A stretch of 39,860 bases of DNA from a virus, in IMG/VR virus record IMGVR_UViG_3300033145_000085, positions 1 to 39,860 of that record. The stretch is one strand, 5' to 3'. Positions within the stretch are counted from its first letter, which is position 1, and every line of letters starts with the position of its first letter. A program made the position numbers and the translations under genes. The notes beneath the pieces were generated by a model. That model did not search any database and was not told where the DNA came from. It saw nothing but the letters and a program-made list of their open reading frames with translations. Below are positions 1 through 39,860 of the stretch, piece after piece.

Positions 1-114
1 TTTTATATTCTCTATGTGCTTATCTGTTATCTTTACCCTGAACTCCCATATCTTCATAATTAATTTATTATCCTCTGTAGGTAGCCAGTACAATACCACA
101 TTTGGCATTGGCAT
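1..114. repeat. Terminal direct repeat, copy 1
   Basis: The first 114 bases are identical to 39747-39860. The repeat lies inside the RecB/Cas4-like nuclease gene, and joining the ends makes that gene continuous. It therefore most likely reflects assembly of a circular or circularly permuted molecule rather than a biological short terminal repeat, although the latter cannot be excluded from sequence alone. Confidence 0.95.
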
Positions 115-501
115 ACCTTGTAATAATCTAATTAGTGCGTAAAAGTGCAACTGTCCGTGGTTGTTAGCTCGTTCTTGTGTCCACTCTACTTTACCTGTCT
201 TATACTCTATGAATCCTCCTAACTCTGAGCTATCTTCAAACCCTAATAGATTTATCCCTTCAAATTTAGCTTCTCTTTTATGTTCTGTTACTATCCCCTT
301 AGGAATTATCTTTACCATCTTATCTATAAAAGGGTCATCTGATTTACCAGCTTCCATAGCATCAGCAAACTTTTTACCATATAGCAGAGCTGGTGTTTCA
401 AACATAGGTTTATTGTGAATGTACCTATCTATGTAAGCCTTTGGTGATGTTTCCCATAGGTTCAACTGACTCCAAGAAAAATGGGCACGGGGCATATCCA
501 T
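1..501 (-). CDS. RecB/Cas4-like PD-(D/E)XK nuclease (N-terminal 167 residues; continues across the genome join)
   Basis: This is the N-terminal part of a nuclease that continues in frame at 39746 and ends at 39681, giving 188 residues in all. The start has the family pattern SQLNLWETSPKAYIDRYI (residues 11-28) and a LYGKKF segment (40-45). The catalytic core is GFEDSSELGGFIEYKTGK (87-104), with acidic residues followed by E99-Y-K101, and then GQLHFYAL (116-123), which matches the Q-x-x-x-Y motif of RecB/Cas4 enzymes. The ATG at 499-501 overlaps the ERF stop as TAATG, so the two are translationally coupled. Pairing of a single-strand-annealing protein with such an exonuclease is typical of phage recombination modules of the Red type. 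Function as a DNA exonuclease is inferred from fold motifs. Confidence 0.85.
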   Translation of the reverse strand, partial: MDMPRAHFSWSQLNLWETSPKAYIDRYIHNKPMFETPALLYGKKFADAMEAGKSDDPFIDKMVKIIPKGIVTEHKREAKFEGINLLGFEDSSELGGFIEYKTGKVEWTQERANNHGQLHFYALIRLLQGMPMPNVVLYWLPTEDNKLIMKIWEFRVKITDKHIENIK

Positions 502-1106
502 TACTTTGCAAACCTTTCTTTTTTCTCATCAACTAATATCTGTAAATCTTCAAGCTCTTTTTCCTTAAATGATTTTTGATTTTCTGATATCCACTTAGAC
601 ACCTTGCTTAATTCTTTCGAATCATTAGCTACCAATATAGAACCCTCCATCTTTTCCATTAAAGTTATCTTAGTTGCTACTGGTGCTTTCTTCTCTTGGT
701 CTGCAGGTTTAAGCGAATCTGCGTCTTTCTCATTATCAATAGCAAACAAATTACCTAAAGCATATTTCTTAGAATAAGATAATGTAGAACCAGATACTTG
801 AGCAGTATCCATACCTTTTTTACTTTCTTGCTCCATAGCAGAAGCAATAGCAGATACTTTATCATCGCTCTCAGTATCAATTAGTTCTGCAACTGTTTTT
901 ATATAATGTCTATCTCCAACTATTGTAGGTTTTGATTGAACTACTAAAATTGTTTTAGTTTCTACCAATAATGGTTTAACTGCTGCTAAAATATCTTCAG
1001 CAGAGCGAAACTTGAACCCACCAAATTCGTTAGTCTGACCTTTGGGCGATTTTAATCCAGCTTGTATAACACCGAGTTTGTGTCTTATATTTATTTCTTT
1101 ACTCAT
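501..1106 (-). CDS. erf: ERF-family single-strand annealing protein
   Basis: The 201-residue product matches the ERF superfamily of phage recombinases: an early GLKSPKGQTNEFGGFKFRSA segment, then a central core with the pattern GSTLSYSKKYALGNLFAI followed by an acidic DNEKDAD stretch. ERF proteins bind single-stranded DNA and anneal complementary strands during recombination and genome circularisation. I place the start at the ATG at 1106 because it forms a TAATG overlap with the gene upstream and has GGAGG before it; an ATG 18 bases further upstream is possible but lies inside that gene. The C-terminal third is a charged Lys/Glu-rich helix. It sits directly before the nuclease gene, forming a recombination pair. 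Confidence 0.88.
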   Translation of the reverse strand: MSKEINIRHKLGVIQAGLKSPKGQTNEFGGFKFRSAEDILAAVKPLLVETKTILVVQSKPTIVGDRHYIKTVAELIDTESDDKVSAIASAMEQESKKGMDTAQVSGSTLSYSKKYALGNLFAIDNEKDADSLKPADQEKKAPVATKITLMEKMEGSILVANDSKELSKVSKWISENQKSFKEKELEDLQILVDEKKERFAK

Positions 1107-1291
1107 TATAATTCTTCCTCCCATACTTTTTTATTATTATTTGCTGACAGTTCTTCTTTATATACTTTTTTTGCTTCTGCTACTGCTTTATCAACAGTTT
1201 TACCAAAAGCCCTCCCAGTTAAACTTTCGCCTTTAACAATAGCATAGAACCCATACTCTGCATCTGGCTGTACTTCTATTTTTACTTTCAT
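1106..1291 (-). CDS. Small protein with a HicB-like N-terminal pattern, function unknown
   Basis: A 61-residue protein with an alternating beta-strand start (KVKIEVQPDAEYGFYAIV) followed by a helix of the type TVDKAVAEAKKVYKEE. That order resembles the partial RNase-H fold of HicB antitoxins and related phage proteins, but no HicA partner is adjacent, so toxin-antitoxin function is not supported. It has a strong ribosome site (AGGAGG) four bases before the ATG and is the first gene after a well-formed promoter. It is coupled by TAATG to the ERF gene. Confidence 0.7.
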   Translation of the reverse strand: MKVKIEVQPDAEYGFYAIVKGESLTGRAFGKTVDKAVAEAKKVYKEELSANNNKKVWEEEL

Positions 1292-1326
1292 ACTTCCTCC
1301 TTTATTACTTATATATATCTATACTT

Positions 1327-1355
1327 ATCTTACTATACTATTCTAATAATGTAAA
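1327..1355 (-). promoter_or_regulatory. Sigma-70-type promoter for the early recombination operon
   Basis: On the minus strand TTTACA (1350-1355) is followed after 17 bases by TAAGAT (1327-1332). Transcription would start just downstream and give a short leader ending in AGGAGG before the gene at 1291. The architecture, including a TATAG immediately before the -10 box, is nearly the same as that of the promoter at 5866-5894. Confidence 0.6.
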
Positions 1356-1358
1356 CCC

Positions 1359-1459
1359 TAATATCTGGGCTTGAGCTGGGGTCAAGACATTGCCCAGCAG
1401 ACTATAAGTAACAATGGGGGAATTGTTTTTGTCTGTCTATGGTTCAAGCCCAAATATTA
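1359..1459. other. Long-range stem in the leader region between transcription units
   Basis: Bases 1359-1374 can pair with 1444-1459 over 16 positions with one mismatch (1365 against 1393-side A at 1453). The arms carry GGGCTTGA and TCAAGCCC. The roughly 70-base loop contains a further CTGGGC/GCCCAG hairpin (1365-1370 and 1392-1397) that would compete with the long stem. Nothing in it codes for protein. It could be a structured RNA or operator region between the formyltransferase terminator and the early promoter. Confidence 0.4.
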
Positions 1460-1472
1460 AAGTTCAAAAGGT

Positions 1473-1493
1473 GGAGAGGTGGTTAGCCTCTCC
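1473..1493 (-). terminator. Hairpin terminator after the sugar cassette
   Basis: A perfect 7-base-pair stem, GGAGAGG and CCTCTCC, with a 7-base loop lies 8 bases downstream of the formyltransferase stop. On the minus strand it is followed by ACCTTTTG, a weak U tract. It probably ends the unit that begins near 6792. Confidence 0.55.
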
Positions 1494-1500
1494 GTAGATG

Positions 1501-2136
1501 TTAGACCACTTCCTTAGTTATATGAAGTATGTACTTACACCCTCTGTGATAGAAAAATGCTGGGTACTTATCATTATCTACCACCCTGAGCAGATTGAAC
1601 TGCTCTGCTATCGTCTTATCAATGTCAAGTTCGCTATCCTTTGGGGTTCGCTTCTCATAAAAGCTACCCTCTCCGACTTGTGCTATTCCTTCTATTGGGT
1701 GATTAACAAAATCTAATACCATCTCGTTTACCATAATCCCCTGTACTTGGTGCATCTCATCTAAAAGCTCATCACCTCCAAAAGTCATAGTAGCTCTGGC
1801 ATAAATATCTCCTGCATCAATCTTGCCAACAGCTTCAAATAAGGTACTTACTATCTCGTGCTTCCCCTCAAGAATTTGATATGTTAGTGGCGACCAACCC
1901 TTACCTTCTGGTAAATCACTGGAATGTACCACTAAATTATATCCATTCCTTTCCAATACCTCATTCTTAACAATCTTTTCGCAACTAAGGAATAATGCTA
2001 TATCTCCTCGTTGTATATCTTTGGCTCTTTCCACTATCTCTACCTTATGCCCTAAAGACTGTAATTGCTCCATAAGACTTATTCCGAAAGTGAAGTACCA
2101 ACTCTTAGGATTGTCTATCAGTATTGTTATTCTCAT
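1501..2136 (-). CDS. Sugar formyltransferase-like protein (formyl_trans_N fold)
   Basis: The 211-residue product matches the N-terminal catalytic domain of formyltransferases that use N10-formyltetrahydrofolate. The key segment is VVHSSDLPEGKGWSPLTYQI followed by an EIVSTLFEA strand and KIDAGDIY, which carries the His, Ser and Asp pattern of the family. It lacks the C-terminal tRNA-binding domain of methionyl-tRNA formyltransferase, so a nucleotide-sugar amine is a more likely substrate, as in ArnA-like and viosamine-type enzymes. It follows the NeuB-like gene after an 11-base gap with an AAAGGAGG ribosome site and is the last gene of its unit. The acceptor sugar is inferred from neighbours only. 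Confidence 0.8.
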   Translation of the reverse strand: MRITILIDNPKSWYFTFGISLMEQLQSLGHKVEIVERAKDIQRGDIALFLSCEKIVKNEVLERNGYNLVVHSSDLPEGKGWSPLTYQILEGKHEIVSTLFEAVGKIDAGDIYARATMTFGGDELLDEMHQVQGIMVNEMVLDFVNHPIEGIAQVGEGSFYEKRTPKDSELDIDKTIAEQFNLLRVVDNDKYPAFFYHRGCKYILHITKEVV

Positions 2137-2147
2137 AACAACCTCCT

Positions 2148-2873
2148 TTATTGCATTTTTTCTAATAATCTAATCGTATCAACCATAGCTTTAAAATCAT
2201 AAGGCATAATTGAGCAACTGTAATCTGGGTGCTTTTCATCACAACCATAGGTCATAATGTGCTTCTCTATAACTGTAGCTCCCATAGCTACTGCAGCTAT
2301 ACAAGCAACAATACCGTCAGTATGGTCTGAATACCCTATGTTTTTTGTTCCAGCTTTGAGCATTAAATCGTGTATTCTTATTAGGTTTGCTTCTTTAGCT
2401 GGTGTAGGGTACTTACTTACACAATGCATAACTGTTTCACCATCAGATGCAAAATGCTTTTTGAAATTAAACTTACTCATTCCGAAAGATACATATTTAA
2501 TTCCTTTTTTAGATAATATTCTATTAGTTAAGAATAAATCATCTTTAACTGTCCTACTCGCTATCTTCCAACGCTTAACTCCAAGCTCCTCAAGTAAATC
2601 TACTGCTTCTTTATCAAATGCAGATGCAAACATCTCTATCCCTGTAATATCTGCATAACTAAACAAGAATCTTATTTTCCTTTCACTTAATTGGTGCTTC
2701 TCAAAAAACTTATATAGCTTATCTGTTTTCTTTACAAAAGGTTTAGTCCATATCTGAAACTTGACTGCATCTGCTCCAGCCTTTTTAGCTTCCCTAATCA
2801 TCTCCATAGCTAAAGAAGTGCTACCTCCGTGCATAGTGCCTATCTCTGCTATTATAAATACTTTATTTTTCAT
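2148..2873 (-). CDS. NeuB/PseI-family nonulosonate synthase, catalytic domain only
   Basis: The 241-residue product is the TIM-barrel domain of N-acetylneuraminate synthase relatives. Visible motifs are FIIAEIGTMHGGS (7-19), AKKAGADAVKFQIW (29-42), a central MFASAFDKEAVDLLEELGV (81-99), GYSDHT (181-186) and VIEKHI. These enzymes condense phosphoenolpyruvate with a six-carbon sugar to make a nine-carbon acid. Family members are usually near 340 residues and end with an antifreeze-like SAF domain that helps bind the substrate; here it is absent, so the product is short. The start overlaps the upstream gene by 11 bases. Which sugar it makes (sialic, legionaminic or pseudaminic-like) cannot be told from sequence. 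Confidence 0.85.
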   Translation of the reverse strand: MKNKVFIIAEIGTMHGGSTSLAMEMIREAKKAGADAVKFQIWTKPFVKKTDKLYKFFEKHQLSERKIRFLFSYADITGIEMFASAFDKEAVDLLEELGVKRWKIASRTVKDDLFLTNRILSKKGIKYVSFGMSKFNFKKHFASDGETVMHCVSKYPTPAKEANLIRIHDLMLKAGTKNIGYSDHTDGIVACIAAVAMGATVIEKHIMTYGCDEKHPDYSCSIMPYDFKAMVDTIRLLEKMQ

Positions 2874-3072
2874 CTTTAATTCTACCTTCTTTCATATCAA
2901 ATATAATTTTCCTTGCTTCATTTAACCCAATTCTACGACCATACTCAAATACATCTTCTTCTCTTTTTGTTGCTGGTTGATACAAAGATGCAATATTAGC
3001 ACTATAATTTTTTGGTGGCAATTGGAACATTTTTAATATATTATTATATATCTCACAATACTTATTATTCAT
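2863..3072 (-). CDS. Small protein of unknown function
   Basis: A 69-residue product I do not recognise. It has a central REEDVFEYGRRIGLNEARKI helix and a charged C-terminus. It sits between the AP2-HNH endonuclease and the NeuB-like gene, overlapping both (an ATGAATAA junction upstream and an 11-base overlap downstream), so it is probably translated by coupling. Confidence 0.65.
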   Translation of the reverse strand: MNNKYCEIYNNILKMFQLPPKNYSANIASLYQPATKREEDVFEYGRRIGLNEARKIIFDMKEGRIKDEK

Positions 3073-3559
3073 TGTTATTTATTTTATTTTGGTATGCCAA
3101 TTCTCCGTATAATTCTTTTGCTTTTTCATTGTAGGCTTTGGCTGCTTCTTCTTCTGTCTTAAAACTACCAATCCATATTCTTTTATACTCATAAGTAATA
3201 TATGCTCTCCACCTATAAAATTTATAATCACAATAAACGCCCTTGTAAATAGATGTTTTATTTTCTGCTTTTTTATTATTATGTAGTTTATCACCAGTTC
3301 TCCAATACTCTAAATTATCTTTTCTATAATCAAGATTATCCCCGTTTATATGCACCAATCTAAAGTCTTTTGATTTGGTTTTTGGTAATAATAAATAATC
3401 CATACTCATACTTCTTGATGTTTTGTCATCTTTACCTTGATAACAATGATATATACTTTTAGTTGTTGGGTCTGAGTGCCAACTTAATCTTGATAAAACA
3501 GCATAATCCTCGTCATCAACAATCGCATATCCACCAGCTTTTAATCTAATTCTTTTCAT
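3065..3559 (-). CDS. HNH homing endonuclease with a C-terminal AP2 DNA-binding domain
   Basis: The start chosen is the ATG at 3559, giving 164 residues beginning MKRIRLKAGGYAIVDDEDY, the usual opening of this family. The HNH core is FRLVHINGDNLDYRKDNLEY, with the catalytic histidine of VHINGD and the two asparagines typical of the HNH_3 type. It is followed by an AP2 domain, SIYKGVYCDYKFYRWRAYI, and then IWIGSFKTEEEAAKAYNEKA. Such genes are free-standing mobile homing endonucleases. It begins within the last 14 bases of the cytidylyltransferase gene and ends in an ATGAATAA junction with the next gene, so it was fitted between two operon genes without breaking translational coupling. Confidence 0.9.
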   Translation of the reverse strand: MKRIRLKAGGYAIVDDEDYAVLSRLSWHSDPTTKSIYHCYQGKDDKTSRSMSMDYLLLPKTKSKDFRLVHINGDNLDYRKDNLEYWRTGDKLHNNKKAENKTSIYKGVYCDYKFYRWRAYITYEYKRIWIGSFKTEEEAAKAYNEKAKELYGELAYQNKINNNE

Positions 3560-4079
3560 CAGAAAGTAGTTTAACTGCTTTATTATAATCATCAGGTGTA
3601 TCTATATCTACAGACTTTTCCATAAAGATATATCCCATACGACCCTGCTTGTTTCTCATACCACTATCAAGCCATTCTTTTCTTGTTTGGCTGTAGAATG
3701 ACCCATTATGGGTAACTCCCATACAACTGGATTTACTTGCTTGTTGTAAATCTGTTAATGAAGTAAATGGGTTAGTTATCTGCATAAGGATTACTCTATC
3801 TATTTCTTTTGGCAAATAAGCTATGGCGTGTTGTACTACAGTTTCCAAAGGTACTTCTCCATCAAGTCCTTTAGGTCTTTTTATAGTTTTAACTCCTAAC
3901 TTTTCTGCTTCTTGTATTACTGCTTCTGAAGATGATGTTACATATACATTATCTGTTACTCCTTTTGCATTTATAATAGCCCTTTCTAACAAGCTATAGT
4001 TCTTTATCTGTAAACTCCACTTACCAGGTAATCTCTTTGAATCATCTTTAACTGGTATTATTATTGCTACATTATTCAT
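3546..4079 (-). CDS. Acylneuraminate cytidylyltransferase-like (CMP-sugar synthase, NeuA/PseF type)
   Basis: The 177-residue product begins AIIIPVKDDSKRLPGK (5-20), the nucleotide-binding signature of CMP-sialate synthetases. Further family patterns are VYVTSSSEAVIQEAEKLGV, a KRPKGLDGEVPLETVVQHAI segment, ILMQITNPFTS, and a C-terminal VDIDTPDDYNKA, which is the usual terminal Asp motif. It would activate a nonulosonic acid with CTP. It is somewhat shorter than bacterial homologues (about 220-235). The ATG at 4079 is preferred because it forms an ATGAATAA junction with the HNH gene upstream and starts right before the first strand; a start 30 bases upstream is possible. Confidence 0.88.
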   Translation of the reverse strand: MNNVAIIIPVKDDSKRLPGKWSLQIKNYSLLERAIINAKGVTDNVYVTSSSEAVIQEAEKLGVKTIKRPKGLDGEVPLETVVQHAIAYLPKEIDRVILMQITNPFTSLTDLQQASKSSCMGVTHNGSFYSQTRKEWLDSGMRNKQGRMGYIFMEKSVDIDTPDDYNKAVKLLSDEKN

Positions 4080-4629
4080 TGTTAACCTCCAAAAGTTCTT
4101 TATTTTCATATAATTTTAATATTTCTTTAGCATATTTTATTTTGTCTTTAACTCTTTGACCTGCTGGTTGCATTTTATTCCACAATTCAAGGTTTTTAAT
4201 TCTATTATCTTGTCGATTGCCATTTTTGTGGTGGACATTTTCAAATTTATTAAGTGGTCGTCCAAGATACCCTGCCATTATATGTCTATGTTCACCAATA
4301 TATCCTTTTTTTGTGGTATTTGGATGGTCTGGCTTATAAATCATTACATAGCCGTTAATGTCAATAAATCTTCCACCTTTCCAAGCCATACTTCTTTTGC
4401 CTTTATGAGCTTTAATTGTAGCTTCTCTACATTGTGGGCTTATATTCGGCTTTAATGGCTCTAATCCCATTGTCTTTACAAATCCAGTCCAATTACCAAA
4501 TCTTTGCCTTATTGGCATATTACTCGGCGTCTTTGAGTCCAAGAAGAATTGCTCTGCGGTAGGTCTCGCACCAAGTCTTTGTTCCAAATCCTTGAATGAT
4601 GAAATCAGTTTTTCCTTTGTCCATTTCAT
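4072..4629 (-). CDS. HNH homing endonuclease with N-terminal homing-associated repeat
   Basis: The 185-residue product opens with a homing-endonuclease-associated repeat (LEQRLGARPTAEQFFLD and FGNWTGFVKTMGL, about residues 15-55) that binds DNA. The nuclease core is GEHRHIMAGYLGRPLNKFEN followed by VHHKNGNRQDNRIKNLELW (the HNH_3 arrangement with paired histidines and two asparagines). Its first 110 bases overlap the 3-prime end of the YopX-like gene in another frame, and its end shares an ATGAATAA junction with the cytidylyltransferase gene. A ribosome site GGAAAC lies before the ATG. Confidence 0.9.
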   Translation of the reverse strand: MKWTKEKLISSFKDLEQRLGARPTAEQFFLDSKTPSNMPIRQRFGNWTGFVKTMGLEPLKPNISPQCREATIKAHKGKRSMAWKGGRFIDINGYVMIYKPDHPNTTKKGYIGEHRHIMAGYLGRPLNKFENVHHKNGNRQDNRIKNLELWNKMQPAGQRVKDKIKYAKEILKLYENKELLEVNNE

Positions 4630-4831
4630 AAATGTTTCCTTTAATATTACCTTCCGTATCTATTATATCACCTTCGTAAACTTCTTGCAAGTTGTTTTTA
4701 TCCTTGAGTCCTGTGTATTGCATATACTTTAATGGCAAATCTAATCGCAGGATGTTATATAACATTTCACCTTTTCCTCCAGTTCCTTCAACAGTAGTAT
4801 CCCAAACTCTAAATTCAATTTCTCTGTTCAT
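4520..4831 (-). CDS. YopX-family protein
   Basis: The 103-residue product shows the YopX signature: an N-terminal REIEFRVWD, then YMQYTGLKDKNNLQEVYEGD. The family is common in phages of low-GC bacteria and its function is unknown. The last 36 codons are overlapped by the HNH endonuclease gene in a different frame. It overlaps the previous gene by 4 bases (ATGA). Confidence 0.85.
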   Translation of the reverse strand: MNREIEFRVWDTTVEGTGGKGEMLYNILRLDLPLKYMQYTGLKDKNNLQEVYEGDIIDTEGNIKGNIYEMDKGKTDFIIQGFGTKTWCETYRRAILLGLKDAE

Positions 4832-5148
4832 ATTAATTCCCCCTGTTCCATTGGTAAATTGTTATAACCTAAATACTTCTCCCAACGCTCCTTGTTTATG
4901 TTTCTTTTCTTAGCTACCTCCCACTTAGTAGGAAATAATCTATATTCTTCATTCTGTATAACTGCTCTTATTCTTTTAACGCTGTCTTGACTTGGTACAG
5001 CTTCAAATTGTTCATAATTAAAAAACCCACGAAAGCCATAAAACTTCTGCCATATTAACCAAGTTAACTTCTTGTCAGAATTCCTTGCTTCTGGTGATTC
5101 TGTTAAAACATCTTCTACCTGTTTCTTTAGTGTTCTTAACTGTTCCAT
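4828..5148 (-). CDS. Conserved-looking phage protein of unknown function
   Basis: A 106-residue product, charged, with the pattern VKRIRAVIQNEEYRLFPT in the middle and a KKRNINKERWEKYLGY segment near the C-terminus. These Arg/Lys-rich helices resemble small uncharacterised proteins encoded near phage replication genes; I cannot assign a role. A strong GGAGG ribosome site precedes the ATG. Confidence 0.7.
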   Translation of the reverse strand: MEQLRTLKKQVEDVLTESPEARNSDKKLTWLIWQKFYGFRGFFNYEQFEAVPSQDSVKRIRAVIQNEEYRLFPTKWEVAKKRNINKERWEKYLGYNNLPMEQGELI

Positions 5149-5164
5149 ACTTCCCTCCTTTTAC

Positions 5165-5740
5165 TTATATAATTCCATTCTTGCTATACCCATAAAACTT
5201 AACTCCTGAATCCCATAATTGAAATGTTCTATCAATATTCCATCTCCAGTCATTCCAGAACTTTGGATCGTTGACTATTTCTGGGTGGAAGTAAGAGTTG
5301 ATCCCAAATCCCATATCTGTTCCGATAGTGTTTGCTGAGCTGTCGTGTATTCTGTCGTGTGTCCATAATCCATTTTCGCCATTTAAAACATAAATGAAAT
5401 CTCTTGAATAACCACTTATCTTATATGCATAAGCCAATTTTTCGTTTTGCTCTGGGCTTCCATTCTCAAGTTTAGGCACAGTTCGCCAAGGTGTATCTAC
5501 TAAGGTTAGGTCTTCTTCGATAGCTTGTACCTGAATAGGTAGTTCTTCTGCTATTACTGGTGGCTTAGCAAAGTTCCCTATAAGTATAAGTATGAATGTA
5601 ACTGTTAGAAACACTATACCTATGAATCGTCCTAACTTATTTTCAATTGGTCTTACTTTAACCCTATTACTGTATTGTATTCTTTCCATCTTAGCCCCGA
5701 GGCTTCTATCTGTTTCTAATGTTCTTCTTGTAAAATTCAT
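5165..5740 (-). CDS. Membrane-anchored lytic-transglycosylase-like protein
   Basis: The 191-residue product has a basic cytoplasmic N-terminus, one transmembrane segment (about residues 39-58, IGIVFLTVTFILILIGNF) and an outer domain. The outer domain reads AYAYKISGYSRDFIYVLNGE (about 104-123) with a candidate catalytic glutamate in the NGENG motif, then IGTDMGFGINSYFHP, which corresponds to the GxxxxGLxQIN region of SLT-type lysozyme folds, and a helical C-terminus. It may cut peptidoglycan during late infection or remodel the envelope of the infected cell. It has a strong AGGGGAG ribosome site. It is unusual in lying outside the lysis cassette, next to genes for sugar modification. Confidence 0.65.
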   Translation of the reverse strand: MNFTRRTLETDRSLGAKMERIQYSNRVKVRPIENKLGRFIGIVFLTVTFILILIGNFAKPPVIAEELPIQVQAIEEDLTLVDTPWRTVPKLENGSPEQNEKLAYAYKISGYSRDFIYVLNGENGLWTHDRIHDSSANTIGTDMGFGINSYFHPEIVNDPKFWNDWRWNIDRTFQLWDSGVKFYGYSKNGII

Positions 5741-5765
5741 TTTATCTCCCCTTTTTATTTTTATA

Positions 5766-5822
5766 TTATTTTTTCTTAAACCACTTCTTCTGAAATTTGA
5801 ATCCGTGCTTTTTGTTTTTCAT
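5766..5822 (-). CDS. 18-residue very basic peptide with a strong ribosome site
   Basis: A tiny reading frame encodes MKNKKHGFKFQKKWFKKK. AAAGGGGC lies a suitable distance before its ATG, and it is the first frame after the promoter at 5866-5894. Ten of 18 residues are basic or aromatic. It could be a leader peptide controlling the next gene or a real micropeptide; no homologue is recognisable. Confidence 0.35.
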   Translation of the reverse strand: MKNKKHGFKFQKKWFKKK

Positions 5823-5865
5823 TTTAGCCCCTTTCTTTTTATTACTTATATATCTAACTGTTTTA

Positions 5866-5894
5866 AGTATACTATAGATACTAAGATATGTAAA
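5866..5894 (-). promoter_or_regulatory. Sigma-70-type promoter upstream of the transglycosylase-YopX-sugar genes
   Basis: On the minus strand TTTACA (5889-5894) is followed after exactly 17 bases by TATACT (5866-5871). The -35 box lies inside the 3-prime end of the dehydratase gene, so genes below 5822 can be transcribed separately. Downstream the leader contains ATATATAAGTAATA, a string also found in the leader of the early operon near 1300-1315. Confidence 0.6.
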
Positions 5895-6792
5895 GACTTT
5901 TCTTTACTAACCCCTGTGATATTAGGTCTTTTTGTATATCCCCACTCCTTATATTTTTGCCAGAAGTCCCTTTCCCAATAACATAGTAATCCTTATATGT
6001 TTTTACTAACTCTAAGTCAGAACATAGCTCTTCGTATAACTTCTCGCCCTTCCTAAGCCCTATATATTTAATCTTAGGGTGCTTACTGAATAGATAAGGT
6101 AGATGTTGAATCCAAAACCATTTCATCTTAGGTACGAATATATATGGTTGAGGATTTTCGCAAAATCTAAATATAAACTCAGATGCTTCTTTTAAAGAAT
6201 AATTAAATCTTGTCATATACCTATCAGTAATAGTAAATGTATTCTTTTCTTTCTGCTTCTCAAACAACTCCCATACACTTCCTGCCGATCCTCTAAGGTT
6301 GCCAAATCTAAAAGCAAAGAAAACCATATCTCTATCACCTTTAATATTGTTGGCATCTATCCATAACTTCTCTCCCATATATTTAGAAGCTCCATACAGG
6401 TTACTTGGGTTAACAGCCTTATCTGAGCTAATAAAAGCACATCGCTTAACATTATTATCAATACAAGCATCTATTACATTACTTGTACCTACTACATTAG
6501 TCTTAACTACTTCCTGTGGGTTATACTCCCCACTCTCTATTTGTTTCAAAGCCCCTGCGTGTATTACTAAATCAATTCCTTCACAAGCTCTGGTTAATCT
6601 ATCCTTATCCCTAATATCTCCTATTAAGAATCTAACTTTCTTTAATTGCCCAGAACCTAATTCTTGTTTTAACTTCCAATGCTTATATTCATCTCTACTA
6701 AAAACCCTAACTTTGTATCCTTTAGTTAAATATAGTTTAGTTAGTTCTGTGCCTAAACTACCTGCTCCACCTGTTATTAGTACTGTTTTCAT
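5881..6792 (-). CDS. UDP-GlcNAc 4,6-dehydratase-like SDR enzyme (PseB/CapD type)
   Basis: The 303-residue product starts MKTVLITGGAGSLGTELT, an NAD(P)-binding Rossmann motif. It continues with FLIGDIRDKDRL, VIHAGALKQI and TNVVGTSNVIDAC, and has the active-site block AFISSDKAVNPSNLYGASKY with the YxxxK pair of extended short-chain dehydrogenases. The order and spacing fit Polysacc_synt_2 enzymes that convert UDP-GlcNAc to a 4-keto-6-deoxy sugar, the first step toward pseudaminic acid, QuiNAc or FucNAc derivatives. An AGGGAG site precedes the ATG. It is the first gene downstream of a palindrome-rich gap and supplies the start of the sugar cassette that continues at 4079, 2873 and 2136. Confidence 0.88.
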   Translation of the reverse strand: MKTVLITGGAGSLGTELTKLYLTKGYKVRVFSRDEYKHWKLKQELGSGQLKKVRFLIGDIRDKDRLTRACEGIDLVIHAGALKQIESGEYNPQEVVKTNVVGTSNVIDACIDNNVKRCAFISSDKAVNPSNLYGASKYMGEKLWIDANNIKGDRDMVFFAFRFGNLRGSAGSVWELFEKQKEKNTFTITDRYMTRFNYSLKEASEFIFRFCENPQPYIFVPKMKWFWIQHLPYLFSKHPKIKYIGLRKGEKLYEELCSDLELVKTYKDYYVIGKGTSGKNIRSGDIQKDLISQGLVKKSLYIS

Positions 6793-6859
6793 AATCTCCC
6801 TGTTACTTAATATCTAACTATATCTTAACATAGTTTATCTAATAATAAAAATTTAATTT

Positions 6860-6925
6860 AATGCTTAAGCATTGGCAGTTAGAGCGTTGGTCAAGAGGTC
6901 TCTTGTGTTTAATTAAGTTAATTAA
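6860..6925. repeat. Three consecutive perfect palindromes
   Basis: A 14-base perfect palindrome (6860-6873), a 14-base inverted repeat with 2-base centre (6892-6905) and a 17-base inverted repeat with single central G (6909-6925) lie within 66 bases upstream of the dehydratase promoter region. Such spacing suits dimeric DNA-binding proteins. Confidence 0.5.
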
Positions 6926-7273
6926 TATATTTGGGGTTCTCTTAAAAAACCTAGGCATCTGACTTTGTATGCAAATGAGGTTATCAAAATCTGGCTCTAA
7001 TTATCAAAGAAGATAAAATTTATCTGTTCCAGCTTCAGCATTGTATAGTTGAGAGCTTATGGTCTGTAGGGGTCTACCCTTACGGGTCTATTATTCCATA
7101 TCCTCCTACGACAGATATGGTAGCTTCTGGTTTATACCCAGTAAGAGAGATACAAGAATGATAAAAACTTATACTCCCTCTTACTATTTATAAAACCCCA
7201 GAGATTATCTGGTTGCTTTATTTTTCCTATTTGTTAAAATATAAGTAATCATTGGTAGATAAAATATACCAAC

Positions 7274-7300
7274 AAAGGCAACTTATTGCAAGTCGCCTTT
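7274..7300. terminator. Terminator hairpin after the late/lysis unit
   Basis: Bases 7274-7284 pair with 7290-7300 (AAAGGC...ACTT against AAGT...GCCTTT, one A/C mismatch) around a 5-base loop. The plus-strand side runs into TTTTT-GG, and the minus-strand side into TTTG. It can stop transcription coming from the holin gene and perhaps plus-strand transcription as well. Confidence 0.6.
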
Positions 7301-7333
7301 TTGGTTATATGCTGTAGCAAAACAAAGTTTATA

Positions 7334-7516
7334 CTACGCTATTTTTTTATTGGTGTAGAAACGCAAACCAATAACTATAATTCCATTGATAATTTCTCCA
7401 GCTTCTAACCAAGCTGAATTAGGGGTGAAATCACCGAAGCCAAATAAACCAGCGATACCTACTAAAATAAATAGGATACCGAAGATTATTGTCTTAGAAA
7501 CATACCAGTTCTTCAT
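7334..7516 (-). CDS. Holin-like membrane protein
   Basis: A 60-residue product with two hydrophobic segments (about residues 8-27, IIFGILFILVGIAGLFGFGD, and about 41-53, GEIINGIIVIGLR) separated by a short loop, and a basic tail TNKKIA. Size, topology and ATGA overlap with the endolysin gene indicate a holin or holin-like protein that lets the endolysin reach the cell wall. The family cannot be fixed by motif alone. Confidence 0.65.
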   Translation of the reverse strand: MKNWYVSKTIIFGILFILVGIAGLFGFGDFTPNSAWLEAGEIINGIIVIGLRFYTNKKIA

Positions 7517-8097
7517 CTTAACTCCTTACTTAAAATTGATATAGCAACATTTATTGTTTGATTATTTTGGGCATCAAAGAATCCCTGTAGCATAGTGTCT
7601 AAATTCTTATTTTTTAAGTGTCCCTGAAAACCTAAGTCGTCATCATTATAGTCAACTCCAATCTTCCTGCCTAAAGCTTTTATTAGTTTATTTTTAGAAA
7701 TCATAACCTCGTTACTTTTAATTTTAGGAGAGATATTTCTATAAGATAATATTTGATATTTACTCTCTTTGCCTGTCCAAGGGTCATATTGCTTAGTCCC
7801 ATCTACAACTATAAAATGTTGTCGCCCCTTTGAAATTTTAACTTCTGCTATACAAGGATATTTAATTGGTCTATTTCTTATATAACTATGTTCCATACCC
7901 AGCTTATTAGCAGTAGCTCTCCAGCTCACCAAACACCCCTTAACATACACAACAGTCCTGTTAATGATATCTGGGGTGGTATCTAGCATTATCGCCATAC
8001 AGGTGATTACACAGCCAGAACTTGATATCGTTTCATTCGAACACTTTCCTAACTGGATATTAGCCCATTTCTTATCTCTTTGAGAAAGTAATTTCAT
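7513..8097 (-). CDS. C39-like cysteine peptidase, probable endolysin
   Basis: The 194-residue product starts LLSQRDKKWANIQLGKC, the usual opening of the Peptidase_C39_2 group (Q..W....LG). The catalytic cysteine is probably in SSSGCVITCMAIML (about 26-38), the histidine in GRQHFIVVDG, and a following YDPWTG supplies the third polar position. A C-terminal region (about 130-194) has helical character and may bind the wall. No signal peptide is seen, consistent with release through the holin gene that overlaps its stop. It could instead be a tail-associated wall peptidase, but the position favours lysis. Confidence 0.75.
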   Translation of the reverse strand: MKLLSQRDKKWANIQLGKCSNETISSSGCVITCMAIMLDTTPDIINRTVVYVKGCLVSWRATANKLGMEHSYIRNRPIKYPCIAEVKISKGRQHFIVVDGTKQYDPWTGKESKYQILSYRNISPKIKSNEVMISKNKLIKALGRKIGVDYNDDDLGFQGHLKNKNLDTMLQGFFDAQNNQTINVAISILSKELR

Positions 8098-8111
8098 TAC
8101 ACTTAGATTTA

Positions 8112-8120
8112 TGATATAAT
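8112..8120 (+). promoter_or_regulatory. Extended -10 promoter for the plus-strand HNH gene, leaderless arrangement
   Basis: TGATATAAT on the plus strand is a perfect extended -10 element (TGn plus TATAAT). The hexamer ends seven bases before the ATG at 8127, so the predicted first transcribed base is at or next to the start codon and the message would be leaderless. The -35 position is poor, as is usual for extended -10 promoters. Confidence 0.55.
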
Positions 8121-8126
8121 TGAATT

Positions 8127-8636
8127 ATGAATAAATTAACTAAAAAATGTGAATTTTGCGGTAAGATTTTTACTCGTAATACTGCTTACTCCAAGTCTTA
8201 TTTTATCAAACAGCGACGGTTTTGTAATATTTCTTGTTATGGAAAATATTTAAAGAAACAAAGGGTAGGAGATGTTAGAAAGCCAAAGATATTACGAAAT
8301 GGTTATTGGTATGTTAAAAAATGGAATCATCCTAATTGTGGTAAACAAGGATATGTAGCAGAACACCGTCTTGTAATGGAAAAATATTTGGGTCGTTACC
8401 TTATTTCTGCGGAGGTTATACACCATATTAATGAGATTAAAACAGATAATAGAATAAAGAATTTGAAGCTATATAAAAATGTTGGCGAACATAATTTTAA
8501 AGAACATCGAAGCCCACTATTTACATCTAAAAATAGAATCCCTTGGAATAAAGGTAAAACTGGGGTTTATTCAAAGGAAACATTACAAAAAATGTCGGAG
8601 GGTAGAAAACGGGCTCATTTTCTAAAGCAAAAATAA
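8127..8636 (+). CDS. HNH homing endonuclease with zinc finger and NUMOD-like tail, on the opposite strand
   Basis: One of only two plus-strand genes. The 169-residue product has a Cys4 zinc knuckle (CEFCGKIF...FCNISC, residues 8-37), an HNH_3 core (AEHRLVMEKYLGRY, then EVIHHINEIKTDNRIKNLKL) and a NUMOD3-like tail (NKGKTGVYSKETLQKMSEGR). It lies between the endolysin gene, with which it shares a 29-base divergent gap, and a tail-to-tail small minus-strand gene ending one base away. Its own promoter is visible. It uses TTA/CTA leucine codons freely (7 of 11), unlike the intein-nested nuclease. Confidence 0.88.
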   Translation: MNKLTKKCEFCGKIFTRNTAYSKSYFIKQRRFCNISCYGKYLKKQRVGDVRKPKILRNGYWYVKKWNHPNCGKQGYVAEHRLVMEKYLGRYLISAEVIHHINEIKTDNRIKNLKLYKNVGEHNFKEHRSPLFTSKNRIPWNKGKTGVYSKETLQKMSEGRKRAHFLKQK

Positions 8637-8723
8637 TCATTCCCAAACTCCTGTTTTTATATATCTTTTCAATCGCTTAATAAATCTTCTTATAATCCAA
8701 TACAAACTTATAAACTTACTCAT
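8637..8723 (-). CDS. 28-residue basic peptide, possible small gene
   Basis: The frame begins with ATG overlapping the upstream membrane-peptide stop (ATGA) and encodes a strongly basic amphipathic peptide with pattern WIIRRFIKRLKRYIK. Its stop abuts the stop of the plus-strand HNH gene. Without homologues this is only a plausible small gene in the lysis region. Confidence 0.3.
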   Translation of the reverse strand: MSKFISLYWIIRRFIKRLKRYIKTGVWE

Positions 8724-8833
8724 AGATTGTGCTTAGAAATAAAATAAGCTGTATAGACTAAGTAGCCGATAAAGCCGAGCGATAACGCTCCCATAAACAG
8801 AATACAAACTAATACCATTCTTTTTTTATCCAT
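8720..8833 (-). CDS. 37-residue single-span membrane peptide
   Basis: Encodes MDKKRM followed by a hydrophobic stretch (VLVCILFMGALSLGFIGYLV) and a short polar tail. The topology is a single transmembrane helix with positive N-terminus. The ribosome site is weak. Position within the lysis/tail-end cluster suggests an accessory membrane peptide. Codons such as GCG, TCG and CTC are richer in GC than in neighbouring genes. Confidence 0.4.
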   Translation of the reverse strand: MDKKRMVLVCILFMGALSLGFIGYLVYTAYFISKHNL

Positions 8834-9046
8834 AATATTTAAATGAGTTTCCACCCCACCCTTAAAATCTACAGGGAGAATAGATAGTGGAATGGGGTAG
8901 ATACCCTAAAGGGTGCACCCCATCTCTAATCACTAAAGTTAATAAGCAGAGATGGAGGGGGGAGCTTTTAACTCCCCCTGTGCTGTTTAAGAGCAGTCCT
9001 TCTACGCCTAACAGCTTCTATTTTGGAGGTTGATTGAATTGGTGGC
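8834..9046. other. Short gap with strong stem-loop
   Basis: No convincing gene. A perfect 7-base stem GGGGGAG/CTCCCCC with a 7-base loop lies at 8958-8978 but lacks a U tract on either side. A second imperfect GGGTG/CACCC-type hairpin lies near 8905-8925. A minus-strand frame of about 45 codons with a TTG start overlaps the end of the next gene and has a basic tail, but support is weak. Confidence 0.4.
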
Positions 9047-9289
9047 TTAGTTTTGTTTGTCTGTTTCCGTTTCAGGAAACTTGAATCTGATTGGTTCTTG
9101 CTCAATGTCCACCTCTGGAGTTGCGTAAGATACTGAATCAAGGTATTGCATACTCCATTTTATTGTTTTGCCACAGTCATCGTTTAGACATACCAGATAG
9201 ATATATCCATCTCGGATACCCATAACGACAAACTCATCGCATTGACATTCTGGACATTTGATAGAAAAAAGTTCTACCATATCAGTCAT
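9047..9289 (-). CDS. Small zinc-ribbon protein
   Basis: An 80-residue product with a four-cysteine ribbon: CPECQCDEFVV (residues 12-22) and LVCLNDDCGKTI (33-44). Such ribbons bind nucleic acid or proteins. GGAGG is correctly placed before the ATG. The C-terminal half is acidic and unstructured. It lies downstream of the tail genes; its role is unknown. Confidence 0.7.
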   Translation of the reverse strand: MTDMVELFSIKCPECQCDEFVVMGIRDGYIYLVCLNDDCGKTIKWSMQYLDSVSYATPEVDIEQEPIRFKFPETETDKQN

Positions 9290-9301
9290 TATGACACCTC
9301 C

Positions 9302-9373
9302 TTACCGTTGGATTAGACAGGCTAATATAAGCCCGACTATAACAATAAACAAAATCCACCTGTTAATATTCAT
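9302..9373 (-). CDS. 23-residue membrane or lipobox-like peptide
   Basis: The frame encodes MNINRW followed by ILFIVIVGLILACLIQR. It has one of the best ribosome sites here (AGGAGG, 5-6 bases before ATG), and its stop is followed directly by the ribosome site of the next gene. LILAC resembles a lipobox, but only four residues follow the cysteine, so a tiny transmembrane peptide is equally likely. Its place among lysis genes suggests a small lysis accessory. Confidence 0.45.
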   Translation of the reverse strand: MNINRWILFIVIVGLILACLIQR

Positions 9374-9401
9374 ATCAGCCTCCTAATATTCAAGGTGCAA
9401 G

Positions 9402-9635
9402 TTATTTCTTTCCGTTCTTTCTATTAAACCAAATTCTCTCAATTACTAATCCTATAAAGACTAATAAAACAGCTCCAGTAAACCACATAATTAGTTCTAC
9501 TTTAGTGGAAACTTCTGCCATCATAGTAACCCATTCTATTGAATGGTCGTTTAATACTTGAAAATTTACCTGTAAGGCATCTAATCTTTCGCCTTGTGCT
9601 TCTAATAATTTTAATAATAGTTCTGTTTCGTTCAT
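9402..9635 (-). CDS. XhlA-like membrane protein, possible holin accessory
   Basis: A 77-residue product with an N-terminal helical, coiled-coil-prone region (ELLLKLLEAQGERLDAL and on) and one C-terminal transmembrane segment (about 50-68, MWFTGAVLLVFIGLVIERI) followed by basic residues. This plan resembles XhlA/haemolysin-type proteins that help holins. The stop of the gene upstream touches the ATG (TAGATG). Confidence 0.55.
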   Translation of the reverse strand: MNETELLLKLLEAQGERLDALQVNFQVLNDHSIEWVTMMAEVSTKVELIMWFTGAVLLVFIGLVIERIWFNRKNGKK

Positions 9636-9968
9636 CTATGTACTGATTAAATCTTCCCTAAGAGCCATTAAATATACTAAATCTTGTACTTGTTTAGTTG
9701 ATAAATCTGATGCTTTAACAACACCAGTTAAATCTATCTTACCTTTCTCGGAGTTAATCTTATCTTCTTTAGAGGTATCAGGTGGAGTAGGTGGTGTAGT
9801 TGTAATAGATAAATCATTCTCAATAGTTATTGTATGCCCATTTTTAATAGCTAACCCAGTATCAGATTTACTTTCAATTTGAATTACACCCTCTCCAGTT
9901 TTTGGCTTAGGGTCAAACCTATTACCAAGATATTTTTTTGTTTGTAAGTTGTAAAATATGTTATACAT
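9636..9968 (-). CDS. Small tail-end protein of unknown function
   Basis: A 110-residue product. It opens MYNIFYNLQTKKYLGNRF, has a Pro/Thr-rich linker (TTTPPTPPDTSKED, about 56-69) and an acidic-helical C-terminus. The arrangement after fibre-like genes suggests a virion tail-tip or fibre-associated protein, but there is no diagnostic motif. Confidence 0.6.
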   Translation of the reverse strand: MYNIFYNLQTKKYLGNRFDPKPKTGEGVIQIESKSDTGLAIKNGHTITIENDLSITTTPPTPPDTSKEDKINSEKGKIDLTGVVKASDLSTKQVQDLVYLMALREDLIST

Positions 9969-9971
9969 AAT

Positions 9972-10928
9972 TTATAATCTATGAGTATATCCACCGATTG
10001 ATGTCAGGTCATTATTTGCATCGTCTTGGTTGCGTTGAGCTGTTATTGCAACTGTTAATGCTCCAGTTGAATCTTCTGTAGCTGTCCCATCGTCTGACAT
10101 CATTTTTGCACTTTCAGTACCACCACCAGCACCACCACCCACTGTTACAAACCCAAATTGAGCATCAGTAGCTGCATTAGCAAATAGTTCTGCCTCTATA
10201 AATCCACCCCATCCTGTGTCAATCGCCTCATCCATAACAACTGTAGCCAAAGTTGTGCTTCCATATTTGAGTCTTATAGTCTGTGTTTTAGTAGCAGTTA
10301 CTTCAAGAACACTTAGTGGAACTCTAATCCTAATCCCCTTATCTGTTCCTAATGTATTTGCAGGTAATGAGAAACTATAAAGTGTTGTTTCGTTAGTATT
10401 AGACAATGATACATCTGTATTACTTGAATCTAATAAGTTTCCTGCAGTATGTATATGTAAATCATCAGCATTTGAACCATCTAAAAGTTTTTTAGGAATA
10501 AAGAATCCAGGTCTAAGGTCTTGTCTAATATAATGATTGGTCGAATCGTCCTCATTTTTAACAACTAAACTGCCAGTAGATGTTCTTACATAAATATCTG
10601 CTAAAGCTAATTCTCCAGTAGGTATAGCTGGTCTTACAGGCGAAGCATTTTCAGCACCAGCAGTTACAGTTATGCCTCCTGTAGATGATAGAGATAATAA
10701 ATCAATACGAGGGTTGGTAACTGCAGAACCAATTCCTGTGCTGTTGGTATCTGTTATTTCTACAATATCTTTTTCTGAAAAATACCCAATCCCAGCTTTA
10801 ACTTTAGCTGTTGTGTTTGGTGTTCCTTGTGCCTCAACTCTTAAATTAAGATTACCACCAAGCAAGTTTATATCTTGTTTCACAGCTTCTTCACCTGCCT
10901 CTACTTTTTCAGATATTTTTACTACCAT
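9972..10928 (-). CDS. Probable tail fibre / receptor-interacting protein
   Basis: A 318-residue beta-rich product with repeated Thr/Ser/Gly segments (SSTGGITV, RTSTGSLVV, DSTGALTV) and a Gly-rich GGGAGGGTE turn near residue 265, followed by a short C-terminal knob ending IGGYTHRL. Position downstream of baseplate genes and upstream of lysis genes fits a tail fibre or tip protein. No enzymatic motif is seen. The ATG shares TAATG with the preceding gene. Confidence 0.6.
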   Translation of the reverse strand: MVVKISEKVEAGEEAVKQDINLLGGNLNLRVEAQGTPNTTAKVKAGIGYFSEKDIVEITDTNSTGIGSAVTNPRIDLLSLSSTGGITVTAGAENASPVRPAIPTGELALADIYVRTSTGSLVVKNEDDSTNHYIRQDLRPGFFIPKKLLDGSNADDLHIHTAGNLLDSSNTDVSLSNTNETTLYSFSLPANTLGTDKGIRIRVPLSVLEVTATKTQTIRLKYGSTTLATVVMDEAIDTGWGGFIEAELFANAATDAQFGFVTVGGGAGGGTESAKMMSDDGTATEDSTGALTVAITAQRNQDDANNDLTSIGGYTHRL

Positions 10929-11524
10929 TATGCGTTTGTAAATTCTACCTCATAGTCAATCGTCAAAGACTGGAGGTTTGTTTTTGATATACCAGTAGGA
11001 CTATTAAGTAATAACCTACTCCACAAAGTACCACTATCAGTACCAGTAGTACCATCTATAAATAATCCGTGTTCTTTAATATTTCCTATACCTGTAGTAG
11101 TAAAATCAGTAGCAGAATAAAGCATAGTTACATACGCCTTATTGCCACTATAAGTAAGTGAGCTATCTACCTTTCTAAATGATTCTGTACCTAAGGTTGT
11201 ATCTCCTAAAACAGCAGTACCAGTTCCAGTACCTACAGCTCCAAAGTTAATCTCTAAATCATCTAAAGAAGAAAGATTACCACTAATTGCTTTAGATAAA
11301 AGAGTTAAACCAGTAGTGGGTACAATATTATGGTCTAAGGAAACAACCTCACCAAAGGTTTCGTTTAATTCTAATAATAGCTTAGATGCTTTTTCTGAAA
11401 AGCCGTTACCAAATAACCACTCTATTTTATCGTATAAATCTTTTGCTCTCTTAGATGAAATATCTGCTCTCGTAACACGATAGTTATATTTAATACCGAA
11501 ATTTGTATCTTTTGTTTTATTCAT
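10928..11524 (-). CDS. Minor tail / baseplate-associated protein
   Basis: A 198-residue product with an N-terminal helical part (about 15-60) and a beta-rich C-terminal part with short Gly/Thr repeats (GTGTGTAVLGDTTLGTESFR, then GIGNIKEHGLFI). The second part resembles fibre-attachment domains of phage tail proteins in which a beta sheet ends in an IKEhGLF-type strand. Function is inferred from position and composition. Confidence 0.6.
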   Translation of the reverse strand: MNKTKDTNFGIKYNYRVTRADISSKRAKDLYDKIEWLFGNGFSEKASKLLLELNETFGEVVSLDHNIVPTTGLTLLSKAISGNLSSLDDLEINFGAVGTGTGTAVLGDTTLGTESFRKVDSSLTYSGNKAYVTMLYSATDFTTTGIGNIKEHGLFIDGTTGTDSGTLWSRLLLNSPTGISKTNLQSLTIDYEVEFTNA

Positions 11525-11533
11525 AGTTTCTCC

Positions 11534-13090
11534 TTATGTAGTCCATTTACTCCCTACATTCCAAAACAATGGTCTTTTAGTATCAGCTATCCCTGTGGGG
11601 TTGTATGGTCCCCATACCCATATCTTTGGTGTGTCAATGGCAGTAGCAGTATCTTCTGTGAGTTCTATGCTGTCTGATAGCACTTCATCTCCTGTAGAAG
11701 AACTGACTACTGATTCTATTATAGCAATTTTTTCAACGATTGACTCTACCTTTGCAATTTCATCTTCTGTTTCATCTCCTATTAACCTGTTAGGGTCTAA
11801 TAATAGTTTTTGAAATAACTCCATAATTCCCAAGTTGCGAGATGATATAAATTTAGCAGTATATTCAAAGATTGTAGGTGTAAATGGTGTTAATGTTAGT
11901 TGGTATATTAAAAACTTGTCATCTATATTTCCATAGTCTGATTCTATATCTATATATTGCCCACTATCTAAATTATCTTTATATGTTCTAAATGTTCCTT
12001 TAATAATAGGTGTTGAATAAGCATCTAACTCTGCATTACCTAAATCTTTTGCAGCTTGAATAGATGATATATTTTTATCGTTTATCTCGTATTCTCTATA
12101 TCCATATTCAGTTACAGAAGCAGTATTAGTTACAGCTACAATTACAGGTAATAATGGTGTATAAGTAGCAGTTACTAATTCAGCATCAAAAGGTGCATTA
12201 CCAGCAGTAAATCTTAATGTCTTATCTCTTTGGTTTATAACAGCAGTTACAGCATCAGGGTCAGCTAATCCTTCTATTCCTACAGTTCCAGTAGTGCCAT
12301 TAACTATTAAAGTAAATCCAGTAGTTAGATTTAATCTTGGCTTATAACCTAATACAAATATCTCTTTTTCGTTACCAGTAGTACCAGAACCAACAAATCT
12401 GTCAGTCTGCAAACTACCTTCATACTCAGTACCCCTTACAACTATCCTATTTTTTAAGTTAGTTAAATCTTCTGAAACATCTAAGGTTCTATCAATCATA
12501 TTTCCATTAGTATCAGTAATGTCAAAAGGTGCAGGATTATTTTCTTTGGTGAAGAAATGGATATCTTTATCCTCGTCTATATACCAATCCTTAAATGTAA
12601 TATCAGCTAATCTTCTAATAGCTTGTCTAAGCGATACATATTTGAAAGTTATACTATCTACAGTAGGAGTAGTATCAACATTGGTTGTAGTAATACCTAA
12701 TCCAAGTGCATATTCAGCTATCAAAGCATCTATTATCTGTTTAGGTGTTTGGCTACTAAAATTAGCCACTACAAGTCTTTGGTCTAATAGATAATTATAA
12801 TCCTTACACTTAACTGTATAGATGCGATTATTTACATTCTCTACATTAGTTTCAACATTAACAGTATAACCAGCAAACACTTTTCTAAACCCAGCTCCAG
12901 TATCAGTATCATATTCAATTATAATCTCTTTACCTTCTTCAGGCTCCCAGCTATCACCTGTTGATTTTTTATATTTAAATGAAGCAACATCAACTTGAGA
13001 TGTTAGCTTTTTGTTTATCTTTAATGACTGCCACAATATATCAGTAGTTCTGACAACACTATCTATCGTTACTTTTATTGCTTTAGACAT
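11534..13090 (-). CDS. Baseplate / tail-tip protein (gp27-like hub region)
   Basis: A 518-residue product directly after the tape measure. The N-terminal part (1-90) is a beta domain with KVFAGYTVNVETNVENVNNR; the next part (about 110-200) has SQTPKQIIDALIAEYALG and a VSLRQAIRRLADITFKDWYI segment, a pattern seen in late-control/gp27-type tail hub proteins. The C-terminus ends with a helix-rich spacer and a short WVWGPYNPTG strand. Its likely job is to form the tail tip that caps the tail tube and carries fibres. Confidence 0.7.
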   Translation of the reverse strand: MSKAIKVTIDSVVRTTDILWQSLKINKKLTSQVDVASFKYKKSTGDSWEPEEGKEIIIEYDTDTGAGFRKVFAGYTVNVETNVENVNNRIYTVKCKDYNYLLDQRLVVANFSSQTPKQIIDALIAEYALGLGITTTNVDTTPTVDSITFKYVSLRQAIRRLADITFKDWYIDEDKDIHFFTKENNPAPFDITDTNGNMIDRTLDVSEDLTNLKNRIVVRGTEYEGSLQTDRFVGSGTTGNEKEIFVLGYKPRLNLTTGFTLIVNGTTGTVGIEGLADPDAVTAVINQRDKTLRFTAGNAPFDAELVTATYTPLLPVIVAVTNTASVTEYGYREYEINDKNISSIQAAKDLGNAELDAYSTPIIKGTFRTYKDNLDSGQYIDIESDYGNIDDKFLIYQLTLTPFTPTIFEYTAKFISSRNLGIMELFQKLLLDPNRLIGDETEDEIAKVESIVEKIAIIESVVSSSTGDEVLSDSIELTEDTATAIDTPKIWVWGPYNPTGIADTKRPLFWNVGSKWTT

Positions 13091-14886
13091 TAAACCCTCA
13101 TATTAGTTGTTAATTTACCAACTAAGGTATCTCCTATCATTTCTGATAACTCGTCCATATCCATTCCAGCACCTATAATAGTTCCAATATTTAAGGTTAC
13201 ATTCATACCAATCCCAGCACCTCCACCTTTATTAAGAGGTATAACTGCTTCTGGTCCAGCTTCGCCTAACATAGCTAATGTAGGCTTATTAACTATCCCA
13301 CCTTTAGCTAAAGCAGGAATGGTTGGTATCTCTGGTATTCCACCACCTAAACGACCACCCATAGTTGCCACTTTATTTATACCTGCTATCAATCTATTAA
13401 TAGCAGTAATCAAGAAGTTTATCTTTTCTATTATCCAATTAACAGCAGATTTGAAACTTTCTTTAATACCTTCCCATATAGACAGGAAAGAATCACTTGC
13501 ACTTTTCCATAGTAAATCCCACCCAGTTTTAAATGGTGCAGAAAATGCAGCCCAGCTATCTTGTATGCCTTTTAATACATTACTCCAAAATGTTTTAATT
13601 TTAGTTAAGTTTGCCTGTACTGTACTTGTTATAACATTCCATAATACAGTAAATTTCTCTATTAACTCTGTCCATCTATCTCGCCATTGAGGAAAGAAAG
13701 TGTCCATAAATGCTATCAATAATCCTTGAATAAATGCTAAAGCGAAATCTAAAATATTTACCATTTTATCCCAGTTAGCTTTAAATGTATTTTTAATAGT
13801 AATCCAAGCAGCTGAAAAGAAAGAAGCTATAGCATTAGTAGCATTTATGAATGTGCTTTTAATTGTATCCCAGTTTCTTACTACTAAAGACACAAGTAAA
13901 GCAATAATAACTATCACAGCAACTATAGCTAATACAATAGGGTTAAAAGTAAACCCAGCAACAGCGACTTTTATCGCAGTAAATGCAACTATTAATGGTG
14001 GTATAGCTAACCCCAAGAATCCTATAACAGCCACCAACCCAGTTAATACAATAGTAGCAATAATAATAACTTTAGCTAATTTAGGATTCTCTTTAATCCA
14101 CTTGCCTATATTTTTAATAACAGGTAATAGTTTCTTAACTACCATAGCCATTATAGGTATAAATATAGCTCCTATGGTTTCACTCATATCTTTGACTCTT
14201 TCCTTTAATACTCTTTGTTGATTAGCTACTTGGTCAGATGTTCTTGCGAAATCACCTAAAGCATTTTTACTCTGCTCCATAGCTAAATCTAAAGTAACAG
14301 AAGCCCTTGCAGCTTTTAGAGCTGTACCAGTTAAGTTATCCATACCTTGTTCAGCAAGTCGTAATTTAACATCACTCTCTAAAATAACTATACCCAGTTC
14401 TTTGACTGACTCTCTTTCTCCAAGCAAAGCCTTTGTCAAAGACCTACTTGCCCTTTGAGCTCCACCTTCTATATTAGTAAAAGAAGCCAAGTCTATAGCG
14501 AGTTTCTGGGTTTTAGTAGATAAATCTAAAGCAACATCTCCAGCTACCCCTAATCCTGTCAAGAGGTCGCCTGTATCTGACAATAACTTCTTTGCAGAAG
14601 AACCAGCTAATCCCCAATTATCTGATAAGTCATTTGCAGCTTTTTCAGCAGATTTACTTACATCTTGAAATACAACATCAAACTTATTAAAAGTTTCTTG
14701 AGCATCTACAGCCATTTGAGTTGTCTTAAATATACCTGCGCCTATCGCAGCAAAGGCAGCAGTACCATAAAGAGCCATCTTTCTAAAAGCTGGTTGCATT
14801 TTTTGTATATTTCCAGATAACCCCTTTAATGCCTTAGAAGCATTATCTTGAGCATCTATAACTAGGTTTAATCTTGATTCTGCCAT
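13090..14886 (-). CDS. Tape measure protein
   Basis: A 598-residue product with typical tape-measure features: an N-terminal helical segment (VIDAQDNASKALKGLSGNIQ), long alpha-helical stretches rich in Ala, hydrophobic membrane-like segments (about 270-330), repeated Trp/Phe patterns at 350-480, and a C-terminal Gly-rich PALAKGGIVNKPTLAMLGEA motif that is widespread in short tape measures. It fixes tail length, and at about 0.15 nm per residue would imply a tail near 90 nm. Its ATG overlaps the stop of the chaperone frameshift extension as TAATG. Confidence 0.9.
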   Translation of the reverse strand: MAESRLNLVIDAQDNASKALKGLSGNIQKMQPAFRKMALYGTAAFAAIGAGIFKTTQMAVDAQETFNKFDVVFQDVSKSAEKAANDLSDNWGLAGSSAKKLLSDTGDLLTGLGVAGDVALDLSTKTQKLAIDLASFTNIEGGAQRASRSLTKALLGERESVKELGIVILESDVKLRLAEQGMDNLTGTALKAARASVTLDLAMEQSKNALGDFARTSDQVANQQRVLKERVKDMSETIGAIFIPIMAMVVKKLLPVIKNIGKWIKENPKLAKVIIIATIVLTGLVAVIGFLGLAIPPLIVAFTAIKVAVAGFTFNPIVLAIVAVIVIIALLVSLVVRNWDTIKSTFINATNAIASFFSAAWITIKNTFKANWDKMVNILDFALAFIQGLLIAFMDTFFPQWRDRWTELIEKFTVLWNVITSTVQANLTKIKTFWSNVLKGIQDSWAAFSAPFKTGWDLLWKSASDSFLSIWEGIKESFKSAVNWIIEKINFLITAINRLIAGINKVATMGGRLGGGIPEIPTIPALAKGGIVNKPTLAMLGEAGPEAVIPLNKGGGAGIGMNVTLNIGTIIGAGMDMDELSEMIGDTLVGKLTTNMRV

Positions 14887-15430
14887 TATTTATTTTTTTT
14901 ATTTAATCTTTTTTGATGCTCCCCTTCTACCTGTAACATATCTGTTATTATTGTTATAAACCACATAGGAGCATTACGGTATTGGTTATAGTCCCAATGC
15001 ATCTCTCTGCAAACAGCCACCACAGAAAACTGAGGTGGTAAGTTTGCTTTGAATTTACCTTGGTTTTTTAAGAGGTTTCCGTATTCGTACCTGATTGTTC
15101 CTGAACTTTTGGGGAGGTAATCTCATTCACGGCTTTAAGTACAAACTCGTAGTCATCTCTTGGTAATCCTAATAATGTTTCTAAAATAGGTTCCTCTTTA
15201 CCATTATTAGCACCAGTATTGATAGCTACTACCACCAGTTCTATAGCTTTATGATTTTGTTTAGCCACCATAGTTCCCTTAATTCCTGTGGGTTTACCAT
15301 CTGCTCCTATATCCATTCCTTCCAGAATAGTATTTTGCAAATCTTCTGATTCCCCACCAGTAAGCCACTCTTTAATGGTTACTTTAGTTTTTGTTTGAGG
15401 AGTTACAATCTCCTTTGTTGGTGCTTTCAT
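14886..15430 (-). CDS. Tail assembly chaperone, long frameshift product (G-T type)
   Basis: If ribosomes slip back one base at 15107-15113 they read 73 further residues to a stop at 14886, giving a 181-residue fusion. The extension has the expected T-type pattern: FKANLPPQFSVVAVCREMHW, then DYNQYRNAPMWFITII and an acidic/basic tail. The extension frame has no stop from the slip site to the tape-measure ATG and no good start of its own. This matches the conserved frameshift of siphophage tail chaperones, which hold the tape measure during tail assembly. Confidence 0.75.
15068..15430 (-). CDS. Tail assembly chaperone, short product (G type)
   Basis: A 120-residue product between the tail-tube gene and the tape measure, the invariant place for the G chaperone. 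It has an acidic helical core (GLPRDDYEFVLKAVNEI, about 90-106) and ends with a polar SPKVQEQSGTNTETS tail in which the slip site lies. It is one of two products from this locus. Confidence 0.75.
   Translation of the reverse strand: MKAPTKEIVTPQTKTKVTIKEWLTGGESEDLQNTILEGMDIGADGKPTGIKGTMVAKQNHKAIELVVVAINTGANNGKEEPILETLLGLPRDDYEFVLKAVNEITSPKVQEQSGTNTETS
15107..15113 (-). promoter_or_regulatory. Programmed -1 frameshift slippery site CCCAAAA
   Basis: In the chaperone frame the bases read C CCA AAA G, a canonical X XXY YYZ heptamer. Both tRNAs can re-pair after a one-base backward slip. It lies 12 codons before the zero-frame stop and joins the only open continuation. Confidence 0.7.
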
Positions 15431-15461
15431 AAAGCCCTCCCTTATTTAATTATTAAGTTAT

Positions 15462-16460
15462 TTAAGTCGTATAAGTAGCTTGTGAGTTAACGATAGTTGA
15501 TGTAATCATCTTTGCATCATCACTATAGTATAACCCTTTAACCTTTACTGTTTCAGATACGAAATCATCATTTGGATAACTAACATCTCTTTCAATTACC
15601 TGTACTTTTCCAAGTAGGAAGTTTATAGATGGGTTTATTCCAGTTGATATTTCTGCCAAAGAATCAGATATGGTTAGTAGCATAGCTTGGTTATCATTAC
15701 TTTCGTGTAAGTCTTTATAAGTATCAGAAGAATATAGTAATTCAAATTCAGCTTCTACACTAAATGATTTATTCAATATATCAGTAGGTGATGTACTTCC
15801 AACAGCTTGTTCTCTCTCAATGTTTGGATTGATTGTTAGAGTGATTGTTTTTAGAGGTACAGCAGTTGAACCAGCAAATCCAGTTGTAGTTAATCCAGTT
15901 GCAGAAGTAGCAAACTTCAATACAACATCTTTACCAGTAAATTCATAATCATCAGTATAAGCAGGGGTTACTGTTCCAGTAGTTCCTTGTGTTCCTAAGA
16001 AATCTGCTGTGAACTTAATAAACTCTCCTACTTCAGCAGTTAATTCAAAATTACCTACCATAGAGTTGGTAAATTGTTCATCTGCTACTGGTCCATCAAT
16101 ACCTACAGTTAGTGAGGTATGTTGTGAGCTTTGAGCTACAGTACATAAATGACTAAAAGCTGTTGCAGAACCACCACTTGAACTTACAATAGTTCCGAAT
16201 AAACTCTTAAATATATAACCGATACCATTGGCTAATACTTTAGCTTCTATAGTACCTTCACTCCAGATTTCAGCTATTCCAGCTTCATCTGCATCTTCTA
16301 TTCTTCCTCTTGAGGAATTGTTTATAACTTTATTTGCTTTTGGTCCAAAGCTTCTATCTAATACAGGGTAGAAGTATTGAGCAGCACGAGCAGTACCACG
16401 ACCTGTACTACATTCGATACCAAAACCAATAGCAGATAAGCGACCTATTTCTTTAGCCAT
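15462..16460 (-). CDS. Major tail tube protein
   Basis: A 332-residue beta-rich product. It opens with an IGFGIECSTGRGTA segment and has the tube-protein style pattern EGTIEAKVLANGIGYIFKSL, followed by SMVGNFELTAEVGEFIKFTA and LKTITLTINPNIEREQAVGS. The architecture fits the phage_tube_2-like group that polymerises into the hollow tail. Position before the chaperone locus supports the call. The protein carries several (S/T)TG turns. Confidence 0.85.
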   Translation of the reverse strand: MAKEIGRLSAIGFGIECSTGRGTARAAQYFYPVLDRSFGPKANKVINNSSRGRIEDADEAGIAEIWSEGTIEAKVLANGIGYIFKSLFGTIVSSSGGSATAFSHLCTVAQSSQHTSLTVGIDGPVADEQFTNSMVGNFELTAEVGEFIKFTADFLGTQGTTGTVTPAYTDDYEFTGKDVVLKFATSATGLTTTGFAGSTAVPLKTITLTINPNIEREQAVGSTSPTDILNKSFSVEAEFELLYSSDTYKDLHESNDNQAMLLTISDSLAEISTGINPSINFLLGKVQVIERDVSYPNDDFVSETVKVKGLYYSDDAKMITSTIVNSQATYTT

Positions 16461-16635
16461 TGTTTACCTTTCTTTTACTTTTATTACTTCTCCCTTTCAA
16501 AAATTCAACTAATTGTTTATTAGCGTGTCCCAAACTTACTGATGAGAAACTAATATCATATTTAGGAAAGTTATACACTCTCTTATGTACTATTTTATCA
16601 GCTCCCATAGCTTTATTATTGTATTCCTCTTTCAT
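16453..16635 (-). CDS. Small basic protein between tail terminator and tail tube genes
   Basis: The start is placed at 16635 because AGGAGG lies directly before that ATG; the 60-residue product begins MKEEYNNKAM. It is basic, ending FLKGRSNKSKRKVNNG. A longer frame upstream lacks a ribosome site. The C-terminus overlaps the tube gene start by 8 bases. Function unknown. Confidence 0.6.
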   Translation of the reverse strand: MKEEYNNKAMGADKIVHKRVYNFPKYDISFSSVSLGHANKQLVEFLKGRSNKSKRKVNNG

Positions 16636-16646
16636 TTTTTTACCTC

Positions 16647-17075
16647 CTAAGTAGTTATAGCCACTTCTTTTGTGCAATTAAGTAGCATCTCCATATATAT
16701 TATAGCACCATTAGACCCGTTCTCAATCAGTACATTTCCTGCTGTGTTATTACAGAAATCAACCGTACCTCCCAAACTATAGTCGCTTTCTACAACAGCA
16801 ATAACATCATCTACTGCTGGTAATAGGATATCTAATGCTTGTCCTCTTGTTTTATTTTCCATCTCTTGTATAACAATTATCCTGTATTGGTACTCTCTTA
16901 GATTATCTGTGGTAGAGTGCATCTTACCTGAATAATTTGATGGTTCAAACATAATACAAGGATAGCCAGTTGATTTTTCTTCAAAATGGTCATATACAAC
17001 AGCAATCTTATTACCTGTAGTAGTAAGCGTGTTTAGTTTAGTTTTTAAATAATCTCTTATTGTATCAAAACTCAT
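16647..17075 (-). CDS. Tail terminator-like protein
   Basis: A 142-residue product with alternating strands and helices (FDTIRDYLKTKLNTL; GYPCIMFEPSN; REYQYRIIVIQEME; ALDILLPAVDDVIAVVES). The pattern of an N-terminal helix followed by a strand with a conserved PCI-type proline and a YRI edge strand fits tail-terminator/minor tail U-type proteins that cap the tail at the neck. Gene order (HK97 gp10-like gene before, tube gene after) supports it. Confidence 0.7.
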   Translation of the reverse strand: MSFDTIRDYLKTKLNTLTTTGNKIAVVYDHFEEKSTGYPCIMFEPSNYSGKMHSTTDNLREYQYRIIVIQEMENKTRGQALDILLPAVDDVIAVVESDYSLGGTVDFCNNTAGNVLIENGSNGAIIYMEMLLNCTKEVAITT

Positions 17076-17440
17076 TTTCTTGCTAAATCCTTTACTATTT
17101 TATCTCCTAACTGTTTCCATATACCCTCTATTCTTGTTTGCGATTGTTTTACTCCTTTTGTTAAGAAAGGTTGGCTCTTTTGAAATATTGTACCTTCGTG
17201 GACAAATCCAGCATACTCAGCTTGGAAAGCTAACACTCCACTTAGTGGTCTAAAATCAGTTACTCTAAATGCTCTTAGTAATCCAGTATCAACAGGCACT
17301 TTGGGTACAGTAGCTCCTTCTATAATAAAGATTGATTTTTTTATAGCCCTATCACCTTCTTCTTGTATTATTTTAGGTGAATTTTTAAGCTGTTTCAAAA
17401 GTGGTGCTATTCCTTTTAATTCTACTGTTACTTCTGCCAT
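17072..17440 (-). CDS. HK97 gp10-like tail completion / neck protein
   Basis: A 122-residue product with the gp10-type signature: an N-terminal LKGIAPLLKQLKNSPKII helix, PKVPVDTGLLRAFRVTDF, and YAGFVHEGTIFQKSQPFLTK. The VDTGxLR and HEGT motifs are characteristic of this neck family, which links head and tail. It overlaps both neighbours by a few bases. Confidence 0.88.
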   Translation of the reverse strand: MAEVTVELKGIAPLLKQLKNSPKIIQEEGDRAIKKSIFIIEGATVPKVPVDTGLLRAFRVTDFRPLSGVLAFQAEYAGFVHEGTIFQKSQPFLTKGVKQSQTRIEGIWKQLGDKIVKDLARK

Positions 17441-17751
17441 TACTCCTCCTTGATAACTATTAGCTCTGTATTGCTTACTCCTGTTTGGTCATAATCTAAT
17501 CTACCTTTAACTGTGTAATCTGTAGAAGCTATTGTTATTAAATCGCCATCATCTATATTTATTCCAGTATCTATAAACACTTTGAACGATTTACCCCATT
17601 GTAAGCCACTCTGAGCTGCCATCTCTGCACTAAGTGGTTCTAAATAACAAGATGCAGTTAAACCAGTAGAAGTAACGAATGTACTTTTATTACCTGTATA
17701 TACCTGCTTTTTAACAGCAGTTATTGTTTTGTTATAAAAACTAAAACTCAT
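17440..17751 (-). CDS. Head closure / head-tail joining protein
   Basis: A 103-residue beta-rich product with a KKQVYTGNKSTFVTSTGLTA start and the ending YTVKGRLDYDQTGVSNTELI. Gene order between the connector (next upstream) and the gp10-like gene is that of HK97-type head closure proteins. No catalytic motif is expected. Confidence 0.7.
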   Translation of the reverse strand: MSFSFYNKTITAVKKQVYTGNKSTFVTSTGLTASCYLEPLSAEMAAQSGLQWGKSFKVFIDTGINIDDGDLITIASTDYTVKGRLDYDQTGVSNTELIVIKEE

Positions 17752-18371
17752 TATGCTATATTTATTCTTTTATAAGATGCAATCGTTTTCAAAGTTTCTT
17801 TATCAACATATCCTTCACCCCCTAAGTTATAGGTTTTTTTAGCAGTTCCTATTTCTTCAGAAGATAACCCAGCACTACTTCTTGCTTGGTATTTAGCATT
17901 AACTAAAGTCAATGCAGCTATAGTTAAATCTTGTGGCATAGGATAAGTACCAGTAGAGCTTTGATAGCCACCTGTGTATATAATTCTAATATTATTACTT
18001 CCAGCAGGTATTCCAGCAGGAAATTTAATCACTCCTTTAGTATCGTAAAGTGTCCAATCTACATCTTGGAACTCTACCCAGTTAGTAGTTTCAAAATCTC
18101 CATTATTATAATGGATTGATGTAATATCCCCAGTTTCAACAGGATAATCTTTTAATAATAAATGTGTCTTATACCCATCTCCTCCATCTTGTATTTCTGT
18201 ACTATCTCCCCCTGTGGAAGCAAGGAAATCCCTACCTCCACATTGTTTTTGTATATAATCTGTTACTCCATTAATAAGGTCTTCTATAAGACTATCGTCG
18301 CCAGTAGAGGTTACGCTTAAGTATTCTTTTGCTTGTGATAATGTAATCCAAGCTCTATCAACAATAGCCAT
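17751..18371 (-). CDS. Head-tail connector (gp6-like adaptor)
   Basis: A 206-residue product beginning WITLSQAKEYLSVTSTGDDS then LIEDLINGVTDYIQKQCG, the amphipathic helices of gp6/gp15-type adaptors that bind the portal. The C-terminal part contains PQDLTIAALTLVNAKYQARS, typical of the last helix. It overlaps the head closure gene by one base. Confidence 0.8.
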   Translation of the reverse strand: MAIVDRAWITLSQAKEYLSVTSTGDDSLIEDLINGVTDYIQKQCGGRDFLASTGGDSTEIQDGGDGYKTHLLLKDYPVETGDITSIHYNNGDFETTNWVEFQDVDWTLYDTKGVIKFPAGIPAGSNNIRIIYTGGYQSSTGTYPMPQDLTIAALTLVNAKYQARSSAGLSSEEIGTAKKTYNLGGEGYVDKETLKTIASYKRINIA

Positions 18372-18386
18372 ATAGTTCTCCTTAGT

Positions 18387-18857
18387 TTAAGTAGCAGATG
18401 TTATAGCAGTTTGAGATACAGGTCTGACGATTCTGCTATTTCCAAGCATAAAGTCGATAGACACAGCACCTAAAGCAGCACCAGTTGAACCAGTAGTAAT
18501 ATCTACATTGGCTTTTAGGTATCTTTTACGATTACCTAAGTCCATATAAATAACACCCTGTGATGATGTTCCAGAAGCTAAGTCTTGAACACCTAATGAA
18601 GCAGTTGCATTGTTTGAACCTACAGCATCAGTAATAGCTGTGTAAGTTCCACCTGATGTAGCACATTCTCTAATATTCATTGAGAAAGCTCCAGCACCAG
18701 TAGTTGTATTATCTGTATAAGATGTAAACAACTGTCTTACAACAACACTTCTGAATCCCATAGTGTCAATTGCTGCACCTAAATCTCCATCATTACCAGT
18801 AGTAATGTTTCCAAGAATACCTATCTTGAACAAATTATTATCTTGTGGATTTTGCAT
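18387..18857 (-). CDS. Capsid-associated (decoration-like) virion protein
   Basis: A 156-residue beta-rich product with VVVRQLFTSYTDNTTTGAGA, IYMDLGNRKRYLKANVDITT and FMLGNSRIVRPV. The strand pattern and a YLKANV-type edge resemble phage structural proteins lying between the major capsid protein and adaptor genes, commonly decoration or head-fibre proteins. It has several (S/T)TG motifs on predicted loops. Confidence 0.6.
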   Translation of the reverse strand: MQNPQDNNLFKIGILGNITTGNDGDLGAAIDTMGFRSVVVRQLFTSYTDNTTTGAGAFSMNIRECATSGGTYTAITDAVGSNNATASLGVQDLASGTSSQGVIYMDLGNRKRYLKANVDITTGSTGAALGAVSIDFMLGNSRIVRPVSQTAITSAT

Positions 18858-18880
18858 AATTTAAGTATTAGTTTGATATA

Positions 18881-19270
18881 TTATTTTTTAGACTTCTTTG
18901 TCTTTTTCTTCGATAACTTAGTACGAGAGCGTAGAGGTATATCCTCTGTAACTCTTTCTAAGTAAGTTCCCTGTTCCTCTGGCACTTCACCTAAGACACC
19001 TATACCATAAGCGTCAAAGTTTAACACTTCTACTATATCAGCAGGTAATTCCATCTTTTTCTTGTTACTATCCTGTCCTCTTGAGTGTGGATAGCACTTT
19101 ATACCACCTGCCATTATAGCTTGATTGATAACCTTGAAACGCCCTTTGGCAAACGCATCAATACCACGAGAAGCAAGAGCTTCAACAACTTTGATTTGTT
19201 TTTCTGATAATTCTTTACCATTGTGTTTTGGGTAAACATTATTATCAGTTTTCTTAGTTTCTTTTTCCAT
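18881..19270 (-). CDS. Basic protein following the major capsid gene, unknown function
   Basis: A 129-residue product. It has an N-terminal KHNGKELSEKQIKVVEALA helix, a RGIDAFAKGRFKVINQAI segment and a C-terminus of SRTKLSKKKTKKSKK. The extremely basic tail suggests contact with DNA or an acidic capsid surface. Position immediately after the major capsid gene suggests a head component. Confidence 0.6.
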   Translation of the reverse strand: MEKETKKTDNNVYPKHNGKELSEKQIKVVEALASRGIDAFAKGRFKVINQAIMAGGIKCYPHSRGQDSNKKKMELPADIVEVLNFDAYGIGVLGEVPEEQGTYLERVTEDIPLRSRTKLSKKKTKKSKK

Positions 19271-19369
19271 AATTCTGTTCCCTTATTAGTTTATATACTC
19301 CCTGAAGGAGCAAGTGAGGTCACATATTTGCATATTAGAGATACCCACCTGCCCCAATAATTGGTCAAT

Positions 19370-20605
19370 TTAAGTAGCAGCTGCAGTTTTAAGAATTGCA
19401 AATGCTTCAGGAATACCAACACCCATAGCTACTCTCTTAACTAAGCGAATAGCAGATTGGTTAGTTTCAAACAAGCTGGTTGAACCAACATAACCTTCTG
19501 TTGATACTTTAGCTTCCATTCCTGAACGCTCACCCATAACAAAGTATTTCATATTTCCGAATACAATCCACTTTGTTGAAGCAGCAGTATCAGCAGAGCC
19601 AGGCAATACATCAGTCAAGAATACTGGGTAACCCCAGATAGTTCCTGCAGCATCAGTAATTTGTTCTGGCTTCCAAGCACCTTTACTCATCATAGGATTT
19701 GCAAATGTACTCATATACTTGCTGTCCTGTGTAAGAGTTTGGATTATATGCCAAGCATAAGGACTCATATAGAAAGCTGCATTTTTAAGAGCTTTTGAGC
19801 TAATACTGTAAAGCAATTTTCTAAGGTCTGAAGGTATAAGTTCTTCAAAAGTATTATCTGCTGTGGTCATATCAATAACTGTAACATCAGCATCATTGAA
19901 GATACCTACGAAAGGTGCACCAGTTCCATTGAACATTTGGTCATCTTCTTCAGTAGCCATAACTTCTGCAAACAAAGTAGTAACTTCGCTTACTAAGTTA
20001 GCATCTTCGTCAGCTAACAATTCATTTTCAAACATAGCCATACCAGTAAGAGATTCTGCAATCAATGTAATTTGCTCTATTGTAGGTGAACTTTCTGTCA
20101 TAGCGACAGTATGTCCTGCCCAGTAAGAGGTTACATTAGTTCCGATACGGTTAATATTCAATGTTTCTCTACCCATACTTACGATACGAGCTTGAGCACG
20201 AGCCAATCCTTGTAGCCCTTGAATTCGCCAAATTTCAGCGATTAGTTCTTCAGGTACTAAGAATCCACCAGAAGCTCCAGTCAATTCACCCATAGCTTTA
20301 GTTGATGCACCTTGAGCTTCTTTAATAGCTTCTACATCTTTACCAACAACGCCACGGATAAACTTAGCCATAAGGTCTATACCTTCTACAGCTTCTTTAA
20401 CATCTGCTTTTTCAAAGTCTTTTTCAGCTTTTGAAGCAACAGGTGATTCATCTTTAACAACTTCAACTTCTTTGATGCTATTAAGGACTTCCTCTTTAAT
20501 GGCTACAGTTTCAGCTTTAACAGCTTCTGCTACTGTTTCTTTAACAGTACCTTCAAGCGTTTCGCTTACAATCTTTGCCATTTGTTCCATTTCTGTCTTA
20601 TCCAT
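19370..20605 (-). CDS. Major capsid protein, HK97 fold
   Basis: A 411-residue product with an acidic helical delta (scaffold) domain at residues 1-90 (EQMAKIVSETLEGTVKETVA and on) and the capsid core from about 100: SGGFLVPEELIAEIWRI, ETLNINRIGTNVTSYWAG, SSPTIEQITLIAESLTGMAM, and a C-terminal EGYVGSTSLFETNQSAIRLV. The protease gene upstream would remove the delta domain during maturation. The core is almost free of the (S/T)TG tripeptide common elsewhere in the virion. Confidence 0.92.
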   Translation of the reverse strand: MDKTEMEQMAKIVSETLEGTVKETVAEAVKAETVAIKEEVLNSIKEVEVVKDESPVASKAEKDFEKADVKEAVEGIDLMAKFIRGVVGKDVEAIKEAQGASTKAMGELTGASGGFLVPEELIAEIWRIQGLQGLARAQARIVSMGRETLNINRIGTNVTSYWAGHTVAMTESSPTIEQITLIAESLTGMAMFENELLADEDANLVSEVTTLFAEVMATEEDDQMFNGTGAPFVGIFNDADVTVIDMTTADNTFEELIPSDLRKLLYSISSKALKNAAFYMSPYAWHIIQTLTQDSKYMSTFANPMMSKGAWKPEQITDAAGTIWGYPVFLTDVLPGSADTAASTKWIVFGNMKYFVMGERSGMEAKVSTEGYVGSTSLFETNQSAIRLVKRVAMGVGIPEAFAILKTAAAT

Positions 20606-20628
20606 TTTTTTAGATTTAGGTTAATATA

Positions 20629-21795
20629 TTATTTTTTATTGAGATTACGCATTATCATTTCACTCAATAACTTTGCGACTTTCAAATTTGTTTTCACATC
20701 TTCTTTGTCGCTATCTGATAAATCATCCATACTATTTCCATTCTCAAGTGCTTTGTCGCTCCCATCGAGTAAGTCTTGTAATGTGGATATACTATCTCTG
20801 ATTTTTTGTTCAAATTCTTTAGTGAGTTTAACCTGTGGTATAAACTCTGCAAACTTAGGTGCTTTCTCTCCAAACTCCTCGTAATGTTTAGCCAGATGGT
20901 CATATACGCCTTTTATATCTGCTTCTGGTATATCAATGCCATCTTCTCCTAATAGGTTCGCCATAGCTAAGGTAACGCCTCTCCAGTTAGTAACTAATCC
21001 ATTTTGGTAATCGTGATGAGCTAATTTATAAGAATCAGTAGATTCTGCTTTTTCAAAATTATACCAAGCAAACGCTTTCTTATATTCTATAAAGTTTACA
21101 TTATCTTTATCTGTAGTAGCCCACGCTTTTAAGTTATCTCTTACATTCTTTATATCCCAGTTTGAACTTTTATCTAATAATTTATAACTCTTAAAAGGTA
21201 CTACTGTTTTGGATATGCCCCACTTCTCATTTATAAAGTCTGCTAACTGTGTAGGATTGTATTTATCAGCATTAACATATTTCTTCATATCTATAGGATT
21301 GAAAGTAATTAAATCTTTCTTATCACTAAATCCTTTAGCAGATAGTAATGCCAATGCCCCAGGGTTGGAAGGCACAGGTACAGCAGATACTTCTAATAAT
21401 TCTGCCTTAGTAATTATGTTAGGTTCGTTAATATCACGCTCTTTGGGGATAAATCCAACACTAAAGGTTTTCATTAAACCTTCTTCAAATTGAGCCTTAA
21501 CAAACTTAGCAAATGGGTTAGCTTCTTCACTTGCCCACTTAATAACACCTTCAAGTCTGCCTTTATATTTACTATTAGTAATACTTAAAAACTTTCCGAG
21601 TGGTAATTCTCCGTGATTATGTGCCCATAGAAAAACAGGATTGGACTTAAACGCTTTTAAATCCCAACCACTTAACTTTATTATCTCACCATCCCTGTCT
21701 ATCGCTTCTGTAGATGCAATAATCCTCATAGTGTCATCGCTTCCCTTTTCAATGACAGCCTTTGCATATATTAAATTATTCATATCTTTATTCAT
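20629..21795 (-). CDS. Prohead maturation protease (U35/HK97 gp4 type) with C-terminal extension
   Basis: A 388-residue product. The N-terminal 150 residues are the protease domain: DTMRIIASTEAIDRDGEII, FLWAHNHGELPLGKF (catalytic His), GLMKTFSVGFIPKE (catalytic Ser), and ELLEVSAVPVPSNPGALAL. The C-terminal 230 residues (from KKYVNADKYNPTQLADFINE) are a helical extension that may act as a scaffold. Proteases of this class cleave the capsid protein delta domain. Confidence 0.92.
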   Translation of the reverse strand: MNKDMNNLIYAKAVIEKGSDDTMRIIASTEAIDRDGEIIKLSGWDLKAFKSNPVFLWAHNHGELPLGKFLSITNSKYKGRLEGVIKWASEEANPFAKFVKAQFEEGLMKTFSVGFIPKERDINEPNIITKAELLEVSAVPVPSNPGALALLSAKGFSDKKDLITFNPIDMKKYVNADKYNPTQLADFINEKWGISKTVVPFKSYKLLDKSSNWDIKNVRDNLKAWATTDKDNVNFIEYKKAFAWYNFEKAESTDSYKLAHHDYQNGLVTNWRGVTLAMANLLGEDGIDIPEADIKGVYDHLAKHYEEFGEKAPKFAEFIPQVKLTKEFEQKIRDSISTLQDLLDGSDKALENGNSMDDLSDSDKEDVKTNLKVAKLLSEMIMRNLNKK

Positions 21796-21815
21796 TATTA
21801 TTATATCAGTTTTTA

Positions 21816-24800
21816 TTAAGTAGCATAAGGTCTGTACCAGAATGTATAATCGTCTCCTACTTGAATAGCAACATCAGGTAATGCAGTTCCGTATGTTTTA
21901 TTGATAGTCCAACCAGCTATTCCTTCTGGAGATAATGTACCTAATTTAATCTTGAATACATCACCAGTAGAATTAAATGGATAATTAGGTAATCCCATTG
22001 AATTTGTAAAACCAATAGATAAAGTACCCATACCTGCATCACCAAGTATATTAGCAACAGTTATATCTGAAATAGTAGCAAAAGCGTGGTCTGTTGACCC
22101 TGTGGTAGATGGGTCGCCAACATCGTGTCTAAAATCATCAAACAGTTTTGATATAGCTTTTCCATCTTGGTCTTTACCAGTAATTGTTATATCTGCTTGT
22201 TTCCATTGACCAGGTGTACCTATAGCATCTAATGTAGCAGAAAGCACTCTTGGTATATCAGGTTGTACTACTATACCTATAGAGCCACCAGATAAAACTC
22301 CGCTAAATGCTCCATTTGCATCTAAGGCTAATACATCAGTATAAGTTACACAATGTGTAACCCTAAGTTTAGTTTGGTCTACAGCTAAAGTAACATAATC
22401 ACTACCTGTACTCGCTGTTTTAGTAATTGTTTCATCAGTTCTTAATACTCCACCAGTAGATGTAGTTCCTAAGACATCAGCAGTTCCACCTGTGCTTAGG
22501 GCTACTTTCTCATCAGTACCTCCAGCAGGAGTAGTATAGCTTGGCACTCCACCAGTTGATATAACTACACTTTGTCCAGAAGTTCCTACGCCCAATCTAA
22601 CAACATTACCAGTAGAACCTCTATACCATATATCACCTAAAGCATCTCCTGTAGATGTAGTGAATCCTCTTGTACCAGTTACAGTAGTATATTGAGTATG
22701 CACATCACCTACTGTTAAATTAGATGTTTCGTTATGGTCTACTGAACCAGATTGTGTAAATTGTTTGTCAAAAGCACTTAATACTGCTAAAAAGCCAGTA
22801 GCACTCTTTTTAACTATTATCTTTGCAGCTAAGAAAGCAAAGTCAGCTATTATATCTGGTAGGCTTGTTGGTGGTACTGCTGCATTGGCAAGAGCCAAAG
22901 TATAATCACCTTGCCCATAAACCGACATTATGTGTCCATCAGGGTCGCCATATATCCAATGCACTCCGTATCTATTAGATGTGAGTGTTTCTAATCCTGT
23001 TGTAGTGTCATTCCATTGTAGATTATCTATCTGACTGGCAGAACCTTCTATCCAAGCTGTGCCATTGTAATAATATGTTGCAAAAGTAGTCCCTGTAGAA
23101 GATGTATCTATACCTGTAGTGGTTAATCTTGTTAATCCTGCATACAATACACTTGCTGTAGTGGTTAAATATCGTTCTCCTGTTTCTCCTACTACATACC
23201 CAGAAGCTCTTACAACTTCTCCAAATACATTAGTTAAATATCCTAAAGTTCGTTTAGTAGCTTCGCTTATAACCATTCCAGCTTCTACAAGGTGTAAGTC
23301 AGTTCCATCTCTATATACCTTACCAAGCAATATACTGCTTCTATTATTAACATCTGATTTTGTGATAGTTGAACCAATAATTATAGTTCCACTACTGTTC
23401 TCTGCATAAATATAATTTGTTTTATTATCTGTTAAAGAAACTGATGTATCTTCTGCCCAATCACAGAACATCATCTCGGCTACATCTGAATTAGAAGCTC
23501 TAATAATTGCTGACCCTGATGAAACAGTAATACTTCCACTTGAGTTATCAGTAAACCCTCCACCAGATATTTTACCTGATGCCTGAGTAGTATTAAATAT
23601 ATCTTGAACTGTGCCATAAGCTGAACCACCAGTACAAACAGGCACAGGTATATCATCTGCATCAACCTGATTAGCTCCAGTAGTTCCCCAGTCTATATGA
23701 GTATTTTTTATTACATCTGCTGTATCTTGTAAGAATCCAGTATGACCTGCAGAAGCATAATCTAAATTACTTAAACCAGAATGGTCGCCACCTGCTATGG
23801 TTGTTAAATATGTAGTCCAACCCAATACACCAGAACCATTAGATGTTAATGCTTGAGTACCTGTTGAATCTGCCACAGGCAATTTATACACTTGAGTTCC
23901 AGTAGTTCCAGTAGATGCTTCAAACCCTACATAATGTGTACTATTATAAAATCTTATTTCTTTATTACCTCGTAAGCCTATATGGTCGTAAAAATCAAAT
24001 CTATTTCCAGTAGTTATATGAAGTAATGGATTAGCAGGGTCTGGTGTAAATGTACCTTCTGTAACAGTTCCTTTGTATAAGGCGAATCCTTTATATGAAG
24101 TGCCAGTAGATGTATTATATACCCCTCTAATAGCTTGATTACCATCTCCAGTAGCAGAAGTATCGTGTAATCTAAATGATGGTGCTTCCATCTCTAATTG
24201 TAGTTCCTCATTAATAATTTGCCCTATATGCCAAGCAGAATCCCAAGAATCCAACTTACCAGAAGGCATAAGCCCTGATAGTGCATTAGTAGCTAATCTA
24301 CTTGCTGCAGTATATGCTGTTTCTGTAAAATGATAAAACTCTCCAGTAGTTCCACCTTGTAATCCAGCAGTTTGATTATGGTTAATAAGCAAATCACCAG
24401 AAACCCAAGCAGAACCATTGTAATCAACTCTTGCATTTTCATCTTCAATCCAACAAGTCCAACCTTCAAGAGGTGGTCCTTCAAAAGTCCAACCAGTAGT
24501 CGCTGCAACATAAGTAGTAATATATTTAGGATAAGGAGCCCAAGCCCCACCTGCTGAAGGAGCTTCTTCTGTATCAAATATTAAAAATGTATCAGGGTCG
24601 CTTTGGTTATTATGTTCTGTAGTAATCCAATCAGCACTTCTTTCTGAGTTAGAAACCCTTACCTCATCTACTAATCCTTTAAACATATAGTTTGCACCAT
24701 CTGAAGATGCACCAATTCTTGTATCAGTATTGTTGTTTCCGTAAGAAACTAAATTGTATTGTTTGTTGAATACACCATCTAAATAGACTTTAACAACTGA

Positions 24801-25847
24801 ACCGTCCCATACGGCTGCTAAATGATACCAAACACCATAAACTGCTTTAGTCGTAGTTTTACCTGCAGCCCAACCAATACCACCCTGATTAGCACCAATA
24901 GTAACAGTTAAATAATCACCAATATCTACCCCTAACCAATAATCAGAAGAGCCAATAGTAGTACCAGTAGCTTTATGTAATGCACATTCGTAAGTATGTC
25001 CTCCAGCTTCTTTTTTAATCCAAGCCGATACTGTTATCTTTGATGGTCCAGAAAGGAAGTTGTTTGCTGTTTTAAGATAATCATTTACCCCATCGCAACT
25101 CTGAGCTTTACCTATTATTCCATCTACCTCAAGAGGATTATTCGCTGCACCTTTAGTCATATTGCTTGCAACATCAACACTATCTTTAGTTGTAGAAGTA
25201 GTTAAATCAGATAAATGTTGAACAAACTTATATCCAGCGTCCCAAGTTGCAGCTAAGGAAGGGTCTGTATTCGCAGCAGCATTTCCGTAATACATATAAA
25301 TATCAGTATTCCCTGTAGATGATAAGGTAGGTACTTTGACGTGACACTCTACATACTTAGTACCAACATCATCGCTATACTCTACAATTTCGTGGTCTAA
25401 TTTAGTTAATTTGTCTGAACTTGTAAATAAAATATCATAACCATCACTTCTGGCGTGTCCGAATATCTTATTACTAGCATCTTTAATAATTACAGCTACA
25501 GGAAAGTTAGTTTGGTCAGAAGGTACTTTAGCGTGAGGTACATAAAACTTCTGTCTATAATCCCAAGTACCACCAGCAGAATACCAATCACCAGCAACAC
25601 CAGTTCCAACAATATATCTATCTCCATCTGTGTTCCCTGTAGAAGGTGGTTCTAATAAACTTCTACTAATAACAGGGTCTTTATAAGTTTTTGTAGGGTC
25701 GCCACCAGATACTAAAGCAAATTCTAAAGTTCCACCTGTAGAAACCATAGGCACTTTACCAGCTTCCCCAACATAAGAAGAAGGTGTATCTAATTGGTCT
25801 AAAAATGTTTTAGCCCCAGGATTTGTTACTTGTACTGTTCCTAACAT
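21816..25847 (-). CDS. Large modular virion adhesin with DUF2341 and LamG domains
   Basis: A 1343-residue product. Approximate domains are: an N-terminal attachment region (1-60); a DUF2793-like segment starting at 60; an inserted module at 96-436 made of DUF2341 (PHAKVPSDQTNFPVAVIIKD; HEIVEYSDDVGTKYVECHV) and a LamG/concanavalin domain (ITVSAWIKKEAGG; WYHLAAVWDGSVVKVYLDGV); then the rest of the DUF2793-like segment (about 437-480); and a long Ser/Thr/Gly-rich beta region to the end. LamG modules bind carbohydrates, so attachment to a host glycan is likely. It is odd in lying between portal and protease genes, where tail fibres are not expected, so it may be a head fibre. Many STG tripeptides are present. 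Confidence 0.75.
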   Translation of the reverse strand: MLGTVQVTNPGAKTFLDQLDTPSSYVGEAGKVPMVSTGGTLEFALVSGGDPTKTYKDPVISRSLLEPPSTGNTDGDRYIVGTGVAGDWYSAGGTWDYRQKFYVPHAKVPSDQTNFPVAVIIKDASNKIFGHARSDGYDILFTSSDKLTKLDHEIVEYSDDVGTKYVECHVKVPTLSSTGNTDIYMYYGNAAANTDPSLAATWDAGYKFVQHLSDLTTSTTKDSVDVASNMTKGAANNPLEVDGIIGKAQSCDGVNDYLKTANNFLSGPSKITVSAWIKKEAGGHTYECALHKATGTTIGSSDYWLGVDIGDYLTVTIGANQGGIGWAAGKTTTKAVYGVWYHLAAVWDGSVVKVYLDGVFNKQYNLVSYGNNNTDTRIGASSDGANYMFKGLVDEVRVSNSERSADWITTEHNNQSDPDTFLIFDTEEAPSAGGAWAPYPKYITTYVAATTGWTFEGPPLEGWTCWIEDENARVDYNGSAWVSGDLLINHNQTAGLQGGTTGEFYHFTETAYTAASRLATNALSGLMPSGKLDSWDSAWHIGQIINEELQLEMEAPSFRLHDTSATGDGNQAIRGVYNTSTGTSYKGFALYKGTVTEGTFTPDPANPLLHITTGNRFDFYDHIGLRGNKEIRFYNSTHYVGFEASTGTTGTQVYKLPVADSTGTQALTSNGSGVLGWTTYLTTIAGGDHSGLSNLDYASAGHTGFLQDTADVIKNTHIDWGTTGANQVDADDIPVPVCTGGSAYGTVQDIFNTTQASGKISGGGFTDNSSGSITVSSGSAIIRASNSDVAEMMFCDWAEDTSVSLTDNKTNYIYAENSSGTIIIGSTITKSDVNNRSSILLGKVYRDGTDLHLVEAGMVISEATKRTLGYLTNVFGEVVRASGYVVGETGERYLTTTASVLYAGLTRLTTTGIDTSSTGTTFATYYYNGTAWIEGSASQIDNLQWNDTTTGLETLTSNRYGVHWIYGDPDGHIMSVYGQGDYTLALANAAVPPTSLPDIIADFAFLAAKIIVKKSATGFLAVLSAFDKQFTQSGSVDHNETSNLTVGDVHTQYTTVTGTRGFTTSTGDALGDIWYRGSTGNVVRLGVGTSGQSVVISTGGVPSYTTPAGGTDEKVALSTGGTADVLGTTSTGGVLRTDETITKTASTGSDYVTLAVDQTKLRVTHCVTYTDVLALDANGAFSGVLSGGSIGIVVQPDIPRVLSATLDAIGTPGQWKQADITITGKDQDGKAISKLFDDFRHDVGDPSTTGSTDHAFATISDITVANILGDAGMGTLSIGFTNSMGLPNYPFNSTGDVFKIKLGTLSPEGIAGWTINKTYGTALPDVAIQVGDDYTFWYRPYAT

Positions 25848-26887
25848 TAAATCTCCTCCACAGTTACTATTAGCCCTGTAGTAGATGCAATTCCAGTTAC
25901 AACTCCTTTATGAATGTCATCTGATATACTACCACCTCTTTTAACTAAGAATATCCCTTGATACATTACTGCAGCCTTACCTGTAGAAGAACGCCTTAAT
26001 GACATATCCCCAGTAGAAGTATTTACTATTACATAATTTATTCTATCAGCATTGGCAGCCAATATCTCTACAGAAGAAGTACCTATAGTAACTCCTGTAC
26101 TTGTGATTAAATCAGAAGCAGAGCTTTGAGGTCTAACAGGCATAGGTTTAACATCTGATACAGCTCTTACTTTATTAAGGGTATCGTCCCAGTACATATT
26201 AAGAGTTCCAGTTGGTCCAGTAGCAGAAGTATCGTCTTGATATTGAGTACCACCACCGAAAGAAGCATATCCTCCAGTAGAAGTAAGCACTACCATTTTT
26301 AGAGGGAAGTTATCTCCTATGTGGTCTATATCAAATCTCCAACCTCCTTGAGAACCCCCACCAACCATAGTTCCACCAAAACTATTAACTACCTTATTGT
26401 CATCGCCAAGTATTTTTACATATACAGGCTTTTCTTTCTTATATAAAGATGAAGCAAAGGTGTTAAACCTCTGTATAGATGAAGCATTAGCTACCTCTAT
26501 GGCTCTAACTACTGAATTGGTATCTACTACCTTGTTTATAGGAGCAGGAAACTTTATATCACCTAAATTAGATATTGTCATAGAACCAGGGAAATCTACC
26601 TCTGGGATTATAATCTCATCTAAGTTTTTAATACTTACTTCGCTTAATGGCTCTGGGATTTGTAAGTCGTTAAGTATATCCTTTAATTCCTTAACAGCAA
26701 CTACTACATCTTTACTCTCAACAGTAGTATTTACGACAACCTTACGATTAAGTTCATTTGGCAAATCTTCTATCTTATCCATTAAATCAAGCATTACCTC
26801 TACTTTGCCATCTTCCTTTTCCCACTCTTTACGAACTATCTCTCTACGAGCCAGTCTTAGGTTTTTTAATCTTTTAGTTTCTTTCAT
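25847..26887 (-). CDS. Virion structural protein following the portal, unknown function
   Basis: A 346-residue product. The N-terminal 35 residues are very basic (KETKRLKNLRLARREIVRKE), residues 50-110 are helical/repeated (KELKDILNDLQIPEPLSEVS), and the C-terminal half is beta-rich with STG and GGG turns. It shares TAATG with the portal gene upstream and one base with the adhesin gene downstream, so it is likely made with the adhesin; it may be its anchor to the capsid. Confidence 0.55.
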   Translation of the reverse strand: MKETKRLKNLRLARREIVRKEWEKEDGKVEVMLDLMDKIEDLPNELNRKVVVNTTVESKDVVVAVKELKDILNDLQIPEPLSEVSIKNLDEIIIPEVDFPGSMTISNLGDIKFPAPINKVVDTNSVVRAIEVANASSIQRFNTFASSLYKKEKPVYVKILGDDNKVVNSFGGTMVGGGSQGGWRFDIDHIGDNFPLKMVVLTSTGGYASFGGGTQYQDDTSATGPTGTLNMYWDDTLNKVRAVSDVKPMPVRPQSSASDLITSTGVTIGTSSVEILAANADRINYVIVNTSTGDMSLRRSSTGKAAVMYQGIFLVKRGGSISDDIHKGVVTGIASTTGLIVTVEEI

Positions 26888-29800
26888 TATTTATCCTCAC
26901 CAATTAGCTCCCCACCGATAGCATCTTCAACCTTTTTCTTTAAATCAATTAAACCTTCTGATTTAATTTTCTTATTCTTTAGTTCCTGTATAACCTCTGC
27001 TCTTATTTCTTCTTCGCTCTTAGACACTATAGTAGCTGTCTTGTTAGATACAACTGGTAATACAGTACATCTGCAACTTGTGTGTAATGGTGGTGCATCT
27101 ATTGAGCGATAATCTAATTTCATAGGACTTTTAGCTTCACCTAAGAATTGGTCGCCCTTATTAAAGAATTTGACATCTACACTAACAGTTTTTCCGTGCA
27201 TAGGACCACAATAAGAACAGTTATGAACTAATACTCCATTAGCATAATATACATTCTCTTTATCTACTTCTAAGTTATAAACCTTTGTGGTATACTGTAG
27301 TTGATTACTTTTAACATTATTACTCTTATGCATAAGATTAGGAACTGTAGGAGATATAAGACTATTATCAACACTTGTGAGCAATGCGGTGCTACTTTTC
27401 ACCCTTATTTGGGGAAGAAGAAGCAAAGATTTTGCAGTAATAAATGCTATCTGGCTAATAAAGCTGCTAAACTCGTTACTAAAATCTGTCCAGTATGCAA
27501 TAAACCCTTTTCTATCCCTAAGAGTATTGCTCATCGCTATACGGTTTGTTCTCGTAAGTGTCGTACTTCTAATACTCTTTATAAACGCTGTGAGAGATGC
27601 GGTAAGCTCTTTCGTGCCGAAAGACGCCTTAATAGGCATTTCTGTTCTGAGGAATGTAGACGCCCTCCTGTTTTTGTTATATGTAAAACCTGTGGACAAA
27701 GATTTCGCACTACGCCTTCTGGTAATAGACAATTCTGTTCTTTTTCCTGTTTTAGAAAATACAAAGGGGAAACATCTATCGAAAAACTTGTTAGAGAAAG
27801 TCTTACTCGTCTTAAGATTTCGTTTATCCAAGAATACGGGGTTGGTAGATATAGTATTGATTTCGCTATCACTTCTATCAAGATTGCCATTGAGGTTGAT
27901 GGTGCTTTTTGGCATAATCCCATCAAAGACACTCGCAGAGATTCCCTGCTCAGAAAGTATGGTTGGGATACTATCAGAATTACTGAGTTTGAAATTAACA
28001 ATACCATCAATCTTGATGCTCTCATTCTCAACCGTTTGCAAAACATAACCAATCTTTAATTCATCTGCCCTGTGCCATTGATTATTCGCATAGAATGGGT
28101 GATTAGCTGTTGATATAGTTTTACTGATTCCAGCTTTTATGCCTACTAATATTCCATCGTAATCTCTTTGCATAGTCTTTAACACTTTCTGATATCCCTC
28201 AGGTGTTTTTACAGTATCACCGACTTTTATATCTTGTATATTTTTATTGCCTTTAGTTGTTCTTATCTTCGTATTTTTTACAAAACAAACTCTTTCATCT
28301 TCTGCTGTGTACCAAATCTTACTCTCAACTACTCCTGATTGTTTCCAAGCATTTACTTGAGCTTGATTAGATGCAGTTAATACCTCGTTTCTGGCTATCA
28401 TTTCAGCTCTACTGGCTTTCATACCCTTAAACGCTACTTGTACTCTTTTACGGAGCTTTGGTATGCCTTCTCCTAATGCTACACCAGCATTCAACTCTCT
28501 CTCTAATTTAACAATAGTAGTTCTAACAACTCCTTTGCTAAATGTCTTTAAACTTTTATTAAGTTCTGCCTTAAAAGCATTATTGTTTATATCAAATATC
28601 TCTCCACTACCTATAAACGCTAAAGCACCTTGTCCTTCTTCTTTGTATATGTCAGTAACAATAGGATTAAAGGTTGAAATCCATAAACCTATAGCTTTTC
28701 TAATATTCAATAGTTTACTTTTCTTCACAGTCTTAGTAGCTTCTTTGAGGTTAGCCAATACACTTGCTTCCATATAATCAAAGTTATCTATACTTGCTTT
28801 CTTAACCCTGTCATAGTATTTTTCTGCTCTGGCAACCATTTCTTTTTGATATATAGCACCTTTACGCTCAAACTCTATATCTATACCTTTTATTTTACTT
28901 AATACCTTATCCTTTAGTTCTTTTTTAGGTTCGACAATACTCTCTGCTATGCTTGGAGGAGTCGAACCTCTCATCTCATCTCCACCTTCTATGGGTTCTA
29001 AGCCTTTAGTAGCTCTGACTTCATTAACAGTCAGAATACCAGTTTTAACTAACTCAGTATCTTCTTTTAATACCAACTCTCTGTTATCAGGAGTAGGATC
29101 ATCAAAGTCAAAAAATAGATTTTCTGTACCTGGAAACTTAGCTAGATAGAAGTTGTTTAGCACATCTACATAAGCTCTTAACAAAGGTTTAATAGTGTTC
29201 TCTGAGAATACAACAGCTCCAGCTTCAGCATTAGCTCTATTAACATCTTCTGTAATAGCCATAATAGCTTTAGGTACTCTAAAGATAGCCAGTATCTCAT
29301 CTCTGGTCATACGCTTTAGATTAACAAAGTCCATATCTCTGTTAGTAGGTTGTAAGTTCTTTATATCTTTAATAGCTCCCTGCATAAGTGTCATCTTATG
29401 GGAGTTCTGTATTCCTTGATGTTTAGTATTCCATTCAGCTTTAATTCTTTCTGAATCATCAGCATCAAGTGTAGTATTCTCGTCCATAATAATAGCAACA
29501 TCAGGTCGTGCAGAGTTTTCAAAGAAAGTCTGATTCCAAACAGAAGTAGCTAAATTAGAATCAATATCATAAGCAGCAGCTTGAATAGTACCAATACCAA
29601 TAAAAGGGTTTATAGGGTTAAATGTTTTGAAGTGAGTAACCACATCAGTACCGAGCTTAATCCTCTGTCCTTTACCTGTACTGTAGATATATCCAGCAAT
29701 ACTTAGCCCTGATTCACTTGGTACTACCTTAACCCTAGAAGGGTCTAACGATACTAATAAATCCTTATCATCTACATCTTTGATAAATACCCAATAAACA

Positions 29801-30168
29801 TTACCAGATATTTTAATATTACTTGCATAATTAACCTTCAAATCCAAACCACTCATAAAATCATTAGGTTTGTTTAAAAAGTCCAACGCCTTATGTTGGT
29901 CTATCTCTACTCTTTCTGTGCCTGTTTTCCTATACAATCTAACAGGTGTTGAAGAAAAGCTGTCTGCTATTGCATTTATAGCTCCAAAAACAATCCCAGT
30001 ATATCTGTCATTATTCTTAGCACTTGTAGTAGCCTTCCTAAATAAATCGCCTATATTCCCAAAAATAGTTCCTATAGAGCTTTGGTTTCTATAGTCGTCA
30101 TCTCGCCCTTGAAATACCTTAGTTACTTTCTCCCATAAAGTTTTACTCCCTTTATGTTGTTTTTTCAT
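26887..30168 (-). CDS. Portal protein fused to MuF-like domain and interrupted by an intein
   Basis: A 1093-codon frame. Residues 1-400 are an HK97-type portal (YTGIVFGAINAIADSFSSTP; NVYWVFIKDVDDKDLLVSLD; MTRDEILAIFRVPKAIM; DVNRANAEA). Residues 585-627 and 984-1035 form a MuF-like domain: the two halves join as TAEDERV-CSYCGPMHGK and end with HTSCRC. Between them is an intein of 356 residues (628-983). After protein splicing the mature product would be 737 residues. Portal forms the DNA channel; MuF-like domains sit inside the head. An unusual minus-strand linker in the intein is the antisense of a nuclease gene. Confidence 0.9.
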   Translation of the reverse strand: MKKQHKGSKTLWEKVTKVFQGRDDDYRNQSSIGTIFGNIGDLFRKATTSAKNNDRYTGIVFGAINAIADSFSSTPVRLYRKTGTERVEIDQHKALDFLNKPNDFMSGLDLKVNYASNIKISGNVYWVFIKDVDDKDLLVSLDPSRVKVVPSESGLSIAGYIYSTGKGQRIKLGTDVVTHFKTFNPINPFIGIGTIQAAAYDIDSNLATSVWNQTFFENSARPDVAIIMDENTTLDADDSERIKAEWNTKHQGIQNSHKMTLMQGAIKDIKNLQPTNRDMDFVNLKRMTRDEILAIFRVPKAIMAITEDVNRANAEAGAVVFSENTIKPLLRAYVDVLNNFYLAKFPGTENLFFDFDDPTPDNRELVLKEDTELVKTGILTVNEVRATKGLEPIEGGDEMRGSTPPSIAESIVEPKKELKDKVLSKIKGIDIEFERKGAIYQKEMVARAEKYYDRVKKASIDNFDYMEASVLANLKEATKTVKKSKLLNIRKAIGLWISTFNPIVTDIYKEEGQGALAFIGSGEIFDINNNAFKAELNKSLKTFSKGVVRTTIVKLERELNAGVALGEGIPKLRKRVQVAFKGMKASRAEMIARNEVLTASNQAQVNAWKQSGVVESKIWYTAEDERVCFVKNTKIRTTKGNKNIQDIKVGDTVKTPEGYQKVLKTMQRDYDGILVGIKAGISKTISTANHPFYANNQWHRADELKIGYVLQTVENESIKIDGIVNFKLSNSDSIPTILSEQGISASVFDGIMPKSTINLNGNLDRSDSEINTISTNPVFLDKRNLKTSKTFSNKFFDRCFPFVFSKTGKRTELSITRRRSAKSLSTGFTYNKNRRASTFLRTEMPIKASFGTKELTASLTAFIKSIRSTTLTRTNRIAMSNTLRDRKGFIAYWTDFSNEFSSFISQIAFITAKSLLLLPQIRVKSSTALLTSVDNSLISPTVPNLMHKSNNVKSNQLQYTTKVYNLEVDKENVYYANGVLVHNCSYCGPMHGKTVSVDVKFFNKGDQFLGEAKSPMKLDYRSIDAPPLHTSCRCTVLPVVSNKTATIVSKSEEEIRAEVIQELKNKKIKSEGLIDLKKKVEDAIGGELIGEDK
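27288..27296 (+). promoter_or_regulatory. Extended -10 promoter for the intein-nested nuclease gene
   Basis: TGGTATACT on the plus strand matches an extended -10 element (TGn then TATACT). Predicted start of transcription is near 27303, 25 bases before the ATG at 27328. It lies over the intein codons for blocks F/G on the opposite strand. No good -35 is present, as for many extended -10 promoters. Confidence 0.4.
27328..28059 (+). CDS. Zinc-finger Vsr/DUF559-like homing endonuclease encoded antisense within the intein
   Basis: The 243-residue product has four CxxC...C(x3)C zinc knuckles (CEQCGATF...FCSNKC; CPVCNKPF...VCSRKC; CERCGKLF...FCSEEC; CKTCGQRF...FCSFSC) and then a PD-(D/E)XK-type domain: GETSIEKLVRESLTRL with E152, YSIDFAI with D178, IAIEVDGAFWH with E189, D191, W195 and H196, then GWDTIRITEFEI. 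That pattern is of the Vsr/DUF559 group seen in homing endonucleases. ATG at 27328 is taken as start; a TTG at 27301 precedes the predicted transcript, and an AGGAG at 27349 would suit a non-standard ATT start at 27364. All codons lie exactly over intein codons. Confidence 0.85.
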   Translation: MHKIRNCRRYKTIINTCEQCGATFHPYLGKKKQRFCSNKCYLANKAAKLVTKICPVCNKPFSIPKSIAHRYTVCSRKCRTSNTLYKRCERCGKLFRAERRLNRHFCSEECRRPPVFVICKTCGQRFRTTPSGNRQFCSFSCFRKYKGETSIEKLVRESLTRLKISFIQEYGVGRYSIDFAITSIKIAIEVDGAFWHNPIKDTRRDSLLRKYGWDTIRITEFEINNTINLDALILNRLQNITNL

Positions 30169-30170
30169 AG

Positions 30171-31709
30171 TTATAATATTCTTAATGTACTCATTTTCTT
30201 ACTTGCTAATAGTGCGTAGTTATACGAGTGAGCATAATGGTCATCTCCCACACGAACCCATTTAGCTTCCTTCTCACCAGTCTTTTCATCTTTTACAATA
30301 ACGATTCTTTTAATATTTTTAAAGTGGCTTATGTACTCTTTGTAATTCTCTAAGTTCTTAGGCAATATAACCTCTTGATTTTGGATAGTGGCAACCATAG
30401 CATCTAAACTAGCTGTCCTGTTAGCATCTATTCTACCGATATTAAACTTGTAATACTCATTCTTCTGCATTTTCAAGTTTGAATAATAACAGGCATATAC
30501 CTTACCTCTGTGTCTTTTAGCAAAGTCTGATACTGCTTTAGTTTCAGGCAAAGCATCTATAACACAAACCATAACCTTGTAATCTTTCATCAAACCATCT
30601 AAGTCCTCCCAGTCGTTTGTGCCTATATATATTTTTCTTTTTTCCTTATCTACTATGGTAATATGCAGGACACGACCCACATCTATACCCATAAATGTCT
30701 TACCTTCTGATTTACAAGGAGCATTGTGTTCACCTCTACACGCATACAGTTCTTCTACTGTTATTGTAGCACCTTTAGGTTCGTATGGTAAACCAAGTAT
30801 TTGGTTGTACGCTTGTGTTACTCTACTCTCATTACCACTTGTCATTTCCTCTACTAATTCTTCTACATTTAAGTTGCCAGTATATAACTGTGATGTCTGA
30901 TAACTGTTATATTTACCTTCAGGATTGTTAGCCACATACTTACCATCTAAGAACCACGCTTCCTTAAGCTCCTTTTTACAGCTCCTACAAACAAGTTTTA
31001 GGTTTTCCTTATCTATATTGTCGCCATAGCTTAACTCCTGCCAAGTACCACAATGAGGACATTTAACATTCCAGTTCAACTGAGTACCTTCGTAATACAT
31101 TCTATCTATGCCCCAGTCTGGGATAGTAGGCGTACTAAACCAACGCTCTAATTTCAATTTACTATGTTGTAATCTCTTAGGTAGATAAGGCATTATAATA
31201 TCGTCTATCCTATCTCTCTCATCAACAAATATAGCATCAGCATCTACTGATATAACCTGTTTAGGAGTATTAGCTCCACGACCATACCAGAACCCAGAAC
31301 CAAACCTCTTTAGTCCTACCTTGTCTAAGTTCTTGTTACTCCCTTCTTGTCTACCAACACTCTTACCTAAATACTCACTATCTAAAATAGCAGGGTTTAC
31401 ACGAGCTTGTACCATATCCCCTATAGCACCACCTGTAGGCATTAGATATAAAGAGTTAGCATTTAACTGGTCAGCAACATAAATACTCTCAGCTAAAAAC
31501 CTTTCTGTTAAACCCATCTGGGCAGCTTTTCTAACAACTATTTTCTGGCTTGTATCTTTATATAAATCAACGAGCCACTTATGCTCTAAGAAGTCTAATC
31601 TCTTACCTCTGACACGCCAGTTTTTTACCCAAGCCCAGAAAGAAGGTTTATTATCCCTCTCCCTTAGTGTCTTTTCCTCCAGTATTGTTCTCTCGCTTAA
31701 GTCTTGCAT
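30171..31709 (-). CDS. terL: Terminase large subunit (GpA-like)
   Basis: A 512-residue product of the GpA terminase family. The ATPase half has a deviant Walker A (VRKAAQMGLTERFL), Walker B (ADAIFVDERDRI) and RWFSTPTIPDWGID. A zinc ribbon follows (VKCPHCGTW...LVCRSCKKE, about 217-245). The nuclease half has GIDVGRVLHITIVD, VCVIDALPETKAV and a C-terminal GDDHYAHSYNYALLA. These supply the acidic cluster. It cuts and pumps phage DNA into the head. Its start lies within the small-subunit gene (59-base overlap). Confidence 0.92.
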   Translation of the reverse strand: MQDLSERTILEEKTLRERDNKPSFWAWVKNWRVRGKRLDFLEHKWLVDLYKDTSQKIVVRKAAQMGLTERFLAESIYVADQLNANSLYLMPTGGAIGDMVQARVNPAILDSEYLGKSVGRQEGSNKNLDKVGLKRFGSGFWYGRGANTPKQVISVDADAIFVDERDRIDDIIMPYLPKRLQHSKLKLERWFSTPTIPDWGIDRMYYEGTQLNWNVKCPHCGTWQELSYGDNIDKENLKLVCRSCKKELKEAWFLDGKYVANNPEGKYNSYQTSQLYTGNLNVEELVEEMTSGNESRVTQAYNQILGLPYEPKGATITVEELYACRGEHNAPCKSEGKTFMGIDVGRVLHITIVDKEKRKIYIGTNDWEDLDGLMKDYKVMVCVIDALPETKAVSDFAKRHRGKVYACYYSNLKMQKNEYYKFNIGRIDANRTASLDAMVATIQNQEVILPKNLENYKEYISHFKNIKRIVIVKDEKTGEKEAKWVRVGDDHYAHSYNYALLASKKMSTLRIL

Positions 31710-32049
31710 ATTCTTCTTCTAACTCCTCATCTGTTAATTCAGCTAACGGATTTATACTCTTACCCATAGATGTCATATCTATTGATTGTGCAGGTTTACC
31801 ATCTAAATAATTCCATATAAGAGTAATCATTTTAGTATCCTTTGCTATTATAGCCTTTTCCATTACTGTCTTTATCAACATTTCTTCTTGTGTATGCTCT
31901 CCGTCCTCTGATAGTTTAGATAAAGCTTCTCTCACTTTAGTAGTGAAATTCCTTGACCCTTCTTTTCTTCCTTTGCCAAGTTTATTACCTTCAGCAAACT
32001 TTCCATTCTCATCGTGGGACGTTAAATTGTCGTTAGATTCTACACTCAT
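31651..32049 (-). CDS. terS: Terminase small subunit-like protein (DUF5681 type)
   Basis: A 132-residue product with an N-terminal GKFAEGNKLGKGRKEGSRN motif typical of DUF5681 proteins, then a helical core (VREALSKLSEDGEHTQEEML) and a charged C-terminus. Such proteins commonly precede the large terminase and bind the packaging site. The gene overlaps terL by 59 bases in another frame. Confidence 0.75.
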   Translation of the reverse strand: MSVESNDNLTSHDENGKFAEGNKLGKGRKEGSRNFTTKVREALSKLSEDGEHTQEEMLIKTVMEKAIIAKDTKMITLIWNYLDGKPAQSIDMTSMGKSINPLAELTDEELEEEYARLKRENNTGGKDTKGEG

Positions 32050-32074
32050 TTAATAATACCCATAATTCCTTTTT

Positions 32075-32674
32075 TTATTTAATATCTCTGCCATCTTTTG
32101 GTCTGGTTAAATTACACCTTTTACATATAACTCTAATATTATCCTTACAATGCTCCCCACCAACTGATATTGGTATTATATGGTCTATATGTTTATCTGA
32201 TTTATTAATATATTTACTTCCACAAATAGGACATTTTAACGAGTTTTTTAATAACTCTGCGAGGTATGTATTAGTAATATCACTATTTACACTTAAAGCT
32301 CTGAGTTTATTTTTTCTATTCCTGTTACTTATTAAAATGGATTCTATATTATTTCTCCTATACTCTTTGCTTGTTATGGCTATCTTGTCTTTGTTTTTGT
32401 TGTAGTAATCTTTAACTCTTTTCAATATAATTTCTCTGTCTTTTAAATACTTAAATCTTCTTCTGATTTTTATAAGCTCTTTGTTTTTATCTCTATATTC
32501 TTTAGCTTTTTGTATTTTCTCTGTTTTATTGTTGTTGTAATTTTCTTTTAATTTACTAAGTACACATTTTTTGCAAATTCTATCCTGTCTATTTCTAATA
32601 CCATAGAACCCTATTCCACATACATAACACTTAACAAGTTTCTTCGCATTTTTACTATATGGTTTTATTTCCAT
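32075..32674 (-). CDS. HNH endonuclease with a ParB-like N-terminal stub
   Basis: A 199-residue product. The HNH core is at the C-terminus: LKCPICGSKYINKSDKHIDH followed by IIPISVGGEHCKDN and VICKRCNLTRP. The middle is very Lys-rich and helical. An N-terminal Cys4 finger (CYVCGIGF...CKKC) is also present. The first 12 residues, MEIKPYSKNAKK, do not belong to this family but match the opening of ParB-like phage proteins and methyltransferase fusions (IKPYxKNAKK). The insertion lies between Mom-like and terminase genes. Its start overlaps the Mom-like gene by 20 bases. Confidence 0.8.
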   Translation of the reverse strand: MEIKPYSKNAKKLVKCYVCGIGFYGIRNRQDRICKKCVLSKLKENYNNNKTEKIQKAKEYRDKNKELIKIRRRFKYLKDREIILKRVKDYYNKNKDKIAITSKEYRRNNIESILISNRNRKNKLRALSVNSDITNTYLAELLKNSLKCPICGSKYINKSDKHIDHIIPISVGGEHCKDNIRVICKRCNLTRPKDGRDIK

Positions 32675-33263
32675 TTCTCATTACTTCTACTAATTTATAT
32701 ATATAGATATGTTTTCCTGCTGTCTTCTTGTACTTAGCTGTTCCATTATCTAATGCTTCTTTAATTCTTTTGGCGAAAGGTTTTAATTCTCCTTTATACT
32801 TAGTCCTTATTGTCTTGTCGTGATACCTTTTGCTTTTATATATAATTACCTTAGCTCCTGGTGTTTTCCCTAAATATTCAAAGTTGGATGCCTGATATAT
32901 TATCCCTGAGTGTTGATATTCTGCGTCTGCATAACTTACAACTGTTTTAATCTCTGTGTTCTTCTTTAGATACTTCAACATCTTCCCTATAAAATAACTC
33001 TCAGTATTCTTTGGCGTGTCATCTATACAACATAACCTCCTTAACTCAATCACATCTACTGCATTATCTCCATATTTTTTCCACTGTCCTGCCATTGCCA
33101 TTCTGCCGAAGAAAGCAGCCCCAATCATAATATCTTTATCAAATAGTCCGAAACAATAGTCTGCTATACACCCATTGATGCTTTTAGAATAATGATACTT
33201 TTCAATAAAATCTTTTATCTGACTACGCTCCAACAATACTACCTTATAACTCTTAACGCTCAT
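32655..33263 (-). CDS. Mom-like DNA adenine-modification protein (GNAT fold)
   Basis: A 202-residue product whose order matches phage Mom relatives: IKDFIEKYHYSKSINGCIAD, FGLFDKDIMIGAAFFGRMAM, VIELRRLCCIDDTPKNTESY, KTVVSYADAEYQHSGIIYQA and SNFEYLGKTPGAKVI. Mom proteins use an acetyl-CoA-type chemistry to modify adenine in phage DNA and so block restriction. The chemical product here cannot be inferred. It is the third gene before the terminase small subunit, where modification genes often lie. Confidence 0.82.
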   Translation of the reverse strand: MSVKSYKVVLLERSQIKDFIEKYHYSKSINGCIADYCFGLFDKDIMIGAAFFGRMAMAGQWKKYGDNAVDVIELRRLCCIDDTPKNTESYFIGKMLKYLKKNTEIKTVVSYADAEYQHSGIIYQASNFEYLGKTPGAKVIIYKSKRYHDKTIRTKYKGELKPFAKRIKEALDNGTAKYKKTAGKHIYIYKLVEVMRNGNKTI

Positions 33264-33402
33264 TCTCTTTAGCTTCCCTTATTCTCTCCTCAAGTGATAT
33301 TGCTTTACTTCTATTAACACATTTCTCGCAATAAGTCTTGCCTTTGAATATATACATCTTATATCCACTATGACCACATCTTTTACATATTTGTTTATTC
33401 AT
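33253..33402 (-). CDS. 49-residue zinc-ribbon protein
   Basis: A short frame begins with the ATGAATAA junction at 33402 and encodes MNKQICKRCGHSGYKMYIF, then TYCEKCVNRSK and a charged helix. Four cysteines (CxxC...CxxC) form a zinc ribbon. Its stop lies 11 bases inside the Mom-like gene. The frame is fully consistent with the surrounding operon. Confidence 0.65.
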   Translation of the reverse strand: MNKQICKRCGHSGYKMYIFKGKTYCEKCVNRSKAISLEERIREAKENER

Positions 33403-33607
33403 AATTTACTCCTTCTTGGATAACACTTATTTGAGTTGTGCCTTCATATTTAGTATGTAGCTCTACTCTGTCGCCTTCTGGTGCTTGGCAAGTAAAAATA
33501 ATGCCAGGTATGATTTTACGCAAACTTTCTATAAACTCCTTTGGCATTGTAATCTCATCATCACTGTCCATATAAATACCTAATATTAATAATTTTTCTT
33601 TATTCAT
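33395..33607 (-). CDS. Small protein of unknown function
   Basis: The start is the ATG at 33607, which makes an ATGAATAA junction with the upstream gene and gives 70 residues. The sequence contains DDEITMPKEFIESLRKIIPG and a beta-rich C-terminus. No family is recognised. Confidence 0.6.
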   Translation of the reverse strand: MNKEKLLILGIYMDSDDEITMPKEFIESLRKIIPGIIFTCQAPEGDRVELHTKYEGTTQISVIQEGVNYE

Positions 33608-33776
33608 TCTCTTCCCATCTATCAATGACCTCTCTCATTGTTATCTCTGGGACTACAGAACTACTGTATTTACCAGTAACAGCATTTATATAAGCTCTTA
33701 ATAAGCATCTATACACTAACCTCTTTGGCAACCAATAACATAACTTCTCATAAAATCTATCCATTATTTTATTCAT
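33600..33776 (-). CDS. Small basic protein of unknown function
   Basis: The start at 33776 gives 58 residues and places the ATG in an ATGAATAA overlap with the upstream gene; another ATG lies six bases further upstream. The product is basic and helical (DRFYEKLCYWLPKRLVYRCL, then EVIDRWEENE). Similar short proteins occur near packaging genes of phages; function unknown. Confidence 0.6.
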   Translation of the reverse strand: MNKIMDRFYEKLCYWLPKRLVYRCLLRAYINAVTGKYSSSVVPEITMREVIDRWEENE

Positions 33777-34377
33777 CTTCATAATCGTTATCGTCTATAA
33801 ACTCTATTAAGTCTTTCTTTTTAATTAACTCAGCCCAATTAGGTACAACCTCTTGCAGTTCTTTATCCCAACCATATATCTTATTAGCATTAGGTATCAT
33901 TATTGTACTTGTTCCGTGAATTTTTGTTTTAACTCCTAATCCCATACCATAGCCAATCCAAAAATCTATATTGGACTTCTCAAATATGTATTCTGTTTCT
34001 GTATTTATAGGACAACCATATATATCAATCTGCTCATATCCCTTATAAAGAGCATACGCAATCATATATCCAATACTATTACCGAAATACCCAGTACCGA
34101 ACTTCTCTATAATCTCCTTTAATGGATATGCAATTTGCTTATCCCAGCCCTCTAAATCTCCATATTGAGTTATAACCTCAATTCCCTTTTCGTTACCATC
34201 TAATCTAATCTCCCTGTATTCAGCAGTATCTTCTGGGTAGTGAAGATAAAACAAGCTATCCATATTCCTATCAAAGACTGAATTATTAACACCCCAAACA
34301 TCTACTCCTTTTGGTATTACATCAGGTACAAATTCTTTACCATCTCCTTTACCTATTATAAAAACTCTCTTATTCAT
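33769..34377 (-). CDS. Rossmann-like phage protein of unknown function
   Basis: A 202-residue product with an N-terminal VFIIGKGDGKEF strand-loop and the core YFGNSIGYMIAYALYKGYEQ, then IDIYGCPINTETEYIFEKSN. The pattern (a GNSIGYM...Y.G motif followed by IxIYG) resembles DUF115-like/glycosyltransferase-like Rossmann proteins found in phages. A role in sugar transfer would fit the sugar cassette elsewhere in the genome, but nothing in the sequence proves it. It overlaps its neighbours by ATGA and ATGAATAA junctions. Confidence 0.6.
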   Translation of the reverse strand: MNKRVFIIGKGDGKEFVPDVIPKGVDVWGVNNSVFDRNMDSLFYLHYPEDTAEYREIRLDGNEKGIEVITQYGDLEGWDKQIAYPLKEIIEKFGTGYFGNSIGYMIAYALYKGYEQIDIYGCPINTETEYIFEKSNIDFWIGYGMGLGVKTKIHGTSTIMIPNANKIYGWDKELQEVVPNWAELIKKKDLIEFIDDNDYEDE

Positions 34378-34670
34378 AATTTCCTTGCAAACTTATTTTT
34401 AATATCTTCACTTGTACTATGCTCTGAAATCCACATAGCCATACTTCTTAATTCATCATCAGTCGTAACATAGTTTTCTTTTTCTTTATATAAAAACCCT
34501 CTTATCATCTGTACTACTAAACCTCTCATTCTTGTAGGTGAATCCTCCCATACATCAATTGGGATAGAAAAAATCTTAGCACATTTACTATTGATGTCTA
34601 ACTTAGTACCACTACCATATTTAACTAATGCTTCTGTTGCTACCTGTTCTATTGTGCTAAATACTTGCAT
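34374..34670 (-). CDS. Small protein, first gene of the late unit, unknown function
   Basis: A 98-residue helical product (TIEQVATEALVKYGSGTKLD; TRMRGLVVQMIRGFLYKEKE). No family recognised. It follows a terminator and candidate promoter and so begins the late unit. Confidence 0.6.
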   Translation of the reverse strand: MQVFSTIEQVATEALVKYGSGTKLDINSKCAKIFSIPIDVWEDSPTRMRGLVVQMIRGFLYKEKENYVTTDDELRSMAMWISEHSTSEDIKNKFARKL

Positions 34671-34698
34671 AGTTAAAATTTAATCTCTTAGTAACTCT

Positions 34699-34727
34699 AT
34701 TATCTCACATTACAAAACCCCTCGCAA
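34699..34727 (-). promoter_or_regulatory. Candidate late-unit promoter overlapping the early terminator
   Basis: On the minus strand TTGCGA (34722-34727), 17 bases and GATAAT (34699-34704), the last preceded by TGA as in an extended -10. The -35 lies inside the terminator hairpin, so termination and initiation share DNA. Confidence 0.4.
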
Positions 34728-34736
34728 TAGAGGGGT
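34717..34736 (-). terminator. Intrinsic terminator at the end of the early unit
   Basis: Perfect 7-base stem ACCCCTC/GAGGGGT with a 6-base loop, followed on the minus strand by TTTTG. It lies about 50 bases after the acidic-protein gene. A second stem GAGGC/GCCTC (34750-34765) precedes it. Confidence 0.7.
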
Positions 34737-34786
34737 CTGTAAATGCTCCGAGGCATTACTGCCTCAAGGTCGAAACCATTGTGTAA

Positions 34787-34987
34787 TTATTCAGTAGCTT
34801 CTTCTGTATGTGCTTCTTCAGTAGCTTCTGGTTTAACAGTAGCTTCTTCTGCACTTTCGTCTAAACTTGTTTCCAAATCACTATCTCCACTATCTGCGAC
34901 TGGTTGCTCATCTTCAGTTGTACCTTCTACGGGTACTTGAGGTGTAACTTCTTCGTTAGTTTCCTCAGGTGTAACTTCTTCATTCAT
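34787..34987 (-). CDS. Very acidic low-complexity protein
   Basis: The start is taken at 34987, with AGGAG before it; a frame 30 bases longer lacks a ribosome site. The 66-residue product is almost all Glu, Thr, Pro, Ala and Asp (for example EEVTPEETNEEVTP and the C-terminal EATEEAHTEEATE). Such polyanionic phage proteins can mimic DNA and inhibit DNA-binding enzymes, but acidity alone does not establish that. Confidence 0.65.
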   Translation of the reverse strand: MNEEVTPEETNEEVTPQVPVEGTTEDEQPVADSGDSDLETSLDESAEEATVKPEATEEAHTEEATE

Positions 34988-35029
34988 AACAAATCTCCTA
35001 ATATATTTATATAACAATACTATTCTAAC

Positions 35030-35446
35030 TTATTTAACAATTTTTGGCTTTAACTCTATACCTTTAGTATCAACTGGTGGTTGTTGTCCTTTTTGCATAG
35101 CTTCTATTTTCTTTTGTTCTTCTTCTGTAGGTGGGGTCAATATACCAGTTTCATAATTGATATGGTAATTTATTTTCAATAAATCAACTCCGTTCTTTGC
35201 TCCAACCTTATTAAGTGTCATACCCCACTCTTTAACATTTTTATCAATCTGAGCACGAATTTCTCTGGCACTAACAAATAGCTTCTGTAGAATTACATTT
35301 GAATTTACATAACCCTCATCTACTTGTCTTTTCTTACTCTCTAAAGTATTTCTTGTCTGATTAAGTAGTTTTATTTTATCGTGTTCTTTAGTATTCAACT
35401 TAATAACTTTACCCATCAGTTTAGATTTTTTCTTTTCTTCTGCCAT
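35030..35446 (-). CDS. Protein of unknown function with charged helices
   Basis: A 138-residue product with basic N-terminus (EEKKKSKLMGKVIKLNTKEH), a long helical middle (about 20-75) and a Pro-rich acidic C-terminus (PTEEEQKKIEAMQKGQQPPV). No family recognised. It is one gene downstream of a helix-turn-helix candidate. Confidence 0.65.
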   Translation of the reverse strand: MAEEKKKSKLMGKVIKLNTKEHDKIKLLNQTRNTLESKKRQVDEGYVNSNVILQKLFVSAREIRAQIDKNVKEWGMTLNKVGAKNGVDLLKINYHINYETGILTPPTEEEQKKIEAMQKGQQPPVDTKGIELKPKIVK

Positions 35447-35447
35447 T

Positions 35448-35714
35448 TTACTCCTTGTATTTATTCTTGATATATTTTAATCCATAAATATAATACTCGC
35501 TTAATACTTTACCACTAAAATATACCCTATGATAACCACCCTTAGTATAACCATCATCTCTAAAAGGTATTTCTTTATTCTCAATCTTCCTCAATAATGT
35601 TACATAGTGCATATCTAAAAGCCCAATACCTCGTGGATTTTGTGAACCTTTATTAGCAACCTCGCTGGGTTTATAAAGTCTATCTGTTTCTATTAAATAA
35701 CTTCTATCTCTCAT
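35448..35714 (-). CDS. Small DNA-binding-like protein (excisionase/MerR-type HTH pattern)
   Basis: An 88-residue product: RLYKPSEVANKG, then GLLDMHYVTLLRKIENKEIP and a GGYHRVYFSGKVLSEYY strand. This is the order of helix-turn-helix and wing in MerR/excisionase-like regulators, but the spacing is loose. It could regulate transcription or act in DNA transactions. Confidence 0.5.
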   Translation of the reverse strand: MRDRSYLIETDRLYKPSEVANKGSQNPRGIGLLDMHYVTLLRKIENKEIPFRDDGYTKGGYHRVYFSGKVLSEYYIYGLKYIKNKYKE

Positions 35715-35723
35715 ATCCTTATA

Positions 35724-36146
35724 TTACCTTATATGTTCTTCTATGGCAATCTTAGTTCTTCTTATATAATCCTTCCTCATCTCATTTAGTCCATCTACTG
35801 TAAACTTTATTGTTGGCTTAAACTTTCTTAACAATAATTTATCTACATACTTTTTATTATGTCGCTTTACCATACTGATATAGTATTCTGCCCCATTACC
35901 TCCTAAGTGCATATTACAAGCAAAGCATTGAGCATTTGTTATCTCCTCATCAAAGAGGATTACATTGTATCTCCCTGGTACTAAATGCCCTGCCTGTAGC
36001 TTTTTGAAGTTAAATCTTTTGTCACAGGATATGCAAATCCCCTCATCTAATGTTCCAGTAGTCTTGATACAATCCCTTGTACGAATATATCTACTAAACT
36101 CAGTCCAAGTAGCCTTCTTAGCTTTTTTTAGTGGCGACTTTGCCAT
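35724..36146 (-). CDS. ninG: NinG-family recombination endonuclease
   Basis: Start chosen at the ATG at 36146 (MAKSPLKKAKKATW), with AAAGG before it; a frame ten codons longer has no such site. The 140-residue product has the NinG pattern: TWTEFSRYIRTRDCIKTTGT, GICISCDKRFNFKKLQAGHL, NVILFDEEITNAQCFACNMH, LGGNGAEYYISMVKRHNKKY. Lambda NinG (Rap) cuts recombination intermediates. It fits the ERF and nuclease recombination genes of the same unit. Confidence 0.88.
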   Translation of the reverse strand: MAKSPLKKAKKATWTEFSRYIRTRDCIKTTGTLDEGICISCDKRFNFKKLQAGHLVPGRYNVILFDEEITNAQCFACNMHLGGNGAEYYISMVKRHNKKYVDKLLLRKFKPTIKFTVDGLNEMRKDYIRRTKIAIEEHIR

Positions 36147-36360
36147 TGTTAGCCCTTTCAGCACATTTAATAGCATCTAAGATAGCCCATATAACTACTG
36201 CTGGGTAAACTACAATCCCTATACCTATAAATATAGAGAAGTAAGCGAATATAGTACCAACTATAAACCAAATTCCTCTAGTTGTTTCTCCGCAATATAT
36301 CTGTCCTGCTCCTGGGATTAAGAAACTTAATATCCCTGCTAATACTTTGTCTTTTTTCAT
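36118..36360 (-). CDS. TM2-like membrane protein
   Basis: An 80-residue product starting VLAGILSFLIPGAGQIYCGE, the TM2-domain signature (PGxGxxYxG), with two transmembrane helices (about 8-22 and 29-63). The start has the sequence GGAAACGTT before ATG. Its C-terminus overlaps the ninG start. Role in infection unknown. Confidence 0.7.
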   Translation of the reverse strand: MKKDKVLAGILSFLIPGAGQIYCGETTRGIWFIVGTIFAYFSIFIGIGIVVYPAVVIWAILDAIKCAERANNGKVATKKS

Positions 36361-36372
36361 AACGTTTCCTTT

Positions 36373-36483
36373 CTATTTAATTAGTTCTATTATTGTGTTT
36401 AATTTTGAAGCTATAAAGATTGTTGAACATACAATTATTACCATACTGCCAATCCATAATATTAACGCACTATATTTATCCAT
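36373..36483 (-). CDS. 36-residue single-span membrane peptide
   Basis: The frame encodes MDKYSALILWIGSMVIIVCS and a further hydrophobic part with short polar end. It begins 2 bases after the stop of the gene upstream and ends 12 bases before the TM2-like gene. A transmembrane peptide of unknown role. Confidence 0.5.
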   Translation of the reverse strand: MDKYSALILWIGSMVIIVCSTIFIASKLNTIIELIK

Positions 36484-36484
36484 C

Positions 36485-36640
36485 TTATTTTTCACTTTCT
36501 TTGTTAGATTCTAATCCATCTTCTACTGCCAATAAAAAAGACTGGTTTTTAAATATATCAAATAACTTCCAGGCAGATATAAAATCTCCACATTTCAACG
36601 CACTTATTACTGCACTGCCTGTAATTTTAAATATATTCAT
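36485..36640 (-). CDS. 51-residue protein of unknown function
   Basis: The frame begins at ATG 36640, AAGGATAACTA before it. The product has an amphipathic helix (SALKCGDFISAWKLFDIFKN) and a Glu/Ser-rich end. It fits between the pentapeptide gene and the membrane peptide in the same operon; no family is recognised. Confidence 0.5.
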   Translation of the reverse strand: MNIFKITGSAVISALKCGDFISAWKLFDIFKNQSFLLAVEDGLESNKESEK

Positions 36641-36665
36641 TAGTTATCCTTGTTAGTTGTGTTGG

Positions 36666-37115
36666 TTAATCTATAACTATAAATCCTAGTGCTTTTAGAA
36701 ATGTTGGTACTTGTTCCTTTGTTAGTTTTTGTGTTCCTCCTCTGCCGTAGAATTTTGCGTTCTCTAACTCAGTATTATTGAAGTTAGCACCATTGAGGTT
36801 AGCATTACGGAGGTTAGCATCACGGAGGTTAGCATAACTGAGGTCAGCATAACTGAGGTTAGCATTACGGAGGTTAGCATAACTGAGGTCAGCATAACTG
36901 AGGTTAGCATTACGGAGGTTAGCATAACTGAGGTCAGCATCACTTTCTACCGCTTCTAATATCGCTTCTCTCTGAGTTGTTTTAGTTGATTCAAATAACA
37001 CAGTTCCACCGAAAGTTTTAATTTGAAATTTTACACTATCTTTTTTGTCCTCGTCTGAGACATATTTTTTAAGTTCTTCTATTTTATCTAACGCCTGTTG
37101 TTTTGTGAGTTTCAT
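36666..37115 (-). CDS. Pentapeptide-repeat protein
   Basis: A 149-residue product with about 11 tandem A(D/N)LxX pentapeptides (residues 59-118) such as [20 protein letters not shown]. An N-terminal helical leader (1-55) and a C-terminal helix ([11 protein letters not shown]) flank the repeat. Such repeats fold into a right-handed four-sided beta-helix; some family members mimic DNA and protect gyrase. Here the role is unknown. AGGAGG is well placed before ATG. Confidence 0.85.
36794..36943. repeat. Tandem 15-base units with 45-base higher-order period
   Basis: Ten 15-base units encode the pentapeptides. They follow the order A-B-C-D-A-C-D-A-C-D, so a 45-base block (D-A-C) is repeated nearly perfectly. 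The almost complete DNA identity points to recent expansion by slippage or unequal recombination. Confidence 0.8.
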
Positions 37116-37142
37116 ATTTCCTCCTGTTATTTAATATTGTCT

Positions 37143-37166
37143 TTATTCATCTTTAGTGTTGGTTAA
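37143..37166. repeat. 24-base direct repeat, copy 1
   Basis: Identical to 37528-37551. It contains the last eight codons (LTNTKDE and stop) of the DUF3268 gene. An 11-base part (GTGTTGGTTAA on the plus strand) recurs at 36659-36669 at the end of the pentapeptide gene. On the minus strand this copy still carries an ATGAATAA that now starts only a 7-codon frame. Confidence 0.9.
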
Positions 37167-37535
37167 AATACTATCTCTTAATTGACAAACTATTTCGTAT
37201 GCTTTTTTAGCTTCTTCTGTGGTTCTTATCTGACTATTATGATATGTTTTGCCGAATCTATGACTGATATAAGCGTATGCTTTGCCTCGTTTAATTTTCC
37301 TGCTTTTCCATAATGGGTCAAGAATTGCGTGGATTTTCAATCTATACTCTCTTACTTCTTTGCTTGGTATAAACAGTTCTGCTTCATCATTTCGCATAGC
37401 CTTATAATTTTTACAAACATCACATATAACGAACTTAAGATGATATAAATCTTTTCTATGAGGATATATTTCCTTTCCAGTTGTTTGTCTTGCATCTATG
37501 TCTTTTCCACAATGACAGCAATATACCTTATTCAT
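37143..37535 (-). CDS. DUF3268-like zinc-finger protein
   Basis: A 130-residue product with two CxxC pairs (CCHCGKDI and ICDVCKNY) and the typical core VREYRLKIHAILDPLWKSRK, then KRGKAYAYISHRFGKTYHNS. This is the DUF3268 arrangement found in phages and mobile DNA. Function unknown; the zinc finger suggests nucleic-acid binding. The gene is bounded by two identical 24-base repeats. It overlaps the gene upstream by ATGAATAA. Confidence 0.8.
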   Translation of the reverse strand: MNKVYCCHCGKDIDARQTTGKEIYPHRKDLYHLKFVICDVCKNYKAMRNDEAELFIPSKEVREYRLKIHAILDPLWKSRKIKRGKAYAYISHRFGKTYHNSQIRTTEEAKKAYEIVCQLRDSILTNTKDE

Positions 37536-37551
37536 CTTTAGTGTTGGTTAA
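37528..37551. repeat. 24-base direct repeat, copy 2
   Basis: Identical to 37143-37166. The repeat covers the 3-prime end of the small helical gene and the start of the DUF3268 gene, so the two copies bracket exactly the DUF3268 gene. Confidence 0.9.
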
Positions 37552-37815
37552 TTTCTGTTTTACTTCTTTAATTGATAAGTATTCTCCCATATAACTTGCT
37601 TCCATTTCATTGCTATCATTCATTTCATAATGCCAAATACCAGTTTCCATACCTACTCCGCTAAATAGTAATTCTTTTATTTCTTCTCGTACTCTCTCCT
37701 CAGCTTCTTTAATCTCTTTAGCTATATCATCTAATAAACTTGGAATCTCTGGGTGGTCAATAAGTATACCAACCTCAACCATCTTAGCTTTTATTCTATC
37801 TTGCCAAGTATTCAT
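37528..37815 (-). CDS. Small acidic helical protein, unknown function
   Basis: A 95-residue product with an N-terminal WQDRIKAKMVEVGILIDHPE and a long charged helix (IAKEIKEAEERVREEIKELL). It ends with LTNTKDE, the same eight codons that end the next gene. It shares TAATG with the HNH gene upstream. No family is recognised. Confidence 0.65.
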   Translation of the reverse strand: MNTWQDRIKAKMVEVGILIDHPEIPSLLDDIAKEIKEAEERVREEIKELLFSGVGMETGIWHYEMNDSNEMEASYMGEYLSIKEVKQKLTNTKDE

Positions 37816-38462
37816 TAGTTTAACTTCTCCTTTACAGCATCTATAAATCTTTCCATCTGTGTTTTATAGTGAGAATCAAAATCTCCTACCTTGCCTTGCT
37901 GTTCCCAAAGCCCTCTTATCGCTTTCATTAGCTTGTATTCTGGATTACAGGATATATGTCTGGCATAACTATATGTTTTTTTATGGCAGTTTGTGCAAAG
38001 AGTAAGCCCATTGTCTAAATCATATAAATAATCTTCTTTACCTATCAGTTTATACTCTCTATAAATAATGCTAAATGGTACGATGTGGTGAGCCTCTAAG
38101 TTACCACCTGTTTTATCACCACATTCTTTACAAGTATAATTATCCCTTTCAAAAACTCTTTTCCTCCAATCTTTATATTTCTTCCCTGTTTTTATCAAAA
38201 GCATTTCTGGGGTTTTCGAAATATGGTTAGCCATCATTGATTTAATTCTTTTTTCTACCCATTCAGGAGATTGCTTCATACCTTTGCGTGTTAAACTCAT
38301 TTTCTTTCGTGATGCTTCTGTGTGCTTCTTCCCTTTATGACCTAAGGAATTTTTTAACCTTTTTTCTGGGCATAAACAGGAGCATTTATGACTACAATAA
38401 ATCTGCTTTTGGCTAGGAGAATACTTAAATTCTTTTCCACATAATTTACAATTTCCATTCAT
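37815..38462 (-). CDS. HNH homing endonuclease with NUMOD3 motif and captured phage-gene tail
   Basis: A 215-residue product. It has an N-terminal zinc finger (CKLCGKEF...YCSHKC, residues 5-27), a NUMOD3 DNA-binding motif (GKKHTEASRKKMSLTRKG, about 43-60), an HNH domain (FERDNYTCKECGDKTGGNLE, then AHHIVPFS and LDNGLTLCTNCHKKTY), and a tail of 33 residues (WEQQGKVGDFDSHYKTQM and KEKLN) that does not belong to the nuclease family but resembles the C-terminus of the neighbouring 120-residue protein. The start follows that gene's stop with no gap (TAG-ATG). Confidence 0.88.
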   Translation of the reverse strand: MNGNCKLCGKEFKYSPSQKQIYCSHKCSCLCPEKRLKNSLGHKGKKHTEASRKKMSLTRKGMKQSPEWVEKRIKSMMANHISKTPEMLLIKTGKKYKDWRKRVFERDNYTCKECGDKTGGNLEAHHIVPFSIIYREYKLIGKEDYLYDLDNGLTLCTNCHKKTYSYARHISCNPEYKLMKAIRGLWEQQGKVGDFDSHYKTQMERFIDAVKEKLN

Positions 38463-38825
38463 CTAATCAAGTTTCTCCTTTAATCGTTCATTTATCCTGA
38501 ACATATAATCTTTATAATAACTTGGAAATGGCTTGGATTTATCAGTTGTTTGTTCCCAAATGCAATAAATAATTGCCCTTTGTGTTTGACTTGGTGATTT
38601 CTCCCCCTTAAATTCTGTTTTATACTCTGGTATATCTATATCATCTAAATCAGCTTGTTTCTCAGCAAACATCATATAACCCTCAGATTTATTAAAAGAA
38701 AATAATGTAGCCATCTGTTCTGCTGGTAATTCCCTTGATACATATACAGATAGTTTAACTGTATTGTCTTTCATAGTGCCTATACCATCTATAACTGCTG
38801 GTGCTGTGAATATTCTTTTACTCAT
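38463..38825 (-). CDS. Phage protein of unknown function, recombination-locus type
   Basis: A 120-residue product with TVKLSVYVSRELPAEQMATL and the C-terminal SPSQTQRAIIYCIWEQTTDK followed by YYKDYMFRINERLKEKLD. This plan (a beta strand, a REL-PxEQMA helix and a C-terminal SQ...R..WEQ..F..YY helix) occurs in many uncharacterised phage proteins near recombination and replication genes. Its C-terminal helix is shared with the HNH gene downstream. Confidence 0.65.
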   Translation of the reverse strand: MSKRIFTAPAVIDGIGTMKDNTVKLSVYVSRELPAEQMATLFSFNKSEGYMMFAEKQADLDDIDIPEYKTEFKGEKSPSQTQRAIIYCIWEQTTDKSKPFPSYYKDYMFRINERLKEKLD

Positions 38826-39061
38826 TATTTATCCTCGTATGTTAACTGTTCCATTTTTTCTATAACCCTATCAGAACATAAATCTTCTATCTCCTTATAC
38901 GCTTCAAGTTTTGCAACTTTTTCTACTTTTCTGATAAATTCTTTAACTTTTTTTATTTCATTATCAAATACACCATCTATATCTCCAGAATAACAACTAC
39001 AAAAATTATTATTTTTGGCAAATGTATCATCAAACTGTTTTTCCCAATTTCTCTTATCCAT
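38825..39061 (-). CDS. Small charged protein of unknown function
   Basis: A 78-residue product, rich in Lys and Glu, with a CSCYSGDIDGVF stretch (about 21-33) and a long helix (KVKEFIRKVEKVAKLEAYKE). The helix may form a coiled coil. Start and stop overlap those of both neighbours. Confidence 0.6.
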   Translation of the reverse strand: MDKRNWEKQFDDTFAKNNNFCSCYSGDIDGVFDNEIKKVKEFIRKVEKVAKLEAYKEIEDLCSDRVIEKMEQLTYEDK

Positions 39062-39392
39062 TATTTACCTCCTTTACCGATACTTCCATTAGTATATGAG
39101 TTTGTATATACTTTCTAACCATAGCCAATACCTTAGCTTCTACTTGTCTAATTCTTTCTCTTGTTACTCCAAATTCTCTGCCTACTTCTTCCAATGTTTT
39201 AAACTCGTAACATCTTAATTTCATCATCTTTTTTTCTCTTGGTTTTAATAAACTATGATTTATATCTTCTATAAGATATTTAAGATATACCCTACAAGTA
39301 AAACACCAATGCTTCTCTATGCCCTTTTTCCAATCCTGCACCTTAAATCTTTTACTACAAACTCCACATTTTTTATATTCATAATTACTCAC
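39054..39392 (-). CDS. Sigma-70 region 4-like protein with N-terminal zinc ribbon
   Basis: A 112-residue product. Cys9, Cys12, Cys30 and Cys33 form a zinc ribbon (CGVC...CFTC). The C-terminal half has a sigma region-4 helix-turn-helix, FKTLEEVGREFGVTRERIRQ (64-83) followed by VEAKVL, the motif that contacts -35 DNA. Regions 1-3 are missing, so it is not a complete sigma factor. It may redirect host RNA polymerase, for example to late genes. The start codon of this gene lies within the upstream gene's last codons. Confidence 0.8.
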   Translation of the reverse strand: MSNYEYKKCGVCSKRFKVQDWKKGIEKHWCFTCRVYLKYLIEDINHSLLKPREKKMMKLRCYEFKTLEEVGREFGVTRERIRQVEAKVLAMVRKYIQTHILMEVSVKEVNNG

Positions 39393-39684
39393 TTTTAGCC
39401 TCCCTAAATGTTAGAAAACTATTCTCCTCTGATGTAGCATCTCCATTAAGTTCAGATTCTTTCTTCTTATCTTTAAAGGTTTTCTCAAGTGCAGTAACAT
39501 ACTCTGGATATGTATATTTCTTACGAGTAGTAAATGCGAATGTTCCCCAATCAGTTTTTACTTCTCCAAGTTCTTCTTCGTTCATTTCTTCTGTAACCTC
39601 TGCCACTAAAATTGCTTCTTTCTCTTTTAGAAACTTAATCTGATTCTTAACCTGTGCTAAATCCTGTAATTTTTCTTTGTTCAT
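39385..39684 (-). CDS. Small phage protein of unknown function
   Basis: A 99-residue product with an N-terminal coiled-coil segment (QVKNQIKFLKEKEAILVAEV), a turn KTDWGTFAFTTRKKYTYPEY and a charged C-terminus ending NSFLTFREAKSE. The overall plan resembles short phage proteins found by the replication locus. It begins with an ATGA overlap with the nuclease stop. Confidence 0.65.
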   Translation of the reverse strand: MNKEKLQDLAQVKNQIKFLKEKEAILVAEVTEEMNEEELGEVKTDWGTFAFTTRKKYTYPEYVTALEKTFKDKKKESELNGDATSEENSFLTFREAKSE

Positions 39685-39860
39685 ATCGTTATACTCCCTT
39701 TTAATTTATATTCTTTAATTTCTTTTATAGCTTTCTTGATACGCTTTTTTATATTCTCTATGTGCTTATCTGTTATCTTTACCCTGAACTCCCATATCTT
39801 CATAATTAATTTATTATCCTCTGTAGGTAGCCAGTACAATACCACATTTGGCATTGGCAT
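39681..39860 (-). CDS. RecB/Cas4-like nuclease, C-terminal 59 residues (joins 1-501)
   Basis: The end of the nuclease that starts at 501. The first 38 residues here repeat those coded at 1-114; the new part is the 21 residues from 39746 down to the stop at 39681 (KRIKKAIKEIKEYKLKGSIT and one more). This basic helix completes the 188-residue protein. The stop overlaps the ATG of the next gene (ATGA). Confidence 0.85.
   Translation of the reverse strand: MPMPNVVLYWLPTEDNKLIMKIWEFRVKITDKHIENIKKRIKKAIKEIKEYKLKGSITI
39747..39860. repeat. Terminal direct repeat, copy 2
   Basis: Exactly the same 114 bases as 1-114; see copy 1. Removing one copy gives a 39,746-base circle in which all reading frames are continuous. 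Confidence 0.95.

What the first reader, a model, noticed from the sequence alone, without database searches (positions are those of the whole stretch)
27220..28287. Homing endonuclease gene encoded on the opposite strand inside an intein
The portal-MuF gene (minus strand) contains an intein with all splicing residues. In ordinary full-length inteins the endonuclease is a domain in the same frame. Here the linker between the splicing halves is the antisense of a complete zinc-finger/Vsr-like nuclease gene on the plus strand (27328-28059). The nuclease fills almost exactly the space between block B and block F. The same ~240 codons must thus be read as linker in one direction and nuclease in the other. 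Intein and nuclease would be expressed separately, possibly at different times. I know of no described example; a literature check is needed.
Basis: partly seen in the sequence, partly recalled or inferred. Interest (0 to 1): 0.95.

Follow-up and report, generated by a model that had tools for sequence, protein, structure and literature searches.

The report
Intein hiding an antisense homing endonuclease
A phage capsid-portal gene carries a self-splicing protein insert (intein) whose middle, read backwards from the other DNA strand, is a complete DNA-cutting 'homing' enzyme gene; the same double-coded design recurs in about a hundred phage loci, including cultured Salmonella, Klebsiella, Pseudomonas and Gordonia phages where the backward gene has gone unannotated.

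Summary
The minus-strand portal-MuF gene (26887-30168) holds a continuous 356-residue class-1 intein (27220-28287). Its 229-residue linker is almost entirely the in-register antisense of a plus-strand zinc-finger/EDxHD (I-Bth0305I/Vsr-like) nuclease gene (27328-28059). In this register antisense stops arise only from TTA, CTA and TCA; the nuclease has none among 16 Leu and 15 Ser (P about 5e-10 under window codon usage). Thirty distinct viral loci carry this nuclease family antisense in an uninterrupted MuF intein (145 antisense stops expected, 0 observed); split or free-standing homologues use these codons freely (79.5 expected, 95 observed). A second nuclease family (HTH-EDxHD) does the same at another MuF site: 62 of 63 viral loci, all in the same register, and 19 cultured-phage loci. 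Ten related phages give dN/dS 0.24 for the nuclease frame, 0.67 for the linker frame. Intein-less alleles are precise empty sites. Most likely mechanism: the intein makes the insertion harmless while a separately expressed antisense nuclease drives homing. Cleavage, splicing and expression are untested. No description was found in the held literature; Dassa 2009, the key prior paper, could not be read.

The parts
26887..30168 (-). Host gene: portal-MuF fusion precursor, 1093 aa (737 aa after splicing)
   Evidence: ORF and Pfam Phage_portal, Phage_Mu_F; 80% identical intein-less homologue L008
27220..28287 (-). Continuous class-1-type intein, 356 aa, inserted before the first Cys of the MuF CxxC motif (DERV|C...HN|CSYC)
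   Evidence: C1, TxxH (TANH), HN and C+1 present; Hint fold predicted, best PDB match gp41-1 intein 6qaz
27982..28287 (-). N-terminal splicing half (intein residues 1-102)
   Evidence: AF2 pLDDT about 76-95; HMM hit 27988-28287
27220..27294 (-). C-terminal splicing half (intein residues 332-356, ends VHN|C)
   Evidence: AF2 pLDDT 80-92; TIGR01443
27295..27981 (-). Linker, intein residues 103-331: almost entirely antisense of the nuclease, predicted disordered
   Evidence: AF2 pLDDT below 50 over 103-331; no HEN domain in this frame
27328..28059 (+). Antisense homing-endonuclease gene, 243 aa, codons exactly in register with the intein frame
   Evidence: Pfam MTES_1575/DUF559/Vsr; homologues; PDB profile match 3r3p I-Bth0305I 6.7e-15; Foldseek 3r3p
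27376..27750 (+). Four successive CxxC...CxxxC zinc-binding-type modules, presumed DNA-binding
   Evidence: Cys columns C17/20/36/40, 54/57/74/78, 88/91/106/110, 119/122/137/141 invariant in A1
27781..27990 (+). EDxHD/Vsr-like catalytic domain
   Evidence: PF18741 at 161-230 of the 252-aa ORF; invariant E152, D178, E189, D191, W195, H196
27988..28059 (.). Segment where the nuclease C-terminus and the end of the N-terminal intein half are both encoded
   Evidence: N-intein HMM 27988-28287 overlaps the nuclease ORF end 28059

Best explanation
This is a mobile intein whose homing endonuclease is a separate gene on the opposite strand, nested inside the intein. The minus strand gives a portal-MuF precursor with a complete intein: its two Hint halves fold across a long disordered linker and splice themselves out. 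The plus strand gives a zinc-finger EDxHD homing endonuclease that presumably cuts intein-less MuF alleles at the insertion site, so that repair copies intein plus nuclease as one unit. The two frames can coexist because they are codon-in-register: antisense stops come only from TTA, CTA and TCA, so any protein can be recoded synonymously to leave the opposite frame open. Selection conserves the nuclease protein and holds the linker mainly to staying open. SHOWN: both frames and their register; stop-codon avoidance; purifying selection on the nuclease frame (second family); precise empty sites; recurrence. INFERRED: splicing, cleavage specificity, homing, separate expression.
For: Register and open frame. 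30 distinct loci of this nuclease family in continuous MuF inteins: 144.9 antisense stops expected from local codon usage, 0 observed, summed log10 P -75.9; split-intein homologues 28.8 expected, 30 observed; other non-nested homologues 50.7 expected, 65 observed. All at one site, before the first Cys of the MuF CxxC. Second nuclease family: 62 of 63 nonredundant loci continuous, all register 0; 59 with intact nuclease, 198 stops expected, 0 observed, log10 P -94. Cultured phages show the same. dN/dS 0.24 nuclease vs 0.67 linker in ten related phages, differences 1491/588/2364 at codon positions 1/2/3; in family 1 the closest nested pairs have nuclease identity 0.50-0.60 vs linker 0.21-0.46. 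Empty sites: L008, 80% identical without intein; Ent3 in Jerseyvirus. I-Bth0305I similarity. Intein halves confident, linker disordered; Hint fold. Register 0 is the only register openable for every protein by synonymous codons.
Against: No expression, splicing or cleavage data. The window nuclease lacks an obvious Shine-Dalgarno + ATG, and promoter-like matches are no more frequent than in shuffles. dN/dS was measured for the second nuclease family, not for the window's own gene. Locus probabilities assume independence and local codon usage, and the 'continuous' group is defined partly by the open frame (it is 30 of 33 opposite-strand intein-flanked loci in family 1 and 62 of 63 loci in family 2).
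Confidence: 0.88

Rival explanations
1. Ordinary full-length intein with an in-frame (degenerate or novel) endonuclease domain; the plus ORF is a spurious mirror of it.
For: In ordinary contiguous inteins the region between blocks B and F typically holds an in-frame homing endonuclease (PMC9033041).
Against: No HEN domain in the minus frame of any intein scanned; linker identity is low and it is predicted disordered. The plus frame has conserved Cys modules, EDxHD residues and PDB homologues. Substitutions fall mostly on nuclease third positions. Homologues exist as ordinary plus-strand genes.
Confidence: 0.02
2. A nuclease gene recently inserted antisense by chance, leaving the intein frame accidentally open and no longer functional as an intein.
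For: Group I introns can carry antisense HEGs, some degenerate (Porphyra, PMC2585584).
Against: Zero antisense stops across 89 loci (about 343 expected) in contigs of about 32-71% GC. Intein splice residues are kept. In three loci the nuclease is broken but the intein frame stays open.
Confidence: 0.02
3. Free-standing homing endonuclease lying in a split (trans-splicing) intein locus of the 'fractured gene' type; the open antisense frame is incidental.
For: L055, L062 and L059 really are opposite-strand nuclease plus two separate intein halves. The best fold match of the intein is gp41-1, an intein of the split kind.
Against: In the window and 29 other family-1 loci the N and C halves lie in one uninterrupted frame, kept open against 145 expected stops, whereas the split loci have lost that constraint (30 observed against 28.8 expected).
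Confidence: 0.05
4. The antisense nuclease gene mainly regulates the host gene (antisense RNA dampening MuF) rather than driving homing.
For: Opposite-strand overlap would permit transcriptional interference; free-standing relatives also converge on the 3' end of MuF.
Against: Purifying selection acts on the protein sequence of the nuclease; the intein is present or absent among very similar phages; the family matches homing endonucleases.
Confidence: 0.03

Closest known systems
Full-length (HEN-containing) inteins, e.g. PI-SceI
   Same: Intein Hint halves flank an endonuclease-coding segment at the B-F position; precise empty sites in relatives
   Different: Endonuclease is on the other strand as a separate protein; the in-frame insert is a disordered linker with no nuclease domain
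Fractured genes: split inteins with a free-standing Vsr-like HEN gene between the halves (Dassa et al. 2009, doi 10.1093/nar/gkp095; not held, known to me from memory and citations)
   Same: Vsr/EDxHD-type nuclease gene between intein halves in phages; L055, L062, L059 match this plan
   Different: Here the intein remains one continuous frame read through the antisense of the nuclease, with stop-codon avoidance
Antisense HEGs in group I introns (e.g. Porphyra SSU rDNA S1506, PMC2585584)
   Same: HEG on the strand opposite to the host gene, inside a self-splicing element
   Different: The element there is an RNA intron, so no protein frame must stay open antisense; here nearly every nuclease codon is also a linker codon
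EDxHD homing endonuclease I-Bth0305I (PDB 3r3p)
   Same: Catalytic domain matches by profile (6.7e-15) and by fold
   Different: Different DNA-binding modules (four Cys-rich modules here; HTH-like repeats in the second family)
Putative intein in the capsid morphogenesis protein of Jerseyvirus phages (gp15, PMC8425127)
   Same: Same host gene type and same intein group as the second nuclease family
   Different: The passages found there mention the intein; an opposite-strand nuclease inside it is not mentioned or annotated

Membership tests
Intein (class 1) | Cys/Ser at position 1, TxxH in block B, C-terminal HN followed by C/S/T+1 | tested here: met
   C1, T60..H63, H355-N356, C+1; invariant in 18 inteins
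Intein (class 1) | Hint fold | tested here: met
   AF2 halves pLDDT about 90; Foldseek 6qaz gp41-1 intein E 7e-8
Intein (class 1) | Precise in-frame insertion into an otherwise intact host gene | tested here: met
   L008 80% identical without the 356 aa; DNA junction aligned
Intein (class 1) | Autocatalytic splicing | not testable with these tools
   Needs expression
Full-length intein with in-frame HEN | Endonuclease domain in the same polypeptide as the splicing halves | tested here: not met
   No HEN domain in the minus frame; linker disordered
Fractured gene / split intein with HEN | N- and C-intein halves on separate ORFs | tested here: not met
   One uninterrupted frame in the window and 29 other family-1 loci; met only in L055, L062, L059
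Fractured gene / split intein with HEN | HEN is a gene of its own between the intein halves | tested here: met
   Plus ORF 27328-28059
EDxHD (I-Bth0305I/Vsr-like) homing endonuclease | EDxHD-type catalytic domain | tested here: met
   3r3p 6.7e-15 by profile; Foldseek TMt 0.77; conserved acidic residues and WH
EDxHD (I-Bth0305I/Vsr-like) homing endonuclease | Cleaves the allele lacking the element and promotes homing | not testable with these tools
   Indirect only: presence/absence in very similar phages, one conserved insertion site
Dual-coding (overlapping) gene pair | Both frames constrained | tested here: met
   Nuclease frame dN/dS 0.24 in the second family; intein frame kept stop-free, 0 against about 343 expected over 89 loci

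The most novel reading that the evidence does not exclude
A whole, previously unrecognised class of mobile inteins encodes its homing endonuclease on the opposite strand of the intein's own linker, in the single antisense register that synonymous change can always open. In the second nuclease family the nuclease start codon and a Shine-Dalgarno-like sequence are read from the antisense of the conserved intein block F (HVYNL). Loss of the open frame would yield split inteins with a nuclease between the halves, giving one route to fractured genes.
Probability: 0.75. Interest if true: 0.93.

Novelty: new variant of a known kind. Interest (0 to 1): 0.9.

Why it matters
It shows two unrelated proteins, a protein-splicing element and its presumed DNA-cutting driver, written on opposite strands of the same roughly 240 codons and maintained over large evolutionary distances in about a hundred loci. 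It would separate splicing from homing in expression while keeping them linked at the DNA level. It offers a testable intermediate between full-length inteins, free-standing homing genes and split inteins. It also explains large 'hypothetical' or 'head morphogenesis' proteins in common cultured phages, where the nuclease has been missed because annotation allowed only one gene per stretch.

Tried and rejected
Searching the minus-strand intein in named phages gave only distant Hint hits. Promoter and terminator scans gave no signal above shuffles. Log-likelihood under window codon usage did not separate the two frames (plus -0.05, minus 0.01 per codon, both well under most window genes); this fits double constraint but proves nothing. 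Automatic start-codon picking by Shine-Dalgarno was poor and was replaced by reading the block F position. A tree of nucleases gives many state changes (10-11) but weak support, so only at least 2 changes are firm. Dassa 2009 could not be fetched. Ten literature searches found no description of an antisense endonuclease in an intein; the 'complementary strand' mentions in two intein papers are only contig orientation.

Full report
OBSERVATION. The minus-strand gene 26887-30168 encodes 1093 aa with portal and MuF domains and an intein. The intein is exactly 27220-28287: Cys1, TANH in block B...VHN|C+1; removing it leaves 737 aa. On the plus strand 27328-28059 (from TTG 27301 at the earliest) is an open frame of 243 codons with MTES_1575, DUF559 and Vsr matches and phage endonuclease PHROGs. 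The two frames are codon-in-register: each nuclease codon is the reverse complement of one codon of the intein frame. In that register antisense stops arise only from TTA, CTA and TCA. The nuclease has 16 Leu and 15 Ser and none of these codons, against 66% (Leu) and 23% (Ser) in window genes: P = 5e-10.

THE PLUS-STRAND PROTEIN. An alignment of six relatives shows four CxxC...CxxxC modules followed by conserved acidic residues and a WH motif. A profile hits PDB 3r3p, the catalytic domain of homing endonuclease I-Bth0305I, at 6.7e-15, then Vsr. The predicted structure's best PDB match is again 3r3p. It is an EDxHD-type homing endonuclease by family; cleavage is inferred.

THE MINUS-STRAND PROTEIN. 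With 18 intein sequences as alignment, AlphaFold2 gives residues 1-102 and 332-356 high confidence, mostly near 90, and 103-331 below 50 throughout. The folded part matches gp41-1 and other inteins. So the antisense of the nuclease is predicted to be a disordered linker inside a complete Hint fold. No in-frame endonuclease domain was seen in the inteins scanned.

RECURRENCE, FAMILY 1. Alignment-based scans found 74 viral loci and 6 loci in bacterial genomes; the two strong matches among the six (L091 Dadabacteria MAG, L092 Streptomyces alboflavus) correspond to viral loci L058 and L065. In 30 distinct loci, window included, the N and C intein halves lie on the opposite strand of the nuclease, in one open frame, always register 0. 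Expected antisense stops from local codon usage: 144.9; observed: 0; summed log10 P -75.9. Three loci (L055, L062, L059) have the same layout with the intein frame broken, i.e. split halves; their nucleases use TTA/CTA/TCA freely (28.8 expected, 30 observed). Eleven homologues without an opposite-strand intein: 50.7 expected, 65 observed. The 30 inteins sit at one place, before the first Cys of the MuF CxxC motif (for L061 the N-terminal Cys lies upstream of the HMM hit). Several free-standing homologues lie tail-to-tail with, or overlapping the 3' end of, an intein-less MuF gene, and the nuclease tree interleaves nested, split and free states (at least two changes are well supported). This suggests that the states interconvert; the direction is not known.

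RECURRENCE, FAMILY 2. L002/L019 and L061 carry a second intein in the same MuF gene, again with an antisense nuclease, of a different HTH-EDxHD kind. A scan with this family found 498 viral loci; 80 were kept and 63 are nonredundant. Of these, 62 are continuous inteins, all register 0. In 59 the nuclease is intact (198.0 expected stops, 0 observed, log10 P -94.0); in three the nuclease is broken while the intein frame stays open, as the homing-cycle model predicts; the only locus without an intein (L150) has antisense stops. Nineteen cultured-phage loci examined do the same: Gordonia Malisha and Fosterous, Haemophilus Aaphi23, Klebsiella KpTDp1, Vibrio H2 and 1.197.A, Pseudomonas BR313c, Idiomarinaceae 1N2-2, Pantoea AH01, and ten enterobacterial phages of the Guernseyvirinae type including a Jerseyvirus jersey strain. 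In these records only the MuF/head protein strand is annotated. The free-standing Acinetobacter IME285 homologue has 12 antisense-stop codons; one unverified Salmonella record (L125) has a broken plus frame.

SELECTION. Ten Guernseyvirinae-type sequences of equal length: mean dN/dS 0.24 for the nuclease frame against 0.67 for the linker frame; differences at nuclease codon positions 1/2/3 are 1491/588/2364 over pairs. In family 1 the closest nested pairs have nuclease identity of 0.50-0.60 against linker identity of 0.21-0.46. So the nuclease is the constrained sequence and the linker is held mainly to staying open.

WHY THIS REGISTER. No amino acid forces an antisense stop in register 0, so any protein can be recoded synonymously to open the opposite frame; in the other two registers certain dipeptides make stops unavoidable. 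This can explain why every continuous case is register 0. In family 2 a His precedes the conserved block F VYNL in 35 of 61 loci but 0 of 29 in family 1; read antisense, His gives ATG or GTG, and the Asn-Leu-Glu/Gln codons give a GAGGTT Shine-Dalgarno-like sequence. The window (family 1) lacks this, and its nuclease start is unresolved.

MOBILITY. L008 is an 80% identical portal-MuF gene without the intein, and the DNA aligns across the junction. In Guernseyvirinae-type phages, 58 of 406 records matching the gene cover at least 80% of it, while many of the listed rest align in two pieces over about 56%, i.e. without the intein; Ent3 shows the empty site. These are the patterns expected of a homing element; transfer itself was not tested.

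NOVELTY. Each part is known: inteins, EDxHD nucleases (PMC3943268), split inteins with a nuclease gene between the halves (fractured genes; Dassa 2009 known to me from memory and citations, not held), and antisense HEGs in RNA introns (PMC2585584). The intein in Jerseyvirus capsid protein had been noted (PMC8425127). I found no description of a complete antisense endonuclease inside a continuous intein in ten searches. Because the main prior paper could not be read and subscription journals are missing, I call it a new variant of a known kind, with high interest.

LIMITS. No experiment. Probabilities treat loci as independent and use local codon usage. The continuous group is defined partly by the open frame, although it makes up 30 of 33 opposite-strand intein-flanked family-1 loci and 62 of 63 family-2 loci. 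dN/dS comes from family 2. Promoter evidence is absent.

Noticed in passing
L019/L002 and L061 (two inteins in one MuF gene): Two adjacent inteins in the same MuF gene, each with its own antisense EDxHD-type nuclease of a different DNA-binding kind (zinc modules; HTH).
   Followed up: yes
L024, L034, L038, L041, L050, L056, L058, L068: Free-standing relatives of the window nuclease lie on the opposite strand next to or overlapping the 3' end of an intein-less MuF gene, like free-standing homing endonucleases.
   Followed up: partly
L073:2975-5790 +: The only same-strand case: N-intein and nuclease form one ORF that ends in a stop, followed by a separate C-intein ORF.
   Followed up: partly
L141, L145, L169: Antisense nuclease frame broken while the intein frame remains open, as expected for decay after fixation in the homing cycle.
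   Followed up: partly
L101, L102, L103 (Mycobacterium phages Camster, Fishburne, Seagreen): A related Vsr-type nuclease lies antisense between two pieces of a DNA methyltransferase gene with no intein seen; in Camster and Fishburne the annotated CDS there is on the opposite strand, in Seagreen the endonuclease is annotated.
   Followed up: partly
L099:1477-4122 -: Second-family antisense nuclease in an intein of a host gene that is not recognisably MuF (looks like a prohead protease region by eye; Pfam gave only the intein domain).
   Followed up: no
L154:1-4350 -: A nested intein frame in a long ORF whose Pfam match is an alpha/beta hydrolase, an unusual host gene or a chance long frame.
   Followed up: no
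L065/L092: The arrangement occurs on a contig of Streptomyces alboflavus NRRL B-2373, probably a prophage.
   Followed up: no
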